Shown piece by piece: positions 1 through 64,000 of a stretch of 64,000 nt of DNA. Origin of the DNA: Akkermansia sp. (GTDB taxonomy: Bacteria; Verrucomicrobiota; Verrucomicrobiia; Verrucomicrobiales; Akkermansiaceae); contig JAFURE010000046.1 of assembly GCA_017471985.1 (NCBI GenBank), forward strand, positions 1-64,000, given 5' to 3'. The translations under genes and the position numbers were made by a program. Under the pieces are notes generated by a model, which did no database searches, was not told the DNA's origin, and saw nothing but the letters and a program-made list of their open reading frames with translations. Every line of letters starts with the position of its first letter. The stretch's first letter is position 1.

Positions 1-1
1 C

Positions 2-847
2 TACAAGTCCAACCCCATCGCTATGGACACCATCAAGGAGAACATCATCTTCACCAACGTGGGTCTGACCGACGACGGTGACGTATGGTGGGAAGGTATG
101 GACGGCGAGGCTCCCGCTCACGCCATCGACTGGCAGGGCAATGACTGGACCCCCGATTGCGGCCGCAAGTGCGCTCACCCGAACAGCCGCTTCACCGCTC
201 CGGCCTCCCAGTGCCCCACTCTGGATCCCGAGTACTACAACCCCGAGGGTGTGTCCATCAGCGCATTCCTGTTCGGCGGTCGTCGTGCCACCACCATGCC
301 GCTCGTATTCCAGTCCAAGGATTGGAACCACGGTGTATACGTAGGCGCCACCATGGGCTCCGAGATGACCGCAGCTGCCTTCGGCCAGATTGGTCAGGTT
401 CGCCGCGACCCGATGGCCATGAAGCCCTTCATCGGCTACAACGTTGGTGACTACTGGCAGCACTGGCTCGACATGGGCACCAAGACCTGCGCATGCAAGC
501 TGCCCAAGATTTTCAACGTGAACTGGTTCCGCAAGGATGCCGAGGGCAACTTCGTATGGCCCGGCTTCGGCGACAACATGCGCGTGCTCGACTGGGTACT
601 TCGCCGCTGCCGTGGTGAGGTTGAGGGTGTGGAGACCGCTCTGGGTATCTCCCCCACCTATGCTGAGCTCGACACCGAGGGTCTTAAGGGCTACGACGAG
701 GCTGCCTTCAACACCAACATGGCTCTTTCCGAGTCTGAGTGGAAGGCTGAGCTCGAGTCCCAGACTGAGCTGTTCAACATGGTTGGTGACAAGCTGCCCG
801 CCGAGCTCGAGGCTCAGCGCCAGGCTCTCATCGCCAAGTTCAGCTAA
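2..847 (+). CDS. pckG: phosphoenolpyruvate carboxykinase (GTP), C-terminal part
   Basis: The 5' end lies outside the window; the open frame runs in from the left edge and stops at 845-847. The protein is the C-terminal part of GTP-dependent PEP carboxykinase, a cytosolic enzyme interconverting oxaloacetate and PEP in gluconeogenesis or anaplerosis. Recognisable family blocks are [61 protein letters not shown] and [19 protein letters not shown]. These belong to the GTP-type family and not to the ATP-type pckA. A strong terminator follows, so it is last in its transcript. Internal ATG starts are not real starts because homology continues upstream of them. Confidence 0.96.
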
Positions 848-881
848 ATCTGCCGCAGCATAAGCTGCTGAATTGACTTTT

Positions 882-923
882 CGCCGCCGCTTCGCGCTAT
901 GTGAAGCGGCGGCGATTTTTTTT
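882..923 (+). terminator. intrinsic terminator of pckG
   Basis: A perfect 12-bp stem (CGCCGCCGCTTC / GAAGCGGCGGCG) with a 9-nt loop is followed by a run of eight T, 34 bp after the pckG stop codon. Confidence 0.93.
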
Positions 924-972
924 GTATATTCAACTGTTTATCTAATTCGTAGCAACTTTGTGCCGGTAGGGG

Positions 973-978
973 TAGAAT
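973..978 (+). promoter_or_regulatory. -10 box for a leaderless transcript (L,D-transpeptidase)
   Basis: TAGAAT ends exactly 6 nt before the ATG at 985, so transcription should begin at or next to the start codon. The -35 region (TAGCAA, 17 bp upstream) is weak. No Shine-Dalgarno sequence precedes the ATG. Confidence 0.6.
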
Positions 979-984
979 GGCGGC

Positions 985-1605
985 ATGAAAAACATCGTGG
1001 CCGTTTTGAGTCTGAGTTTTGTGCTGCTGTCATGCAGCCATGAGCCGAAGCCCCATATTCACCGGAGCGCTCCTGTGGTGCAATCCGTGGTGAGGATGGA
1101 GGCACCGGAGTATGTGAATTCTATACAAGACGGGGTTCACACCGGCTATGTGCTCGATGAGGAGCAGGAGCCGTTGCCGATTCTGCATGAGGATTTTACC
1201 CGATTACCCGGCTATCCGCATACTCACAGTGTGTGGATGAATCCGGAGCTTATGCAGCAGCAGGATGCCACGAGAAAGGTGCGAATCCATTTGAGGAACC
1301 AGCGTGGGTTATACCTGGTGAATGATGAGGTCGCCATGGATTTTCCTGTTTGTACGGGCAGGGGGAATAAGCGTACTCCTATAGGTAATTTCAGTATTTT
1401 GCAGAAAGATATAGACCATCATTCCAATCTGTATGATTGTCCTATGCCCTATTTCATGCGACTGACCTGGAGTGGTATCGGCATGCATGTGGGGGATGTG
1501 TACCGTGCTCCGGCTTCTCACGGCTGCATACGTATGCCGCAGGTTGCCTGCGAGCCGCTTTATCATGCTCTGTCGCATGGGAGCCGTGTGAAGATAACTG
1601 AGTGA
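985..1605 (+). CDS. L,D-transpeptidase (YkuD domain) lipoprotein
   Basis: This 206-aa protein starts with a lipoprotein signal (FVLLSC, cysteine at residue 17), so it is probably anchored to a membrane facing the periplasm. The C-terminal half carries the YkuD catalytic signature: an upstream histidine in SGIGMHVGD and the SHGCIRMP motif with the nucleophilic cysteine. The family forms 3-3 (meso-DAP to meso-DAP) cross-links in peptidoglycan or attaches proteins to it; which of these applies here is not visible. The stretch between the lipobox and the catalytic domain (about 18-100) has no recognised domain. It is monocistronic, with its own -10 box at 973, and converges on the DUF2851 gene with only 7 bp between the stop codons. 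Confidence 0.9.
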   Translation: MKNIVAVLSLSFVLLSCSHEPKPHIHRSAPVVQSVVRMEAPEYVNSIQDGVHTGYVLDEEQEPLPILHEDFTRLPGYPHTHSVWMNPELMQQQDATRKVRIHLRNQRGLYLVNDEVAMDFPVCTGRGNKRTPIGNFSILQKDIDHHSNLYDCPMPYFMRLTWSGIGMHVGDVYRAPASHGCIRMPQVACEPLYHALSHGSRVKITE

Positions 1606-1612
1606 GCTTAAC

Positions 1613-2983
1613 TCAGGCCCACTGGTTCAGTTGCTCCGGGAAAAAGCAGTCACGACATGAGTGCAGGGCGCAGAAATCCGTATCAATCTGCAGGAGTGCC
1701 TGCTGCGCGTACATCATGGGGAGCAGGGCGGCGGTGTCCTTCCGTTCTCCGAACAGGCGATACGCTGTCTGCTGAACCTTTTGCGGAATATCACGGTTTT
1801 TCAGACTCAGATATGTCTCCCACGCAAAGGGGGCTTCATCCTGTACGTAGACATGATTGACCAGAAAATCCTTCACTCGTTCAGCACCTATGAGGGCCAC
1901 GCTTTTGTTCATTTCGGTCGAGGGGAGCGAGCAGCGCCTGCTCCAGTACGGGTGCTCCAACGAGGTCAGTAGGCGTGTGAGCTCAGTTGCGCTCTGCGCG
2001 TCAAGCTTTTTGCTTATCTCCTTCCATCGGGCTGCGATGAGCGCGAGCGCGGCTACGCGACGGTGTGGATGATTAGCCGGTCGCAAGGGGGCAAAACGCC
2101 ATGGCAGGCTGCGCCCCTCACTCAGGCTGAACTGTTCACGCTGTGGCCACCAGTTATCCCACACCTGTCGGTGGTACTCCCGGGCTGCAATATCTGTGCC
2201 GCCCGGCAGTACCGGTACCAGAAAACCGGCTGTGCCGAACAGTATGCTCTCGGCATAGTATTGCAGTTTGCTCAGTGGTGCGCGCCGGGCAAGCAGTTGC
2301 ATGGGTACTTTGTTGATTTTATACCCCAGAGTTTCGGCAAATGACTCAAACCAGGCCTGTGATTCACCTACAACCTCGGCTTTTTTGCAGAATAGTTTAC
2401 GTTTGTTATGTGCACGATAGGCTGCCGCAGATTTGAGTAATCTCTCAATCCTGTCTGTGGGCATTTCTGCCAGTGGTTGGCGGCAGAGCCCTCCGCAATC
2501 CGCCGGGGGTGGGGTTCCCAAGCCCATGGCTTGCCGCAAAATATTGCGAGAAATGGGCAGAATCGGTATATCTATATGTTGTTCATTACGCGTATACCAA
2601 CCTGCCGGTGGCGGGGTAAGGACAATGTGCAGGATGACCTGCGTGAAGTCCGGGTTGGCACCGTGCCCATGGTGCTCCCAATCTTGTGCGGTGGGGTCAA
2701 TCTCGATATCACCGCGCATGCGAACGCCATCGATTTCTATTTCAGCACGCAGAAAATCCGGCCCGACACTGCGGTTCCATTCACCGAAATCCAGTATCTG
2801 TACCTTGCCGTGGCGCAAGGTCTGCCCGCCGGTGCCCAGCAGGCCACTGTGCCAGAGTGCCTGAACTTCCAGTTCGTTGGGAAGTGGGAGCTCATCGTCG
2901 GCTTCGGCGCAGCCATAACTCACGCGCACCTGCTCCAGCAGGCTGCGGTAGGCATCGGCATCGCGCTGTCGGTCATTGCCCAT
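1613..2983 (-). CDS. DUF2851 family protein
   Basis: This 456-aa protein resembles the DUF2851 family, whose function is unknown. Family-like blocks include NELEVQALWHSGLL near residue 40, DFGEWNRSVGPDFLRAEIEI near 70 and the following GDIEIDPTAQDWEHHGHG segment. No signal peptide or membrane helix is seen, so it is likely cytoplasmic. It is the last gene of a hemC-STAS-DUF2851 minus-strand run, with an 8-bp gap to the STAS gene, and has no Shine-Dalgarno sequence of its own. A link to tetrapyrrole synthesis is not implied by sequence alone. Confidence 0.8.
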   Translation of the reverse strand: MGNDRQRDADAYRSLLEQVRVSYGCAEADDELPLPNELEVQALWHSGLLGTGGQTLRHGKVQILDFGEWNRSVGPDFLRAEIEIDGVRMRGDIEIDPTAQDWEHHGHGANPDFTQVILHIVLTPPPAGWYTRNEQHIDIPILPISRNILRQAMGLGTPPPADCGGLCRQPLAEMPTDRIERLLKSAAAYRAHNKRKLFCKKAEVVGESQAWFESFAETLGYKINKVPMQLLARRAPLSKLQYYAESILFGTAGFLVPVLPGGTDIAAREYHRQVWDNWWPQREQFSLSEGRSLPWRFAPLRPANHPHRRVAALALIAARWKEISKKLDAQSATELTRLLTSLEHPYWSRRCSLPSTEMNKSVALIGAERVKDFLVNHVYVQDEAPFAWETYLSLKNRDIPQKVQQTAYRLFGERKDTAALLPMMYAQQALLQIDTDFCALHSCRDCFFPEQLNQWA

Positions 2984-2991
2984 GGCAGGCG

Positions 2992-3543
2992 TTACTCATC
3001 TCCGCCCATATCGATGTGGCGCTGCAGGTCTTCCTCCAGCGTTTCGCACACATAGCCGAACGTTTCGTCGTTCTTCTTGCTCATGGAGCGCAGGGTATTA
3101 TGAGCCTCGAGTACATGGCGGGTGCGATCAATTTCGCTCATGTCCTTATGCTCATCTTCCACAGCGGCGTCGGTATCCTGTGCCAACACGCTGCGGCGCT
3201 CCGTCAGCTCCTCGCGCCACGGTGCATCAACCGGGTCAATCTCCAGCAGCATATCCAGCCCCAGACTTTCCATGGCATCTCTGGTGCGCTGCGTGGGCGA
3301 GGCTATCTGCACGCTGCCGCCGGCGGCCATGCACTTGCGAGCCATTCCTGCCAGAGTGCCCATGAATGTGGAATCCACACCGGGGCAGACTTCCAAATCA
3401 ACAATGATGTTTGAGCCGCCTGATTCTAGGTACCTGTCTGCAAGAGCTTTGAGGGCAGGGCTGTTTACAAAGCAGCCGCGGCTTGCACAGCGTACCCACA
3501 GGCAATCGGAGAATTCGTGATATGTAAGAGTTGTAACAGTCAT
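2992..3543 (-). CDS. STAS-domain protein (anti-sigma factor antagonist-like)
   Basis: A 183-aa protein with an N-terminal STAS domain (about residues 1-105). The recognisable core is NIIVDLEVCPGVDSTFMGTL, where the D-S/T motif corresponds to the phosphorylatable serine of SpoIIAA-like antagonists. The C-terminal 75 residues are acidic and probably helical, with no named domain. STAS proteins bind anti-sigma/serine-kinase partners or serve as regulatory modules; no such kinase lies nearby, so the partner is unknown. I take the ATG at 3543 (MTVTTLTYHEF) because the longer frame would run into hemC. It lies 10 bp after hemC and 8 bp before the DUF2851 gene. Confidence 0.82.
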   Translation of the reverse strand: MTVTTLTYHEFSDCLWVRCASRGCFVNSPALKALADRYLESGGSNIIVDLEVCPGVDSTFMGTLAGMARKCMAAGGSVQIASPTQRTRDAMESLGLDMLLEIDPVDAPWREELTERRSVLAQDTDAAVEDEHKDMSEIDRTRHVLEAHNTLRSMSKKNDETFGYVCETLEEDLQRHIDMGGDE

Positions 3544-3553
3544 GTGAGAGAAA

Positions 3554-4486
3554 TCAGTTAAGATGAGGTACCAGCTTGGCGTAGGCATCCAACCCCAGTT
3601 GTTCGGGATTATCTGCCGGGCCTCTGTGTGTAATGCGAATCGGCATGCCATTGGGCTTGAAGTAGATGGCCCGGAACATCATGAAATCGCCATTGCAGGT
3701 AGCGTAGCCGGCTACAGGTACCGAGCAATCAGCCTGCAGAGCTGCCAGGAATGCTCGCTCTGCGCGTATGCACAGTGAGGTTTCCTCGTCATTTACCGGG
3801 GTAATCAGCTCGCGGGTGGCCGTGTCGCCCTTGCGAATTTCGATGGCAATAGCACCCTGACACAGGGCGGGCATGAAGGAGTCCTTACCCATATCTACGA
3901 TGCTCAGCTGAGTGCCGTCCATGTTGAGCGAATCGCCCGTGTACCCCAAGCGGTTCAGTCCTGCACGAGCCAGTACAATGCCATCGAGTTCAGGATTTTC
4001 GATGAGTTTGCGCAGGCGGGTCGATACATTGCCGCGTATGCTCACCGTTTCAGCTGTACCACTCCAGTAACTTTTTACCATCTGCTCGCGGCGTACACTG
4101 CTGGTGCCCAGCGTGAGGCGGTTCAGGTTGGCACCCTTTTTGAGGATAAGGGCATCCCAAATTTCCTCTCGGGGCAGTACGGCAGCCAGCTCGAAGTTCT
4201 CATCCATCTTGCCGGGCATGTCCTTCAGGCTGTGCACGGCGCAATCAATTTCGCCCGCTGCCAGAGCTCGCTCGATAGCGGCAACAAACACGCCCTTGTC
4301 CTGCGTGCCTGCCGCGCGATTGACCTTGCACAGCGGAATGTCCGTGCGAGCATCTCCATCGGTGTGGATAACAATAATCTCGGCTTCTACATCAGGTGTT
4401 TTCTCTTTCATTGCCTGTATGGCGAGCTCTGTCTGCCTGAGGGCCAGTTCACTCCCGCGGGTTCCGATTCTGATGGTTCTGCTCAT
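3554..4486 (-). CDS. hemC: hydroxymethylbilane synthase (porphobilinogen deaminase)
   Basis: A 310-aa cytosolic enzyme that polymerises four porphobilinogen molecules to hydroxymethylbilane in heme/siroheme/cobalamin-type tetrapyrrole synthesis. Visible signatures are IRIGTRGSELALRQTELA at the N terminus, HSLKDMPG, GTSSVRREQM, SIRGNVSTRLRKL, and DCSVPVAGYA, whose cysteine carries the dipyrromethane cofactor. The start at 4486 (MSRTIRIG) is preferred over a longer frame because it fits the family length and a promoter places the transcript start at this ATG. First gene of the hemC-STAS-DUF2851 run. Confidence 0.96.
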   Translation of the reverse strand: MSRTIRIGTRGSELALRQTELAIQAMKEKTPDVEAEIIVIHTDGDARTDIPLCKVNRAAGTQDKGVFVAAIERALAAGEIDCAVHSLKDMPGKMDENFELAAVLPREEIWDALILKKGANLNRLTLGTSSVRREQMVKSYWSGTAETVSIRGNVSTRLRKLIENPELDGIVLARAGLNRLGYTGDSLNMDGTQLSIVDMGKDSFMPALCQGAIAIEIRKGDTATRELITPVNDEETSLCIRAERAFLAALQADCSVPVAGYATCNGDFMMFRAIYFKPNGMPIRITHRGPADNPEQLGLDAYAKLVPHLN

Positions 4487-4493
4487 ACACGTC

Positions 4494-4522
4494 ATTCTAC
4501 CCTTTCGTGTGCTCACCTGCAA
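4494..4522 (-). promoter_or_regulatory. sigma70-type promoter of hemC, leaderless
   Basis: On the minus strand TTGCAG, a 17-bp spacer and TAGAAT are followed by 7 nt and the hemC ATG. The transcript would start at or one base from the start codon. Confidence 0.72.
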
Positions 4523-4739
4523 GCAAATTCGCAACCCTACAAGAAAAAAACGGGATGTCAATAGTACCGGGTGGAAGTTATGTAACGCTACATGACCGGG
4601 TTACACCCGCGTTTCAATTGAGCTTAGGAGGGAAGTATCAGGCGTTGGATGATACTTTTTGTGAGACTGGCACACTTTAGGCTCGCTTTTTGTGTTGGAA
4701 CGTGGCAAAGTAGAGCGTGACGAAGTATTTTCTCCACTC

Positions 4740-5471
4740 ATGAGTGATTCATCCTCTCCCAAATACAAGCGAATACTGCTCAAACTGAGCGGTGAGGCTC
4801 TGCGTGCGCAGGGCAGTAAGGACAATATCTCCCCCGAAATCGTGGCTCGCATTGCCCGCGAAATCGCTGAGGCTCAGATGAAAGGCAACCTCCAGATTGC
4901 TATCGTTGTGGGCGGCGGTAATATATGGCGTGGTGCCAAGGCCAGTGTGCGCGGCATGGATCGCCCCACGGCAGACTACGTAGGTATGCTTGCCACCGTG
5001 ATGAATGCGCTCTCTATCTGCTCCGCCGTGCAGGAGGCCGGCGTGCCTGCTCACGTGATGAGCGCCATTGAAATGAAGAATGTGGCTGAACCCTATGTGC
5101 GCAATACTGCCCGCGAGCTCCTGCGCGAGGGGCAGGTGGTTGTGTTTGCTGCCGGTACGGGTAACCCCTTCTTCAGTACTGATACAGCAGCTGCTCTGCG
5201 TGCCTGTGAAATCAATGCTGAGGTTGTGATGAAGGCTACCTCGGTTGACGGTGTGTATACCGCCGACCCCAAGACAGACCCCACTGCTACGCGTTTTGAT
5301 GCCATTTCTTACGAGGAGTGCATTTCCCGCGAGCTGAAAGTGATGGATCAGACCGCTTTCACTCTGTGCAAGGACAACGCCAAGCCTATCATGGTGTTCG
5401 ACATGCACCAGCCTGGCAATATCACCCGCGCTCTGCTCGGTGAACAGATTGGTACCGTTATCGGTGAATAA
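4740..5471 (+). CDS. pyrH: UMP kinase
   Basis: A 243-aa amino-acid-kinase-fold enzyme phosphorylating UMP to UDP in pyrimidine nucleotide synthesis. Family motifs: YKRILLKLSGEAL at the N terminus, IAIVVGGGNIWRG, MDRPTADYVGMLATVMNALS, AGTGNPFFSTDTAAALRA and KATSVDGVYTADP. The ATG at 4740 (MSDSSSPKYKRILLKLSGE) matches the family length; the longer frame from 4692 adds residues unlike the family. It heads pyrH-frr-bactofilin, with gaps of 30 and 28 bp and no Shine-Dalgarno sequences. Confidence 0.96.
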   Translation: MSDSSSPKYKRILLKLSGEALRAQGSKDNISPEIVARIAREIAEAQMKGNLQIAIVVGGGNIWRGAKASVRGMDRPTADYVGMLATVMNALSICSAVQEAGVPAHVMSAIEMKNVAEPYVRNTARELLREGQVVVFAAGTGNPFFSTDTAAALRACEINAEVVMKATSVDGVYTADPKTDPTATRFDAISYEECISRELKVMDQTAFTLCKDNAKPIMVFDMHQPGNITRALLGEQIGTVIGE

Positions 5472-5501
5472 TTCTTATTAACTCATACTCAATATATCAA
5501 C

Positions 5502-6068
5502 ATGGACGAAGAAACACTCTTGCTCGAGACCGAGACCTCTATGGAGGAAGCTCTCGAGAATATGCTGACCAAGTTCGCCGGTGTGCGTACCGGCAAGGCC
5601 TCCCCCTCACTGGTGGATAATATGGACATCTTCGTGGCCTCTTACGGCACGAGCATGAAGCTGAAGAGCCTGGCCGTGGTTTCCACGCCCGATGCCCGCT
5701 CCATCCTCATTCAGCCGTTTGACCCCAGCACCCTCAACGACATCAAGAAGGCTATTGCTGAGAGCAGCCTGAATATCACCCCCATCATCGATGCCCGCTC
5801 CGTGCGTCTGCCCATCCCCGAGCTGACCGGTGAGCGTCGTAAGGAGCTTTGCAAGCACGTCAAGTCCCTTTCCGAGGAGACTCGTGTACGCATCCGCGGC
5901 GTGCGCAAAACCGGTATGGACGGCGTGAAGAAGCTTAAGGCTGACAACATCCTGACGGAAGACGGCGTGCGCCTGGCTGAGGACAAGGTGCAGAAGCTGA
6001 CGGACAAGTACGTGAAGAAGGTAGACGAGCTTGTGACCGCCAAGGAGAAGGAAATCATGACTGTTTAA
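5502..6068 (+). CDS. frr: ribosome recycling factor
   Basis: This 188-aa protein has the full length of RRF, which with EF-G splits post-termination ribosomes. Signatures are VRTGKASPSLVDNM, the RSILIQPFDPSTLNDIKKAI block, SVRLPIPELTGERRKEL and the basic RIRGVRKTGMDGVKKLK helix. The pyrH-frr pairing is the usual bacterial order. The upstream sequence CTCAATATATCAAC lacks a Shine-Dalgarno motif. Confidence 0.97.
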   Translation: MDEETLLLETETSMEEALENMLTKFAGVRTGKASPSLVDNMDIFVASYGTSMKLKSLAVVSTPDARSILIQPFDPSTLNDIKKAIAESSLNITPIIDARSVRLPIPELTGERRKELCKHVKSLSEETRVRIRGVRKTGMDGVKKLKADNILTEDGVRLAEDKVQKLTDKYVKKVDELVTAKEKEIMTV

Positions 6069-6096
6069 TTCCACCCCTAACCACTTATTCATAAAC

Positions 6097-6417
6097 ATGA
6101 GCACCAATTCCACAAACGTACTGGCTCAGGGTATCGAAATCATCGGCACCATCACTTTCCACAATGACATGCACATTGATGGCAAGATTGACGGCGAGAT
6201 TACCTCCGAGTCCGGCAAGGTTACAATCGGTGAGCTGGCTGACATCAAGGGCGACATCCGTGCCGGTGAGGTTCACATCTACGGCCACGTGGACGGCAAT
6301 GTGAACAGCGGCCGCTGCCACCTCAACGAGCGCGCTGTGGTGAATGGCGACATCACCACCACCGTTCTTTCCATGGTCGAGGGCGCTCGCCTTTCCGGCC
6401 GTGCTCAGATTGGTTAA
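6097..6417 (+). CDS. bactofilin family protein
   Basis: A small 106-aa protein formed almost entirely of the bactofilin (DUF583) beta-helical repeat: GIEIIGTITFHNDMHIDGKI, GEITSESGKVTIGELADIKG, IRAGEVHIYGHVDGNV, and so on at a periodicity of about 17-18 residues. Bactofilins polymerise spontaneously into cytoskeletal filaments involved in cell shape and envelope organisation. It has very short tails, no membrane segment, and is the last gene of the pyrH operon, followed by a strong terminator. Confidence 0.92.
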   Translation: MSTNSTNVLAQGIEIIGTITFHNDMHIDGKIDGEITSESGKVTIGELADIKGDIRAGEVHIYGHVDGNVNSGRCHLNERAVVNGDITTTVLSMVEGARLSGRAQIG

Positions 6418-6435
6418 TTTCCTTTCCATTCATAC

Positions 6436-6475
6436 GCGCACAGCAGGGGAGAGCTCCCCACTGTGCGCTTTTTTT
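6436..6475 (+). terminator. intrinsic terminator of the pyrH-frr-bactofilin operon
   Basis: An 8-bp outer stem (GCGCACAG / CTGTGCGC) enclosing an AGGGG/CCCC inner stem is followed by seven T. Confidence 0.92.
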
Positions 6476-6537
6476 ATCTTCATACGTTGTTTCAAATCAA
6501 AAAACAGCGTAAGATATTCAGATGTCGCGTCGGTTGC

Positions 6538-6566
6538 TTGACTTAAAGCATGTTTTGTGCTAGTTT
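6538..6566 (+). promoter_or_regulatory. promoter of ffh, leaderless
   Basis: TTGACT, a 17-bp spacer and an extended -10 (TGC TAGTTT) end 6 nt before the ffh ATG at 6573. No Shine-Dalgarno motif is present. Confidence 0.62.
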
Positions 6567-6572
6567 TTCGCT

Positions 6573-8102
6573 ATGTTCTCGCTCCTTTCTGACAAGCTTG
6601 ATGACACCTTTCGTAAACTGCGCGGTCTGAATAAGATTTCGGAGTCGAATATCGCCGATGCTATGCGCGAAATCCGCATGGCTCTGCTCGATGCCGACGT
6701 AGAGTACAGCGTGGCTCGTGAGTTTATTGCCCACGTGAAAGAGCAGGCTATGGGCGAGGCGGTGCTCAAGACTGTGAAACCCGGTGAGCAGATTGTTAAG
6801 ATTTTCCGTGACCAGCTGGCCGAACTTCTGGGTGGCGAGGCTGCTGAGCTGAACCTGACTCCTCCCGGGCGTATTCTGGTAGTTGGTTTGAACGGTGCCG
6901 GTAAGACTACCACCAGCGCCAAGCTTGCCCGCCGTCTGAAGGCCGATGGCCACAAGCCCCTGCTGGTGGCCTGTGACCTTATCCGCCCCGCAGCTATTGA
7001 CCAATTGGCTACTCTGGCCAAGCAGATTGAGGTGCCGGTGTATACCCCCTCTGCGAGCGAGAAGGATGTTATTCGCGTGGCCAAGGATGCCCTCAAATGG
7101 GCTAAGGAGCAGGAGCACGACGTCATTATTTTCGATACCGCCGGCCGTCAGGAGGTGGATGAAGACCTTGTGGAGGAACTGCGCCGACTGGCCAAGTTCC
7201 TGGAGGCTCAGGAATCCCTGCTCGTGGCAGACGCCGCAACCGGTCAGCAGGCTGTGCGCGTGGCTCAGGCGTTCGACAAGGCCGTGGGGCTCACGGGTAT
7301 CATTCTGACCAAGCTCGATGGCGATGCCCGCGGTGGTGCCGCTCTTTCCATGCGTGCTGTGACCGGCAAGCCCATTAAGTTTGTGGGTGAGGGCGAAAAG
7401 CTCGACATGTTCGGCCCCTTTGTGCCGGTGCGCATGGCCGACCGAATCCTCGGCATGGGTGATATCGTGGGACTGGTGGAGAAAGCTGCCGAGAAGATTG
7501 ACCAGGAGTCTGCCATGAACTCCATGAACCGCATGATGAGCGGTGAGTTCAACTTCAACGATTTCCTGTCCCAGATGCGCATGATGCAGAGCCTAGGCCC
7601 GCTGGAGGGTCTGCTCGGTCTGCTGCCCGGTTTCAGCAAGATTAAGAAACAGCTGCCCGAGGGCGCTCTCGATCCCAAGAAGATGAAGCGAATGGAGGCT
7701 ATTGTGCTCTCCATGACCCCGGCCGAGCGCGCTAATTACAAGTTGCTTATTCCCTCCCGCCGTCGCCGTATTGCCAAGGGCTCCGGTGTGAGCGAGATTG
7801 AGGTGAACCGCTTTATCAAGAACTTCAAGCAGATGAAGGAAATGATGGGCGGCAAGGGCAAGATGGGTGGCCTGATGAAGGCTATGGGCAAGATGGGCGG
7901 TGGCGGTATGCCCGCTATGCCGACCATGCCCCAGGGCGGCGACATGCCTGACCTTTCCTCTCTTATGGGTGGCACCGGTGCTGCCGGTATGCCCGACCTC
8001 TCCGCCCTTATGGGAGGTGGTGGCGGCAAGAAGCCCAAGATGCCCGGCATGGGCAGCATGGGTGGCTTCGGTGGCTTCGGCAGCCGCTTCCGCAGGAAGT
8101 AA
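6573..8102 (+). CDS. ffh: signal recognition particle GTPase Ffh
   Basis: A 509-aa SRP54-type protein that binds signal sequences co-translationally and, with 4.5S RNA and FtsY, targets membrane proteins. Domain order: N helical bundle (1-90), G domain with GLNGAGKTTTSAKLARRL, the DTAGRQ motif and TKLDGDARGGAALS, then the M domain (from about 315) with SRRRRIAKGSGVSEIEVNRF, the RNA-binding helix-turn-helix. The C-terminal 90 residues are very rich in Met, Gly and Pro (repeats such as GGMPAMPTMPQGG and DLSSLMGG), an extended version of the usual M-domain tail. Monocistronic between two terminators; the 4.5S RNA is not in the window. Confidence 0.97.
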   Translation: MFSLLSDKLDDTFRKLRGLNKISESNIADAMREIRMALLDADVEYSVAREFIAHVKEQAMGEAVLKTVKPGEQIVKIFRDQLAELLGGEAAELNLTPPGRILVVGLNGAGKTTTSAKLARRLKADGHKPLLVACDLIRPAAIDQLATLAKQIEVPVYTPSASEKDVIRVAKDALKWAKEQEHDVIIFDTAGRQEVDEDLVEELRRLAKFLEAQESLLVADAATGQQAVRVAQAFDKAVGLTGIILTKLDGDARGGAALSMRAVTGKPIKFVGEGEKLDMFGPFVPVRMADRILGMGDIVGLVEKAAEKIDQESAMNSMNRMMSGEFNFNDFLSQMRMMQSLGPLEGLLGLLPGFSKIKKQLPEGALDPKKMKRMEAIVLSMTPAERANYKLLIPSRRRRIAKGSGVSEIEVNRFIKNFKQMKEMMGGKGKMGGLMKAMGKMGGGGMPAMPTMPQGGDMPDLSSLMGGTGAAGMPDLSALMGGGGGKKPKMPGMGSMGGFGGFGSRFRRK

Positions 8103-8122
8103 TTGTTACATAATTTTATAAA

Positions 8123-8160
8123 GAAACCGACCGGGAAGTTGCGGTCGGTTTCTTCGTTTG
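8123..8160 (+). terminator. intrinsic terminator of ffh
   Basis: A perfect 10-bp stem GAAACCGACC / GGTCGGTTTC is followed by a T-rich tail (TTCGTTTGTTG). Confidence 0.82.
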
Positions 8161-8169
8161 TTGTTAAGG

Positions 8170-8457
8170 TTAAGATTTACTTATCGTGAATCCGAGCTTC
8201 ATGATGAGTCGAAGCGTTTCGGCTGACATGCTCCTATCGTAATTTTTCTCAAGCTCAGTCAGGGCTTCGTAGGGAACCATATTGGGGGTTTGCTTCAGTT
8301 CATCATTGCGTGTAGGACCGTAGCTCCACCCTTCGTTCATACGCTGTTTTGCCCATACTTCGTGAGCGTTCTTAGCCAGAAGTTCCTGCAGCTCCTGCAG
8401 GGTATCCGGCAAGACTATGTCAGTTGTGTCGATGGGGGCGGGAATGTATTCTTTCAT
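8170..8457 (-). CDS. RyR-domain protein, partner of the SLOG/SLATT-like gene
   Basis: A 95-aa protein consisting mostly of a RyR domain, the small fold named after ryanodine receptors: HEVWAKQRMNEGWSYGPTRN followed by MVPYEALTELEKNYDRSMS and a C-terminal helix. The ATG at 8457 (MKEYIPAPIDTTD) is 10 bp after the stop of the upstream gene, so the two are almost surely co-transcribed. In prokaryotes RyR domains are predicted ligand sensors in nucleotide-centred conflict systems. No signal peptide or membrane segment is seen. Confidence 0.85.
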   Translation of the reverse strand: MKEYIPAPIDTTDIVLPDTLQELQELLAKNAHEVWAKQRMNEGWSYGPTRNDELKQTPNMVPYEALTELEKNYDRSMSAETLRLIMKLGFTISKS

Positions 8458-8467
8458 GTTTGTGTAG

Positions 8468-10579
8468 TTAATTGATGACTTTGATGTTTTTAGCGGCAAT
8501 TGTACGATGCCAGTCTGCTAACTCCTCGGTATAGAGGCAGTTCACATCTTGTGAGATGCGCCAAGCACTGCTGAAGTTCAAAGAATTGATGAATCGCAGT
8601 GAATTTATATCCGGATTTGCGTCCGCGTTCCGCAATTCTTCCACTCGCATCTTGATATCTGTGAGTTTTTCATACATTTGCTGCGATACGTGGGCGAAGT
8701 TGAAAAGCTCCATGGAACTGATGATTGCTCCACTCAGAGAGACAATGCCGGGCAGCAGCATGGCCAGAAAGGAGAACATGACTGTGTTGGGGAAAAACAA
8801 CCGTAGATATGAAGCCACCATCCACCCGATGAAGCTTGCCACTGTCAGGGCAAAAAATATAGCACCCAGTCGTGTATAGTTGCGATAGCGGATGTTTGCA
8901 TGGTAATCTCTCTGTTCTTCGGCAAGTTGATTTTCTGTTTTTTCCAGTATCTTATTGAGCTCAGCCTGAGTTAGGTTACCACTGGGGAGTCCCACATTTC
9001 GCAGAACGTTGCGAAATTGCCAACCCGGCCAGAGGTGTGACTTTTTCAGGTAGGATCGATCGCGGGATTGTGCTCCGCAAGCTCCCAACCCCCATGTGTA
9101 CTTGCCCAAGCGGGCTCTTTCTGCCACCATTCGGTAGTACGAGAAGCGCAGCAGCTCATTGGCGTCCCTGCTGCGGATGGTGATGGACACCACTGCAAAC
9201 AGGTAAATATTCTGTAGGAAAATCAACCACATGTATATTTTACCACCACCGGCATTTTGAAGATGTTCTGACATGTCCTTCCAGCTCATTATGGTTTCCG
9301 GGCGTTTGCCATCGAAAATACAAAACAGGGCGGAACATACAATGAGCAACAGGCACGACCACCACCAGAATCGGTCGATACTTGTTCGTACTCGGAAACT
9401 GAACAGGCATTTCTTTAGCCCATACAATCCGAAGCTCAGAAGGATGACAATCCCTGTTACAAACAGGCAAAACTCACCTCCGCTGAAAGTTTGGCAATTC
9501 TGCGCAATCGTGGGGGTGGTGGATGACTTCAGAGAGAGTCCGAACGCGAGAAAAGCAACGGCAATGAACGAGAGCAAGACTCTCTCAAACATGCTGTTGC
9601 GGTGCCTTGCCGCGAATACGCCGGAGAGATTGTCAAACTGTTGGTAGGCCGCTTCCAGCGGGGAAGTTGCGGTTTCTTTCTCCTGACTATTTTCACCTTT
9701 CTCCCCATCCCATATATCGTATGTAATGATTCTGTTTCCCTGTTTACACAAGACCGAAACAAGACCTTTAATCCATCTGACGTCGAGTAAAATTCTGGCG
9801 TACTTGATCAGGATATCATCTACAATTCGTGTGGGTTGATAGAAACTTCCTTTTTGGGCATCCTGTCGGTACAGTTGCTGGAATGCTCTGGTTTGCTCAT
9901 CGGACAGCAGTAGCTGCTCAACGGTTGACTTCAAAAGAGTAGGCGTATAGGGCGTTTTGTCGCTATAGGTTAGATAATATCGCTGCAGGGTACCCGTATC
10001 CTTCAGTAGAATGACCGGTACACCTTCGGAAATGGCTCGGCGGATAAGTGAGAAGGTGCCCCCAATGTGGTTATCCTGCTTACCATCCCACACGGCAATC
10101 AGAAAATCTGCCTGCTCCAGCATCACGTAGTTGGCATCCCGATAGCAGTAATCTCTGTTAGTATCGTCTTTAATATCCGCATTTAAGGTTAGTTTATGGG
10201 TATCGGGGAGCAGGGTGGCGACGTCGACCGTATACGTGCCATTACCTCCGGCACAGATACCATGCACGTCCACATCTATATCCCCCCACTGTTGCTGTAA
10301 TTTAAGCGCTTCCTCGGCGGCTATTTCGTCTGTGCCTTGTGCCAGACAGGACAGCAGCCTCAACTTCGGTCTCTTGTTGTCGTATAAGTCAGCAAAGTTT
10401 CCTTTCAGATCACGCAAGATATCCCCGAAATCCTGAAAGATGTTCATCAGCTCCGCTCTCAGAACCGTTTCGTCCTGCAATGCTGATAATCTTTCCCGTA
10501 TACGTGTATGCCCGCTTATCGCCACATTCAGTATGGGGCGAAGCTTTACGTTATCTGAAATTTCTACTATTTTTGACAT
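8468..10579 (-). CDS. SLOG-like, six-TM, SLATT-like membrane protein (candidate defence effector)
   Basis: A 703-aa protein. Residues 15-195 look like a SLOG (LOG/DprA-related Rossmann) domain: VAISGHTRIR, LLSCLAQGTDEIAAEEAL, then ADFLIAVWDGK, HIGGTFSLIRRA and GVPVILL. Six hydrophobic helices follow at about 332-350, 370-388, 404-422, 448-466, 571-592 and 600-622. The last two helices plus the tail ending LADWHRTI resemble the SLATT arrangement of two TM helices and a soluble helix. Known members of these families are thought to sense a nucleotide signal with SLOG and form a membrane pore with SLATT. Here it precedes a RyR gene in an insertion between ffh and queA with lower GC than its neighbours. 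Family assignment is by eye; the function is inferred. Confidence 0.7.
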   Translation of the reverse strand: MSKIVEISDNVKLRPILNVAISGHTRIRERLSALQDETVLRAELMNIFQDFGDILRDLKGNFADLYDNKRPKLRLLSCLAQGTDEIAAEEALKLQQQWGDIDVDVHGICAGGNGTYTVDVATLLPDTHKLTLNADIKDDTNRDYCYRDANYVMLEQADFLIAVWDGKQDNHIGGTFSLIRRAISEGVPVILLKDTGTLQRYYLTYSDKTPYTPTLLKSTVEQLLLSDEQTRAFQQLYRQDAQKGSFYQPTRIVDDILIKYARILLDVRWIKGLVSVLCKQGNRIITYDIWDGEKGENSQEKETATSPLEAAYQQFDNLSGVFAARHRNSMFERVLLSFIAVAFLAFGLSLKSSTTPTIAQNCQTFSGGEFCLFVTGIVILLSFGLYGLKKCLFSFRVRTSIDRFWWWSCLLLIVCSALFCIFDGKRPETIMSWKDMSEHLQNAGGGKIYMWLIFLQNIYLFAVVSITIRSRDANELLRFSYYRMVAERARLGKYTWGLGACGAQSRDRSYLKKSHLWPGWQFRNVLRNVGLPSGNLTQAELNKILEKTENQLAEEQRDYHANIRYRNYTRLGAIFFALTVASFIGWMVASYLRLFFPNTVMFSFLAMLLPGIVSLSGAIISSMELFNFAHVSQQMYEKLTDIKMRVEELRNADANPDINSLRFINSLNFSSAWRISQDVNCLYTEELADWHRTIAAKNIKVIN

Positions 10580-11030
10580 GGCGTTTTTCTCTTAAAATCG
10601 AATCCTGTTGAGATGTGTTGAAAAGCAGATTCCTGATTTGTTCAGATGGGGAATAGCGCCTATCATTTCCTTATTTCCTGCGCTAGGACGATAGGTGTTA
10701 CTCTTTCTATATATCATTTATTGTGAAAAGAAGTTGATGCCAACCCTTATATTGTTAATGATAAATACCATGAGATTAAATCGGCGTCACCGGAATGGCC
10801 AATCAGGTGCGCGTTACTCCTGCTTTACAGTATGCCATTATTGTATCCGGAAGTCAATTTTTTTTCGCGACAATAAGGTTAAGGAATTTCTGCTATGTAG
10901 TCTCGATAAAATTAAAGTCATTATTCATTCCTTCCTTCACTCGCGAGCTGCTGAGCCATGATATCGATTAGTTCCCTTTGTTCGAGTGTAGCAATGGGGA
11001 ACTATTCTTTACAATTTTTGCAATGGGTCC
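10580..11030. other. intergenic region upstream of the SLOG/RyR pair
   Basis: This stretch of 451 bp is AT-rich relative to the flanks. I find no convincing gene or structured RNA in it. It contains the promoter region of the divergent minus-strand SLOG gene at its left end and the 3' flank of queA at its right end. An 88-codon open frame at 10695 has no protein-like character. Confidence 0.5.
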
Positions 11031-12008
11031 TCAGAGTATCAGCATGCAGTCGCCGTAGGAGAAGAAGCGGTAGCGCTGCTCTACGGCCTGGCGATACGCC
11101 TCCATGATGAGTTCCTTGCCGGCGAAGGCGCACACGAGCATGATGAGCGTGCTCTGCGGCAGGTGGAAATTGGTGAGCAGGCCGCCCACGACCTTGAACT
11201 CGTAACCGGGGTAAATGAAGATGTCGGTATCACCACTGCATGGGGGCAGGGGGCGACCATGGCGAGTGGCCAGAGTTTCGAGCACACGTACGCTGGTGGT
11301 GCCTACGGCAAACACGCGGTTGGCTTTCTCGATTGCCTTGGCTGTTTGGGCGGGCATGGTGAAGCTCTCGCGGTGCATGTGGTGATCCTCGATGAACTCG
11401 GCCTTCACGGGGCGGAATGTACCCACGCCTACGTGCAGAGTAACGAAGTCGTGCGGTACCTGTGCCAGAATTTCAGGGGTGAAGTGCAGACCTGCTGTGG
11501 GCGCGGCAATGGCACCCTCGTGCTCGGCATACACTGTCTGGTAGCGCTCTTTATCGGCGGGTTCGCTTTCGCGGTTCATGTAGTGGGGCAGCGCCAGTCG
11601 CCCGTAGACTTCGGGGTCAATGAACTTGTCCCATCGAATGTAGCGGTAGCCCTCATCATCAATGCTTTCCACCACGCCGGTGGCATCTCCCACCTGTACG
11701 GTACGCCCGACCTTCATCTTCTTGCCGGGGCGCACCATGCATTTCCACACCAATTCCTGAGCCAGACCGGCGCGCACCAGTTCAATGGAACCGTCATTGC
11801 TGAAATAGCGAGCGGGAACCACCTTGGTATTGTTGAGCACGAAGTGATCGCCGGGCTGCACGTACTCCAGAATATCGCTGAAGTGGCGGTGCTCAATCAG
11901 GCCGGTATCGCGGTGTACCACGAGCATACGGCTCGCGGCGCGGTCCGGCAGCGGGCGGTCAGCTATCAGTTCCTCGGGCAGGACGTAATCGAAATCAACG
12001 GTGCGCAT
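11031..12008 (-). CDS. queA: S-adenosylmethionine:tRNA ribosyltransferase-isomerase
   Basis: A 325-aa cytosolic enzyme transferring the ribosyl moiety of SAM to 7-aminomethyl-7-deazaguanine in tRNA to give epoxyqueuosine, a late queuosine step. Signatures are DYVLPEELIADRPLPDRAAS, HFSDILEYVQPGDHFVLNNT, PTAGLHFTPEIL, TLHVGVGTFRPV and NFHLPQSTLIMLVCAFAG. The ATG at 12008 (MRTVDFDYVLPEELIA) fits the family N terminus; the longer frame would cross the gltX terminator. It lies downstream of gltX on the same strand but behind that terminator. Confidence 0.96.
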   Translation of the reverse strand: MRTVDFDYVLPEELIADRPLPDRAASRMLVVHRDTGLIEHRHFSDILEYVQPGDHFVLNNTKVVPARYFSNDGSIELVRAGLAQELVWKCMVRPGKKMKVGRTVQVGDATGVVESIDDEGYRYIRWDKFIDPEVYGRLALPHYMNRESEPADKERYQTVYAEHEGAIAAPTAGLHFTPEILAQVPHDFVTLHVGVGTFRPVKAEFIEDHHMHRESFTMPAQTAKAIEKANRVFAVGTTSVRVLETLATRHGRPLPPCSGDTDIFIYPGYEFKVVGGLLTNFHLPQSTLIMLVCAFAGKELIMEAYRQAVEQRYRFFSYGDCMLIL

Positions 12009-12027
12009 ATCAGTTCGGCTGGCTTGT

Positions 12028-12060
12028 AAAAAAAAGAGCAGGGCGCGACCGGCGCGCCCT
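12028..12060 (-). terminator. intrinsic terminator of gltX
   Basis: On the minus strand an 8-bp GC stem (AGGGCGCG / CGCGCCCT) with a 5-nt loop is followed by a run of eight T. It separates gltX from queA. Confidence 0.9.
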
Positions 12061-12081
12061 GACTCGGTTGTATAGCTTTTA

Positions 12082-13437
12082 TCAGCAGGGGAAGATGGCA
12101 ATACGGCGCAGTACCTCATCGCGCCCCAGAACCTGCATGATGACGTCAATACCGGGGCCGGCGTGCGTGCCCGTGAGTGCCATGCGCAGCGGGAACATCA
12201 TGGCGCCGACCTTCACGCCGTTGGACTTCGCCAGCGGTTTGATGGCCTGGAAAGCAGCCTCGCCGCTCCAGTTCTCGATGCCGTTGAATGCCTCCACCAG
12301 GTGGCCCAGCATCTCGCGGGCATTCTCCTGCAGCTTGGCCATGTTCTCCTGCTCATACTCCAGTACCTGCACCCACTTCACCCAGGCCGGTACTTCGCTG
12401 AGCAGCTGCACCTTGGTCTGTACGGCGGGCAGCAGCTCGCGCAGCTGAGCATTGTCCTGCAAGCCGGCGGCGGTGCAGAAGGGCATGGCCAGTTCGGTGA
12501 ACTTCTCTGCCGGCAGGCGCATGATGTGCTGCTGGTTCATCCACTTGCACTTGGTGATGTCGAACTTGGCGGCAGCGCGGTTCACGTTCTCGAGCGAGAA
12601 GAGGTCGATGAGTTCCTCCTTGCTGAAAATCTCGTTGTCGCTCTTGCTGCTCCAGCCGAGCAGGGCAATGAAGTTGATAACGGCATCGGGCAGGAAACCC
12701 TCCTCGGGATAATTGCCGAGCTGAGCACCCACGTCGCGCTTGCTCATCTTGGAACCGTCGGGGTTCTGAATGAGGGGGATATGGGCGTAAACCGGCGGCT
12801 CCACGCCAAAGGCGTCGAAAAGCTGCAGGTGCTTGAAGGTGTTCATGATGTGGTCCTCACCGCGAATCACGTGCGAAATCTTCATCTCGATGTCGTCCAC
12901 CACATTCACCAGGTGGAAGATGTAGGAGCCATCGGTACGCTTGACCACCATGTCGGGGGTGTTCTCCTCGTTGGTGTAGTCCACAGAAATGTCGCCGCAA
13001 ACCAAATCGTGCAGGGTCATTACCCCATCGCGCTTGAAGCGGAAACGCCACACCGTACCCTCGCTGGTGCCGGGAATCTCATCGCCGTTCTTATCGCGCT
13101 TGTTGGGAGCAGGGCACTCATACACGCGACCCATCTCAACCAGCTTGTTGAAGTAGCGGTCATAGATGTCCTTGCGCTGGCTCTGGAAGTAGGGCTCGCA
13201 GGGGCCACCCTTGCCTTCGCCTTCGTCCCAATCCAGCCCGAGCCAGCTCATGCCGGTGAAGATGGCCTTCATGGCGTCTTCCACGTGGCGCTCCTGGTCG
13301 GTGTCTTCAATGCGCAGAATGAAGGTACCCCCCATCTTGCGGGCAAAAAGATAATTGAACAGAGCGGTACGCGCGCCACCAATGTGCAGATAGCCGGTGG
13401 GCGACGGGGCAAAACGTGTGCGAATGGACGTTGACAT
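12082..13437 (-). CDS. gltX: glutamyl-tRNA synthetase
   Basis: A 451-aa class I aminoacyl-tRNA synthetase charging tRNA-Glu. The N terminus has RTRFAPSPTGYLHIGGARTA with the HIGH-type motif, and GSKMSKRDVG carries the KMSKS loop. The charged helical C-terminal anticodon-binding region follows. The ATG at 13437 (MSTSIRTRF) is chosen over an upstream in-frame ATG because a TTGAAA-17-TATAAG promoter ends 6 nt before it, making the transcript leaderless. Whether it is discriminating or also charges tRNA-Gln cannot be read here. Confidence 0.96.
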   Translation of the reverse strand: MSTSIRTRFAPSPTGYLHIGGARTALFNYLFARKMGGTFILRIEDTDQERHVEDAMKAIFTGMSWLGLDWDEGEGKGGPCEPYFQSQRKDIYDRYFNKLVEMGRVYECPAPNKRDKNGDEIPGTSEGTVWRFRFKRDGVMTLHDLVCGDISVDYTNEENTPDMVVKRTDGSYIFHLVNVVDDIEMKISHVIRGEDHIMNTFKHLQLFDAFGVEPPVYAHIPLIQNPDGSKMSKRDVGAQLGNYPEEGFLPDAVINFIALLGWSSKSDNEIFSKEELIDLFSLENVNRAAAKFDITKCKWMNQQHIMRLPAEKFTELAMPFCTAAGLQDNAQLRELLPAVQTKVQLLSEVPAWVKWVQVLEYEQENMAKLQENAREMLGHLVEAFNGIENWSGEAAFQAIKPLAKSNGVKVGAMMFPLRMALTGTHAGPGIDVIMQVLGRDEVLRRIAIFPC

Positions 13438-13443
13438 GCGCGC

Positions 13444-13472
13444 CTTATACACCATATCTCCATTTTTTTCAA
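13444..13472 (-). promoter_or_regulatory. promoter of gltX, leaderless
   Basis: Minus-strand TTGAAA, a 17-bp spacer and TATAAG are followed by GCGCGC and the gltX ATG. This fixes the start codon. Confidence 0.78.
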
Positions 13473-13627
13473 GCCTTAATTCAACCCGTTTTTTCAAAAA
13501 AACGCGCGTATGTTGTCAGTTCTGCAGTCAATCGTCGTCGGGGCTGGTTGGCGGCTCCGTTCTCTGTTGGGGTGCAGTCTGAGTCCACGTCTCGTGATTT
13601 TTTTCCCCACGCAGTCTCAATATAGGC

Positions 13628-13656
13628 TTGAGTGGTGGGGAAAAGTCGTGTATAAT
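13628..13656 (+). promoter_or_regulatory. promoter of the hom-lysC-TPR-murJ run
   Basis: TTGAGT, a 17-bp spacer and a consensus TATAAT end 11 nt before the hom ATG, leaving a leader of about 5 nt that cannot hold a Shine-Dalgarno motif. Confidence 0.78.
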
Positions 13657-13667
13657 GCGGCGCGCGC

Positions 13668-14987
13668 ATGATAGGAGAAACGCTTCAGTTAGGCCTGGCC
13701 GGCCTTGGTACTGTGGGTTCAGGGGTATACGAGACTCTGTGCCGTAATCGTGAGTTGCTCGAGGCCCGAGCCCAGATTTCCTATGCCATCAAGAAAGTGG
13801 CCGTAGGGAATCTGAACCGCCGTCGCGATGTCGAGATTGACCCCGCACTGCTGACGGACGACTGGCATGAGCTGGTGAATGACCCTGAGATTGACATTAT
13901 CATTGAGCTCATCGGTGGTACGGATGAGGCGTACCGGCTGGTGAAAGCCGCTCTGATGGCCGGCAAACCCGTGGTGACCGGCAACAAGGCGGTGCTGGCT
14001 GTCTATGGCAGCGAGCTCTTTAAGCTCTCGTCCGAAATGAATGTGCCGCTGTATTTCGAGGCCTCCTGCGGTGGCGGTATTCCTATCATTCAAAGTCTTC
14101 AGAACTCGCTTATCTGCAACAAAGTGCAGAGTATTGCCGGTATTATTAACGGCACGAGTAACTACATTCTTACCAGCATGAAGGAGCAGGGGCTCTCACT
14201 GGCAGATGCTCTGGCCAATGCCCAGAAGCTCGGCTTTGCAGAGGCTGACCCCTCCTTCGATATCAATGGCTGGGACGCCGCTCACAAGGCTCTCATTCTG
14301 GCCATGCTGGCATACGGTACTCCCCTGTCTCCCGATAAGATTCACGTGCACGGCATTGAGAAGGTTGAGAGCGTGGATATTGCCATGGCCGAAAAGCTCG
14401 GTTACAGCATTAAGCTACTGGTGGTCATTAAGCACCATGAACAGGACGATGCGCTTGAACTTCGCGTGCAACCCAGTTTTGTGCCGCAGAATCACCTGCT
14501 GGCCAGTGTGAACGGTGTGTTCAACGCTATTGCCGTTAAGGGCGATATCGTAGGCGAAACTATTTTCTATGGCAGAGGGGCCGGTAAGAACCCCACCTCC
14601 AGTGCTGTGATTGGTGACATCGTGCTGGCCATGCGTGAGTGCCGCCTGAATGGCTACCACACCGGGTTCCAGCCCTATACCAAGGAGCTGACCGTGCTGC
14701 CGATGAAAGATACGGTAACTCCTTACTACGTGCGCTTTGTGATTCATGACCGCCCCGGCATGATTGCTGCAATCGCCTCGATGTTCGCCAAGTATGATGT
14801 GAGCATATCGGCCACTAGCTCCAATTTCGGCTACATAGATGCGGATGGCGTGCAGCATAATCACCTCATTTTCATGGTGCATGCCTGCAAGTGGGTACGC
14901 CTGAAGTACGTGTTGCGTGAGCTGCGCGAGAACAACATCATTGACCGCATGCCGGTTGTATTCCGCATAGAAACTTTTAACGATTAA
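13668..14987 (+). CDS. hom: homoserine dehydrogenase
   Basis: A 439-aa NAD(P)-dependent enzyme reducing aspartate semialdehyde to homoserine in threonine/methionine synthesis. An N-terminal Rossmann motif (LGLAGLGTVGSGVYETL), the PVVTGNKAVLA block, the catalytic-domain signature NGTSNYILTSM with GFAEADPSFDINGWDAAHK, and a C-terminal ACT domain from about 355 (YYVRFVIHDRPGMIAAIAS) are visible. The ACT domain suggests feedback regulation by an amino acid, typically threonine. It is immediately followed by lysC (8-bp gap). Confidence 0.96.
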   Translation: MIGETLQLGLAGLGTVGSGVYETLCRNRELLEARAQISYAIKKVAVGNLNRRRDVEIDPALLTDDWHELVNDPEIDIIIELIGGTDEAYRLVKAALMAGKPVVTGNKAVLAVYGSELFKLSSEMNVPLYFEASCGGGIPIIQSLQNSLICNKVQSIAGIINGTSNYILTSMKEQGLSLADALANAQKLGFAEADPSFDINGWDAAHKALILAMLAYGTPLSPDKIHVHGIEKVESVDIAMAEKLGYSIKLLVVIKHHEQDDALELRVQPSFVPQNHLLASVNGVFNAIAVKGDIVGETIFYGRGAGKNPTSSAVIGDIVLAMRECRLNGYHTGFQPYTKELTVLPMKDTVTPYYVRFVIHDRPGMIAAIASMFAKYDVSISATSSNFGYIDADGVQHNHLIFMVHACKWVRLKYVLRELRENNIIDRMPVVFRIETFND

Positions 14988-14995
14988 TAAACTAT

Positions 14996-16222
14996 ATGGC
15001 ACTGATCGTACAGAAATACGGTGGCTCCTCCGTGGGCACGATTGACCGCATTCGCAATGTGGCTCGCAGATTGGTTGAAACCCAGCAGGCCGGCAATAAG
15101 GTTGTGGCCGTTATCTCCGCTATGAGCGGCGTGACGGACAAACTCATCGGTCTGGCGCATCAGGTGATGGACAACCCGCCCGAGCGTGAGCTCGATATGT
15201 TGCTGGCCACAGGCGAGCAGCAGTCCATTGCTCTGCTCTGCATGGCTATCACCGACATGGGCTACAAAGCCCGCAGCTTTACCGGTGCTCAGGCCGGTAT
15301 CACCACCTACGGCAGCCATACCCGTGGCCGAATCGAGTCCATTGACCCCAAGCTGGTTCTCGGTGCTCTGGAGGAAGGCTGCATTGTGGTATGTGCCGGT
15401 TTCCAGGGCGTTGATAAAATCGGTACGGTGTATACCCTGGGGCGCGGCGGTTCCGACCTGTCGGCCATTGCCATGGCTGCAGCCGTGAAGGCCGATATCT
15501 GCCAGATTTTCACAGATGTGGACGGTGTTTACACCTGTGACCCCCGCGTGGTGAAAGATGCCCGCAAAATCCCTGTCCTTTCATACGAGGAAATGCTGGA
15601 GATGGCTTCCAGCGGTTCCAAAGTCATGCAGGCCCGCTCCGTCGAGTTCGCCAAGAAGTTCGGCGTAGTGTTTGAAGTCCGCAATTCCATGAACAATAAC
15701 CCCGGTACCATTGTGCAAGAAGAAAACTCAGCTATGGAGAGCCTCGTCGTACGTGGCGTCTCAATCGAACGTAATCAGGCCCGCGTGACTGTCTCCGGCA
15801 TCACCGCTCCCGTGGCCTACACCGCCCTCATTCTCTCCGCTCTCTCCAAGGCTGAGATTAATGTGGATATGATTGTTGCCAACACCGCTCACGACGGTCA
15901 GGCCCGCCAGTCCTTCACCATGAACATGAGCGATCTGGGTGCTGCTCAGGCAGCTCTCAAACCGGTTCTTCCCCAGTTGGGTGATAAGGCCCGTCTGGAG
16001 ACCGAAGCCGGTCTGGCCAAGCTCTCGGTTGTGGGTGTGGGCATGCGCTCTCACTCCGGTGTGGCTGCCACTGTGTTCCAGTCTCTGGCAGATGCCGGTA
16101 TTCAGACCGGTATGATTGCCACCTCTGAGATTCGCATTACCACCACGGTCGACGCCGCTGACATCGAGCAGGCTGCTCGCGTGGTTCATGCTGCTTTCAA
16201 CCTGGATCAGGTGATTGCCTGA
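14996..16222 (+). CDS. lysC: aspartate kinase
   Basis: A 408-aa monofunctional aspartokinase phosphorylating aspartate, the first step to lysine, threonine and methionine. The kinase domain carries LIVQKYGGSSVGTIDRIRNV at the N terminus, the GFQGVD and TLGRGGSDLSAIAMAAAV blocks, and FTDVDGVYTCDPRVV. Two ACT modules follow from about 265, including VSGITAPVAY and VVGVGMRSHSGVAATVFQSL, consistent with allosteric inhibition. It pairs with hom in one transcript, which is sensible for flux control at the branch point. Confidence 0.96.
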   Translation: MALIVQKYGGSSVGTIDRIRNVARRLVETQQAGNKVVAVISAMSGVTDKLIGLAHQVMDNPPERELDMLLATGEQQSIALLCMAITDMGYKARSFTGAQAGITTYGSHTRGRIESIDPKLVLGALEEGCIVVCAGFQGVDKIGTVYTLGRGGSDLSAIAMAAAVKADICQIFTDVDGVYTCDPRVVKDARKIPVLSYEEMLEMASSGSKVMQARSVEFAKKFGVVFEVRNSMNNNPGTIVQEENSAMESLVVRGVSIERNQARVTVSGITAPVAYTALILSALSKAEINVDMIVANTAHDGQARQSFTMNMSDLGAAQAALKPVLPQLGDKARLETEAGLAKLSVVGVGMRSHSGVAATVFQSLADAGIQTGMIATSEIRITTTVDAADIEQAARVVHAAFNLDQVIA

Positions 16223-16243
16223 TGTCATTGAGCGTGCTGCTTC

Positions 16244-17893
16244 ATGGAGTCTGAGCCGAACCAAGACTATCAGCAGGAAGAACTGAACGACGACGACCTT
16301 GTATTCAAACCGATAGTGAAATATGCCGCTATCGGTTTGGGTTTGGTTGTCTTGCTCGGGGTGGAGTATGCTACCTACCGTCTGGGCTTCAGTCAGGGCT
16401 TTACTGCGGGGGTGACCTCCGAGGTGGTGAGCGAGGCGGTGAATACCGCTGCGGTCAATAACCTGACGCACTTCATGCAGGTTGCAACGTCCGACGATGC
16501 AACTCTGCTGGCCACGGTGCGCAACAGGAACACGGAACTGGCCTGGATTAAAAATGACAAGGTGCGCCGTGAGGCCGAGTGGACTCTGGCTCTCGCTCTG
16601 GTTAACCGACACAAGGCGGCAGAGGCCGCTGAGCTGTTGAAGGCTCTCTTCGGGGCAGCGGAAAAGAATGAGCTCTGGGCTCACCGCGCGCTTATCGTGG
16701 CTCGGGCTATGGCCGATGAGTCCCGCCCGGCGGAAGCTCTGCGCTATTATCGCTATGCTGCTGCGGCTTATGCCGGGAAGGGGCGTTCCCGCGAACAGTT
16801 AACCATTTATTCTGAAATGGCGGCACTTGTGGCCGCGCCTTCAGATAATCCCCGCGAACAGCTGGAGGCTCTGGAACGCCTGCAGAAGGAGGTTGCCTCG
16901 CTCGGTGATTCCGGCAAACCGCTGCAGGCTGACCTGCTGGCTCATATGGGCCGTATTCACCGTGCCCACGGACGTCAGGAACAGGCCCTGAGCTGTTTTG
17001 AGCAGGCTCTGGCCGGTGCCGACCTCAGCAAAATGCCGACTTTGGCAGGTGCCGCGGTGAGTATGGGTTCAGCCTTGCTTGAAAAGGGTGATGTGCAGCG
17101 CGCCGAGCAGCTGCTGCGCGATGGTGTGAGCCGTCTGGGTGAGCACCCGGCAGATGCCGCCTACCTGGCCGCCGCTCTGCGTGACCTGGCTCGTATTGAA
17201 CTGGAGCTGGGGAATGCCGAGAACGCTCTGGCCCTGCTGTACCGTGCAGAGGGCGCAGCCATGGGCCGTATGAACGATAACTCTGTCTACTGGCTTTGCC
17301 TGTATGACCAGCGTGGGTGGATTCACCTGACCAAGGGCTCGCACGAGTCTGCTCTGGCCGATTTTGACCGAGCTCTGGCTCAGAATGGGGCACCGGAGGA
17401 ATTGCGGGCTCAACCGCTTGAAGGAGCCGGTACCTGCTGCCTGACTCTCGGGCGTGTGGAGGATGCTGCACGCTATCTGAAAGAGGCAGTAGAACTGCGT
17501 AAGAAGCATTTTTCCGGCGATAAACCGGCTATCGGCAGGGTGTACCTGCGACTGGCTCAGGCTTATGATCTGACCGGTAGTACCCGGGAGGCTGCCAACA
17601 CCTATGCTCTGGCCATTGAGCATCTGCCACAGGTGCCCGGGGAGGATTCGGACTACTTCAACGCTTTGATGGCTCGTGCCTACGCACTTTCGCAGATTAA
17701 GGACTGGAATGCCGCCATTCAGGCCTGGGATGCCCTGCGTCCGCTCGTGACCAAGGGTGGTCCTCGTGCCCGTGAGGTGGAGGAACAGTTCGCCCTCTGC
17801 CGCAGATATGGGGCTACTCTGCCTGAAGAGGTGGATGCCGATGACGCCACCGAGGCCCCTGCCGATGATGAGCCGGCACAAGCTGCTCAATAA
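16244..17893 (+). CDS. membrane-anchored TPR protein
   Basis: A 549-aa protein with a short acidic cytoplasmic N terminus, one TM helix at about residues 26-46 (AAIGLGLVVLLGVEYATYRL) and then a long helical solenoid predicted outside the inner membrane. Several TPR-like units are visible, for example LLAHMGRIHRAHGRQEQALS, RIELELGNAENALALLYRA, and ALADFDRALAQNG followed by LTLGRVEDAARYLKEAVEL. The C-terminal 25 residues are acidic (ATEAPADDEPAQAAQ). TPR proteins serve as scaffolds; no enzymatic domain is present. It sits 21 bp after lysC, in front of a second similar protein and murJ, suggesting an envelope role. Confidence 0.78.
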   Translation: MESEPNQDYQQEELNDDDLVFKPIVKYAAIGLGLVVLLGVEYATYRLGFSQGFTAGVTSEVVSEAVNTAAVNNLTHFMQVATSDDATLLATVRNRNTELAWIKNDKVRREAEWTLALALVNRHKAAEAAELLKALFGAAEKNELWAHRALIVARAMADESRPAEALRYYRYAAAAYAGKGRSREQLTIYSEMAALVAAPSDNPREQLEALERLQKEVASLGDSGKPLQADLLAHMGRIHRAHGRQEQALSCFEQALAGADLSKMPTLAGAAVSMGSALLEKGDVQRAEQLLRDGVSRLGEHPADAAYLAAALRDLARIELELGNAENALALLYRAEGAAMGRMNDNSVYWLCLYDQRGWIHLTKGSHESALADFDRALAQNGAPEELRAQPLEGAGTCCLTLGRVEDAARYLKEAVELRKKHFSGDKPAIGRVYLRLAQAYDLTGSTREAANTYALAIEHLPQVPGEDSDYFNALMARAYALSQIKDWNAAIQAWDALRPLVTKGGPRAREVEEQFALCRRYGATLPEEVDADDATEAPADDEPAQAAQ

Positions 17894-17918
17894 CCGTTAA
17901 TACCGCTTATTTAACAAT

Positions 17919-19562
17919 ATGTACCGTCGTTACAGACCTCGCCGTAAGAACACAAGTCCCACTTTACCGCTGGCAGCAGTCGGCCTGACCGTTGCTGCTC
18001 TCATTATCTGGGGTATCTTTGCCAAGGGCGATGATATTATTCGTTTCTTTAAGGGTGAGACGGTGGTGGTGCATGATAACTCCGAGGCAAACGACAATCT
18101 GGAGCGCCTGCTCGCCGACCTTTCCGGCGACAAAGCTCGTCTGCTGGAGCTGGCAGAGGATTCCAAGACCCGCCTGGGCTGGATTAAAAACCCCGAAACC
18201 CGCCGCCAGTTCCGCTGGTTCCTGATGAGCCGCCTGATTGATAAGGGGCTGTGGGAGGAGGCCGTGCGTATTCTGCCCGAGGTCGAGGCGCTCGCTCCCG
18301 TGGAGGGGCTGGACCGCCTGGCCGCTGCCGCTCTGGAGCACGAGGATTATGACCTGCAGCTCCGACTGGACCGCCAGTTGCAGGAGAAAGCTATCAGCAT
18401 GCCCTCGGCTACGGCTCTGCTGCTGCGCTCTATTCGCCGCTCGGCCGAGACCTACATTCGCATGCACAAGAATGATGAGGCGGTGAAGGTGCTTTCTCGT
18501 CTGGAGATGTCCTCTGTGCTGGCTCGCTTGGCAGATGACCCCATGTTGGCTGCCGAAGCTGCTGAGCTGCAGATGTTGCGGGCCGATGTAGGCGGTGTGC
18601 GTGAGCACGCTCTGCAAATGGTGCGTAATATCCTCGAGGCGGCTAAGTGGCCGGCTTGCCCGGCTACGGCTAAGCTCATGCTCGAGGAGGTGGCAAACAC
18701 TCTGCGCGATAACCCCAACCTGCCGAACTCTTCCCTGAAGGATGTCGAGGCCAAGCTCCTGCGCTGCCGTGATGCCATGCTGGAGTACCCGGACCGCGAG
18801 CACAAGCTGCCCCAGTGCTACACGATGCTCGGCGAGCTTCGCTACCGCATGGGGGAGTACGAGGGCTGCGCTCAGGCTCTGAACCTGGCCGGTGCCTTTG
18901 CTGAGGGCTATGGCGAAATGACCCCGGAATTGCAGCTTAAACTTGCCCGCCTGCGCTCCCGAGCCAATGAGGCCTGCGGTGCTATCTCTGCGGCTATGGC
19001 TGACTGCCGCTACCTGCTGGAGCATGAAAAGGATACGACCGAGATTTTCCGCTGTCTGAACCTGCTGGCGGCTCATTCTGAGGGGGCTGAGAAGATTGAG
19101 CTGCTTACCCGCTGCTGGGACATGATTCGCGGTAATGCTGATTTGGCCAAGAAGAGCCCCATTTCCATGGCTGAGATTGCTTCCTCTATTGCATCCTATT
19201 ATGTGGAGCAGAAGGACTACACGAACGCTATCAAATGGGTGACGGAAAGTGTGGCTCTGGTGCAGGAGGCTCACCCCGACCTTACCGATGGTAAGCTGCT
19301 GCGTGCCCGTATGGAGCTGGCTCTTATTGAGCGCAAGACCGGTAAGAATGACTGGGGCGCCGTGGTGCGTCTGCGTGATGTGGTGCGCGCCATTGAGAGC
19401 ATGAGCGAGGAGGAACGCTCCCGATTGGATGCCGCCGACAGCACCCTCTACAAGACTGCCGTGCGTGAGTTCGCCCGTACTTACCTCTTCACCGGCGATA
19501 CCAAGCTCGCCAAGCAGGTTATCCGCAAGATTAAGGAATCCCTGCCCGAGAAAGTGCGCTGA
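17919..19562 (+). CDS. membrane-anchored helical-repeat protein next to murJ
   Basis: A 547-aa protein of the same plan as its upstream neighbour: a basic N terminus (MYRRYRPRRKN), one TM helix at about residues 15-35 (LPLAAVGLTVAALIIWGIFA) and a long alpha-helical, TPR-like body. An early segment (SGDKARLLELAEDSKTRLGW followed by IKNPETRRQFRW) resembles the VRNRNTELAWIKNDKVRREA segment of the upstream protein, so the two are probably paralogues. No catalytic motif is seen. It lies 25 bp after the first TPR gene and 27 bp before murJ, so a role in assembling the peptidoglycan export machinery is possible but only inferred. Confidence 0.72.
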   Translation: MYRRYRPRRKNTSPTLPLAAVGLTVAALIIWGIFAKGDDIIRFFKGETVVVHDNSEANDNLERLLADLSGDKARLLELAEDSKTRLGWIKNPETRRQFRWFLMSRLIDKGLWEEAVRILPEVEALAPVEGLDRLAAAALEHEDYDLQLRLDRQLQEKAISMPSATALLLRSIRRSAETYIRMHKNDEAVKVLSRLEMSSVLARLADDPMLAAEAAELQMLRADVGGVREHALQMVRNILEAAKWPACPATAKLMLEEVANTLRDNPNLPNSSLKDVEAKLLRCRDAMLEYPDREHKLPQCYTMLGELRYRMGEYEGCAQALNLAGAFAEGYGEMTPELQLKLARLRSRANEACGAISAAMADCRYLLEHEKDTTEIFRCLNLLAAHSEGAEKIELLTRCWDMIRGNADLAKKSPISMAEIASSIASYYVEQKDYTNAIKWVTESVALVQEAHPDLTDGKLLRARMELALIERKTGKNDWGAVVRLRDVVRAIESMSEEERSRLDAADSTLYKTAVREFARTYLFTGDTKLAKQVIRKIKESLPEKVR

Positions 19563-19589
19563 TTTTCCTGCCGCAACGTTTAATCCGCC

Positions 19590-21446
19590 ATGTCCTCTCT
19601 GCACAAGAAAAGCCTGATTGCCACGGCTGCCATTTTCTGCTGCCGATTCACCGGTCTGCTTCGTGAGGTGGTTTACACCGGTCTGTTCGGTGCCACCGGC
19701 GCGTTGGATGCCTTCCTGACTGCATTCCGTGTGCCCAATATGCTGCGCGATATGTTCGCCGAGGGCGCGCTCTCTCAGAGTTTCACCAGCGTCATGAGCA
19801 AGGTGGAGAAGCAGAACGGACCCGGGGCTGCCTGGCAGCTGGCCAATCAGGTGGTGGCTCAGTTGGTGTCGCTCATGGTCTGCATCGTGGCATTGGGTGT
19901 GTTGCTGTCGGGGTTCTTCATGCAGCAGTTGTACCCGGAGCGTGCAAGTGTTATCTTTGAGTGCAAGGATGCTGCCGCGGCTCCCCTTGTAGTGGCCGAG
20001 GCTACTTATCTGGGGGCTATCAAGCAGGAGGATGGACGTACGATGGCTTCTTTTGCCCTGTCTGCGCCTCTGACGGAATGTCCGCAGACGGCTGTGGTGC
20101 GCCTGAGCTCGCTGCAGAATCTGCCGGTTGGTAGCTCGGTGAAACTCAGTACGCAGCGCATGCCTGACTGCCTGCGTGTGGAGCAGCAGGATTTCATGAA
20201 TCTGGCGGCTGACCTTTGCCGCATCATGTGGCCGTTCATTCTGCTGGCTTCGCTCTCGGCTCTCAGCATGGGGGCGTTGAATGTGTTCGGTATTTTCGGG
20301 CTTCCCAACTTAGCCAGTGCGGCGTTCAACCTCACTACGGTGATAGTGGGCTGTCTTGTCGGGTGGTTTATTGACCCGAATTTCGGGCCGGATGCCCTCT
20401 ATGGTTTTGCCTTTGCCGTGGTGCTGGGCGGTGCTGCTCAGTTGCTGGTGCAGGTACCTGCGCTGCGTCGCAAGGGGTATCGTCCCCGCTGGTCATTGGG
20501 GCTGCGCCTGCAGGCCGGCAAGCTCCTGTTCACCGAGCCGGCGGCCCGCCGTGTGTGGCTGCTCATGATTCCCGGCGTGATTGCTGCCGGTATTACCCAG
20601 ACCAACATTTTCATCAATACCTCCTTTGCCTTGTACCTGCCGGGCGGAGCGGTGACAGCGCTCTCCGGCGCTTTCCACCTGTGGCAGCTGCCGGTGGCAC
20701 TTTTCGGCGTGGCTGTGGGTATGGTGGTGCTGCCCTCGGTCTCGCGCATGACCCTCGATGAGGGGCAGGGGGCACGCCGCGACATTGCCCGCCATCTGGC
20801 GCAGGCCATGCGATTTGTGGCGTTTTTTGCTGTCCCGTCGGCCGTTATCCTCGGTATCTGGGGGCAGGAGATTGTGAGCATCTTCTTCCAGCGTGGCAGG
20901 TTCGATGAGCACGCCTCGGCTCTGACCGGTCAGGTACTCAGCGCCTACTGCCTAGGGCTGCTTGGCTATGCCGGCATGAAAGTGCTGCAACCCGTGTTCC
21001 TCGCTCTCGAGAAACCCTGGGCCCCCGCCGGTCTGGCACTCATTTCCGCCACTATCTCCATTGTGCTGAACTATTGTTTCGTGCACGTATTCCACTTCAA
21101 GGAGGCCGCCTGGCTCGCCCTTACCACCTCAGTGGTTACCACGCTCAATTTCCTCTTCTACTTCTTCTACCTGCGTCATCTGCTTGGTACCATGGCCACC
21201 CGCCACCTCATCCCCGGCCTGCTGCGTATCATTGCTGCCGGCACCGTGCTGGGCGTCATCTGCTGGCAGATTCGCGGGCTCTTCTTCACCGACTTTCTGG
21301 CCTGGGACTTCCTGCCCAGACTCGGCACCCTCGCCGTAGCCGGAGCCGTGGTAGGTGGTATCTACCTCGCCGCCTGCTTCCTCTTCCGCGTACCAGAGCT
21401 CGAAGCCTTCTCCAACCGCTTCCTGAAGCGCCGAGCCCGCCGATAA
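19590..21446 (+). CDS. murJ: lipid II flippase MurJ (MviN family) with an extra periplasmic insert
   Basis: A 618-aa polytopic inner-membrane protein of the MOP superfamily that flips lipid II for peptidoglycan synthesis. The family N-terminal region is clear: FTGLLREVVYTGLFGATGAL, AFLTAFRVPNMLRDMFAEGA and LSQSFTSVMSK. MurJ proteins are usually about 500-530 aa; the excess here is a non-membrane insert at about residues 115-200, between two early helices, rich in Ala, Ser and charged residues. Conserved mid and C-terminal helices (FFQRGRFDEHASALTGQVLS) are intact. Last gene of the hom run. Confidence 0.94.
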   Translation: MSSLHKKSLIATAAIFCCRFTGLLREVVYTGLFGATGALDAFLTAFRVPNMLRDMFAEGALSQSFTSVMSKVEKQNGPGAAWQLANQVVAQLVSLMVCIVALGVLLSGFFMQQLYPERASVIFECKDAAAAPLVVAEATYLGAIKQEDGRTMASFALSAPLTECPQTAVVRLSSLQNLPVGSSVKLSTQRMPDCLRVEQQDFMNLAADLCRIMWPFILLASLSALSMGALNVFGIFGLPNLASAAFNLTTVIVGCLVGWFIDPNFGPDALYGFAFAVVLGGAAQLLVQVPALRRKGYRPRWSLGLRLQAGKLLFTEPAARRVWLLMIPGVIAAGITQTNIFINTSFALYLPGGAVTALSGAFHLWQLPVALFGVAVGMVVLPSVSRMTLDEGQGARRDIARHLAQAMRFVAFFAVPSAVILGIWGQEIVSIFFQRGRFDEHASALTGQVLSAYCLGLLGYAGMKVLQPVFLALEKPWAPAGLALISATISIVLNYCFVHVFHFKEAAWLALTTSVVTTLNFLFYFFYLRHLLGTMATRHLIPGLLRIIAAGTVLGVICWQIRGLFFTDFLAWDFLPRLGTLAVAGAVVGGIYLAACFLFRVPELEAFSNRFLKRRARR

Positions 21447-21500
21447 TAGGCCCCATTATCCCGGATTTTTGTCATCATCCGCCATCTTATCAAAAAAATC

Positions 21501-21529
21501 TTGACTTCACTCCCGCCCCCTGCTAAACT
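21501..21529 (+). promoter_or_regulatory. promoter of tRNA-Ile(CAU)
   Basis: TTGACT, a 17-bp spacer and TAAACT lie 6 nt before the mature tRNA 5' end. Confidence 0.72.
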
Positions 21530-21535
21530 CACCGC

Positions 21536-21608
21536 GGCCCTGTAGCTCAGCGGTCAGAGCAGGCGACTCATAATCGCTTGGTCGCGGGTTCGAGCCCCGC
21601 CGGGGCTA
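21536..21608 (+). tRNA. tRNA-Ile2 (anticodon CAU)
   Basis: All four arms fold. The acceptor is GGCCCTG / CGGGGCT with discriminator A, the D-stem is GCTC/GAGC, the anticodon stem GGCGA/TCGCT has loop CTCATAA, and the T-stem is GCGGG/CCCGC. The CAU anticodon could be Met or the lysidine-modified Ile2. The anticodon arm GGCGACTCATAATCGCT and the following TGGTCGC match the known tRNA-Ile2 pattern closely, so I prefer Ile. CCA is not encoded. The 3' end is copied in the repeat elements downstream. Confidence 0.87.
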
Positions 21609-21647
21609 GCACAAAAAAGCGCACCAGACGGTGCGCTTTTTTGTGCT
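21608..21647 (+). terminator. long perfect hairpin after tRNA-Ile(CAU)
   Basis: A perfect 17-bp inverted repeat starts at the discriminator base (AGCACAAAAAAGCGCAC / GTGCGCTTTTTTGTGCT, loop CAGACG). The internal T6 makes it a bidirectional terminator. A very similar hairpin recurs at 30222-30265. Confidence 0.82.
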
Positions 21648-21657
21648 TATGCCCCAA

Positions 21658-21793
21658 GCGGATTAAGGCTCGAACCCGCGACCGAGCGGGCAGGCTGCGA
21701 GTGACGCAGCAGCCTGCCCCTGCGCCACCGAGACACCTCTCGGTGGGAACCCCGCTAGGGGCGCAGGGGGTGGGTAGAGCCCCGCCGGGGCTA
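21658..21793 (+). repeat. tRNA-linked structured element, copy A
   Basis: The element begins with GGCTCGAACCCGCGACC, the inverted copy of the upstream tRNA-Ile T-arm and variable loop. It continues with an 11-bp hairpin (GGGCAGGCTGC / GCAGCCTGCCC) and then a three-way junction. The junction has outer stem CCCCTGCG/CGCAGGGG, one arm CCACCGAGA/TCTCGGTGG and one arm CCCC/GGGG. It ends with GGGTAGA followed by a direct copy of the tRNA 3' end, AGCCCCGCCGGGGCTA. Copy B is nearly identical, and copy C shares the plan with compensatory changes. Function unknown. Confidence 0.8.
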
Positions 21794-21799
21794 TTGCCA

Positions 21800-21838
21800 A
21801 AGGCTGCATTCCTGAAATTGAGGGGATGCAGCCTTTTT
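21800..21838 (+). terminator. terminator following the displaced tRNA-Ile 3' end
   Basis: A 10-bp stem AAGGCTGCAT / ATGCAGCCTT with loop TCCTGAAATTGAGGGG is followed by T5. The loop motif CCTGAAATTGAGGGG recurs in a hairpin at 27618. Confidence 0.8.
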
Positions 21839-22359
21839 CTGTTTATGCGCTGATATTTAACGAATTGCAGAGTCCTTAATTATTAAAAAGAATGTATATT
21901 AAAAGGCTCAAAACGCCCTGATTTTGCCCTTTCTTACTCCCCTGCCTGTCTCGGCGTAGCTTTAGCGAAGACGGAGGACTCTAAAGAACTGGGGTCGCGG
22001 CATACAATAAACTCCTATTTTGTTGCAAAGGCTTAATGATGAGTGGATTGGATAAAAGTATATAGTTTACCCTTCTCAAATAAAAGTAGGGTTGATAATG
22101 AATACGTTATGAGCCTGACCCATAAAAAGACTATACTTTTGCCCCTTTTTCAGCCCGGAAATCGGCAAGCTTTTTAACGATTCGAGCCTCTCCTCAACCC
22201 GGCAGACCAAGGGCTCCCGCGAAGGTGAATTCTAGGCTTTCGGGCCTGTTTTTGCGCTTAGTTGCATAGAATTATCTCCCGGCTCCGAACTAACAGCTTG
22301 CAGAGCCTCCCGGATTCTGGTAACATGACACCGTAACAAATAACCATCTTCCAAATACT
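21839..22359. other. intergenic region without a recognised gene
   Basis: This 521-bp stretch holds no convincing gene. It is mixed in composition, with AT-rich parts and a small hairpin AGGCT-TTCG-GGCCT followed by GTTTTT near 22233-22250 that could act as a terminator. It may be decayed cargo of the tRNA-Ile locus. Confidence 0.4.
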
Positions 22360-22911
22360 ATGAATCTGAGACCTTTTGTATGTTCTGTTCTCGCTTCCGC
22401 GTTCATGCTCCCCATGCACGCCATGGGTGAGAGTGAAGCCCAAGAAGAAAATCCCTTTTACGAACAAATTCGAAGAATGTCGGAGTCAGGAATATTTTGT
22501 GGAACCCACGCAAGAGCCCTTGATGAAGTAGATTTACAATTGGGACTTCTAGAGTCCGGACGGCCACAAGAGTTTAGACAAAAAAATAATTTAAAATTGT
22601 CATTGTGTAGTTTACCTCTTCTCTTTATGATGAAAGAAATGGGTGATAGTGAAGCCGCCAATTACATTGCGGCTCTTGAAAAAGAGACCAATATAGAAAT
22701 TATATATGTTATCTATTATCGTTATTATAACCTTGCTGATAAAATTAATGATAGGCGGTTTCATAATAAAGGCATTGACCATAAATATATGCCAAGAAAA
22801 CTACAACGATATTGGTCTGAGGTTTTCAGACAAAATATACTAAATATCAATCTGGATATCGAATTGGATCTTTCCGATTCTGAGAAAAAAAGTCGAGCAA
22901 TTGTTGAGTAA
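22360..22911 (+). CDS. hypothetical exported protein
   Basis: A 183-aa protein I do not recognise. The N terminus is a good Sec signal peptide (RPFVCSVLASAFMLPMHAMG, cleavage probably after residue 23), so it should be periplasmic or secreted. The mature part is charged and mostly helical, with a Tyr-rich stretch IEIIYVIYYRYYNLADKIN and a LELDLSDSEKK-like acidic tail. It stops just before the next lipoprotein gene, and the two are probably co-transcribed. Composition is more AT-rich than the housekeeping genes. Both lie between repeat copies A and B downstream of tRNA-Ile, that is, in accessory cargo. Confidence 0.6.
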   Translation: MNLRPFVCSVLASAFMLPMHAMGESEAQEENPFYEQIRRMSESGIFCGTHARALDEVDLQLGLLESGRPQEFRQKNNLKLSLCSLPLLFMMKEMGDSEAANYIAALEKETNIEIIYVIYYRYYNLADKINDRRFHNKGIDHKYMPRKLQRYWSEVFRQNILNINLDIELDLSDSEKKSRAIVE

Positions 22912-22927
22912 AAAGAAAATCTTAACC

Positions 22928-23530
22928 ATGCCCACCATCCCCAGAATCCTCACCATCACAGCCCTGTGCCTTGCGGCGGTAGGGCTGAGTTGCTGCAACA
23001 GCACCCCCCGGGCAAAATATACCCCTGTTTTACTTGCGGATACAGCCCAAGCGGAATCGGCTAATACCCCATGCCGCTCGTTAAGTGTAGATAAACAAAA
23101 ACACATTTACACTTTCTATTTCGTATTGCGCGATGGTGATACTCCTATTGGCTTTCTTGCTATTCCGGTGCAGGAAATAGTAAAAAATGAGATGTTGACA
23201 GGTATTTCCGTGTTGCCTCCAACCTTCATTCTGGAGAGAGAATACGAAAATCTTCGTTTTGTTTTTTCTTCATTTGAGACTGCTATACGCAAAAACGGGA
23301 CATATAGAGGCGATATTGACGTGACTCTTAAAATCCTCCCCACGGAGGAAAATGACGGGACCGTCATTCACTCATTTGGATTTGTATACGAAAAGGGAAA
23401 GAACGGTCAGCTGGTGATGAGAACCTCAGCTGATAATGTCCCATTCAATGTTCCGGAAAAGATTCTAAGCTCGAAAACCAGTATATGGCCAAGGGAAATA
23501 TCTCTGCAATTCTTCAGTCTTGAAAATTGA
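22928..23530 (+). CDS. hypothetical lipoprotein
   Basis: A protein of 200 aa with an N-terminal lipoprotein-like signal (ITALCLAAVGLSC, followed by CNSTPRA). The lipobox G-L-S-C is imperfect. The mature part has no recognised domain; it is beta-rich by eye (TFYFVLRDGDTPIGFLAIPV; GTYRGDIDVTLKILPTEEND). I take the ATG at 22928; an in-frame TTG at 22901 would overlap the upstream gene and put extra charged residues before the signal. It is probably an envelope protein co-transcribed with the preceding exported protein. Neither has a visible partner or enzyme nearby. Confidence 0.58.
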   Translation: MPTIPRILTITALCLAAVGLSCCNSTPRAKYTPVLLADTAQAESANTPCRSLSVDKQKHIYTFYFVLRDGDTPIGFLAIPVQEIVKNEMLTGISVLPPTFILEREYENLRFVFSSFETAIRKNGTYRGDIDVTLKILPTEENDGTVIHSFGFVYEKGKNGQLVMRTSADNVPFNVPEKILSSKTSIWPREISLQFFSLEN

Positions 23531-23610
23531 AGCCTCCATCCTCCAGATTCCTTGACACCTCATCCCTCTGCCTTGCGGCGGGGAAATAACGCATAAAAAG
23601 CCATCTTGCA

Positions 23611-23630
23611 GCCTAGGATTCCTCCTAGGC
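23611..23630 (+). terminator. hairpin immediately upstream of the group II intron
   Basis: A perfect 8-bp stem GCCTAGGA / TCCTAGGC with a TTCC loop ends 8 bp before the intron's 5' end. Group IIC introns characteristically insert just after such terminator-like hairpins. Confidence 0.72.
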
Positions 23631-23638
23631 TGTTCGCT

Positions 23639-24285
23639 GTGCGACCGGCGCGATATGCGCACTGCGGTGAAAGTCCGCGCGGAGCCGCGATGATGCGGAA
23701 TCCCAGGCCTGAAGAACAACTGCGGGAAGGTAACAAACCGTGGAAGAGGAAGTTCGAGGGGAAATCCCGACTGTACGAACAGAAACTGCATATAAGGCCG
23801 GATGGATGGACGAGGTTGCAGCAAGTGCCGAAATCCGATACATCATCAAGAATCCATAAGGTAGATGCAGACGGCGCGGGAGGAAAGTAGCATAGTCATA
23901 TTCGGTGAGACCCTACTAAAGCGCGAAAACGCTGCGGAGCAATCCGTCTGTAGGGAGTCAGCAGAGGCCATAGTACCACCAAAACGAACAACCCCGGTGG
24001 GAAGGGCTGAATCACGGCGTGGGCAACCACTCAAATCTCAGAACCTATAGCAGCAGAGCCAAGAAGTACTGAAATGTACGAAGCCTCGACTGAAAGAGGG
24101 AAAGCGGTGCAAGTCCGAATCCACGTAACAGTGCGGAGGAGTTGACAGGGTATCTGGCGAGGAGAGATAAAAGAGTTGCGGCAGGAACATTAGTTCCGGG
24201 ACCAATCACACGCCGAGAAACCGCCGTATGCCATAAATGGCACGTACGGTGGTGTGAGAGGGGGACGAAAGTCCTCCTACTCGAT
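23639..24285 (+). mobile_element. group IIC intron lacking its reverse-transcriptase ORF
   Basis: The element starts with GTGCGACC, the group II 5' splice signature. It contains the conserved AGTCAGCAGAGGCCATAGTA block found before the ORF in class C introns. It ends with a recognisable domain V (ACCGCCGTATGCC / GGCACGTACGGTGG) and domain VI (CCTACTCGAT, with the branch-point A). Its length of about 647 nt leaves roughly 250 nt for domain IV, and no reverse-transcriptase/maturase frame exists in any frame. The ribozyme could still splice but would need a maturase in trans to move. Insertion after a hairpin fits class C target choice. Confidence 0.85.
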
Positions 24286-24294
24286 TTATTCCCG

Positions 24295-24427
24295 GCGGAT
24301 TAAGGCTCGAACCCGCGACCGAGCGGGCAGGCTGCGAGTGACGCAGCAGCCTGCCCCTGCGCCACCGAGACACCTCTCGGTGGGAACCCCGCAAGGGGCG
24401 CAGGGGGTGGGTAGAGCCCGCCGGGGG
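24295..24427 (+). repeat. tRNA-linked structured element, copy B (no adjacent tRNA)
   Basis: This is nearly identical to copy A through the inverted T-arm segment, the 11-bp hairpin and the three-way junction. Differences include GCTA to GCAA in one loop and a shortened 3' end (GAGCCCGCCGGGG). It carries tRNA-Ile sequence although the nearest tRNA-Ile is 2.7 kb upstream. It starts 10 bp after the group II intron. Together with copy A it brackets two exported-protein genes and the intron. Confidence 0.8.
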
Positions 24428-24570
24428 TGCGGTGGCTCAATGTTGTATCTCGTTTCGTTCTGGCCCGCCCCCGCGACCGAACCGACTTGTTGAGAAATTA
24501 TGAAGACTGGGAATCAACTTATTGAGATAATAATCCCGCATTTTTGCATTAAAAATATTCAAAATTAGTA

Positions 24571-24599
24571 TTGACAAGCAAGTTCAAACGCTGTAGTCT
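24571..24599 (+). promoter_or_regulatory. promoter of the ankyrin gene
   Basis: A consensus TTGACA, a 17-bp spacer and TAGTCT would give a leader of about 68 nt. Confidence 0.6.
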
Positions 24600-24673
24600 A
24601 ACCCCAGCCCCGAAGTATTGGTTTTAAAGAGCCGATAGTCAGTATTCGGGAGAACCCTAAACTACCATATGCT

Positions 24674-25597
24674 ATGCCTAGGAAGAGTATCCTAAATAAT
24701 CGTCTGTTGAGAGCATCCATTGAAGGTAACTGTAAGGAGCTTTTCCAATTGCTTACAGGTGGAGGGCGTACATCTATCATGAATGATTTTTGTCGTTCGC
24801 TGCTCATGTTAGCTGCAGAGCATGGTCATGCTGATTGTGTGAATATTCTGTTAGAGTTTGGCGCTGATGTGAATCACTGTGATATAGAGGGCAATTCCGC
24901 ACTCTCTTTGGCTGCAGCAAATGGACATAGTGAATGCGTCTCTCTTCTGATAGAAGCAGGTTCAGATGTTAATAATTATTCCCCCAATGGAACTCCTCTG
25001 ATACAGGCCTCAGCTTGTGGAGATGCTGATTCTGTGCGTATGCTGTTAGAGGCTGGAGCGGAGCCCAGTGCAAGTGTAAGTTACGGAATGACTGCTTTAC
25101 AATTTGCGACAGAAAGAGGGGACGCCATCTGTACCAGACTTTTGTTGGAGGCTGGAGCACGGTTGGCTCATTATGATGAGTTTCCCAGTGAGTGTGGAAT
25201 GGATGAAATGATGCAGGCGGTTGCAAGTGGTAATGAAGAATGTATACGCTTGATATTGGCAGCAGGTGGAGATCCCTATTTTCTGGGTAAGGAGAAGGAA
25301 ATCGCGTTGCTTCAGGCTGTCCATAAGGATGATGTGGAATTGGTACGTAAGCTTATTCAAGAAGGAGCAGATGTGAATGTGAGAGATATTTTTCAGCAGA
25401 CTCCTTTGTTCATAGCATTGAGTTTTCCTGACTTTTATGACTGTCTTCCCGTGTTGCTGGAGGCTGGGGCTGATGAGAGTATTCGCGATAATGCCGGTCG
25501 GAACGCATGGGAAGCATCGGCTCATCATGGATATTTGGAAGAAACAGGGTTGACGCCTGATGAAGTAAAACGGATATTTTGTAGCAGCAGCATCTAA
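24674..25597 (+). CDS. ankyrin-repeat protein
   Basis: A 307-aa protein built of about eight ankyrin repeats covering almost the whole chain. Examples are SLLMLAAEHGHADCVNILLE, ALSLAAANGHSECVSLLIEA, PLIQASACGDADSVRMLLEA, ALQFATERGDAICTRLLLEA and LIQEGADVNVRDIFQQTPLF. No signal peptide, membrane helix or catalytic domain is present, so it is a protein-binding scaffold, probably cytoplasmic. Ankyrin proteins in host-associated bacteria are sometimes secreted effectors, but nothing here shows export. It has its own promoter and lies first in an AT-richer accessory stretch. Confidence 0.88.
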   Translation: MPRKSILNNRLLRASIEGNCKELFQLLTGGGRTSIMNDFCRSLLMLAAEHGHADCVNILLEFGADVNHCDIEGNSALSLAAANGHSECVSLLIEAGSDVNNYSPNGTPLIQASACGDADSVRMLLEAGAEPSASVSYGMTALQFATERGDAICTRLLLEAGARLAHYDEFPSECGMDEMMQAVASGNEECIRLILAAGGDPYFLGKEKEIALLQAVHKDDVELVRKLIQEGADVNVRDIFQQTPLFIALSFPDFYDCLPVLLEAGADESIRDNAGRNAWEASAHHGYLEETGLTPDEVKRIFCSSSI

Positions 25598-25612
25598 TTT
25601 TTTGTTTTTACG

Positions 25613-25641
25613 TTGATTAATTCGTTTGCAATGGGTATAAT
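25613..25641 (+). promoter_or_regulatory. promoter of the DUF4268 gene
   Basis: TTGATT, a 17-bp spacer and a perfect TATAAT end 25 nt before the ATG at 25667. Confidence 0.78.
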
Positions 25642-25666
25642 AAAGCCTAGTTAAAAGACATAAGTT

Positions 25667-26605
25667 ATGAAAAGTACAAGTGGTGATATTATTGATTTGG
25701 GTGTGATGCACCCCGTGGACTTGCGTGAAAAATGGGCAGATGAAGCCAAGAATTTTACTCCTTGGTTGGCAAAGGAGGCTAACCTTAAGATGTTGAGTGC
25801 AGCTTTGGAAATGGATTTAGCATTAGAAGAAACAGAATCACCAGTAGGTTCGTTTAGTGCAGATTTATTTGCTCGGGAAGAGAGTACCAATCGGAAGGTA
25901 ATTATAGAGAATCAATTGGAAGTAACGAATCACGACCATTTAGGGAAACTTATTACGTATGCTGCAGGAAAAGAAGCTGATGTTGTGATTTGGATTGTTA
26001 AGAGAGCTAGGGATGAACATCGCAAGGCTATTGAATGGTTGAATCAACGTACTGATAGTACGCTTGGATTTTTTTTGATTGAAATTGAGTTGTGGCGCAT
26101 TGATAATTCCAAGCCCGCTGTTAAGTTTAATGTTGTAGAGCGACCTAATCAGTGGGCCAAGACTGCAAGGGAATACAGCGCGACAAAATTGCTTCAGCTT
26201 GATTTTTGGACTGAGTTTAAGGAGGCCGCATCGCGCGATAGAGCATTCATGGATGTATTTAAGAGCTTGCAGAAGGAACAACCCCAGCATTGGTACAACC
26301 TTCGTATAGGTAGCTCTTATTACCTTTTAGAATTGACGGTAAATACGCAGAAGAAGTTAATAAGTGTAGGTTTCTACATTCGTGATGATAAGGAGTTTTA
26401 TGCGGAGCTTAAAGCTGAGCAGGAAATGATTACCCAAGAACTGGGTGTCTCTAAAATGACGTGGAAAGAAGCAAACAAAGATTGCCGAATTTTCTATACC
26501 CACAAGGCAGATATCAATAATCGAGACGAATGGGCAACGATGTTTGCGTGGTTAAGAGAATATGCTATAAAGTTTAATGAGGTGTTTAGGAAAAGAATCA
26601 AGTAA
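25667..26605 (+). CDS. DUF4268 family protein with nuclease-like N terminus
   Basis: A 312-aa protein resembling DUF4268-containing proteins. The N-terminal half (about 25-140) has the outline of a PD-(D/E)XK nuclease fold: FSADLFARE followed by KVIIENQLEVTNHDHLGKLI, where E-x-Q stands where E-x-K is usual. The C-terminal part (about 170-312) is the DUF4268 domain (FWTEFKE, SYYLLELTVNTQKKLISVGF, WATMFAWLREYAIKFNEVF). Relatives occur near restriction-modification and other defence genes, but no methyltransferase is present here. Catalysis is uncertain because of the Lys to Gln change. The unknown gene at 26611 begins 5 bp after it. Confidence 0.78.
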   Translation: MKSTSGDIIDLGVMHPVDLREKWADEAKNFTPWLAKEANLKMLSAALEMDLALEETESPVGSFSADLFAREESTNRKVIIENQLEVTNHDHLGKLITYAAGKEADVVIWIVKRARDEHRKAIEWLNQRTDSTLGFFLIEIELWRIDNSKPAVKFNVVERPNQWAKTAREYSATKLLQLDFWTEFKEAASRDRAFMDVFKSLQKEQPQHWYNLRIGSSYYLLELTVNTQKKLISVGFYIRDDKEFYAELKAEQEMITQELGVSKMTWKEANKDCRIFYTHKADINNRDEWATMFAWLREYAIKFNEVFRKRIK

Positions 26606-26610
26606 ATTAC

Positions 26611-27510
26611 ATGATTAATATCCGCTCACTCTTCGATAGTCGCCGTTTCGCTGATTGTGAAAATCCTCGTCAGTTAATTGGGGATTTTGAAATTGCTTGC
26701 CACTCATATCTTTCCTTGTTTTGTGAAGAAACTGAGGATGGTGGTGTACAGCTTCTAATCGATGAACGAGGTAAGGTTATTCCTGCGCATGAGTATCCTT
26801 TGCCTGATTATATACGGGAGCGTATATTGTGTTGGAATGCCTGGGCAAGCCATGCTATAGAGACTGAGTGGGAAAATCCTTTGTCTCCTTACGGTCTGGA
26901 GGCCTATGGAGCAGCCATTGCCATTAATATTTCGAGCGTAAAAAAGGGGCATTATGTTGATTGGTGCGGGTTACCTGTCCATGATGACTATGCCTTGCTT
27001 CAGTATGCTTGGAAACTATGGAAGCAAGAGAAGGCGAGTTCATTGCCGGAATCGCCCATGGGAATAGGGTATAACCGCTATATTCGGAACTTACATCGAG
27101 TAGCAATAAATGAGTTTTGCGAGGTGCCCACTACAAGTCTGCATTATCTTTTATATAACAGCTACGACTATGGTCGAGTGTATTTTTATGAAACAGCCAA
27201 GGCTCCGAAAGGCACCGATGATTGGAAGGTGCTGTGGGAACATATGTTCCTGATTTCTCCAATAGAAGGATTCCCGGAGTGGTTGGAAAAGGAATCAGAC
27301 TGTTGCGGCGAGATATATGGCTGTGACACGAGTGCTGAGTATCTGAATTGGGGGTACTGCCGGCTCTTGTTTAATTTCCGCCTGACGGCATTGGGGATTG
27401 ATGTGATGCGTTACCTCCGCACGAGTATGCCGGTGGTTACCTCCCATTTGTTTATTGCTCATCCGGAGAACTTCCCGAGCGCTATCATGCGACCGACCGT
27501 GGTGCTTTGA
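26611..27510 (+). CDS. hypothetical protein, co-transcribed with the DUF4268 gene
   Basis: A 299-aa protein I do not recognise. It has no signal peptide or membrane helix and is rich in Trp, Tyr and Cys (for example ILCWNAWASHAIETEWENP, LHYLLYNSYDYGRVYFYETA, ESDCCGEIYGCDTSAEYLNW). The gap to the upstream DUF4268 gene is only 5 bp and no promoter is seen between, so the two probably form one functional unit; a partner or immunity-type protein is conceivable. GC is visibly lower than in the housekeeping blocks. Confidence 0.62.
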   Translation: MINIRSLFDSRRFADCENPRQLIGDFEIACHSYLSLFCEETEDGGVQLLIDERGKVIPAHEYPLPDYIRERILCWNAWASHAIETEWENPLSPYGLEAYGAAIAINISSVKKGHYVDWCGLPVHDDYALLQYAWKLWKQEKASSLPESPMGIGYNRYIRNLHRVAINEFCEVPTTSLHYLLYNSYDYGRVYFYETAKAPKGTDDWKVLWEHMFLISPIEGFPEWLEKESDCCGEIYGCDTSAEYLNWGYCRLLFNFRLTALGIDVMRYLRTSMPVVTSHLFIAHPENFPSAIMRPTVVL

Positions 27511-27556
27511 AGGCATGATGTGCGGGAAGAGTTCACAGAACATGGATAAGGACTTG

Positions 27557-27603
27557 GATTATGGGTGGGAAAATGCCGTTTTGAGTACAAAACAGTGGGG
27601 TGT
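27557..27603 (+). repeat. dispersed repeat D, copy 1
   Basis: ATTATGGGTG, a short A-rich gap and TGAGTACAAAAC followed by a G-run match 32034-32081 in the same order and orientation. The two copies flank the 351-aa gene and both Sel1 genes. Function unknown. Confidence 0.5.
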
Positions 27604-27617
27604 TGTCCTTCTCTTAA

Positions 27618-27657
27618 AGGAGTAGCTTGAATACCTGAAATTGAGGGGGCGCTACCT
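27618..27657 (+). terminator. hairpin after the 299-aa gene
   Basis: An imperfect stem AGGAGTAGC / GCTACCT encloses a loop containing CCTGAAATTGAGGGG, the same loop motif as the hairpin at 21800. A T-rich tail (TTTGTCTGTTTTT) follows. Confidence 0.55.
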
Positions 27658-27677
27658 TTGTCTGTTTTTACCTGAGT

Positions 27678-28733
27678 TTATGAGATGGCTGTTGCTTTAT
27701 CCGCTTGATTCTTTGATACCAAACGCCGTTGATCAAAAATGATTCTGCCATAATTACCACATGGAAACGATGTAATCCATGTAGGGCGGTAGAGTAGAAC
27801 AACATTGATGGGTAATCGTTTCCGGATTTCATGAGCTAATTTAAATCCCTTTATTTCCCATTCCTTGATTTCTTGCAATGTTGCATTACTTTCTTCTTCC
27901 GTTTTATCAAAAGAAGCATAGTAGTCATCATCAAGTCTGGGGAAATCGTCATACCACTCTTCTAAACCTGTTATATCTGAAAAATCGAAATCTAAATTGT
28001 GAATCCCCAGATATGTGATATCCCCAATGCTTATTCCATTTCGCCAAAAAATACAACAATAATCTGCCCACATGTCGACAACGTAGGCAATCCCCCATTC
28101 AAACTTAAATTCAGGTTGTGCATCGGTATAGGTTTCGGATGATTGAAGATACCAATCCAGCAATGCTGAAGATACGAGGTTTTCATGCCAGAATGGGTTT
28201 TTCTTTATCCAAGAAATGAAATCCTGAGGTTGTATATGTTTATATTGTTTTGTATAAGGATACCATTCTTTTGCAAGTTGTTCTGTTTCTCTGCTAAGGC
28301 CCAACAAAAGGGTCATATACAGTTGATTGATAAAATGCTTTACCTTAAAAACGCCCGAGTGAAATATACCATCTCCCGTTCTTACACTGATTACACAGAT
28401 GGGTGATGGAAATAGCTCATCCAAATAACGTCCGGTTTGTTTTACTTCAGATTCCGGGATATCAGTCATTTCACAAGTAAGACCGGCTCCCGAGCCAAAT
28501 ACGACAGATGCGTGGCGTTGGTCCTTGGCTATATATTCCATCCACTCTTTAAGTTTTTTCAAATCATCGCTATCCGCCTGTAATTCACACTCTACCGGCG
28601 AAAGATTCCCAAGCGTGAAATTGAGTGACATTACACCTTCTTTTGGCTCGGAGATGGAAATAACAAAATTGTCCACCTCTTTAAGCTTATTCGCTTTTAG
28701 TAATATTGCATTTTTTGTTCTTGTTTCACTCAT
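27678..28733 (-). CDS. hypothetical protein (possible immunity-type)
   Basis: A 351-aa protein without a recognised domain, signal peptide or membrane segment. It is acidic and rich in Trp, Tyr and Phe, with a very acidic stretch (LEEWYDDFPRLDDDYYASFD) and a GAGLTCEMTDIP segment. The C terminus reads NVVLLYRPTWITSFPCGNYG. The overall character, an acidic orphan in an accessory region, is like many contact-toxin immunity or SMI1-type proteins, but no family signature is clear, so no function is assigned. A -10-like TAGAAT lies 9 nt before the ATG. Confidence 0.6.
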   Translation of the reverse strand: MSETRTKNAILLKANKLKEVDNFVISISEPKEGVMSLNFTLGNLSPVECELQADSDDLKKLKEWMEYIAKDQRHASVVFGSGAGLTCEMTDIPESEVKQTGRYLDELFPSPICVISVRTGDGIFHSGVFKVKHFINQLYMTLLLGLSRETEQLAKEWYPYTKQYKHIQPQDFISWIKKNPFWHENLVSSALLDWYLQSSETYTDAQPEFKFEWGIAYVVDMWADYCCIFWRNGISIGDITYLGIHNLDFDFSDITGLEEWYDDFPRLDDDYYASFDKTEEESNATLQEIKEWEIKGFKLAHEIRKRLPINVVLLYRPTWITSFPCGNYGRIIFDQRRLVSKNQADKATAIS

Positions 28734-28785
28734 ATTACTTTTATTCTACTCTTTTCTATTATCACCGCCCCCTCGCCGGAGCATA

Positions 28786-29955
28786 TTACTCACCTTGTTT
28801 TTCTGCCATGTTGTACCAATATAGTGCTGCATCGATATCAGCCGGAACGCCAATGCCATGTTGGTAGCAATAGGCTAAATTGACCTGAGCTTTGTAGTAA
28901 CCTGCTTCGGCAGCCTTTGTGTACCAGCGAACAGCTTCTGTCGGGTTGGGGGACATGCCAATTCCATCTGCGCAGCAAACACCCAGGTTGAATTGTGCTG
29001 CACTATGGCCACCTTCTGCAGAGAGGCGATAATAGTGAAGTGCCTTATCCATATCAACTTCTGTACCTTTGCCGTAGTGGTAACAGATGGCTGCATTGTA
29101 CTGGGCTCCGGCATGATTTTGAGCTGCTGCGAGGAGATAACAACTCAATGCCTCCTGCGCATCTGCCATGATTCCGATTCCGTTTTCTAAAGCTATGCCG
29201 CATCTGAATTGTCCTTCTGCCTTGCCGGCCCAGGCTGCTTGTATATACCAATATACGGCTACATCCTCATCTTTCTGAATGCCATGACCGGTTCTGTATC
29301 CTTCCGCTACTTTGAGGTAAGCCTCTTCGTGTTTTCGTTGCGCCGACTGATAGTAGTAACCGAATGCAATATCCGGATTTTTCTCCGCCAAAATGCCGTA
29401 TTCATGTATTTCTCCCAGCAAATACAGCGCAGCGCCAATTCCTTGTTCTGCTGCTTTGTTGATAATGCGGGCACCTATGTCATTGCATTGAGGATTTGTC
29501 TTGCTATCCTGGCATTTGAGCTCGATAGTATGATTGCCTTTCGGAGCATGAGCTTGGGACATATCCGGCTCAATTTGCGATTCTTGCGGTTGGCAATTAT
29601 TCTGACGGATAGACAACTCGCCCAAACGAAGCAAGGCGATAATAAACCATTCCCGATTTTCGGGTTCCATGATTTCTTTCGCATCGTACGCCCAATGGTT
29701 GAAGTAACGCCATATAGAATATATAGCATTACCGAGCACTGAAATGTCTGTCACTTGGTCGATTATTCTATACAACGAGCAGGTGTGACCTGCCGCAACC
29801 TTGTATTTATTTTTAAATGAAGAGCCCATGTCCATCGTAAAGCTGAGAGCCCTACAATCGTCCGCCATATAGTGATCTACTAACTCGATATAGTTGGTTT
29901 TGGCATCCAGGAACTTATTGAGCCATTTAGTGGCAAAAGAATGGATTTGTTTCAT
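28786..29955 (-). CDS. Sel1-repeat protein
   Basis: A 389-aa protein. Residues 1-120 form a unique domain with no recognised family (MKQIHSFATKWLNKFLDAKT; IYSIWRYFNHWAYDAKEIME). From about 165 onward there are six or so Sel1 repeats of 36 residues, for example GIGAALYLLGEIHEYGILAE, VAVYWYIQAAWAGKAEGQFR, ALHYYRLSAEGGHSAAQFNL and ALYWYNMAEKQ at the end. Sel1 repeats are TPR-like adaptor modules. No signal peptide is seen. A second, longer Sel1 gene lies upstream on the same strand. Confidence 0.87.
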   Translation of the reverse strand: MKQIHSFATKWLNKFLDAKTNYIELVDHYMADDCRALSFTMDMGSSFKNKYKVAAGHTCSLYRIIDQVTDISVLGNAIYSIWRYFNHWAYDAKEIMEPENREWFIIALLRLGELSIRQNNCQPQESQIEPDMSQAHAPKGNHTIELKCQDSKTNPQCNDIGARIINKAAEQGIGAALYLLGEIHEYGILAEKNPDIAFGYYYQSAQRKHEEAYLKVAEGYRTGHGIQKDEDVAVYWYIQAAWAGKAEGQFRCGIALENGIGIMADAQEALSCYLLAAAQNHAGAQYNAAICYHYGKGTEVDMDKALHYYRLSAEGGHSAAQFNLGVCCADGIGMSPNPTEAVRWYTKAAEAGYYKAQVNLAYCYQHGIGVPADIDAALYWYNMAEKQGE

Positions 29956-30289
29956 AAAGCGTGTAATTGGGGAGAATATGAATGATTTAGTGGCTGTTGT
30001 ATGGTAGAGAAGACTTCAAAGGTTAAAGGTGCCACCGAGTTATCCTGTGCCTTTCACCCGGTCCTTTCGAAAAGTCGGGTTTGTGAGGATATCCGCATAA
30101 CCTTTTTCCTAGTTGTCCACAGCTAACTGATAATATGATACCATGATTTTTCATTTTTGCAAGTTCGTTTCTTGGGTGCATAGGATGGAACTAATGAGTT
30201 GAGGAGGAACAAAACTCAAAGGCAAGCAAAAAAGCGCACCAAACGATGCGCTTTTTTGGGCTTGCTTTATGTGGATTAAGCCTTGGGTA
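29956..30289. other. intergenic region between the two Sel1 genes
   Basis: Apart from the terminator hairpin at 30222-30265, this stretch of 334 bp shows no gene. It contains the promoter region of the shorter Sel1 gene and is AT-rich around 30130-30170. Confidence 0.5.
30222..30265. terminator. bidirectional terminator resembling the tRNA-Ile hairpin
   Basis: GCAAGCAAAAAAGCGCA / TGCGCTTTTTTGGGCTTGC closely matches the hairpin after tRNA-Ile at 21608. Both are followed after a similar distance by GGATTAAG. It terminates the long Sel1 gene on the minus strand. Confidence 0.78.
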
Positions 30290-31921
30290 TTATTTTTCAG
30301 TTAACCGTTTTAGTGCCTCCTTGGCATCATCGTAATCCTTGTCAAACTTCACGGCTTTTCGATAACAGTTGATGGCTTTACGGCGATTGCATTCGAGTCC
30401 CCAGCCATTTTCGTAGCATTCTCCCAAGTGATAGAGCGCGTGCGGCTCGTTCAACTTAGCTGCTTTCTGCAGGTGTTCAAGCGCTTTGGGAATGTCGCGT
30501 TTGACGCCGTAACCTCTTAATAACATGCAGCCTACATGGGCAATGGTAAACTCGCATGTGGCCTTCTGGAAGTAGTAAAGTGCCTTCTTGTAATTCACTT
30601 GTGTGCCGGCACCTCGCCGATACATCGCACCAAGATTGCAGTATGCGTCTTCGCAATGATTATCTGCCGCCAGTTTCAAATATTTGAAAGCTTTTTTCTG
30701 GTCTGCCGGTGTATGCACTCCATCTCGATATTCAATGCCCAGATTAAATTGAGCCAGCGGAACAGGGAAAGCTCCATCTGCTGCAGCTTTCAGCCATTTG
30801 ATGACCAGTTCGTCATTTCGTTCCAGCAAGTCGGAGCCTTCGTAAAGTTCGGATAGTTCCAACTGGGCCTCATGAATATCATTTTCGGCTGCTTTTTGGA
30901 GATAATGCAGATATTGCTGACGGTCGGGTTCCAGAGCGCCCGGTATACCTTCATCGAAGTATTGAGCTGTCGGATATTGAGCGTCTGCGTAATTGTTATC
31001 AGCAGCCATTTTATAATACCGGAAAGCCAGTTTTTCATTTGTTCGCACACAATTTCCGCTTTCGTACATCGTGGCGAGCTCAAATTGAGCTTTCGGGTAT
31101 CCGGCTGTGGCTGCTTTTTCAATCCAATATTTGGCGGATTTGGGTGATTTATCGAAATATCGCTCCCCGCGGTACTCCTCGCCCAATTCGCACATGGCCG
31201 GGAGATAGCCATTTTTTGCGGATGCCAGCAAGCATTCTTCAAAATCTTCATACCTGCAATCGCCAAAGTAGTCGTACCCAAACCAGTTAAACGCGATATC
31301 ATGACCTTGCGCCATATCATATTGGGCTACACAATCGCCATTATTGGCAGCTTTTGCGAGCAAATCGATATGGATTTTGCAGCTTTCCTCGCTCTCATTT
31401 TGCATGTAGTATCCCTGCGTGAGTTCATAGAGGGCGTAGGCGTTACCGTTGTCGGCTGCTTTCTGCATCCATTCGGCGTACTGAGCGATTTGTTTGCGTA
31501 CTCCTATGCCGAGTTTGTAGTGCAGGGCGAGACATATCATAGCAGACACATGCCTGTCTTGGGCAGCCTTCTTCAGAAAACGAATTGCTTTGGAGAGGTG
31601 AGATTCCCGATAGTATCGATAGAGTTCAAATGCAGAGTACGTGTCACCAAACGGAACTCTTTGTTCTGCCAAGGTTGCAAGCTCCTCAGTATAAGGCCCG
31701 GGTTGCATCAATGTAAGCCTGGTTCGGGCGTGTATATGACCACATTTGGCTGCGATGCTATAGTAATACTCAGCTCTTTCTTTGTTTTGTTCCACACCGA
31801 GGCCGTGCTCATAGCATTGCCCCAGTTCATAGGTTGCACCTATGAACCCGCGAACATGTAACCACATGAGCGTGCCATCTTTTGCGCGTTGAGTGAGATC
31901 TCTTAAATTTGTATACTTCAC
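30290..31921 (-). CDS. long Sel1-repeat protein
   Basis: A 543-aa protein composed nearly throughout of about 13 Sel1 repeats (GATYELGQCYEHGLGVEQNK, AEYYYSIAAKCGHIHARTRL, VSAMICLALHYKLGIGVRKQ, KAQFELATMYESGNCVRTNE, LAFRYYKMAADNNYADAQYP, ALYHLGECYENGWGLECNRR). The GTG at 31921 is chosen as start because a TATACT box ends 6 nt before it, as in other leaderless genes of this genome. There is no signal peptide and no catalytic domain. It is a likely protein-protein adaptor, possibly a paralogue of the shorter downstream Sel1 protein. Confidence 0.88.
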   Translation of the reverse strand: MKYTNLRDLTQRAKDGTLMWLHVRGFIGATYELGQCYEHGLGVEQNKERAEYYYSIAAKCGHIHARTRLTLMQPGPYTEELATLAEQRVPFGDTYSAFELYRYYRESHLSKAIRFLKKAAQDRHVSAMICLALHYKLGIGVRKQIAQYAEWMQKAADNGNAYALYELTQGYYMQNESEESCKIHIDLLAKAANNGDCVAQYDMAQGHDIAFNWFGYDYFGDCRYEDFEECLLASAKNGYLPAMCELGEEYRGERYFDKSPKSAKYWIEKAATAGYPKAQFELATMYESGNCVRTNEKLAFRYYKMAADNNYADAQYPTAQYFDEGIPGALEPDRQQYLHYLQKAAENDIHEAQLELSELYEGSDLLERNDELVIKWLKAAADGAFPVPLAQFNLGIEYRDGVHTPADQKKAFKYLKLAADNHCEDAYCNLGAMYRRGAGTQVNYKKALYYFQKATCEFTIAHVGCMLLRGYGVKRDIPKALEHLQKAAKLNEPHALYHLGECYENGWGLECNRRKAINCYRKAVKFDKDYDDAKEALKRLTEK

Positions 31922-31927
31922 AACTCT

Positions 31928-31955
31928 AGTATACTCATTAACTTCAATAAGTAAA
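31928..31955 (-). promoter_or_regulatory. promoter of the long Sel1 gene, leaderless
   Basis: Minus-strand TTTACT, a 16-bp spacer and TATACT are followed by 6 nt and the GTG start codon. Confidence 0.6.
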
Positions 31956-32033
31956 GCACTGAGTGTTTTTCTTGTACTATTATTAACAGAGGCATGTCTG
32001 GCTCTGTTCTGAGGAGGGCGAGAGTGCGCGGTG

Positions 32034-32081
32034 AATTATGGGTGAAAAGGGGAGTTTCTGAGTACAAAACGCAGGGGTCCC
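32034..32081 (+). repeat. dispersed repeat D, copy 2
   Basis: ATTATGGGTGAAAA ... TGAGTACAAAAC ... AGGGGT corresponds to the copy at 27557-27603. The surrounding intergenic stretch 31956-32329 shows no gene otherwise. Confidence 0.5.
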
Positions 32082-32329
32082 CCTTTCTAATAAAAGAAAT
32101 CTAGCCTTTCTGAGCATACCACGCCGAATGGGAAAATAAAGCACAAATAACAAAATGACACAACGGTAGTATTCGGTGGCAGTGTAGTGAATGTATGATG
32201 TGAGGGGAGGGACAAGGTGATTTTGTGTTGTTTTATGCGGAAAATAGCATTTGGATTTGACTGTTACATGGGAAGAATGATATAAGGAGCGCATACAACA
32301 GGCATTGAGCCCAAAGGAAACAGTCAATC

Positions 32330-32752
32330 ATGCGTTTACCGAGGAATAACATTATCATGGAGCTGAGGGATGCCCACGAAGGCGTGGTGCACATGCTCCT
32401 GTACCTTGGGAATAAGTCTGCTCTACCGACAGATTTTGTGAGTCGATATTGTGTGGAATCACGCAGGGAATGGTTTCTCCGATTGCTGTCTCGCTGCATG
32501 GGGCGGGGCTTTTACCATTTTCGCATGCAGGTGACCCGTTTTGATGAATCGGCAGATGGCGTGTTTGCCTGGCGGGTGGAGGATGCTTTCTGCGAGTTGA
32601 GAAAGCTTGGGTTCCTGCTGTACGATGATAACCGTGGCGACTGGACACCCTACGGTATATATCAGCACTTGCTGGAGCAGGGGCGTGCCGTCGGTCCTAC
32701 TGCGGTGCTGCGTGAGTGCCCCGGTGCGTATGTTGAGGGTATGATTTCATGA
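32330..32752 (+). CDS. hypothetical protein
   Basis: A protein of 140 aa (or 131 aa if the ATG at 32357, MELRDAHEGVVHML, is used) with no recognised family. It looks like a small cytoplasmic protein with a helical N-terminal half and a winged-helix-like outline in the second half (CELRKLGFLLYDDNRGDWTP), but this resemblance is weak. GC and codon use are close to the housekeeping genes, unlike the AT-rich neighbours to the left. A terminator follows at 32818. No operon partner. Confidence 0.58.
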   Translation: MRLPRNNIIMELRDAHEGVVHMLLYLGNKSALPTDFVSRYCVESRREWFLRLLSRCMGRGFYHFRMQVTRFDESADGVFAWRVEDAFCELRKLGFLLYDDNRGDWTPYGIYQHLLEQGRAVGPTAVLRECPGAYVEGMIS

Positions 32753-32817
32753 GTTTGTGTTATTTTCTTCTGCTCGTGTTTTTACTACACGAACATCAAC
32801 ACGAAAAATAACCATTC

Positions 32818-32878
32818 AAAGAGTCCCGTCTCGGCGAAGAAAACTCGTCGTAGGCGGGACTCTTTTTTGCAGAGAATT
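32818..32878 (+). terminator. intrinsic terminator of the 140-aa gene
   Basis: An 11-bp stem AAAGAGTCCCG / CGGGACTCTTT with a long loop is followed by T-rich sequence. It lies between the convergent 140-aa and MFS genes. Confidence 0.8.
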
Positions 32879-32892
32879 TCCGGGCAATGCTG

Positions 32893-34101
32893 TTACTGCC
32901 GCTCTGCTACAGGCGCAGGAGATTTGACGCGCTTAATCCGGAGCAGGATGAGGACGAGTAAGATGGGGAAGGCCGACGCGACGAGAAGACCGGCCTTGAG
33001 GTCGCCGTTGGCCATCTCTGAAATGTAGCCAACCATCGTAGGGCTGAGGGTTGCGCCCAAGTCACCGGCGAGGGCGAGGAAGGCAAACAGCGCTGTGCCG
33101 CCGAGCGGGCATTTCTGCGCGGAGATGCTGAGTGAACCCGGCCACATGATGCCGACGGCGAGCCCGCAAAAGGCGCAGCCGGCCAAGGCGATAAGGGGCA
33201 GCGGTGCCAGAGAGGCCACGAAATAGCAGATGGCGCACAGAACGCCCGAGAGGAACATCGTTTTGACCAAATCGAGCCGCTCACTCATTTTGCCGTACAG
33301 AAGGCGCGATATCCCCATGAAGGCCGCGAACAGACAGGGGCCTGCCAAATCGCCGACGGCTTTCGATACACCCAGGGCTGATTCGGTGAAGGCCGATGAC
33401 CATTGAGCCATGGTGGCCTCCGACGCGCCGGCGCAAATCATGAGGAGGACGAGCAACCAGAAAAGCGGCAGGCGCAGCAGTTTTCTCGTGGAATTACCCT
33501 CGTTGCACTCCGGCAGGCGTTCGATGGGACAAGTCAGGAAATTGAAGGTATTGATGAAGGGGATAATGGCCCAGATGAGCGCAAGGATTTTCCAGTTTTC
33601 CACGCCGAAGAGCGCAAAGAAGAGAGTGGAGCCGAGAATAACGGCAACAGCACCCCAGCAATAAAAGGAGTGCAGCAGGCTCATCATGCCGTCTTTGTTT
33701 TTAAAGGGGCAGGCTTCGACAACAGGACTGACCAGTACCTCAATGAGACCGCTGCCGACAGCATAGAGCACTACGGAAATGATGATACCCGTGAATGGAG
33801 ATGAAAGCAGATCGGGGAGAATAATCATCAGCGCAAGCCCCAGTGCAGAAATGACTTGCGATACAACCACGCAAGTTCGGTAGCCGATTTTGTCGGCATA
33901 TTTGGTGGCGGCCAGGTCGACAAAAAGCTGGGTCAGGTAAAAGGTAAAGGGAATGAGCGCGATTTGTTCGAGCGATACCCTGTAGATGTCCTTAAACGTC
34001 AGAAAGAGCAGCGGTGCAAAATTTGCGGTGATTGCCTGAGTCACAAAACCGAGGTAGCAGGCAATCAGCGTTTTGTTGTAATTTTTTTCCTGCGGTGCCA
34101 T
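32893..34101 (-). CDS. MFS transporter
   Basis: A 402-aa polytopic inner-membrane protein with about 12 hydrophobic helices and the two-halves layout of the major facilitator superfamily. Visible are an N-terminal helix TLIACYLGFVTQAITANFAP, the inter-helix 2-3 loop KYADKIGYRTCVVV (equivalent of the MFS A motif) and its C-half counterpart RLLYGKMSERLDLVKTMFLS. The acidic SPVVEACPFKNKDGMMSLLH segment is typical of FucP-like members, but the substrate cannot be told. It is monocistronic and convergent with the preceding gene. Confidence 0.87.
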   Translation of the reverse strand: MAPQEKNYNKTLIACYLGFVTQAITANFAPLLFLTFKDIYRVSLEQIALIPFTFYLTQLFVDLAATKYADKIGYRTCVVVSQVISALGLALMIILPDLLSSPFTGIIISVVLYAVGSGLIEVLVSPVVEACPFKNKDGMMSLLHSFYCWGAVAVILGSTLFFALFGVENWKILALIWAIIPFINTFNFLTCPIERLPECNEGNSTRKLLRLPLFWLLVLLMICAGASEATMAQWSSAFTESALGVSKAVGDLAGPCLFAAFMGISRLLYGKMSERLDLVKTMFLSGVLCAICYFVASLAPLPLIALAGCAFCGLAVGIMWPGSLSISAQKCPLGGTALFAFLALAGDLGATLSPTMVGYISEMANGDLKAGLLVASAFPILLVLILLRIKRVKSPAPVAERQ

Positions 34102-34168
34102 GTCGGTCCGTATGATAACAGAAATTGCCTGAAATGCAAGGCCGCATTCCGTATGTTATCGCAATCGG

Positions 34169-36421
34169 TTACATAAAGCTGTAAGCGTCGATATCGAGTG
34201 TGATGGTGATATCCTCCCCTGCATTGAGCCCTGCAATTTCGCGTGAAACGATGTCCGCCACGGTTCGGGCACTCAGGGCATTGATAGTACACTGGAAACG
34301 GAATTGACCGTGCGCTTTGGCAATGGGGGCAGGGGCGGGCTCGGTAATTTCCACCCCTTGCGGCAGTGCTGCCTGCAGGCGCTTGTGCAGGGTTCGCATG
34401 GAGAAGTCGGCCAAATCCTCCTGAGTGGAGCGAACGGTAAGCACGGACAAATGGCGGAAGGGCGGGAAATTGAATTGTTGGCGCAGCCCGAGTTCGTTCT
34501 CAGCAAAGCCGTCCGTGTCGTGCCGGCGGGCGTATTGAATGGCCGCAGCGTGCGGGGTGTAGGTCTGAATGATAACCTCGCCGTCGATATCGCCACGCCC
34601 GGCACGCCCTGCTACCTGAGTGAGCAGCTGGAAAGTGCGCTCAGCGGCGCGAGGATCGGGTATACACAGCCCCAAATCGGCATTCAGTACCCCGACCAGA
34701 GTGACGCCCGGGAAGTCCAGCCCCTTTGATATCATTTGTGTACCCAGCAGAATGTCAATGCGGTGCGCTCGGAAGTCTGCCAGAATGTCACGCAGGGCAT
34801 TCTTGCGGGCTGCCACATCGGCATCCACCCGTTGCAGGCGGGCTTTCGGAAAACAGTTGCGCAGCACTCGCTCCACTTTCTGTGTGCCGTAGCCTTCCAG
34901 CAGAATGTTGTTCTCTCGGCACTCCGGGCAGTGGCGGGGCACAACCTCGCGGAACCCGCACAGGTGGCAGATGAGCCGGTTCTCGGTCGCGTGGTAGGTA
35001 AGGGGCAGGGCGCAGTGCTCGCAGGTGACCACATGACCGCAGTCCGGGCACTGCAGGGCACGGGCGAAGCCTCGGCGATTGAGCAGCAGAATGGTCTGCT
35101 CCCCCTTGTTCAGCCTATCTTCAATTGCCATGCGCAGGCGCTCGGACAGAATGCCGAGATTGCGCTTGTCCTTGGGTTCACTGCGCATGTCGAGTACGCG
35201 CGTGAGGGGCAGGCGCTGGCCATCAGCTCGCTTATCCATACGCAGCAGGCTGTACTTGCCGCAGTTGACATTGTGCAGGCTTTCCAGGGAGGGCGTGGCG
35301 GAGCCGAGAACCACGGTGGCACCCTCCATGCGGGCTCGCAGCACTGCAAGGTCGCGCCCGTGGTAGCGGGGGGAGTTCTCCTGCTTGTAGGAGGAGTCGT
35401 GCTCTTCATCCACAATGATGAGCCCGAGCTTCTGCACCGGGGCGAAGAGTGCCGAGCGGGGGCCGATGGCTATGCGGGCTTTGCCGCGGTGAATGGCGTG
35501 CCACTCGTCGAACCTCTCGCCGTCGCTCATGGCGCTGTGCAGAATTGCCACTGCTCCCGGTGTATCGGCAAATCGGCTCTTGAAGCGCGCCATGGTCTGC
35601 GGCGTGAGCGATATTTCCGGCACCAGAATGAGCACCCCGCGCCCGTTTTTCATGACATGAGCCGCGGCCTGCAGGTAGACCTCCGTCTTGCCGGAGCCCG
35701 TTACCCCCTGCAGCAGCAGGGGCTTGCTGTCGCCCTTGTCGCATGCCACCACAATACTGCTGAGGGCGGCAGATTGCTCCTCGTTGAGCTCCAGGGGTGC
35801 CGATTGGGCAAACTCTTCATTGCCGGCCGGGTCGCGGTGCACGGCTTCTTCCTCTATACGAATGTAGCCCTTGGACTCCAGTGCGCGGCAGGCGGGCAGG
35901 GCGGCCGTTCCTCCCAAATCGGCGAGTGGTTCGCGCTTGCTCTCGCCATTGTGCAGGTAGCGCAATATGGCGGCCTGTCGCGGAGCTCGGGCATTGATTT
36001 TATTGAGCGTGTCGTCATCAGGCCATTTCTGTAGTACAGCCACCTTGCGGGTCTTTTCCTCATGCCGTTCACGTCGAACGGGTTCGGGTACTATGCAGCG
36101 AATCATCTGCTCCACCGGCACGGCATAGTAGCGCGCCGCCCACTCTGCCAGGTCCATCAGCACCGGGCTTACGGCCGGTGTGTCATCTATCAGGCGGGTG
36201 AGGGGCTTCAGGCGGTGCCCCCATTCGGGATCCGGCGCTACGAGGTTAATGACGGTACCCGTGGTGCTGCGGTTGCGCAGCGGAACCTCCACCCGACTGC
36301 CGCGGGTGACATTCTGCATGCCCTCAGGAATGGCGTAGTCGAACACCATATCGTTGAGCCCATCCACCAGCACGCGGGCGGCGGGGCGAACGGGTTCATC
36401 CTGAAAAAGGGCCTGCTGCAT
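34169..36421 (-). CDS. priA: primosomal replication restart helicase PriA
   Basis: A 750-aa 3'-5' superfamily 2 helicase that reloads the replisome at collapsed forks. The order is an N-terminal DNA-binding domain (1-110), helicase Walker A LLQGVTGSGKTEVYLQAA, the DEEHDSSYKQ box, SATPSLESL, then the zinc-binding cysteines (CPDCGHVVTCEHC and CHLCGFREVVPRHCPEC) and the C-terminal helicase half with LLGTQMISKGLDFPGVTLVG and TQVAGRAGRGDIDGEVIIQT. All expected parts are intact. Start MQQALFQDEP at 36421, 25 bp after khpA; a longer frame would overlap khpA. Confidence 0.95.
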   Translation of the reverse strand: MQQALFQDEPVRPAARVLVDGLNDMVFDYAIPEGMQNVTRGSRVEVPLRNRSTTGTVINLVAPDPEWGHRLKPLTRLIDDTPAVSPVLMDLAEWAARYYAVPVEQMIRCIVPEPVRRERHEEKTRKVAVLQKWPDDDTLNKINARAPRQAAILRYLHNGESKREPLADLGGTAALPACRALESKGYIRIEEEAVHRDPAGNEEFAQSAPLELNEEQSAALSSIVVACDKGDSKPLLLQGVTGSGKTEVYLQAAAHVMKNGRGVLILVPEISLTPQTMARFKSRFADTPGAVAILHSAMSDGERFDEWHAIHRGKARIAIGPRSALFAPVQKLGLIIVDEEHDSSYKQENSPRYHGRDLAVLRARMEGATVVLGSATPSLESLHNVNCGKYSLLRMDKRADGQRLPLTRVLDMRSEPKDKRNLGILSERLRMAIEDRLNKGEQTILLLNRRGFARALQCPDCGHVVTCEHCALPLTYHATENRLICHLCGFREVVPRHCPECRENNILLEGYGTQKVERVLRNCFPKARLQRVDADVAARKNALRDILADFRAHRIDILLGTQMISKGLDFPGVTLVGVLNADLGLCIPDPRAAERTFQLLTQVAGRAGRGDIDGEVIIQTYTPHAAAIQYARRHDTDGFAENELGLRQQFNFPPFRHLSVLTVRSTQEDLADFSMRTLHKRLQAALPQGVEITEPAPAPIAKAHGQFRFQCTINALSARTVADIVSREIAGLNAGEDITITLDIDAYSFM

Positions 36422-36446
36422 GGCCGTGAGAAGAAGAGGGGGAATC

Positions 36447-36728
36447 TCAGCTTGCTTCCTCCAGCTCTTCGCGGGAAAGGATGTGCACAATTACCTTGGC
36501 ACCGGCTTTTTCACCGGCTGCTTTGGCCAGTGAGCGAATGGCCGAGGCTGTCATGCCATTGCGACCGATGATGCGGGCGATATCGCCCGGCTCCAGCACC
36601 AAGCGGAAGCGCAGCAACTTCTCCTCCTCATTGGCGGCTACGCGCAGCTGCGCCTTGTCCGGGGTCTTGATAAGCGGGCAGACAACGGCGAGGAGGTATT
36701 TACTAATGGATTCTGTGAGCTTCTGCAT
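36447..36728 (-). CDS. khpA: KH-domain RNA-binding protein (KhpA/YlqC family)
   Basis: A 93-aa single KH-domain protein. It has the GxxG loop in ARIIGRNGMTASAIRSLAKA, preceded by the strand RFRLVLEPGDI. KhpA-type proteins bind RNA, often as a heterodimer with a KhpB/Jag partner, and affect cell division and translation. It is first in a khpA-priA transcript with a clear TTGACA-17-TATTAT promoter. The short acidic tail (SREELEEAS) is unremarkable. Confidence 0.88.
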   Translation of the reverse strand: MQKLTESISKYLLAVVCPLIKTPDKAQLRVAANEEEKLLRFRLVLEPGDIARIIGRNGMTASAIRSLAKAAGEKAGAKVIVHILSREELEEAS

Positions 36729-36757
36729 GGAAAAGGGGCGACTTGATGTTGGCGCTT

Positions 36758-36786
36758 ATAATATGCAAAAATGGCAACGCTGTCAA
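36758..36786 (-). promoter_or_regulatory. promoter of khpA-priA
   Basis: A perfect minus-strand TTGACA, a 17-bp spacer and TATTAT are followed by a leader of about 22 nt; unlike many others here this transcript is leadered. Confidence 0.85.
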
Positions 36787-36834
36787 GCTGTCACTGTGTG
36801 TGCAGCTATCTGAAAATCGGCACGATGTAAGCAC

Positions 36835-36866
36835 AAAAAAGCAGGGCAGCGGTAGTGCTGCCCTGC
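36835..36866 (-). terminator. intrinsic terminator of gpmI
   Basis: On the minus strand a perfect 10-bp stem GCAGGGCAGC / GCTGCCCTGC is followed by T6. Confidence 0.92.
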
Positions 36867-36889
36867 GAAAGGTTGTTTGTGTCGACCGA

Positions 36890-38425
36890 TTACTTCGTCA
36901 CCAGGCTGTGGCCGGTCATCTCGGCAGGCTGTGTAATGCCGAGCAGGCTGAGCAGGGTCGGGGAGATGTCGGCCAGAATACCGTCGGTCATCTTCACTTC
37001 GTCCTGATCGGGACCGCAGTAGATGAGGTCCACCAGGTTTGTTGTGTGAGCGGTATTGGGGGAGCCATCGGGGTTGAGCATGTTCTCGCAGTTGCCGTGG
37101 TCGGCGCAGATAAGGCAGCAGCCGCCCAGCTCGAGAATCTTGTTCACGCTCTTCTCGAGAGCCTTGTCCACAGCCTCGCAGGCGGTGATGCCGGCCTCCA
37201 GGAAACCGGTGTGACCCACCATGTCGGGGTTGGCAAAGTTCATGATGGCGATGTCGTAGTTGGCGATAGCATCCACAAACTTATCGGCCACCTCGCCCAC
37301 GCTCATCTGGGGCTTGAGGTCGTAGGTTGCCACCTCGCGGGGGGAGGGCACCAGAATGCGATCCTCGCCCTCGAACTGGGTCTCCACACCACCGTTGAAG
37401 AAGAATGTCACGTGGGCGTACTTCTCGGTCTCGGCGATACGCAGCTGCTTGAGGCCGGCGGCGGCAATCACCTCGCCGAGAATGTTGGTGAGCTGCTCCT
37501 GCTCGAATACCACGGGGGTGGGGTAGCAGGCTTCGTACTCGGACATGGTGATGTAGTGTACGTGGGGGTGTACACCGCGGTCAAAGCCGTCGAAGTCATC
37601 GTAGATGAAGGCGCGGGAGAGCTCGCGGGCACGGTCTGCGCGGAAGTTGAAGAAGAACACCACGTCCTCGTCGCGCACACGCTGGGAGTCGCCCTCGCAG
37701 AAGATGGCGGGCTTCAGGAACTCGTCGGTCACGCCGTCTTCGTAGCTCTTGGTGGCATACTCTGCAGGGGTGCAGGTGCACTGCTCGCCCTTGCCGAGTA
37801 CGATAGCATCCCAACCCACCTGCACACGATCCCAGCGCTTATCGCGGTCCATGGCATAGAAACGACCTACCACGGTAGCAATCTTGGCACCGTAGGGGGC
37901 TACGGCCTCCTGCAGCTGAGCCAGGAAACCGGCGCCGCTCTTGGGGTCGGTGTCGCGGCCGTCGGTGATGGCGTGAATCATGATGTCCTTCACACCGGCC
38001 TCTGCGGCAATCTTCACCACGCCAATCAGGTGCTCAATGTGGGAGTGTACACCGCCGTCGGAAACCAGACCGAGCAGGTGCAGGCGTGTGCCGGCTGCCT
38101 TGGCAAAGGCCTCGGTAATCACCGGGTTCTTGGCCAGTGAGCCGTCATTGATGGCATTGGTAATGCGGCAGAGGTCCTGGAACACCACGCGGCCGGCACC
38201 CAGGTTCAGGTGACCTACCTCGGAGTTACCCATCTGCCCGTCGGGCAGACCTACATCCTGACCACTGGCACCCAGCATGGAGTGCGGGCAGGTAGCCAGC
38301 AGCTTGTCAGTGAAAGGTGTATTGGCGAGCACAGTAGCATCGCCCGTCTGCTTGGCGGCCTCCGGCCCCTGAGGGTTGCGGCCCCAGCCGTCACGAATAA
38401 TCAGAACTACGGGTTTATTAGCCAT
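36890..38425 (-). CDS. gpmI: 2,3-bisphosphoglycerate-independent phosphoglycerate mutase
   Basis: A 511-aa alkaline-phosphatase-superfamily enzyme interconverting 3- and 2-phosphoglycerate with two Mn ions. Motifs: VVLIIRDGWGRNPQG at the N terminus, the catalytic serine region LPDGQMGNSEVGHLNLGAGR, LVSDGGVHSHIEHLIG, HAITDGRDTDPKSG, FFFNFRADRARELSRAF and the C-terminal metal ligands NFANPDMVGHTG and ADHGNCENML. Full length. Transcribed alone from a leaderless promoter. Confidence 0.97.
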   Translation of the reverse strand: MANKPVVLIIRDGWGRNPQGPEAAKQTGDATVLANTPFTDKLLATCPHSMLGASGQDVGLPDGQMGNSEVGHLNLGAGRVVFQDLCRITNAINDGSLAKNPVITEAFAKAAGTRLHLLGLVSDGGVHSHIEHLIGVVKIAAEAGVKDIMIHAITDGRDTDPKSGAGFLAQLQEAVAPYGAKIATVVGRFYAMDRDKRWDRVQVGWDAIVLGKGEQCTCTPAEYATKSYEDGVTDEFLKPAIFCEGDSQRVRDEDVVFFFNFRADRARELSRAFIYDDFDGFDRGVHPHVHYITMSEYEACYPTPVVFEQEQLTNILGEVIAAAGLKQLRIAETEKYAHVTFFFNGGVETQFEGEDRILVPSPREVATYDLKPQMSVGEVADKFVDAIANYDIAIMNFANPDMVGHTGFLEAGITACEAVDKALEKSVNKILELGGCCLICADHGNCENMLNPDGSPNTAHTTNLVDLIYCGPDQDEVKMTDGILADISPTLLSLLGITQPAEMTGHSLVTK

Positions 38426-38431
38426 GCGGCT

Positions 38432-38460
38432 ATTATATCACCTGCGCCGCCGCTTGTGAA
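38432..38460 (-). promoter_or_regulatory. promoter of gpmI, leaderless
   Basis: Minus-strand TTCACA, a 17-bp spacer and a perfect TATAAT are followed by AGCCGC and the ATG, so transcription starts at the start codon. Confidence 0.85.
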
Positions 38461-38604
38461 GCCTAAACTCCGGAATGTGTCGAATTTCTGCCGTTCGCGG
38501 TGTGTTGTTAGTTATCTGTCCCACCTGTGGCGAATCGGGGGCCGGGCCGGCTATTTCCAAATGTTTTTCATCATATCGGTCTATATTTGGGTCTATGCCC
38601 GAGT

Positions 38605-40869
38605 ATGAAACCTCGACTCACACGCTCACTGCAGCGTTTATTAGCAGTAGCCGTGGTCTGCAGCACATTCGCTCAGGCCGATAATCTGACCTGGAATGGT
38701 GATGCCACCGACAATGTGTGGAATACCGATGCCGCTAACACTAACTGGCAGAGTGACGGTTCCGCCGCTCCTTTCGCCACCGGTGACAATGTGACCTTTG
38801 CTACTCCCGTTGCGCCTGTGGTGAATACGGTGCAGGTAGGTGAAAATCTGCAGGCCGGTACTATGACCGTGAATGACGCCTATACCATCGAGACCACCGC
38901 TGAAAGCGCCATCAGTGCTCAGTTCGCGGGTACCGGTACTCTCAGCAAGGCAGGGGAGAGCCTGCTGACACTTCAGGCTGCCGAAGGGACCACTGCCGGT
39001 CCCGCTCTGGCTGTGGAGGCCGGTAATCTGGCTCTGGAAGGTACTGCCACCTACAAGGGGCTGAACTCCATGGCCGATGGTACTCAGCTGCAGGTAAAGG
39101 AGGGCGCTGATATTACTTTCGCCACTGCCGCTACCGGTAAGGATGCCGTGGTGCAGGGGGCTATGCGCCTGGCGAGCGGTGTCTCCACATTCAATGCCGT
39201 CAATGGTAGTGGCACGCTGGATGTCGCTCAGAACGCCACTCTGGGGCTCGCCGCAGACTCTGCCATCGGTACGCTGAGCAATAGTGGTACGGTGACAGCC
39301 GCCGGTAATCTGCTGGTGGAAAATGCCGTGGAGAATGGTGGCTCGGTGAGCGCTGCCCGACTTATTCTCAATAACGGTGGTAATTTCACCACGCTGAAGA
39401 CCGATGAACTGGTCATTGGTTCTGACATCAGTAAGACGACACCCTCCGTTACGAGCGGTACTCTGGGCGCGATGAATGGCGACTCCATGGAGCTGGAGGT
39501 AGCACGCACGGTGCGTGGTTCGGGTGAGTATCTGGTGGTTCGCGCTACCGACATGGGCGACACGAACTATACCCTTTCTCAGCAGACAATTGACCGCTAC
39601 CGCAATGCAGGTTTCCTGACCGACATGACCCAGACAGCTGAGGGGCTGGTGCTGACGCTCGATACTGTCGACAACGGCTATTACGCTCGCAATACCTTCA
39701 GCCCCAATGGTCGCGCCGGTGCTCGCCTGCTTGACCGTGTGTTTGGTAACATCGACCCGCAGGCTGACCCGACCCGCTCACCGGACCTGGCCGCCGTGCT
39801 CGATGCGATGGATGCCTACCTCGAGACCGGTAATCGTGGTGCGGCCGACGCTCTGGCTGCCAATGTGGCCGGCGCCGGTCTGGCCAACCTGAACACAGCC
39901 CTGCGCGGTCAGGTGGAGCGCCAGTTGCGCGCTATCCGTAACCGCATGACCAGCATGCAGGGCGGCATGCCCTGCTACCCGCCCGACCCCAAGGCTCCCA
40001 TGGCAGAACCCCTGCGCTATACTCTCTGGGCCAATGCCGAGATCGACTACCAGAACCTGCGTGGTGAGAATCAGCTGCCCGGGTTCAAATTGCACAGCAT
40101 TGGTGGTACTGCCGGTATGACTATGCTCGCTGCTCCTGAGCTCACCGTGGGTGCCGCTTTCACCGGTATGGCCGGCCGACTCAGCTCCAAGGGCTATGGT
40201 ACCAATGCCTCCGGCGATTTGGACGCCTACTACGCCAGCATCTTCATGCGCAAGGATTCCGGCTGCGTACAGCACTCACTCATTGGTACTGTGGGCTGGG
40301 CTGACTTCAATTTTAAGCGCCGTGTGAATTTCCCCGGCGGCGGCTATGCTACCCGCGGCACGACAGATGGTCTGGGCCTGGGTATCATGTACGAGGTAGC
40401 CCGTACCTACAAGCTCTCCGAGGATAGCATCAAGAGCGCCTGGTGGCAGCCGGTGTTCAATGTTTCCTACGTGCACAGCAAGGTTGATGGCTTCACCGAG
40501 ACCGGGTCTGATGCCGCCCTGCGCGTCGGCAAGCAGGACAGCAACAACGTTATCTTCGGCCTCGGTGCACGCATGCAGGGCATTGTGGGTGAGCAGTTCC
40601 TGAACACACCCGCTGTGATGGAAGCCCGCGTGCTCGGCAAAGCCATAGCCGGTGGCCGCCGTGGCAAGGCCGATGTCTCCATCCCCGGTGTGGACGTATC
40701 CTCCACCGTCAGTGGCTCCGAATCCAGCGCCTTCGGTGTGGAGCTCGGCATTGGCTTCAATATCCCCCTCGGCCAAGAGTACGGCGCCATCATCACCGAC
40801 TTCACCGCCGAATTCTACCAGGACCAGACCTCCGTCAACGGCGTACTCGGCTATCGACTGGACTTCTGA
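38605..40869 (+). CDS. autotransporter-like protein with C-terminal beta-barrel
   Basis: A 754-aa outer-membrane/secreted protein. The signal peptide is RSLQRLLAVAVVCSTFAQA (residues 6-24), then a repetitive Ala/Gly/Thr/Val-rich passenger of about 400 residues with beta-helix character (DNLTWNGDATDNVWNT; GTGTLSKAGESLLTLQAAEG). From about 475 to the end there is an autotransporter barrel domain (LRYTLWANAEIDYQNL, GAAFTGMAGRLSSKGYG) ending GVLGYRLDF with the terminal Phe needed by the BAM complex. The start at 38605 fits the signal peptide; the longer frame does not. It is monocistronic with its own terminator. The passenger's role is not evident. Confidence 0.87.
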   Translation: MKPRLTRSLQRLLAVAVVCSTFAQADNLTWNGDATDNVWNTDAANTNWQSDGSAAPFATGDNVTFATPVAPVVNTVQVGENLQAGTMTVNDAYTIETTAESAISAQFAGTGTLSKAGESLLTLQAAEGTTAGPALAVEAGNLALEGTATYKGLNSMADGTQLQVKEGADITFATAATGKDAVVQGAMRLASGVSTFNAVNGSGTLDVAQNATLGLAADSAIGTLSNSGTVTAAGNLLVENAVENGGSVSAARLILNNGGNFTTLKTDELVIGSDISKTTPSVTSGTLGAMNGDSMELEVARTVRGSGEYLVVRATDMGDTNYTLSQQTIDRYRNAGFLTDMTQTAEGLVLTLDTVDNGYYARNTFSPNGRAGARLLDRVFGNIDPQADPTRSPDLAAVLDAMDAYLETGNRGAADALAANVAGAGLANLNTALRGQVERQLRAIRNRMTSMQGGMPCYPPDPKAPMAEPLRYTLWANAEIDYQNLRGENQLPGFKLHSIGGTAGMTMLAAPELTVGAAFTGMAGRLSSKGYGTNASGDLDAYYASIFMRKDSGCVQHSLIGTVGWADFNFKRRVNFPGGGYATRGTTDGLGLGIMYEVARTYKLSEDSIKSAWWQPVFNVSYVHSKVDGFTETGSDAALRVGKQDSNNVIFGLGARMQGIVGEQFLNTPAVMEARVLGKAIAGGRRGKADVSIPGVDVSSTVSGSESSAFGVELGIGFNIPLGQEYGAIITDFTAEFYQDQTSVNGVLGYRLDF

Positions 40870-40905
40870 TTCCGCTCCCAATTCCCCGATTACCCCATGA
40901 TTCCT

Positions 40906-40942
40906 ACCCGCAGCGGCGCCCTTTCCCCGCGCCGTTGCGGGT
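40906..40942 (+). terminator. intrinsic terminator of the autotransporter gene
   Basis: A strong imperfect stem ACCCGCAGCGGCGC / GCGCCGTTGCGGGT is followed by AATTTCG; the T-tract is short. Confidence 0.72.
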
Positions 40943-40990
40943 AATTTCGCAGCCAAGAAAGAAAAAAATAAACTTTTTTTAACTTTAGGC

Positions 40991-41018
40991 TTGCATTCGC
41001 CCCGCGATTGTGTATAAT
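40991..41018 (+). promoter_or_regulatory. promoter of tRNA-His
   Basis: TTGCAT, a 16-bp spacer and a perfect TATAAT lie about 35 bp before the tRNA. Confidence 0.78.
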
Positions 41019-41053
41019 TGCCCCGCAACCTTGTGTTGCACACAACAATCGAT

Positions 41054-41126
41054 GGTGGACGTAGTTCAGCGGTAGAGCCCCGGATTGTGGTTCCGGTTGT
41101 CGTGGGTTCGAATCCCATCGTCCACC
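41054..41126 (+). tRNA. tRNA-His (anticodon GTG)
   Basis: The cloverleaf folds fully: acceptor GTGGACG / CGTCCAC with discriminator C and the His-specific extra G at -1 (41054), anticodon loop TTGTGGT, and T-arm with GGTTCGAATCC. CCA is not encoded. Its 3' end is copied at about 41303-41322 and, degenerately, before 42508. Confidence 0.95.
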
Positions 41127-41132
41127 CTTGAT

Positions 41133-41170
41133 GAACAAGCCCCGTGCCTGACAAGGTGCGGGGCTTGTTC
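41133..41170 (+). repeat. hairpin between tRNA-His and element copy C
   Basis: A perfect 12-bp stem GAACAAGCCCCG / CGGGGCTTGTTC with inner CCT/AGG pairing sits in the same position as the hairpin after tRNA-Ile. It has no T-tract. Confidence 0.75.
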
Positions 41171-41173
41171 GTG

Positions 41174-41322
41174 ATTAGCGTGTCCGGATTCGAATCCACG
41201 ACAACCGGAGGTTGGAGTGGGCGGCGAATGCCGGTGGCATGAGCCGACCCTGCGCCGGGCAGACCCCTCTGCCCGGGAAGCCCGAAGGGCCGCAGGGGGC
41301 GGGTAGAATCCCATCGTCCACC
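41174..41322 (+). repeat. tRNA-linked structured element, copy C
   Basis: The element starts with GATTCGAATCCACGACAACC, the inverted copy of the tRNA-His T-arm, variable loop and part of the anticodon stem. It then has hairpins, the three-way junction, GGGTAGA, and a direct copy of the tRNA-His 3' end (ATCCCATCGTCCACC). The junction keeps outer stem CCCTGCG/CGCAGGG, while the arms change together (CCGGGCAGA/TCTGCCCGG; GCCC/GGGC). The AGA-C-CCTCT apical region and GGGAA linker are shared with copies A and B. Confidence 0.8.
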
Positions 41323-41336
41323 CTGCGCGGTTTCTT
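41321..41336 (+). repeat. direct repeat, left copy, flanking the 309-aa gene
   Basis: CCCTGCGCGGTTTCTT directly follows the displaced tRNA-His 3' end and recurs exactly at 42508-42523. Confidence 0.82.
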
Positions 41337-41352
41337 GGGCCAAGCTAGGGCA

Positions 41353-42282
41353 TTATGACCAAAATCGAGGGAACTCTCTGTCGAAGCGTTCTGTATCATA
41401 AAAATGCCCCCATTTCTTACAATAATCCCGCAGTTTATAGTCCAGAGTTTTGTTTATCTCACTCCATTCTAATTTTTCCATTAAAGAGAGAGCCTCCTGA
41501 CTGAAACTCTGCATGTCTCTGTCGGTGGTATACACGGGGGCAAACACCAAGTCCGGATCTACTGCCAGCATGCGTCGCACGGTTTTCAGACTGAAGATAA
41601 AATCACTGTAAAAATAGCGCATTGTCGGTTTTTTACCATTGTCGTTCCAATCGCATCGGATACCTTCGTAATAGACTACATCTGCAGTACACATTTCGGC
41701 AAAAGACTTTGTAGTTACGATAGGGGTGTTTCCAAAATCCCTGAGAGCGAGGGGATAGGGGATGGGCCAGATGCCTACGTTGACATAGGGCGGGAATCCT
41801 GATTGTTCGTAATCAGGTAAAAAAGGATTGCGGTAAATATAGTACTCTCCCGGTTTTGTGGCAGGGGTATTGTTTGTTGCCATCAGACGCACAGGATTAA
41901 CCTGTGGCTTGTTTTGCCAGGAAAGGTGTTCCAGCACATCATAGAGAGCTTTATTCACCAACATGGTGGTTTCCGTGGATTGCACCCGGAAGAGCGGTGG
42001 AGGGGATTGCTTTTTGTTGACTCCGCATATCCGCAAGAAGTACTCTTTAGCAGGAATGAGTTTGTCTTCTTTCTGCAGCAGCACATCCGGTTGTTTCGTT
42101 TTGGATATCGGTTCTTTGTACAGGTATGACAAAATGTCTACATAATAGCGCATGATATTGGCGTATTTCCTCATGAATGTGTAACTTTGTACATAGCGGA
42201 AGTAGCCATATGGAATACAACCCATATCCAGTATCTGTCGGTCTTTCAGAACAATGTTTCCTGTCAGAATCAAATCATCCAT
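41353..42282 (-). CDS. hypothetical protein, cassette-like gene at tRNA-His
   Basis: A 309-aa protein without a recognised family, signal peptide or TM segment. It is rich in Tyr, Phe and Pro (YVQSYTFMRKYANIMRYYVD; EYYIYRNPFLPDYEQSGFPP; GIWPIPYPLALRDFGNT). It is more AT-rich than the flanking housekeeping genes. It has its own promoter with TATAAT ending 6 nt before the ATG. It lies between two exact 16-bp repeats and between tRNA-His and what looks like that tRNA's original terminator, which marks it as inserted cargo. Function unknown. Confidence 0.65.
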   Translation of the reverse strand: MDDLILTGNIVLKDRQILDMGCIPYGYFRYVQSYTFMRKYANIMRYYVDILSYLYKEPISKTKQPDVLLQKEDKLIPAKEYFLRICGVNKKQSPPPLFRVQSTETTMLVNKALYDVLEHLSWQNKPQVNPVRLMATNNTPATKPGEYYIYRNPFLPDYEQSGFPPYVNVGIWPIPYPLALRDFGNTPIVTTKSFAEMCTADVVYYEGIRCDWNDNGKKPTMRYFYSDFIFSLKTVRRMLAVDPDLVFAPVYTTDRDMQSFSQEALSLMEKLEWSEINKTLDYKLRDYCKKWGHFYDTERFDREFPRFWS

Positions 42283-42288
42283 GAACGC

Positions 42289-42316
42289 ATTATACCAAAG
42301 ATTGCCACTACATCAA
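42289..42316 (-). promoter_or_regulatory. promoter of the 309-aa cassette gene, leaderless
   Basis: Minus-strand TTGATG, a 16-bp spacer and a perfect TATAAT are followed by GCGTTC and the ATG. Confidence 0.78.
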
Positions 42317-42507
42317 GCAAATGATGACGTTGCTGCAAGTAGTAAAAGCAAATGCGACACCGGAAAGTTCCCAAATAAGTTATCGATAGTGTCCTACCGC
42401 CTTAGTTGTATATGACGAAAATTACATCCAAATATCGCATGTTGTTATATAAAGCGTTATTCGTAAGTCTTTTAAACACAATAATCTCTTTCGACTCCCA
42501 TTGACGC

Positions 42508-42523
42508 CCCTGCGCGGTTTCTT
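42508..42523 (+). repeat. direct repeat, right copy, flanking the 309-aa gene
   Basis: This is an exact copy of the sequence at 41321-41336, preceded by CTCCCATTGACGC, a degenerate match to the tRNA-His 3' end. Confidence 0.8.
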
Positions 42524-42553
42524 CAGCAATGAGGAAACCGCGCAAAACTTTTT
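42512..42553 (+). terminator. probable original terminator of tRNA-His
   Basis: A perfect 10-bp stem GCGCGGTTTC / GAAACCGCGC is followed by AAAACTTTTT. Its left arm is contained in the 16-bp direct repeat, so the copy at 41321 is only the left half of this hairpin. Confidence 0.75.
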
Positions 42554-42589
42554 ATACACAACCGCCGCAATAGCATTCAGTTGCAAGCA

Positions 42590-42745
42590 AGATATGGCCC
42601 CAAATCGGCCTATTATTCCGGCAAGGGAAAAAATCTGAACCGTCTGGCAGAATACGCCACAAAGCTTGGTATTATGGACAAGTTAACCCCTTATCTGGAA
42701 GTTTGGTATGAATGCAGCATCAAGATATTTTCCTATTTGAGTTGA
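42590..42745 (+). pseudogene. 3' remnant of an unidentified gene
   Basis: A protein-like open frame without a start: YGPKSAYYSGKGKNLNRL, AEYATKLGIMDKLTPYLEVW and a TGA at 42743. The wording NLNRLAEYA resembles C termini of AbiEi-type antitoxins, but this is a weak impression. The 5' part of the gene has been lost next to the inserted tRNA-His material. Confidence 0.4.
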
Positions 42746-42769
42746 GTTTGGCGTAAAATATGCTAGAAT
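42742..42769 (+). promoter_or_regulatory. promoter of the RhuM-Fic/Doc gene
   Basis: TTGAGT, a 16-bp spacer and TAGAAT lie 20 nt before the ATG at 42790. Confidence 0.65.
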
Positions 42770-42789
42770 GCTTTTTAGTAGAGTAAGCC

Positions 42790-43716
42790 ATGGGGAACAT
42801 AGAAGAAATTCATTTCAGAGAGGGAGAGTTTGAGCTGTCGGTTCGTGTAGAACCGCAGGCGGATACTGTATGGCTTAGCCGCCAACAGATGGCACAACTC
42901 TTTGACAGAGATGTAAAAACAATAGGCAAGCACATTCAGTCAGCACTACGTGAAGAACTGGAGGATTCAGTTGTCGCAAAATTTGCGACAACTGCCAGCG
43001 ATGGAAAAACGTATCAGGTAGAATACTACAATCTGGACATGATTATCAGCGTGGGGTACCGTGTTAAATCGTCACGGGGTGTTCAGTTCCGCCGCTGGGC
43101 CACGAATGTACTTCGGCAGTACCTGATGCAAGGGTATGTATGCCAGCAAAAGCGTCTGCAAGACCTCTCCACAACCATTCGCGTGATGAAGCGTGTGGAA
43201 AATAAGCTGGATTCTGCCCAGATACTGGCGGTGGTGCAGCAGTATACCCGATCGCTGGACTTGCTGGATGATTACGACCACCAACGTTTGCAAAAACCGC
43301 AGGGCGATGCCCATACGTATGTTTTGACTTATGAAGAGTGCCGAGAGCTCATTGACTCTATGCGGTATGGGACAGAAAGTAGCGTATTCGGCAATGAAAA
43401 GGATGATTCCTTTAAGGGGAGTTTGGGTAATATCTACCAGAGCTTTGCCGGACAGGATGTGTATCCATCCACGCAGGAAAAGGCTGCTAACCTACTTTAT
43501 CTCGTGACTAAGAATCATGCTTTTTCGGATGGCAATAAACGAATTGCGGCTGCGGTATTCTTATATTTTCTGGAAAGAAACGGCTTGTTGTTCCGGGATG
43601 GCGAAAAAGTCATAGCCGACCATACCTTGGTAGCCATGGTTGTGATGATTGCGGAATCCAAGCCCGAAGAAAAAGAGACAATGGTGAAGCTTGTGATGAA
43701 CTTTCTTGAGGCATGA
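42790..43716 (+). CDS. RhuM family / Fic-Doc domain protein
   Basis: A 308-aa two-domain protein. Residues 1-125 match the RhuM (virulence protein) domain: VWLSRQQMAQLFDRDVKTIG, a phage-antirepressor-like N terminus, and GYRVKSSRGVQFRRWATNVL. Residues 175-305 form a Fic/Doc fold with HAFSDGNKR at 243-251, the Doc-type active site (HxFxxxNKR) as opposed to HPFxxGNGR of AMPylating Fic. Such proteins are typically toxin-like transferases in accessory regions. No adjacent antitoxin gene is intact. A perfect inverted repeat lies 75 bp downstream, and a Fic remnant follows on the other strand. Confidence 0.88.
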   Translation: MGNIEEIHFREGEFELSVRVEPQADTVWLSRQQMAQLFDRDVKTIGKHIQSALREELEDSVVAKFATTASDGKTYQVEYYNLDMIISVGYRVKSSRGVQFRRWATNVLRQYLMQGYVCQQKRLQDLSTTIRVMKRVENKLDSAQILAVVQQYTRSLDLLDDYDHQRLQKPQGDAHTYVLTYEECRELIDSMRYGTESSVFGNEKDDSFKGSLGNIYQSFAGQDVYPSTQEKAANLLYLVTKNHAFSDGNKRIAAAVFLYFLERNGLLFRDGEKVIADHTLVAMVVMIAESKPEEKETMVKLVMNFLEA

Positions 43717-43790
43717 GCGGAATAAAAACGCCTAACCAAGCATTAAAACGCTATTTCTCTGAGTTGTGAGCCGAACGTGCAGAGATGAAA

Positions 43791-43825
43791 AAATGTATAC
43801 ACATATAGCAAATTTGTATACATTT
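43791..43825. promoter_or_regulatory. perfect inverted repeat, operator-like
   Basis: AAATGTATACA and TGTATACATTT form a perfect 11-bp inverted repeat separated by 13 bp, in AT-rich sequence between the RhuM-Fic gene and the Fic remnant. It could be a dimeric regulator site left from a lost gene. Confidence 0.4.
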
Positions 43826-43891
43826 GAATTCTCTGTCTGCCATCTTACTTTTTGACTCGATAACGTTGGCGGGGGCTGCTTGGTTTGTCCG

Positions 43892-44074
43892 CTATCGTAT
43901 GTTCAATGATGTCTTTCTCCAAGGGCTGAACAAGGTAAAATTGGCGGAAATGAGGTCGATGTACCAGCCCCATGCGCTCAGTTCCTCAATAGGAAGCCAG
44001 GCAAAGAACGATTTCCACTGAGCCAAAAGCAGGGTGCGCCACATTCGCCATTTGTCTGAGATGCAAGGCAAATA
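43892..44074 (-). pseudogene. C-terminal remnant of a Fic-family gene
   Basis: The minus-strand frame reads WRTLLLAQWKSFFAWLPIEE, which matches the C-terminal segment of Fic-family proteins. Then the frame departs from the family (LSAWGWYIDLIS) and stops at 43892. No start codon context and no catalytic HPFxxGNGR part is present upstream. Confidence 0.55.
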
Positions 44075-44116
44075 AGGTTCACGTAATAATGATTTTTTTT
44101 CGGCGCTCAGCTCGCA

Positions 44117-44956
44117 TTAATTAAGTTCGGCAAGTGCTGCGCGCAGGGAGTTAGCGCACTTCTCATGCTGCAGCTGCTGCGCCAGTTTGTGAGCCGCCTG
44201 CAGATAGGGCTGCAGCCGGTCTGCGGTGCCGAAGAGGGGGGCGTATTCCAGACAGTTGTTGAGGCTGTGCTCTTTATTATTCCGCACGTGTTTTTGTATG
44301 AGATCTGTTACACAGTTGAAGGTAAGGGCTTGTATATGGGCTGAGCGATTTCGGATGTACTCTGCCATGATGTTAATGCTGTCACCACCCCAACTGAGGG
44401 TGCTTTTCAGAGCTCCGGAAAGAGTGAAGATTTGAAGCTCAGGGTAAGGCTCGGTTGCTTCGAGCAGAATATCGAATATACAGGGTTTCTCGAATTGAAC
44501 GGGTGAATCGTAAAATGGTATAACTCCGAAGGGATTTTGACCATAGTTGAACGTGCTTTTTATGCAGGTTTGCCAGTTTTCGTCCGGTTGCAGGTATTTC
44601 GCCCGGTCTGCATGGTTGAGCAGCATGTGGATGATAGTTACGTTTTGATTTTTTACGGCTGCGTACAACGGAGTGTGGTTATGTTCTGTTCTTTCTCGTA
44701 AATATACGGCGCCGGCTATTCCTTGCGGATATAACGATATCGTACCCTTTGTGATGTCAATGCCCGGTTGCTGGAGCAGGTAATGAGCAATACGCGAATG
44801 ATGGTGCAGGCAGGCAATGTAGAGAGCTGTACCCCAGTCCGGATGTTGTGTGTTCACGTCGGAACCGGCTTCGCAGGCGGCTTTCACGCCTTTCAGACTG
44901 CCATTCATAGCAGCCTTTATGAGCATGTCATTGGGGGATGTATTTGTATTCTTCAT
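44117..44956 (-). CDS. ankyrin-repeat protein
   Basis: A 279-aa protein. Three to four ankyrin repeats occupy residues 8-130 (DMLIKAAMNGSLKGVKAACE; WGTALYIACLHHHSRIAHYL; TPLYAAVKNQNVTIIHMLLN). The rest is helical without a named domain; it includes CIFDILLEATEPYPELQIFT and ends HEKCANSLRAALAELN. There is no signal peptide or membrane helix. It is not obviously related to the ankyrin protein at 24674 beyond the repeat. No operon partner. Confidence 0.82.
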   Translation of the reverse strand: MKNTNTSPNDMLIKAAMNGSLKGVKAACEAGSDVNTQHPDWGTALYIACLHHHSRIAHYLLQQPGIDITKGTISLYPQGIAGAVYLRERTEHNHTPLYAAVKNQNVTIIHMLLNHADRAKYLQPDENWQTCIKSTFNYGQNPFGVIPFYDSPVQFEKPCIFDILLEATEPYPELQIFTLSGALKSTLSWGGDSINIMAEYIRNRSAHIQALTFNCVTDLIQKHVRNNKEHSLNNCLEYAPLFGTADRLQPYLQAAHKLAQQLQHEKCANSLRAALAELN

Positions 44957-45891
44957 AGGTCATTTGTTGTGGGGGAATTGTTTTGCAGCTTTGTCGTTCC
45001 GTTTTGTAATCTGAGTAGTCATGATAAAGGGGGATAGGGCATACTGTCATTATACATGTTCCTCACTTGGGAGTCAAACTCATTTGTTGGGTAGTTAGTG
45101 CTAAAATCATGATTGTTGCACGGCCTGTCAATAAAAGAGAATGCTGTTGAACAACAGATAAAGGGCAATTTGTAGAAGTACGAGAGACGAGTTACAAAGG
45201 ACTAGTTGGAGAGTTCCCGGCTTCGCGTCAGCCCTTTCGGGCTGCTTGCTACGCCGAGGCAGGCCGCGCCTTACGGCGCAAAGATAGCAATGCTCAACAT
45301 AAGCTGCCGCCCGCGCTTGAAAGCGCGGGGCAGTAGCGGTGGAATAAGCTACGCATATCCGCGGGCGAACGCCCGCCAAATATCAGAACCCGCGCATGCG
45401 CGGGTGGCATACGGTAGCCGGGCGGCGTAAGCCCCCGGTCAGCAATGGAAAATATATTGGAACCCGCACAGGGTGCGGGTGGCATAAACGGTGGCTCTGA
45501 TATAATGCGGTGAATACATAGTGCTATTTTGTAGCCTCGGTTTATGCCACCCTCACAAGTGAGGGTTCTTATAGTTTTATCGGTTGACATGGGGCTTACG
45601 CCCCATGCTCTCATATGTCACCCGCGCAAGCGCAGGTTTTAAAGTATGGCTCACCGTTGGCGCGCAAGGGATAAATGCTTTTTAACGGCCTACGGCCGGG
45701 TGAAAAGCGGGCTTTGCCCGCGGTGAAGAACCGTGCTGCGCACGGTGGTGAAGACTGCGCTGAGCGCAGGGTGAAGCCCAAGGCTGGCGCCTTGGGGATG
45801 GAGGGACAAACTCCAATTTGTAAAACTGCGAGCCGAACGTCCAATTCCAAAATTCAAAATCCAACTTTTCAACATCCTTGGGGAGAAAGCA
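44957..45891. other. long non-coding region containing the mini-hairpin array
   Basis: No gene is credible in these 935 bp. The first 270 bp are AT-rich and featureless. The middle (45228-45796) is the hairpin array listed separately. The last 90 bp is low-complexity AT-rich sequence (CCAATTCCAAAATTCAAAA) running up to the WG-repeat gene's stop. Confidence 0.6.
45228..45796 (+). repeat. array of about 14 short GC-rich hairpins
   Basis: Consecutive perfect or near-perfect hairpins of 13-20 nt lie at about 45230, 45266, 45310, 45361, 45388, 45462, 45549, 45588, 45621, 45686, 45707, 45730, 45755 and 45778. Examples are GCGGGCGAACGCCCGC, CATGGGGCTTACGCCCCATG and GCGGGCTTTGCCCGC. The stems differ, but linkers recur: GGTGGCAT in the left part and GGTGAAG in the right. 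It is not a CRISPR, because the repeats are structural and not sequence-identical. Confidence 0.82.
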
Positions 45892-47016
45892 TTACTTGCA
45901 CCCCTTCTTAAGGGTTGCAATTTTGGCGTATTGCGGGTGGAAGAAGTTGGAGACGGAATCATATCGCGCCGGTAGAACCCAATCACCCTGCAGGTTGATG
46001 TAACCGGAGCGGGAACCTTTGTTGCCGGCGGGTATCATGCCGTTCATCAGCATGTTTTGGTAATAATAGAAAAATTGCGGTGGGGTGATAATCTCACCGG
46101 TTTCGTGCATAATACCGCTGTATGAGCCTTTTTGGTACCACCAATAGCCCTCGCCCAAGTAGTTCAGGGCTCGGAATTGCGGTTTGAGAATGATGTCGCC
46201 CTGCATGTTCATGAGCCCGCATTTGCCGTTGCGCTTGCTTGTGAATGCCAGTAGGCCGCGGTGAAACTCAAAGCTCTCGTACGTTCTGTCCTCGGGGAAA
46301 CGGTAGATGGTGTTCCAGTCCTCATCCAATATCCCTTCCGTTTCCTCCATGGTGGTAACAAGGCGCACTCCCTCTCGTAATTCATGGATGGATTTGTAGG
46401 GGCCGTGTATTTCGTTGGAATGGAGTTTGGTGGCGAAGCGAGGGCGATCCATGCTGTAGATTTTGCTGTCGCGTTTCAGGGTAAGCAGTACATCTTCTAT
46501 TTGGGTCCTATCTTCAGATGTCCAGCTGCTGAAGTACTGGTATTCATCGGGCCAGGTATGTACAATGTTGCCACAGCGGTCTGCAACAGCCGCATGTTCT
46601 TGGCTGTTCGCTGCCAGAGAATATTCCCCGTAATAACCTGTCAGACTGTAAGGAATGGGAGCAAACAGGGGATTGCCCTGCATGTCTGTAGCAAAGGAGG
46701 CCACCGCACTCAGGCCTTTTGTATCATTGAATCGTGAACAACATGAAGGGGAAAGCCCCTGCGATTTCTGTGCGATGCAGTAGGCGATGAGAGTATCCGG
46801 ACAGAGGTGAGTTGTCCATCGGTATTCTACCGTTTGACCATCCTGAGTGGACGGCAGGTGGTGCAGGCTGTTGTCTGCAGCGCGAAAGACATCACAGATG
46901 TAGTTATCGTGGTACAATATGGCGTAGCCCTCTGCGGAGACAACGGAGGCATCGGCAGCGGAATGAACGATTTTCCCCTGTCTGTCGATAATTTGTGAGG
47001 TGGTGCGGAGCTGCAT
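45892..47016 (-). CDS. WG-repeat protein
   Basis: A 374-aa protein with WG-type repeats, clearest in the C-terminal third: GKCGLMNMQGDIILKPQFRA, YSGIMHETGEIITPPQFFYY and SRSGYINLQGDWVLPARYDS. The N terminus (IIDRQGKIVHSAADASVVSA) is a weaker repeat. WG repeats form beta-rich modules of unknown binding function, common in gut bacteria. The start MQLRTTSQI at 47016 avoids running through the acs terminator hairpin 9 bp upstream. No signal peptide is seen. A promoter could not be identified, so it may rely on read-through from acs. Confidence 0.75.
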   Translation of the reverse strand: MQLRTTSQIIDRQGKIVHSAADASVVSAEGYAILYHDNYICDVFRAADNSLHHLPSTQDGQTVEYRWTTHLCPDTLIAYCIAQKSQGLSPSCCSRFNDTKGLSAVASFATDMQGNPLFAPIPYSLTGYYGEYSLAANSQEHAAVADRCGNIVHTWPDEYQYFSSWTSEDRTQIEDVLLTLKRDSKIYSMDRPRFATKLHSNEIHGPYKSIHELREGVRLVTTMEETEGILDEDWNTIYRFPEDRTYESFEFHRGLLAFTSKRNGKCGLMNMQGDIILKPQFRALNYLGEGYWWYQKGSYSGIMHETGEIITPPQFFYYYQNMLMNGMIPAGNKGSRSGYINLQGDWVLPARYDSVSNFFHPQYAKIATLKKGCK

Positions 47017-47024
47017 GGCGGTAG

Positions 47025-47058
47025 AAAAAGGGCGCGCTCCCTTGCGGAGAGCGCGCCC
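47025..47058 (-). terminator. intrinsic terminator of acs
   Basis: On the minus strand a 10-bp stem GGGCGCGCTC / GAGCGCGCCC is followed by T5. Confidence 0.9.
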
Positions 47059-47088
47059 CAAAGTATTGTTTTGCGTAGGGGGGGATGA

Positions 47089-49170
47089 TTACTTGAGAAT
47101 CATCTTGAAGTCCACCACAACGGCGCGGTCGGCGGTGACGAGCACGGGGTTACCGTCGATAGCGGTAATCTCGGGAATCTCGAGCACGAGCTTCTGCACC
47201 TTGGCCAGAGTGTCGGCCAGGGGGCCTACGGCCTTGGGAGCCTCACCACGCACACCGTTCAGGATGGTGCCGACCTTGGTCTCCTTAATCATGTCGGAGA
47301 AGTCGTCAGCGGGCAGGATACGCATGGTGGTGTCGCGCATGACCTCGGTGTAGATACCACCGGTGCCGAATACCATCACGCGGCCGAAGTTCTTGTCGCT
47401 GTTCACACCGATAATGGTCTCGGTGGCCTTGGTAATCATCTCCTGAATCAGCACGGAAGCACCCTTGAGCTGGAACTTGGTGATGGAGCCCCACAGGCCC
47501 TCCCAGGCCTCGTTGAAGGAAGCCTCGTCATTGATGTTGAGGTAGATACCCTTCATCTCGGTCTTGTGGAGCGCATCGGGAGCGGAGAGCTTAAGCACCA
47601 CAGCGTTCGGGAAGATGGTCTTGCAGAAGGCGAGAGCCTCTTCCTTGTCGGTGAAGTTGCCGCACTTCGGGTAATCGATGCCGTAGTGGTCCATGAGCAT
47701 GTTCACGGTGTCCTGGGGCAGGGAGGCAAGGCCGGCTTCCTTGGCGGAGGTAACGGCAGCCTTGATTTCGGCGGGGACTTCGCCTGTTTCGCAGGTGGCG
47801 AGCTTCTTGCCGCGGAAAGCCATCTGAGCCTTCAGCAGACCGAGCAGGCGCACGATGTCGGCGGGGTACTCGTAGTTGAGAATCTTGGCCTTGTCGAGCA
47901 GCACGCGGCCCTCGTCCACACGGGCACCACCCACGAAGGAGCAGAAGATGTTGACGTTCGGGTACAGGGGAGCCAGCTTGATGACGGCCTCGGCGGTGCC
48001 GGGGCAGTCTGTCACGCGCTGGGGAGTAAGCAGAACGAGGATGTTCTTGTACTCGCCGCTCTCGCAGAGCACCTTGAGGGCAGCCTCGTAGCGGTCGGCC
48101 TTGGCGTCGCCCACTACGTCGATGGGGTTGCCGAGGGAGGCCTCGGGGGTAAGTACGGCACGCAGAGCCTCGATGGTCTTCTCGCTGGGGCGAGCCAGGT
48201 CCAGACCGGCTTCCTCGCAGAGGTCAGAGGTAAGCACACCCACGCCACCGGCGTTGGTCAGCACGGCAACCTGGCCGTCGAACTGGTTGTGGTTGCAGTA
48301 CTGCAGCACCTCCAGCAGGCCGAAGAGCTCGCGGTCGTTGTAAGCCTGAATAGCGCCTGCACCCTGAAGAGCCATCTCGAGCACACGGTAGTTCGGTGCC
48401 AGAGAACCGGTGTGGGACAGGGAGGCAGCCTGAGCCTTGGCGCTCTTGCCGGGCTCCATGATGACGCAGGGCTTGGTGTCGGAAACCTCCTTAATCACCT
48501 TGAGGAACTCCTTACCGTTCTTCAGGGACTCGAGGTAGAAGACGAAAGCGTTGGTGTTGGGGTCGTCCTTCAGAGCAGCAAGCAGAGCGTCCTCACCCAT
48601 CACGGCCTTGTTACCGATGGAGATGAAGTGGGAGAAGCCGATGCCCTTGCCGGCGGCCCAGTCCATGATAGCGGAGCAGTAAGCACCGGACTGAGAGATG
48701 AAGGCTACGTTGCCCTTGCCGGGGAAACCATCGGCGAAGGAGGCGTTCACGCAGTCAAAGGTGGAGATGTGACCCAGGCAGTTCGGGCCGAGCAGGTTGA
48801 TGCCGTTGTCGAGGCACTTCTGAGCGATGCGCTTCTCGAGCTCCTTCTCACCAACTTCAGCGAAACCGGCGGTGATGATGGAGATGTTCTTGGTACCATT
48901 GGCGATACAGGCATCAATCACGCCCTCGGTGAAGCGGGCAGGTACGAGGATGACCACGAGGTCCATCGGCTCGGGCAGTGTGTCAACGCTGGCATAGCAG
49001 GGCTTGCCGCAAAGTTCCTGGCCGGCCATCTTGGGGTTCACGCCATAGAGCTTGCCCTTGTAATCGGCGGAGATGATGTTGTTGAATACAACGGCGCCCA
49101 GCTTGGTGGGATCGGCAGAAACGCCGACAACTGCGATGCTCTTCGGATTGAAGAATGATTCGAGTGACAT
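47089..49170 (-). CDS. acetate-CoA ligase (ADP-forming), fused alpha-beta subunits
   Basis: A 693-aa NDP-forming acyl-CoA synthetase making acetate and ATP from acetyl-CoA, ADP and phosphate, an energy-conserving end step of fermentation. The alpha part (1-460) has FFNPKSIAVVGVSADPTKLG, LLGPNCLGHISTFDCVNASF and the FISQSGAYCSAIMDW stretch before the phosphohistidine loop. The beta/ATP-grasp part (about 480-693) has FPNAVVLKLSAPDALHKTEM and VMVFGTGGIYTEVMRDTTMR. Fusion of both subunits in one chain is common. Substrate range (acetate or other acids) is not readable. Promoter TTGAAA-17-TACAAT lies 54 nt upstream. Confidence 0.94.
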   Translation of the reverse strand: MSLESFFNPKSIAVVGVSADPTKLGAVVFNNIISADYKGKLYGVNPKMAGQELCGKPCYASVDTLPEPMDLVVILVPARFTEGVIDACIANGTKNISIITAGFAEVGEKELEKRIAQKCLDNGINLLGPNCLGHISTFDCVNASFADGFPGKGNVAFISQSGAYCSAIMDWAAGKGIGFSHFISIGNKAVMGEDALLAALKDDPNTNAFVFYLESLKNGKEFLKVIKEVSDTKPCVIMEPGKSAKAQAASLSHTGSLAPNYRVLEMALQGAGAIQAYNDRELFGLLEVLQYCNHNQFDGQVAVLTNAGGVGVLTSDLCEEAGLDLARPSEKTIEALRAVLTPEASLGNPIDVVGDAKADRYEAALKVLCESGEYKNILVLLTPQRVTDCPGTAEAVIKLAPLYPNVNIFCSFVGGARVDEGRVLLDKAKILNYEYPADIVRLLGLLKAQMAFRGKKLATCETGEVPAEIKAAVTSAKEAGLASLPQDTVNMLMDHYGIDYPKCGNFTDKEEALAFCKTIFPNAVVLKLSAPDALHKTEMKGIYLNINDEASFNEAWEGLWGSITKFQLKGASVLIQEMITKATETIIGVNSDKNFGRVMVFGTGGIYTEVMRDTTMRILPADDFSDMIKETKVGTILNGVRGEAPKAVGPLADTLAKVQKLVLEIPEITAIDGNPVLVTADRAVVVDFKMILK

Positions 49171-49223
49171 AGTGAGTTATTATGGTTTGGTGAAGCGACA
49201 AGCCTGAGAGTGGCTCTGAGTTG

Positions 49224-49252
49224 ATTGTAGCATTTTGAGGTGCAGTTTTCAA
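49224..49252 (-). promoter_or_regulatory. promoter of acs
   Basis: Minus-strand TTGAAA, a 17-bp spacer and TACAAT give a leader of about 47 nt, one of the few long leaders here. Confidence 0.78.
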
Positions 49253-49295
49253 GTTTATTGTGTAAAAAGTCCATGTTATAACACTCAAAACTATC

Positions 49296-49329
49296 AAAAA
49301 CCCCCTCAACTTTTCAGGCAGTGAGGGGG
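49296..49329 (-). terminator. intrinsic terminator of coaE-rho
   Basis: On the minus strand an 8-bp stem CCCCCTCA / TGAGGGGG is followed by T5, 28 bp after the gene's stop. Confidence 0.85.
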
Positions 49330-49356
49330 CTGAAAGGGGGATTGTGAACTTTCGCT

Positions 49357-51255
<1,899 letters not shown>

Positions 51256-51262
51256 GGCGCGA

Positions 51263-51291
51263 AGTGTAGCATGTTTTTAATGAGCAGGCAA
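51263..51291 (-). promoter_or_regulatory. promoter of coaE-rho, leaderless
   Basis: Minus-strand TTGCCT, a 17-bp spacer and TACACT are followed by 7 nt and the GTG start codon. Confidence 0.66.
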
Positions 51292-51349
51292 GTGCAAAGC
51301 GCGTGTGCAGGGCGAAATATGCGTAGAAGACGCTTTCCCGGGGGCTGAT

Positions 51350-52744
51350 TTAATCATACAGCACAATCAATCGGGCAACCGGGGGCAGGTTAGCCCGCAA
51401 TTTGCGGTTGATGGCCGACAGGTGGTCATGGCTTTCCTGCACATTCAGGCCGCTGTTCTGCGGGATGGTGATGATGCAGAATCGCCGGTTGCCCTCGGTG
51501 TAGAGCTTGATGGTGTTGGGCAGGGGAGCGCCGTTATCAATCATGGCGCGGCGTACCAGTTGTTCCCAATCGTCGGGTACGGGGGCGGTGAATGTCGGGA
51601 TGTCTCGCAAATCCGGCTCGATGTGAACCATTACGCGCTCGGCATTCAGCCGCAGTTTAACCTCCTTGCGGAATGCCTGAATGGCCACGTGCCAGCTGTC
51701 CAGCGCGGCTCCGCCGGGAAGTTCCAAATCGGCAAAAACAGTGTAGCCCTGTTCGGCATGCATGAGCACCAGCCCGTGTACACCGAAACGGTGGGTGAGG
51801 GCTATGCGGCGCACAATCATTTCATGCGTGTCGGGTGTGGCATCCGTAGGGTGCATGTGTACTACCGTTTCTGCCCCGGGCAGGGTGCCGGCAATCAGTT
51901 CTTCAATGGCCTCGGATATATCATGGGCGGTATCAACATGCAGGTCGCTCGGTACGGCCACGACCATTTCGATATAGGCTTTGTTGCCCACCTCACGCAC
52001 TCGCAAGGTCTGCAGGGGATAGGCGGGCATGCGCTCAGCCATCAGCCTGCGCACGGTGCGTGCTGTTTCTCCGTCTGTCTTATCCATCAGGTTGTTAATG
52101 GCTTTGCAGCCGAGCTCCCAGCAGATGTGAAGAATGAGAATCGCTACGGCAAGGGATGCCAGTACGTCGGCTCTCAGCAGCAGCCAGTGCAACCAGCTGT
52201 CCGCAACTGTCATGTGAGCAACAGCCGCACCGCTGATACCCAGCAATACGGCGCCACTGCTCCAGATGTCGGAGGCAAAGTGAGCGGCATCTGCCTCGAG
52301 CGCGTCGCTCTTCGTCTCTTTGGCCACGCGCTTGAGCATGGCTGCGCGGTTGATGTCCACCACCAGAGAGACGATGATAACCACAAAGGCCCAGATGTTG
52401 GTTTCTACGTGGAGCGCGTCGGCATTGTCGGCTGTCAGGCGTTCAACGGCTTCCATAATCACCCACCCGGCGGTGATGAGCAGCAGTAGTGTTTCGGCCA
52501 GTGCCATCAGGCTCTCTACCTTGCCGTGGCCGTAGGGGTGCTCGGCATCTGCCGGGCGGGCAGCAATCTTTACGGCACAGTAGGTTCCCAGTGCTGCCAG
52601 CATGTCAAGGGCGCTGTGCAGCGCCTCCGACAGTATACCCAGTGAGCCTGTCGCAATACCCACGATAAACTTCATGACCGTGAGCAATGCGCTCCATAAG
52701 ACGGATGACCCTGCCGCTATGGCTTTTTTCGTGTCTGCCTCCAT
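51350..52744 (-). CDS. cation diffusion facilitator (CDF) family transporter
   Basis: A 464-aa inner-membrane protein. The CDF core (residues 1-300) has an N-terminal helix pair with SLGILSEALHSALDMLAALG (the metal-site H/D residues) and ADAEHPYGHGKVESLMAL, typical of Zn/Fe/Mn/Co-exporting members. Later helices follow with the second metal-site segment SDALEADAAHFASDIWSSGA. After the usual cytoplasmic domain there is a long extra C-terminal region (about 300-464, GTLPGAETVVHMHPTDATPD onward) that looks like a duplicated ferredoxin-like cytoplasmic domain. Metal specificity unknown. Promoter at 52755-52784. Confidence 0.9.
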   Translation of the reverse strand: MEADTKKAIAAGSSVLWSALLTVMKFIVGIATGSLGILSEALHSALDMLAALGTYCAVKIAARPADAEHPYGHGKVESLMALAETLLLLITAGWVIMEAVERLTADNADALHVETNIWAFVVIIVSLVVDINRAAMLKRVAKETKSDALEADAAHFASDIWSSGAVLLGISGAAVAHMTVADSWLHWLLLRADVLASLAVAILILHICWELGCKAINNLMDKTDGETARTVRRLMAERMPAYPLQTLRVREVGNKAYIEMVVAVPSDLHVDTAHDISEAIEELIAGTLPGAETVVHMHPTDATPDTHEMIVRRIALTHRFGVHGLVLMHAEQGYTVFADLELPGGAALDSWHVAIQAFRKEVKLRLNAERVMVHIEPDLRDIPTFTAPVPDDWEQLVRRAMIDNGAPLPNTIKLYTEGNRRFCIITIPQNSGLNVQESHDHLSAINRKLRANLPPVARLIVLYD

Positions 52745-52754
52745 GATATGCGCT

Positions 52755-52784
52755 ATGCTATCACGCCCCTCGTGCCTTAGTCAA
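52755..52784 (-). promoter_or_regulatory. promoter of the CDF gene
   Basis: Minus-strand TTGACT, an 18-bp spacer and TAGCAT are followed by 10 nt and the ATG, leaving a leader of only about 4 nt. Confidence 0.65.
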
Positions 52785-52824
52785 GACAAACAGAAGGGCG
52801 GGGAGCCTCTTGGAAAATGCGAGG

Positions 52825-53235
52825 TTAGTGTGAGTAGAAGCCGAGATAGAGGAGCTCAGCCGTCGGGTTATAGACGACCCAGCGCACTCTGTAGGGCAGG
52901 TCTGTGTTGACGTATACCTCGGCATCGGGGGTGCGGATTTCGCTGATGCCGGGGAAGTAGAGTTTGTCGTTGGGATTTTTCTTCATCCAGCCGCTTTCTT
53001 GCGGGAGCTGTTCCTGTTGCAATCGGGCAAACTCGCCGGGGCCGAGATTAAAGCGGTAGCGGCAGCCGATGGGGTTGATGGATTCCCAGTCGGGGTTGGG
53101 TACCGCCCCGACGGCTGCGGCGTCCACCCCCATAATGTGGTGCGCAGTGCCGGCCAAATCGAGTTTTTCTGCGACAATGAACCCCAGCAGCACAACGGCC
53201 GGTATCAGAAGGAGGTATTTGAAAATTCGCAGCAT
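52825..53235 (-). CDS. hypothetical membrane-anchored protein
   Basis: A 136-aa protein with one N-terminal TM helix or uncleaved signal (FKYLLLIPAVVLLGFIVAEK, residues 5-24) and a periplasmic remainder of about 110 residues. That part has no recognised domain; it ends RVRWVVYNPTAELLYLGFYS. It starts 6 bp after the rseP stop and has no promoter between, so it is likely co-expressed with the site-2 protease; a substrate, regulator or chaperone role is conceivable but unsupported. Confidence 0.65.
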   Translation of the reverse strand: MLRIFKYLLLIPAVVLLGFIVAEKLDLAGTAHHIMGVDAAAVGAVPNPDWESINPIGCRYRFNLGPGEFARLQQEQLPQESGWMKKNPNDKLYFPGISEIRTPDAEVYVNTDLPYRVRWVVYNPTAELLYLGFYSH

Positions 53236-53241
53236 GTTAAG

Positions 53242-54684
53242 TTACTGTTGCGGGGCTGAGAAGATGGGGGCGGGCAGTTCTACGGTATCCTCTCCGCCGA
53301 CTAAATCACCGACATCCTTGAAGGTTACAAAGATGAAGAACGCCATGAGCAAGACCACAAAGCCGTTGAAAATCCAGTCGAGGAACTTGCTGCTGACGGG
53401 GCGACCGATGACCATCTCGATGAGGCCCAGCACCACATGCCCGCCATCCACCACGGGCAGGGGCAGAATGTTAAGTACAGCCAGGTTCACATTGAGCACA
53501 ACGGCAAACCACAGCACCAGGCGCCAGCCGATGCCGTCGCCGGCCTGGAACATCTGGTACATGTAGGAGCCGATGCCCACGGGACCGCTGAGGTGCTCCA
53601 TACCAATGTTGCTGCCGGGAGCGCAGACCTTGGCCAGTGTGTCCTTCATCCATTTAAGGCTCTGGTTGACCTGAGCCTGAGGGGAGGGGTGTTCGAACTG
53701 AATGTCGGCCATGGTGCTCTGCCAACCGAAGCCCATGACGGGGCGTGCCCCGGGCAGGCCCTGCCAGTTGGCGGGCACCGTGGGGGTAACAGTTGCAGTC
53801 GTAGTGGTGCCGTCGGCATTGCGCAGCGTCAGCTCCATGGGGGTGCCCTTGTCGGCAACCTCCATGACGGCGTATGGGGTGTAAACTGCTGTGCCGTTGA
53901 CGGCGGTGATGGTCTGACCACTCTGCAGCCCGGCCTGTTCAGCCGGGGAGCCGGGCAGGATTTCGCCCACTACTGCAGGCTGCGTGGGCAGAATACCGAC
54001 CTGACGCAGGGCCGTGCGTTGCCACCAGGCTGTTTCGGGAACCTTGTAACCGCAGTCGATGTCAATCGTCTGCTCGCTGCCATCGGCCTGCGGGCGTGCA
54101 ACGGTGAAGCGAATTTTCTCGCCTTCGCTCATGGCAACCAGCTCACGCACGCCCTCCATGTTGCCCATCCACTTAGTGACGCCCTGACCATCGATGGACA
54201 GCACTCGGTCGCCCGGCAGAAGCCCGGCAGCTGCCGCTGCAGAATCGGGCGTCATGTAACCGATGCGGGTACCTTGCACTTCAGCCACGGGTTTACCCAC
54301 ACCCCATACGATGACGGCAAAAACATAGGCCAGAAGCAGGGAGAACAGGGGCCCCGCCGCGGCGATAATGACTTTGTCTATCGCCTTGAGCTTCTTCAGG
54401 TCCTTGGGCATGTCTGCCTTGCCCTCGATACTCTCCATGTCTTCCATCTGTGGCAGGGACACAAAGCCACCCAGCGGCAACCAGCCCAAGCCCCAGCGCA
54501 CGCCATTGATAGTCTTGCTCCAGATGGGCTTGCCGAACCAAATCTGAAAGCGGTCGATGTAGGCGCCTCGCCATTTGCCGGCCAGAAAATGACCGAGCTC
54601 ATGCACGAAAATCATGAGGTTGAAAAACAGAATAACCAGCAGGATGATACCGATTGTTTGAAGTGTGCTGAGAATGGCGTCCAT
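53242..54684 (-). CDS. rseP: site-2 zinc metalloprotease (RseP/M50 family)
   Basis: A 480-aa intramembrane protease that cleaves TM segments such as those of anti-sigma factors. The first helix carries FVHELGHFLAGKW with the HExxH zinc site. Two PDZ-type domains follow in the middle (TPDSAAAAAGLLPGDRVLSI and PGSPAEQAGLQSGQTITAVN), then the NLAVLNILPLPVVDGGHVVL motif (the third zinc ligand in the N-x-x-P-x-x-x-L-D-G loop) and a final helix. The ATG at 54684 (MDAILSTLQTIG) begins right before the first helix. Promoter TTGCAT-17-CAGAAT; a small membrane protein gene follows 6 bp later. Confidence 0.93.
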   Translation of the reverse strand: MDAILSTLQTIGIILLVILFFNLMIFVHELGHFLAGKWRGAYIDRFQIWFGKPIWSKTINGVRWGLGWLPLGGFVSLPQMEDMESIEGKADMPKDLKKLKAIDKVIIAAAGPLFSLLLAYVFAVIVWGVGKPVAEVQGTRIGYMTPDSAAAAAGLLPGDRVLSIDGQGVTKWMGNMEGVRELVAMSEGEKIRFTVARPQADGSEQTIDIDCGYKVPETAWWQRTALRQVGILPTQPAVVGEILPGSPAEQAGLQSGQTITAVNGTAVYTPYAVMEVADKGTPMELTLRNADGTTTTATVTPTVPANWQGLPGARPVMGFGWQSTMADIQFEHPSPQAQVNQSLKWMKDTLAKVCAPGSNIGMEHLSGPVGIGSYMYQMFQAGDGIGWRLVLWFAVVLNVNLAVLNILPLPVVDGGHVVLGLIEMVIGRPVSSKFLDWIFNGFVVLLMAFFIFVTFKDVGDLVGGEDTVELPAPIFSAPQQ

Positions 54685-54696
54685 AGAATGCGGAAC

Positions 54697-54725
54697 ATTC
54701 TGCCATACGCAATGAGAATATGCAA
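54697..54725 (-). promoter_or_regulatory. promoter of rseP
   Basis: Minus-strand TTGCAT, a 17-bp spacer and CAGAAT are followed by 12 nt and the ATG. Confidence 0.6.
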
Positions 54726-54792
54726 GCTTGCTCTCTGCCATAATGTGACAAAAATGTCACATAAAATCTCGCTCGTGCGTCAGGTTTTAGGC

Positions 54793-54821
54793 TTGACAAC
54801 AATGTTACAGTTTGCTCTAAT
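54793..54821 (+). promoter_or_regulatory. promoter of the merR gene
   Basis: A perfect TTGACA, a 17-bp spacer and TCTAAT lie 18 nt before the ATG. The divergent rseP promoter is 70 bp to the left. Confidence 0.8.
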
Positions 54822-54834
54822 AACTGAAGTTATT
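54819..54834. promoter_or_regulatory. palindromic operator candidate
   Basis: AATAACTGAAGTTATT is a perfect palindrome (7-bp arms, GA centre) overlapping the -10 end and start region of the merR promoter, a good place for autorepression. Confidence 0.5.
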
Positions 54835-54839
54835 CAGTC

Positions 54840-55349
54840 ATGACCGCCAAAGAAACACGATATTCCATTTCAGCACTGGCTCGCAAGACCGGCTTGTCTG
54901 TTCATACACTCCGCTATTATGAGAAGGCAGGTATCATTCGTCATGTGGAGCGAACGCCTTCCGGTCGCCGTGTGTATGGCGAGGACAGTGTTGCCTGCCT
55001 GATTGGCGCTTTGTGTCTGAAGCAGGCTCGTGTAACACTGGCTCAGATTAAGGAGTTTTTCGATGCCACGGTGAAGGGGGAGGCTACGCTCACTCACCGT
55101 CTGGAGATTATGAATGAGGCTCGCAATAACCTGCTCAACATGCAGGAAAGTGTGAACCGCAGTCTTAAACTGGTGAATTTCTTCATCGAGGGCACGAAGT
55201 CAGCTGTCGAGGCTCTGAAAAACGGCGAAGACCCGGATGAGGCATTCCCGCTGATTACCCGAGCCGGTATTGCTCAGTTGCCCACGATTATGGACGATGG
55301 TAAACTGGCGCCTGATATGCCCACGCTCATAGCATCTCTCGATAAGTAA
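54840..55349 (+). CDS. MerR family transcriptional regulator
   Basis: A 169-aa regulator. The N-terminal winged helix-turn-helix is clear: YSISALARKTGLSVHTLRYY, EKAGIIRHVERTPSGRRVYG and DSVACLIGALCLKQARVTLA, followed by a dimerisation helix (about 85-120). The C-terminal 50 residues show no metal-binding Cys pattern, so it is probably an organic-ligand or stress type as opposed to metal-sensing. It is divergent from rseP with a palindrome in its promoter. Targets are unknown; autoregulation is likely. Confidence 0.9.
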   Translation: MTAKETRYSISALARKTGLSVHTLRYYEKAGIIRHVERTPSGRRVYGEDSVACLIGALCLKQARVTLAQIKEFFDATVKGEATLTHRLEIMNEARNNLLNMQESVNRSLKLVNFFIEGTKSAVEALKNGEDPDEAFPLITRAGIAQLPTIMDDGKLAPDMPTLIASLDK

Positions 55350-55374
55350 TTTATATCACTTTTTTTTTACAATG

Positions 55375-55409
55375 GAAAGCCGCGCTCCTGTTCAGGTGGC
55401 GCGGCTTTC
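55375..55409. terminator. hairpin between merR and htpG
   Basis: An 11-bp stem GAAAGCCGCGC / GCGCGGCTTTC sits between the convergent genes. It lacks a proper T-tail on either side, although T9 precedes it, so its strength as a terminator is uncertain. Confidence 0.5.
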
Positions 55410-55433
55410 TGCGTTAAATGCTGTGTACGGTTT

Positions 55434-57275
55434 TTACTTAGCCAGCAATTCCTCGAGCAGGGCCTGGGAATTGTCGGCAAGCTTAGCCGGGTCTTCGAGC
55501 ATGCCGGCGCGCAGCAGTGCAGTGTTGATGAGCTGGTCGGCCAGCAGGCCGGCGAGTTCCTCGTTCTCGCTGCGCAGCTGGGCCAGTCGCTGTACAATTG
55601 GGCTGTGCGGGTTGAAGGCAATTTCGGGATGTACCTCAGGTACGGGCTGTCCCATTGCCTTGAGGTAGGCCTTGATTTCGGGTGAAATGTCGTTCTCGCC
55701 CTGCAGCGCGATAGCGGGAGCGCTGGTCACGCGGTCGCTGGTGGTGACCTTGCTGAAGGTGTCCTTGTGAGTCTCGGCAATCCAATCGGTCAGGCTCTTG
55801 GCCTGGTTCTCATCCAGTCCGGGCTTGTCGGGCTGACCTTCCAGCGGGGGCAGGTCGAGGTTGGCGCGATCGATGGCCTTGATTTCCTTGTCCTCCACCT
55901 TCATCAGGCTGTCGATAACGAACTGGTCGCCACCGTCGGTGAAGAAGGCAACCTCGAATCCGCGAGCTGTCAGGGCATCCAGATAAGGGCTGTGCTCCAA
56001 CTGGGCGCGAGAGCTGCCGAAGAGGACGTAGATGTCCTTCTGGTTTTCCTTCATGCGGCTTACGTAGTCGGCAAAGGAAGTGAGTTTGCCGGCCTCGGTG
56101 AAGGTGGATTCGAAGCGCAGGAGTTTGCCCAGAGCATCCTTGTGCTCCCAGCTGGTGACAATACCCTCTTTAATGTAGCGGCTGTACTGCTGCCAGAAGC
56201 TTTCGTACTTGTCGTTGCTGTCCTTGGCAATGCCCTCGAGGTGCTTGATGAAGCGCTTGGTGATGATGCCGGAAATGCGGCGCAGCAGGGAGTTGTCCTG
56301 CAGCATTTCGCGGGAGATATTCAGCGGCAGGTCTTCGCTGTCTACCACACCGGTCAGGAAACGCAGCCACTCGGGCAGCAGGTTCTCGGGCTTGCTGTCA
56401 ATGAGCACCTTGTGGCAGTACAGAGCCACGCGGGGTTCGCAACGGCCGAAGCCCATGATTTCGGGGTTCTCCTCAGGTACAAAGAGAACGGAGTTGAGCA
56501 CGATGGGGGCATCTGCACTGAAGTGCATGTAGCTCATCGGTGCAGTCTCGCTGTGGGCGGTGAACTTGTAGAACTCCTCGTATTCCTCGGGCTTCACATC
56601 TTTCTTATTCTTCATCCAGATGGCCTGCACGGTGTTGAGGTGCTCGCCGTTAAAGTCGATGGGGAAGCCAACGAAGTTGCTGTACTTGCTGATGATGTGG
56701 CGCACGTGCTCAGCGCGGGCAAAGTCAGCGGCGTCCTCCTTCAGGCGAATCAGGATGCTGGTGCCGCGCGGGGTATCTGCTGCGGCTTCGGTAAGAGTGT
56801 AGCCCTCCTTGCCGTCGCTGACCCACTTCACCGGGGCGGCATCGGGCTGCCAGGAGCGGGTGGTCACTTCTACCTCATCGGCAGCCATGAACACGCTGTA
56901 GAACCCTACGCCGAACTGGCCGATGAGGTCCTGCGTGCCGCCTTTGCTTTCTTTCATCATCTCCAGGAACTTCTTGGTGCCGGAGTGGGCAATGGTGCCG
57001 AGGTACTCCACCACCTCATCCTGAGTCATGCCGATACCGGCATCGGCGATGGTGAGGGTCTTGGCCTCCTCATCGGTGGTGATGCTGATGCGCAGCTCAC
57101 GCTCACCCTCGTACACGGCGGCGTTGGTGAGTTGCTTCAGGCGCAGCTTTTCAAGGGCGTCGGAGGCATTGGAAACCAGCTCTCGCACAAAGACTTCGCG
57201 GTCGCTGTAGAACGCGTGAATCACGATGTCGAGCAGCTGTCGTACTTCTGTCTGAAATTGGTGAGTATTAGCCAT
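55434..57275 (-). CDS. htpG: molecular chaperone HtpG (Hsp90)
   Basis: A 613-aa cytosolic ATP-dependent chaperone. The N-terminal GHKL ATPase has YSDREVFVRELVSNASDALE, ADAGIGMTQDEVVEYLGTIA and GQFGVGFYSVFMAADEVEVT. The middle domain has VDSEDLPLNISREMLQDN, and a C-terminal dimerisation domain follows. The length matches bacterial Hsp90, and no organellar insert is present. Transcribed alone from TTGACG-16-TAGAAT; no CIRCE-type element is seen. Confidence 0.97.
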   Translation of the reverse strand: MANTHQFQTEVRQLLDIVIHAFYSDREVFVRELVSNASDALEKLRLKQLTNAAVYEGERELRISITTDEEAKTLTIADAGIGMTQDEVVEYLGTIAHSGTKKFLEMMKESKGGTQDLIGQFGVGFYSVFMAADEVEVTTRSWQPDAAPVKWVSDGKEGYTLTEAAADTPRGTSILIRLKEDAADFARAEHVRHIISKYSNFVGFPIDFNGEHLNTVQAIWMKNKKDVKPEEYEEFYKFTAHSETAPMSYMHFSADAPIVLNSVLFVPEENPEIMGFGRCEPRVALYCHKVLIDSKPENLLPEWLRFLTGVVDSEDLPLNISREMLQDNSLLRRISGIITKRFIKHLEGIAKDSNDKYESFWQQYSRYIKEGIVTSWEHKDALGKLLRFESTFTEAGKLTSFADYVSRMKENQKDIYVLFGSSRAQLEHSPYLDALTARGFEVAFFTDGGDQFVIDSLMKVEDKEIKAIDRANLDLPPLEGQPDKPGLDENQAKSLTDWIAETHKDTFSKVTTSDRVTSAPAIALQGENDISPEIKAYLKAMGQPVPEVHPEIAFNPHSPIVQRLAQLRSENEELAGLLADQLINTALLRAGMLEDPAKLADNSQALLEELLAK

Positions 57276-57297
57276 AGTAATCGGAAATGTTGTTACT

Positions 57298-57325
57298 ATT
57301 CTACGTATAACAATCGCACCGTCAA
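57298..57325 (-). promoter_or_regulatory. promoter of htpG
   Basis: Minus-strand TTGACG, a 16-bp spacer and TAGAAT lie 22 nt upstream of the ATG. Confidence 0.62.
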
Positions 57326-57351
57326 GGCGAATGCATGTCAGCGCCGGCTAA

Positions 57352-57386
57352 ATCAAAACGGCACTGCTCGCTGGGGAGCAGTGCCG
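57352..57386 (-). terminator. intrinsic terminator of the 34-aa basic protein gene
   Basis: On the minus strand a 10-bp stem CGGCACTGCT / AGCAGTGCCG is followed by TTTTGATTTA. Confidence 0.75.
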
Positions 57387-57431
57387 TGAGAAAGAACAGC
57401 GTCGCTTGCGGACGTGGCCTAAGCGCGCAGC

Positions 57432-57536
57432 TTAGGACTTGTAACGCAAACGCTTCTTGTGGCGGTTCTGGCGCATGCGCTTGCTGCGCTTGTGCTTGTT
57501 GATCTTAGCCTTACGTCTCTTCTTAAGCGATCCCAT
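57432..57536 (-). CDS. small basic AURKAIP1/COX24-domain protein (probable ribosome-associated)
   Basis: A 34-aa protein read directly from the sequence: it begins MGSLKKRRKAKINKHKRSKR and ends in HKKRLRYKS. More than half of the residues are Lys or Arg. It matches the AURKAIP1/COX24 type of tiny protein related to mitochondrial ribosomal protein mS38 and found in several bacterial phyla. The extreme basicity suggests rRNA binding. Flanked by its own terminator; the promoter is not obvious. Confidence 0.82.
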   Translation of the reverse strand: MGSLKKRRKAKINKHKRSKRMRQNRHKKRLRYKS

Positions 57537-57764
57537 AATTGTTTATGATTTCGTTTGTTGTTTCTCTTTTGGGAGAGGATTCTCTGCATGCGCCGTGGCG
57601 TGCGGGTGAGTGATATGCGGGCTCACCTGTTCGATTCGGCGCATGAGCGGGCGGCCTTTCAGCCTTGCCCGGTTGGCATGTCTGCCATAACGGGAAGATA
57701 TGGAACTATTTTTTGATGAAAAAGTCAAGCCGAAAGCGCTTTGTGAACACACTTTTTCCGATTT

Positions 57765-58595
57765 TCAGGCCTCGATACGCCTCCTGAACCATCTGCGTAA
57801 CTCTGGTAGCACATCGTTCTCGGGGGCTATGTGAACTTCGGGGTGCTGCTCCAGCCAGTCCAGAACTTCGGCATGAGCTCCGGCAGGCACGGCGCACCAG
57901 GCCGCCGGGAACATGCGGAAGGCATCGAGGTCGTTCTGTCCATCACCCATAATAAACATATTTCCCTCTGCTACCTGCCAGGTCTGCCTGACGAGTTCCA
58001 GAGCTGTGCCCTTGGTATATCGTGCGTCAGCAAAGCGCATGTAACGCCCTGCGCGCTGAATGGTATGCCCCTCTGACACCAGTGGTAAGAGGTGCGGGAT
58101 GATGGCATCCATAGTAGGGCTGTCGAGGGCTTCGATAGAGAGCGGGTCATCTGCTGCCGGTTCCCACTGCAGCTGCGGGTGGGTCCGGCGCAGCTCTGCC
58201 AGCAGGCTGTGTAACTGGGAGCTCAGGAACGCTCTCAATTCTGCATTGTGTCGGTGGCAGAGTTCGTTGTGCTCGATAGCGGGGTGTAGCCTGCCATCTG
58301 TTCCGGCCTGGTATACATAGCGCTCGCAGGTACAGATAAAATCCGGCAGCACGGGGCTGCAGGGCAGAATTTCCTGCAGCAGGTAATTCAGGGAGCGCCC
58401 GGTGTTAATACCCCAGCGTACTCCATGCGCTCGCCAGGCTTGCATCTGCTCAAAGAACTCGGCCGAAATTGGGGAGCTACTTGATTGCTGCAGAGTGCCA
58501 TCGTAGTCCAGTGACACGAGCCACCTGCAAGCGCCGGAAGTCGGCGCAGCAAAGCCGGGAGGAATACTCCCCTCTGCTATGGTGGCAGGTATCAT
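57765..58595 (-). CDS. HAD-superfamily hydrolase (Cof/sugar-phosphatase type)
   Basis: A 276-aa cytosolic phosphatase-like protein. HAD motif I is VSLDYDGTLQQ (residues 27-37), motif II is the INTGR threonine, motif III the Lys in ARYTKGTALELV, and motif IV is MGDGQNDLDAF. The cap domain between motifs II and III (about 80-200) places it with class IIB phosphatases acting on sugar phosphates or similar small metabolites; the substrate is unknown. It overlaps the upstream OmpA gene by 4 bp (ATGA), showing translational coupling at the end of the recJ run. Confidence 0.88.
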   Translation of the reverse strand: MIPATIAEGSIPPGFAAPTSGACRWLVSLDYDGTLQQSSSSPISAEFFEQMQAWRAHGVRWGINTGRSLNYLLQEILPCSPVLPDFICTCERYVYQAGTDGRLHPAIEHNELCHRHNAELRAFLSSQLHSLLAELRRTHPQLQWEPAADDPLSIEALDSPTMDAIIPHLLPLVSEGHTIQRAGRYMRFADARYTKGTALELVRQTWQVAEGNMFIMGDGQNDLDAFRMFPAAWCAVPAGAHAEVLDWLEQHPEVHIAPENDVLPELRRWFRRRIEA

Positions 58596-59911
58596 CGGCG
58601 GCGCCGGCGGCCGTTGTTATTGTTACGGCGAGGTCTCCTGTTGTTCTGTTGCGGGTTAGCCTTGGGCTTGTCGGCCGGTTTGGCTTTCTGCTCTGGAGTG
58701 AGATTGGCCGAGGCTGAGGAATAGGTTTTGGGAATCAGGACACCCGCTGCAAGTTGGGCGCCGAGTTTGGTGCTCAGGTCAACCTTGTATGTGTGGTTTT
58801 CGCAGCCTTCGGGCAGGGCTTCATCGGGCGTTCTCATGTGGATTTCCACGCGGCGGTTGAGGGCCTGCTGTTCGCGGTCACCCTTTTTGTCGGCCAGAGG
58901 GGTGTTGTCGGCGCATGCTCGTATGTAGACGTTATCCGTCGGTATTTTGTTCTTGCTGAGCCAGTCGCGCACTGCTGCTGCACGCTGCATGGAGAGTAGG
59001 GCGTTGTAGGAGTCACCGCCTATGCTGTCGGTGTGTCCCTCAATAATGAAGCGGGTCTGCGGGTTTTTCTGAATGAGTGCTGCAAGTTGCAGCATGGTGA
59101 TGCGTGCCGCACTCTTGAGCTTGCACTCATTGAAGCCGAAGAGCAGGTCTGACCCCAGTCGTGCTACACCTGAGGACGCGCCGAGGTTGCTCTCGCCGAT
59201 GAGCTGTTCCAGCGTGCGTGTGTCGCCCGGCAGGTCGGTGTGCATGCCTTCTTTGGCTGTGGAGGAGAGGTCGGACATGGCCGTGCCTTCTGCTCCGGGA
59301 ATTTCCTCAAGCTGAGCTGTGGCGTTTACCATGACCTCGTTGCTGTTAATAGGGGTGGGCTCCGGCATGGCCAGTGTTTCGGCCGAGAAGGCCTGGGCGG
59401 CTAACAGGTCTTCCGTGATTTCTCCCGGTTTAAGCTCCTCTGCTTCAACCGGTGACTGTACACCGGCTGTGGGTTCCGGTACGGATAAGTCAGTCGGCCC
59501 CGGTGCCAGTATGAGTTTCTCTACATTGGCGTCCAGCACGTCCGTGATTTCCTCCGGCTCCGGTATCGTTACAATTTCGGGCTTGGCGTTCGGATCCTCT
59601 ACGATGTGGTTGTCATCTGCCTTTTCCGCTTTTTCATCCGGGGCTTTGCGTACGATAACGCGTTCACGGTTATCTTTTACCTTGGGCTTGCTGTTGATGA
59701 CTCGCATCTCGAAGGTAATGATGTTGGGCACGTAGTGGTACAGAACAGCGTAAACGACAACGGAAGCAAGCGCTGCCCCCAGCGCAATGGGTAACATCGA
59801 GCGCTGTCGGGTGAGCTCGTAGCCATTGCGCTTGCGGTTGCCGTTGGTTTTCCTACCGGAACTGCGAGCGGTTGTGTACTTATCTGAGAGGGGGGAGGAG
59901 GACGAAAACAT
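58592..59911 (-). CDS. OmpA-domain protein with N-terminal membrane anchor
   Basis: A 439-aa protein. A basic N terminus (residues 1-38) is followed by a TM helix at 39-60 (MLPIALGAALASVVVYAVLY), a long Glu/Pro-rich linker (about 75-230), and a C-terminal OmpA-type peptidoglycan-binding domain (LLFGFNECKLKSAARITMLQ; FIIEGHTDSIGGDSYNALLS; ALNRRVEIHMR). The tail is unusual: about 35 residues of Lys, Pro, Asn and Arg ending RRRNNNNGRRRRR-like, which may bind nucleic acid or phospholipid. It is a likely inner-membrane to peptidoglycan tether. It overlaps the downstream HAD gene by 4 bp. Confidence 0.86.
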   Translation of the reverse strand: MFSSSSPLSDKYTTARSSGRKTNGNRKRNGYELTRQRSMLPIALGAALASVVVYAVLYHYVPNIITFEMRVINSKPKVKDNRERVIVRKAPDEKAEKADDNHIVEDPNAKPEIVTIPEPEEITDVLDANVEKLILAPGPTDLSVPEPTAGVQSPVEAEELKPGEITEDLLAAQAFSAETLAMPEPTPINSNEVMVNATAQLEEIPGAEGTAMSDLSSTAKEGMHTDLPGDTRTLEQLIGESNLGASSGVARLGSDLLFGFNECKLKSAARITMLQLAALIQKNPQTRFIIEGHTDSIGGDSYNALLSMQRAAAVRDWLSKNKIPTDNVYIRACADNTPLADKKGDREQQALNRRVEIHMRTPDEALPEGCENHTYKVDLSTKLGAQLAAGVLIPKTYSSASANLTPEQKAKPADKPKANPQQNNRRPRRNNNNGRRRRR

Positions 59912-59930
59912 GGACTCGGGAATAGTACTG

Positions 59931-61046
59931 TCAGAGCTGGCTGTCAGAGGTTAAAAGAGGACGGGCGGGCACGTGCACATGTGGGGTGTCTAGTGCGGTA
60001 ACAAAAGTGTCGTTGAGCCAATGGACAATGGCTGTAGAAGTATTGTCTTCATCTGTCAGGAGCCTCGCTTCAATATTGGGGGTGCGTTTCTTTACGTTTT
60101 TATCGGGACAGATGCTGCGGGTGAGCGCGTGCGGCGCGTCTGTTCTGCAGCGCAGTGTCCAGAGTTCGCGACAATCGCAGGGTAACTGGCGGAATATGGT
60201 TACGGCATCCTCCAACGTGCAGATGGGATTATCCTGAACCAGATTGACAATAAGGACGGGAAGGTTGCGGTCGAGTTTTGCAGCACTTTCTACCGGAGCA
60301 ACATCAAAACACTCGAAACCTACGCTGCTGTTGAGTCGTAAGTCCATGAGCCACAGAGTGGCATGTGTGAGCAGGGAGTCGGGCATGGTGCGGGTGAGTG
60401 ACTCTCTGAGCGATGCGTATGAGTCAATAGAAATAAGCCCTTGAATACGTGGGTCAGTCGCGGCTGCCTGCAACATGAGCCCGGCCCCGTAGCCTTGCCC
60501 GACTCCCACAATGACCGGCGAGTCTTTCCCACTGCGCTTTATCAGTTCATTAATGAGCAGCGGAACATCTGCACTTTCTCTCAGTCCGTGAGTGCAGTAG
60601 CGCCTGCGATTGTCCCGCCCGCGGGGTTCCCATAGTACGCAGGTTATTCCAGCGGCGGTGAGGGTTTCAGCCAGCGGTATGGCAGAGCGGATACCGTGAT
60701 CCCAGTCAACACAGATGAGGGCATAATCGATAACACCGAGCCTGTCGGCCTTGTTCACGGCTAAGTCGCCGACAATGCTCAACTGGCGGGAGGATTCTTC
60801 GCCATCTTTTTCGGCAATGACGGCCAGCATTTCTCCACCATCCCACCCGGTGAATGTAAATTGTTGAAGCTTAATGCCGAGTGTTTTCTGAGGGATGGTT
60901 GAATAGCCTGAGTACGATTTGTTGATGGGTTGCAGCACCGGTTCTGTCATGTCGGCTATGTAGTTCCACAGGTACACGCCCCACACCACCAGAGCCGGTA
61001 GTATGGTAAGAAGTAACAGCAAACGCATGGTGCGGAAAAACTTCAT
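59931..61046 (-). CDS. membrane-anchored alpha/beta-hydrolase-like protein lacking the nucleophile serine
   Basis: A 371-aa protein with an N-terminal TM helix (LLLLLTILPALVVWGVYLW, about 8-27) and an alpha/beta-hydrolase outline: strand ITCVLWEPRGRDNRR (131-147), then PVIVGVGQGYGAGLMLQAAA where the nucleophile elbow G-x-S-x-G reads GVGQG (181-185). The serine is replaced by Gly-183. A later DPRIQGLISIDSYASLRESL block and a C-terminal Asp/His region remain. It may be a non-catalytic member. It lies between the protease-like gene and the OmpA gene in the recJ run. Confidence 0.68.
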   Translation of the reverse strand: MKFFRTMRLLLLLTILPALVVWGVYLWNYIADMTEPVLQPINKSYSGYSTIPQKTLGIKLQQFTFTGWDGGEMLAVIAEKDGEESSRQLSIVGDLAVNKADRLGVIDYALICVDWDHGIRSAIPLAETLTAAGITCVLWEPRGRDNRRRYCTHGLRESADVPLLINELIKRSGKDSPVIVGVGQGYGAGLMLQAAATDPRIQGLISIDSYASLRESLTRTMPDSLLTHATLWLMDLRLNSSVGFECFDVAPVESAAKLDRNLPVLIVNLVQDNPICTLEDAVTIFRQLPCDCRELWTLRCRTDAPHALTRSICPDKNVKKRTPNIEARLLTDEDNTSTAIVHWLNDTFVTALDTPHVHVPARPLLTSDSQL

Positions 61047-61111
61047 TGGAACCGTAGCTATTATAGCAATTCAGGTGTCATGCTGCAATGCAAAATCCTG
61101 TCAATTTTACA

Positions 61112-62092
61112 TCAGCCCACGCAAAGAGAAAAGAGCCAGGAGATGGTTTCTGCCAATTTGCCGGCACAGGTGAGGAAGTCCTGCCAATAGCCACTGAGGC
61201 TGATAAAGTTGAAGAACCTCAGCAGGAGAATGAGCCCTGCAATGTTGGCAATGATGACAATGAGCAGAGAAAATGTGATGCCGTTTTCCAGAATATCGGG
61301 TTGTTCTCGTGGTATAACCCATATTGTCCAGTAAATGTGGAAACACCACCAGAACCCCCCGCCCCCGAAGAACCAGGGGGTAATGCTGTCTTCGGACAGG
61401 AAGAGTCCGATAATCCAGGCGAACAATACCCAGACCAGCATCCACAGCGGTACGAAGTAAGGAGCCAGGGCAATGTAAGTGTTGTCTTTGTCGGTTTCGA
61501 TGTAACCACCATCCAGATCAACGCTTACAGAGCTGATTTTGCCGAAACAGGTCAGGGCTGCCAGAGCATGAGTAAGCTCGTGCCCCAATACGTAGAAATA
61601 CACCAGTATAGGTGTGGCGAACTGGGCAATGATGAGTGCTACGAAGGTGAAGATGCCCAGCAGGGAGAAGTAAATGGGTTCGCTGAGCCAGAATCCTGCA
61701 TTGGCTGCAGTTGTGGGCAGTGCGTGGTATATCTGCAGAGCCAGTGCGTACACCATGGTTATGGACAGCGGCAACAGCAGGAATACGGCAATGAGCAGGC
61801 GTATAATTCGTTTGCGCCCGCTGATGGGTACAATCTGGGAATCGGTCTCATCGTACCCTTCATCGGCCGCCTGCTCCGGCGAATATGTTACACTGACACT
61901 GTGGCGCCAGAGTGCACCGTATGAGGTGGCGTTCTCGAGCTGGTTAAGGCGCCGGTGAGCGTGCTGCCACATGTTCATGGGCTGTGGCTCAACGGTCTTT
62001 GCGGCTGTGTCGACCCGCCAATCCCCGAACTCCCTCTTTCCGGAAGAGGAAGGTAGGGTATGCGGTGCTGGTCTTTGGCGTCGCTGGGTCAT
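61112..62092 (-). CDS. multi-pass membrane protein with HELTH zinc-protease-like motif
   Basis: A 326-aa protein with a cytoplasmic N terminus of about 95 residues and about six TM helices. The third hydrophobic segment ends VYFYVLGHELTHALAALTCF, with an HExxH site at 171-175, followed by a DGGYIETDKDN loop and a FGGGGFWWC patch. This layout resembles membrane M50-type metalloproteases, but no PDZ domain or N-x-x-P-x-x-x-L-D-G loop is present, so activity is unproven. Its ATG overlaps the recJ stop by 4 bp (ATGA), so translation is coupled to recJ. Confidence 0.72.
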   Translation of the reverse strand: MTQRRQRPAPHTLPSSSGKREFGDWRVDTAAKTVEPQPMNMWQHAHRRLNQLENATSYGALWRHSVSVTYSPEQAADEGYDETDSQIVPISGRKRIIRLLIAVFLLLPLSITMVYALALQIYHALPTTAANAGFWLSEPIYFSLLGIFTFVALIIAQFATPILVYFYVLGHELTHALAALTCFGKISSVSVDLDGGYIETDKDNTYIALAPYFVPLWMLVWVLFAWIIGLFLSEDSITPWFFGGGGFWWCFHIYWTIWVIPREQPDILENGITFSLLIVIIANIAGLILLLRFFNFISLSGYWQDFLTCAGKLAETISWLFSLCVG

Positions 62093-63816
62093 GAAGTGGC
62101 GGGTGGTGTGGCAGCCGGGCGAATATCCTGAATAGACATGGACACAGTGGTGCGCCCGCGCCAGACGTTGCGGTCAATGGTGAAGGCGATATCCCAGGGC
62201 GGGTCGGGTAGCCGCACATGACCGCCGTTGAAGTACATGGCATCGCACTCGTATGTGCCCTGGCGCAAACTGAGCTTCAGGTGGTTTCCCTGAAGGTGGC
62301 GTGGGGCGTCAGAGAGCATGACATTGCGGCTCATAAAGATGGGCTGAGGATTCGAGTTACCGAAGGGCTCCAGCAACTCGTAGTAGTCAAGCAAATCGAG
62401 TGTCAGTTCGCTGAAGTTTACTTCGGCATCGATATTCAGGCGGGGCTTGAGCTGTTCCTCGGAGCTGTTGTTGCACACGAATGCATCGAATGCTTCACGG
62501 AAGCTATCAATCATTTCCTCGCGTATAACCAGACCGGCTGCCATCTCGTGACCACCGCCCGAAACGAGGGTGTCGGCACAGGCGTGTATGGCTCTCACCA
62601 GGGATATACCCGGTATAGAGCGGCCGGAGCCTTTGCCCAGGCCGTTTTCATCCAGCGAAATGATGAAAGTTGGCTTATGGTAGCGCCGCATGAGCAGGGA
62701 GGCTACAATGCCAACCACCCCCGGGTGCCAGGTGCGGGAGCCCAGCACAATGACTCTGTCGCGGGCAGGGGAGAAGTCGGCGGCCTCGAGCATGGCAGTG
62801 GCCTCGGCTCGTATCTTTTCCTCTTCCTGCTGGCGAGCCCGGTTATGAGCTTCGAGGCAATGCGCCAGTTGTACGGCTCGATTGCTGTCGCCGGTCATGA
62901 GCAGTTCCAGTGCATCTCTCGGGGAGTCCATGCGCCCGGCTGCATTCAGCCGCGGGCCGATGCGGAAGGATACGTGGCTGGCATTAGGCAGAGTTCTCAG
63001 ACCGGTGACTTCGTTGATGGCTTGTATACCTATGTTGCCGCCGCGAGCCATGACTTTCAGCCCGTGGCGTGTGAGCAGGCGGTTTTCTGCCACCAGTGGC
63101 ACAATGTCGGCAACTGTGGCAATGGCAACCACGTCCAGATATTCTTTCAAATCGAAATCGGGCAGACGCCGACGCTTGAGCATAGCGTGGGCTAACTTGA
63201 ATACAACGCCCGCACTGCAAAGGTAGGTCAGGGGACTGTCGGGTTCCAGCTTGGCATTTACTACAGCTACTGCAGGGGGGCGTCCCAGCGGGCTGGCCTC
63301 GTGGTGGTCCAGCACGATGACATCGATGCCGATGGCGTTCAGGTAGGCGACTTCTGCCACTGACGAGGTACCACAGTCTACGGTAATCAGCAGCTGGGGT
63401 TTGCCACCACTCTGTTCGATAGCGTGGTTGATGCCATCATCGCTCAGGCCATAGCCTTCCTGAGTGCGCACGGGGATAAAGCATGTGGGATTTAACCCGT
63501 ATGCTGTAAGAATGGTATGCAGCAGCGTGACGGAACTCACGCCGTCAACATCATAGTCGCCATAGATGCATATTCGCTCGCCGTGATCTACCGCGCGGAA
63601 GATGCGCTCAACGGCGGCATCCATCTCCCGCATATCAAAAGGGTCACTTAAATCGGCTAATCGTGGCCGCAGGAATCGTTCCGCCATTTCCCGGCCGCAG
63701 ATGCCCCTTTGCGACATTATCCTTCGAACCAGCAAAGGTAGCTGCCGGTTCAGTTCATCGCCGTAGTCCACACCTCCGTCCGTCGGGCGTAATTCCCAAC
63801 TGAACTTCGTACTCAT
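62089..63816 (-). CDS. recJ: single-stranded-DNA-specific exonuclease RecJ
   Basis: A 575-aa 5'-3' exonuclease of the DHH family, used in recombination and mismatch repair. DHH motifs: ICIYGDYDVDGVSS (metal site), LLITVDCGTSS, VIVLDHHEAS, then FRIGPRLNAAGRM and the DHHA1 domain with GKGSGRSIPG and LVSGGGHEMAAGL. The C-terminal OB-fold region follows (EVNFSELTLDLLDYYELLEP). Full length. It heads a run with the membrane protease-like, hydrolase-like, OmpA and HAD genes; its promoter TTGACT-17-TAGATT ends 6 nt before the ATG. Confidence 0.96.
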   Translation of the reverse strand: MSTKFSWELRPTDGGVDYGDELNRQLPLLVRRIMSQRGICGREMAERFLRPRLADLSDPFDMREMDAAVERIFRAVDHGERICIYGDYDVDGVSSVTLLHTILTAYGLNPTCFIPVRTQEGYGLSDDGINHAIEQSGGKPQLLITVDCGTSSVAEVAYLNAIGIDVIVLDHHEASPLGRPPAVAVVNAKLEPDSPLTYLCSAGVVFKLAHAMLKRRRLPDFDLKEYLDVVAIATVADIVPLVAENRLLTRHGLKVMARGGNIGIQAINEVTGLRTLPNASHVSFRIGPRLNAAGRMDSPRDALELLMTGDSNRAVQLAHCLEAHNRARQQEEEKIRAEATAMLEAADFSPARDRVIVLGSRTWHPGVVGIVASLLMRRYHKPTFIISLDENGLGKGSGRSIPGISLVRAIHACADTLVSGGGHEMAAGLVIREEMIDSFREAFDAFVCNNSSEEQLKPRLNIDAEVNFSELTLDLLDYYELLEPFGNSNPQPIFMSRNVMLSDAPRHLQGNHLKLSLRQGTYECDAMYFNGGHVRLPDPPWDIAFTIDRNVWRGRTTVSMSIQDIRPAATPPATS

Positions 63817-63822
63817 GGCAAC

Positions 63823-63851
63823 AATCTATCATGTCGCGCCCCTCTAGTCAA
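63823..63851 (-). promoter_or_regulatory. promoter of recJ, leaderless
   Basis: Minus-strand TTGACT, a 17-bp spacer and TAGATT are followed by 6 nt and the recJ ATG. Confidence 0.78.
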
Positions 63852-63931
63852 GTTGGAATCGTGTTAATCCGGGGCTAAAGTCGTGTTGGTGTGCAATTTT
63901 ACCCGTAAAGGCGCTGGGGGGGGAAGAAGAA

Positions 63932-63955
63932 GGGCACTGCCGGTCAGCAGTGCCC
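63932..63955 (-). terminator. hairpin downstream of a gene beyond the window edge
   Basis: A 9-bp stem GGGCACTGC / GCAGTGCCC; on the minus strand it is followed by TTCTTCTTCC, a T-rich tail. It probably ends a gene that enters from the right. Confidence 0.65.
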
Positions 63956-63988
63956 CTCGGGTTAAATGTGTGTGTTTGGTTCGGTTTC

Positions 63989-64000
63989 TTACGCCTTAAG
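63989..64000 (-). CDS. possible last codons of a gene continuing past the right edge
   Basis: The minus strand reads CTT AAG GCG TAA at the window edge, just upstream of a terminator-like hairpin on the same strand. This is consistent with the 3' end of a gene, but only three codons are visible. Confidence 0.25.
   Translation of the reverse strand, partial: LKA

Follow-up and report, generated by a model that had tools for sequence, protein, structure and literature searches.

Gene-free integrative units with a folded core at tRNA genes of Akkermansia

Three copies on one plan

What kind of element lies behind a tRNA gene, repeats the end of that gene and folds into a three-way junction? The question is raised by three copies on the forward strand of a 64,000-nt stretch of Akkermansia DNA (the window), namely copy A (about 21661–21795), copy B (24298–24426) and copy C (41174–41322). 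An earlier note had proposed that the three share a single plan, and all are present as it described, in the common order of an inverted T-arm, a hairpin, a three-way junction, the GGGTAGA motif and a copy of the tRNA 3' end. The folds of A, B and C are better than those of all 200 shuffled sequences (z of −4.6, −5.0 and −3.1, respectively). The plan thus stood, but the marked limits did not: the unit is larger and includes a terminator between the tRNA and the inverted arm. This part of the unit was missed in the note, which also overlooked that units form tandem arrays and that defence cassettes share the junction (see below).

Copy A adjoins an intact tRNA gene with a CAT anticodon (21536–21608), labelled Met(CAT) by ARAGORN and probably an Ile2 tRNA. 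The last 17 bases of this gene (Y1, 21592–21608) are supplied by the inserted unit, which also brings in a terminator-like hairpin (21609–21646) that empty sites lack. An inverted copy of the T-arm of the host (21667–21683) folds back on the direct strand (together 21667–21690), which repeats the 5' strand of the T-stem, GCGGG (21686–21690), in direct orientation and is followed by the hairpin H1 (21689–21717). The three-way-junction core (21718–21768) is composed of a 7-bp closing stem, a 9-bp arm with a CACC loop, a GAA linker and a third arm. The GGGTAGA junction and the second tRNA 3' end (21772–21793) complete the unit, with Y2 (21777–21793) as its right boundary, and the terminator t0 (21794–21841) lies directly behind it. 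Further downstream, a REP-like palindrome, CTGTCTCGGCGTAGC...GCGAAGACGG, occupies positions 21946–21976 and is missing from an orthologous empty site (L187); a motif resembling it is found inside a unit at another locus (L108).

Copy C is arranged in the same way behind tRNA-His(GTG) (41055–41127; Y1, 41110–41127). The terminator-like hairpin brought in with this unit (41128–41171) has relatives in the His units of other species. The inverted T-arm copy (41186–41208) folds back on the direct copy (41210–41221) with a tandem G-A mismatch, and is followed by H1 with a GGT triloop (41222–41247), the three-way-junction core (41248–41297) and the GGGTAGA junction with the second tRNA-His 3' end (41301–41323), in which Y2 (41306–41323) forms the right boundary of the unit. 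Copy B is 98% identical to copy A, with its core at 24355–24405, but has no adjoining tRNA, just a damaged tRNA 3' end. A group II intron without an ORF lies directly upstream of it (23639–24285, ends placed by inspection) and is probably a neighbour rather than part of the element.

Distribution and insertion at tRNA genes

A covariance model of the core detected two further copies in the genome of the window, on contigs C18 (at a tRNA-Pro) and C39, as well as copies in many congeneric species, where they often stand in rows of two or three. With an improved model, the search of related genomes proposed in the earlier note places the family in 42 of 76 Akkermansia species. A wide search through 365 genomes that belong to other genera of the phylum found no unit; it scored few candidates per genome, so that weak relatives outside Akkermansia could be missed. 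The data are mostly draft MAGs in which many copies lie at contig ends, and the unit is absent from the large complete Akkermansia genomes of the set. A pattern scan of named genomes likewise gave Akkermansia as the genus, mostly as MAGs recovered from the gut of ruminants, horses and buffaloes. Seven of its matches fell outside the genus. Six of these score as chance, and the seventh (L156) is a real, complete unit with an AT-rich left flank and without a tRNA. It lies on a contig from goat caecum that was assigned to Clostridia, probably by mis-binning, a transfer being the alternative. There were no matches to the GGGTAGA-type pattern in IMG/VR, and no unit in a phage collection searched with copy A or a plasmid collection searched with copy C. 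That the element matches no named one, as the earlier note supposed, agrees with the search of Rfam 15 at gathering and relaxed thresholds, which gave no credible match for it (within the window, Rfam matches are confined to tRNAs and one group II intron). No description of such an element was found in the literature.

Throughout the family, the intact tRNA is followed by a terminator hairpin, the inverted T-arm copy and the 5' strand of the T-stem, copied directly; one subfamily is an exception, with a direct instead of an inverted copy in the arm before H1. Then come H1, the three-way junction (a 7-bp stem, a CACC-loop arm, a GNA linker and a third arm of variable length) and either GGGTAGA or a small hairpin of the CCCC-GAA-GGGG type. 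At its right end, the unit copies the 3' strand of the T-stem together with the acceptor end, often with one more terminator behind it. The insert measures about 190 bases and contains no genes, and the unit lies about 90–190 bases behind the tRNA gene. Its hosts are of at least eight kinds, including Pro(GGG), His, CAT, Gly(GCC), Asp, Cys, Arg(CCG) and Arg(ACG).

Comparison of orthologous tRNA loci with and without the element, also proposed in the earlier note, defines the insertion ends at tRNA-CAT and tRNA-His. In four genomes (G043, G030, G104 and G038) the tRNA-CAT site is empty and the tRNA is joined directly to t0, which is thus the original terminator. These sites match the window across the junction with 96–99% identity over about 100 bases, which identifies copy A as a 185-bp insertion between the 17-bp repeats GAGCCCCGCCGGGGCTA. 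At tRNA-His, empty and filled sites have two different right flanks in common, one linking the empty L086 with the filled L065, L083 and copy C of the window, the other linking the empty L066 and L088 with the filled L069; copy C is a 196-bp insertion. Both copies adjoin a tRNA gene and carry the sequence of that tRNA at matched ends, as had been claimed for them, and each insertion supplies its tRNA with a new 3' end and terminator. As in a tRNA-targeted element, the gene end is restored, it is repeated directly at both boundaries and relatives have empty sites. In one genome (G041), the same right flank of about 100 bases is found behind an empty tRNA-His that ends a contig (L082, C47) and behind a core-bearing tRNA end (L142, C3); the sample may have contained both states, or the assembly may be broken here.

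Units in tandem repeat with a period of about 197–205 bp. They are identical in two arrays (L017 and L021), and two others (L137 and L134) each combine two unlike units with different cores. An insertion beginning GGGTCAAGCCCAA...GTGGAATTTGA, possibly an IS end, recurs within or beside units at L134, L077, L069 and L085. At L137 and L021, a sequence that by eye resembles an antisense group II intron lies directly behind the last tRNA end; together with the intron of the window, such introns stand beside units as if targeting these hairpins. Another structured module, M, is found in some units in either orientation, in place of the core or together with it (L076, L081, L015, L128, L138, L205, L218 and L221), with about 70–115 bases matched and a hairpin of the form AAAG-stem-GACGG...GGACAAAC.

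The same junction (GGCTA) at the 3' end of tRNA-CAT also receives cassettes of 4–5 kb that contain no integrase (L217, L218, L219, L220 and L223, in G022, G107, G105, G033 and G006, respectively). Their left and right ends are conserved and bear repeated AGGACT motifs. They encode restriction-modification systems, one of the NgoMIV type and one of the BsuBI/PstI type, as well as AbiL-like genes, a PARG-like protein and HNH and T5orf172 proteins. Core units and a defence cassette occur within one array in G022 and G107.

Candidate enzymes were searched for in these genomes. The integron integrase IntI (TIGR02249) does not score above the cut-off in any of 37 Akkermansia genomes, the nine genomes in which it does belonging to other families. 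A Y1 (HUH) transposase was considered as the mover and rejected, as its presence does not track the element: PF01797 has no match in 15 unit-bearing genomes. Tyrosine recombinases are present, several to many, in each of the 12 genomes searched. One of them, of 353 amino acids, is encoded directly behind a His unit in G019, the only genome with a recombinase adjoining a unit; its relatives in several genomes were not found at tRNA 3' ends. At two loci (L272 and L054), tyrosine recombinase genes are followed by series of short hairpins, separated by constant spacers (AGAGAATTTC and GTGAAATT).

Fold of the core and its match to the host tRNA

The earlier note had seen the arms of A and C change on both sides together. 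This observation is real and extends to 41 matches (37 distinct rows), in which 19 of the 20 core pairs change on both sides. Among the distinct rows, 178 cells hold a double change and 2 a single one. The covariation score of 0.63 compares with 0.16 after shuffling and was reached by none of 500 shuffles; slid registers fall far short of it in the same manner. Pairing between the loops of H1 (RGTG) and the CACC arm was considered and set aside, the variants being without clear covariation.

Counted in the fixed register, the core has 1,058 Watson-Crick pairs, 2 G-T, 5 A-C and 42 G-A, the last mostly in tandem. G-T pairs make up 0.2% of the core (2 of about 1,060), against 11% (70/616) in the tRNA stems of the same genomes and loci. 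The near-pure Watson-Crick stems, the near absence of G-T and the pattern of pairing point to a fold of DNA and speak against the mobile structured RNA that the earlier note had offered as one possibility. Calculated with DNA energies, the fold of the sense strand is the better one in 45 of 49 cases, by a small difference that averages 2.3 kcal/mol, and tandem G-A pairs can stack on this strand, whereas the opposite strand would present T-C mismatches. The core would accordingly fold as sense-strand DNA, or else its palindromes would be corrected at the DNA level. Stems that are nearly free of wobble pairs suggest a way of separating DNA-level from RNA-level structure from sequence alone.

The core of about 104 bases fills the position of the T-loop in a copy of the tRNA 3' half. 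The note had expected relatives to carry the end of the neighbouring tRNA. This holds for 43 of 59 distinct copies with an upstream tRNA, in which the right end best fits its own host (34 exactly, with 4 ties); it fails for the tRNA-Asp copies, most of whose right ends are degenerate, and a few other copies also mismatch their host. In 53 of 69 cases, the closest relative of a core in another genome shares its tRNA. Near-identical cores are nevertheless found over about 104 bases at different tRNAs, His and Pro in G052 and Gly and Cys in G003. In both pairs, identity starts at the T-stem strand GTGGG and stops at the opposite strand, and the flanks follow the tRNA of each copy. Identity bounded by the T-stem strands implies that the core moves, or is swapped, as a replacement of the T-loop. 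Plain site-specific recombination accounts for stacking at one tRNA, but not easily for the acquisition of the arms of another. Excised or circular units were not seen.

Possible origins and comparison with known systems

That these are gene-free, tRNA-anchored integrative units with a folded core is well supported as a comparative fact. We favour, with a probability of roughly 0.57, a reading in which the non-coding units hold a folded single-stranded DNA site that is recombined in trans, probably by a tyrosine recombinase; the recombinase, the single-stranded substrate and current activity are all three things that we infer. A unit would consist of a tRNA 3' end, a terminator, an inverted T-arm, a direct T-stem strand and the folded core. 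Upon insertion, the tRNA would gain a new 3' end and terminator, and its old 3' end would stay as the right boundary. The sense DNA strand would fold into the recombination site, which a tyrosine recombinase acting in trans would join to the T-arms or 3' ends of tRNAs, building up tandem stacks of units next to gene cassettes. This would help to explain how Akkermansia tRNA ends gather restriction and defence genes without an integrase for each cassette. A bolder proposal, which we hold tentatively and regard as possible rather than probable, sees a separate class of mobile DNA, in which a folded core of about 100 bases in the T-loop position takes the arms of the adjoining tRNA within an integron-like, tRNA-anchored cassette system shared with defence genes. 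If true, a folded DNA site carrying a copy of the tRNA would let that tRNA gene anchor a cassette array at its fixed end.

The covariation and the conservation of the CACC loop, the GNA linker and the H1 triloop would also be expected of a structured non-coding RNA that arises when transcription reads through from the tRNA (for instance as a regulator or decoy of tRNA maturation), in a unit spread by ordinary recombination. Copies with a tRNA are read in its direction and terminators flank the unit on both sides. One of these terminators, however, lies between tRNA and unit, only about half of the species carry the unit and do so on differing tRNAs, and Rfam has no match; with the scarcity of G-T pairs and of single changes in the core, an RNA of this kind appears unlikely. 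Partial duplications of the tRNA by replication slippage or template switching at hairpins, which would need no dedicated enzyme, are also improbable. Fold-back copying would be expected to produce the layout XY-hairpin-inverse(XY)-X-core-Y, the identical tandem units would fit, and hairpin-templated correction would account for both the near-perfect Watson-Crick pairing and the missing G-T intermediates. Such passive palindromes are at odds with the conserved loop and linker sequences, which imply recognition, with the same core in different tRNAs bounded at the T-stem, and with the recurrence of whole units, each with its own terminator, at the same tRNA in several species.

The direct repeats of the tRNA end, the lack of genes and the tandem accretion with 4–5 kb cassettes at the same junction might alternatively mark decayed ends of larger integrative elements, left with attL and attR only and folded as a by-product of overlapping att sites. 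This origin is very unlikely: the core is conserved and covaries in 42 species and at many tRNAs, which indicates selection rather than debris, and no intact parent ICE or IME with both core and mobility genes was found, G019 being a possible exception.

Among known systems, the units resemble integron cassettes in the serial insertion at a fixed site that gives mixed arrays, and attC in a palindromic site whose fold is conserved over its sequence and in which one strand is favoured, as is described for IntI and attC (PMC3053210, PMC2117344). The earlier suggestion of an attC-like structured recombination site holds as far as site-like behaviour at orthologous tRNA loci is concerned, and does not hold for attC in the strict sense: IntI stays below the cut-off in the Akkermansia genomes searched, and the R-box pair RYYYAAC/GTTRRRY has no match in the three units of the window. 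In addition, the units are anchored on a tRNA gene, are mostly without a gene and have ends that copy the host tRNA. With integrative elements of tRNA 3' ends and with CIMEs, which are defined as cis-mobilizable elements with attL and attR only (PMC5704250), they share the restored and repeated tRNA 3' end, tandem accretion and the lack of mobility genes, but they measure about 190 bp, carry no cargo and have a folded core instead of a T-loop. REP/BIME and IS200/IS605-type (Y1) sequences are likewise short, intergenic, structured repeats with strand-specific folding, and differ from the Akkermansia units, whose insertion leaves the tRNA end directly repeated. The structured RNAs of Rfam have similar covarying stems and conserved loops, whereas G-U pairs are almost absent from the units. 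On the favoured reading, the Akkermansia units would work somewhat like integron cassettes without being members of that family, and their sequences suggest a type of mobile recombination unit that has not been described before.
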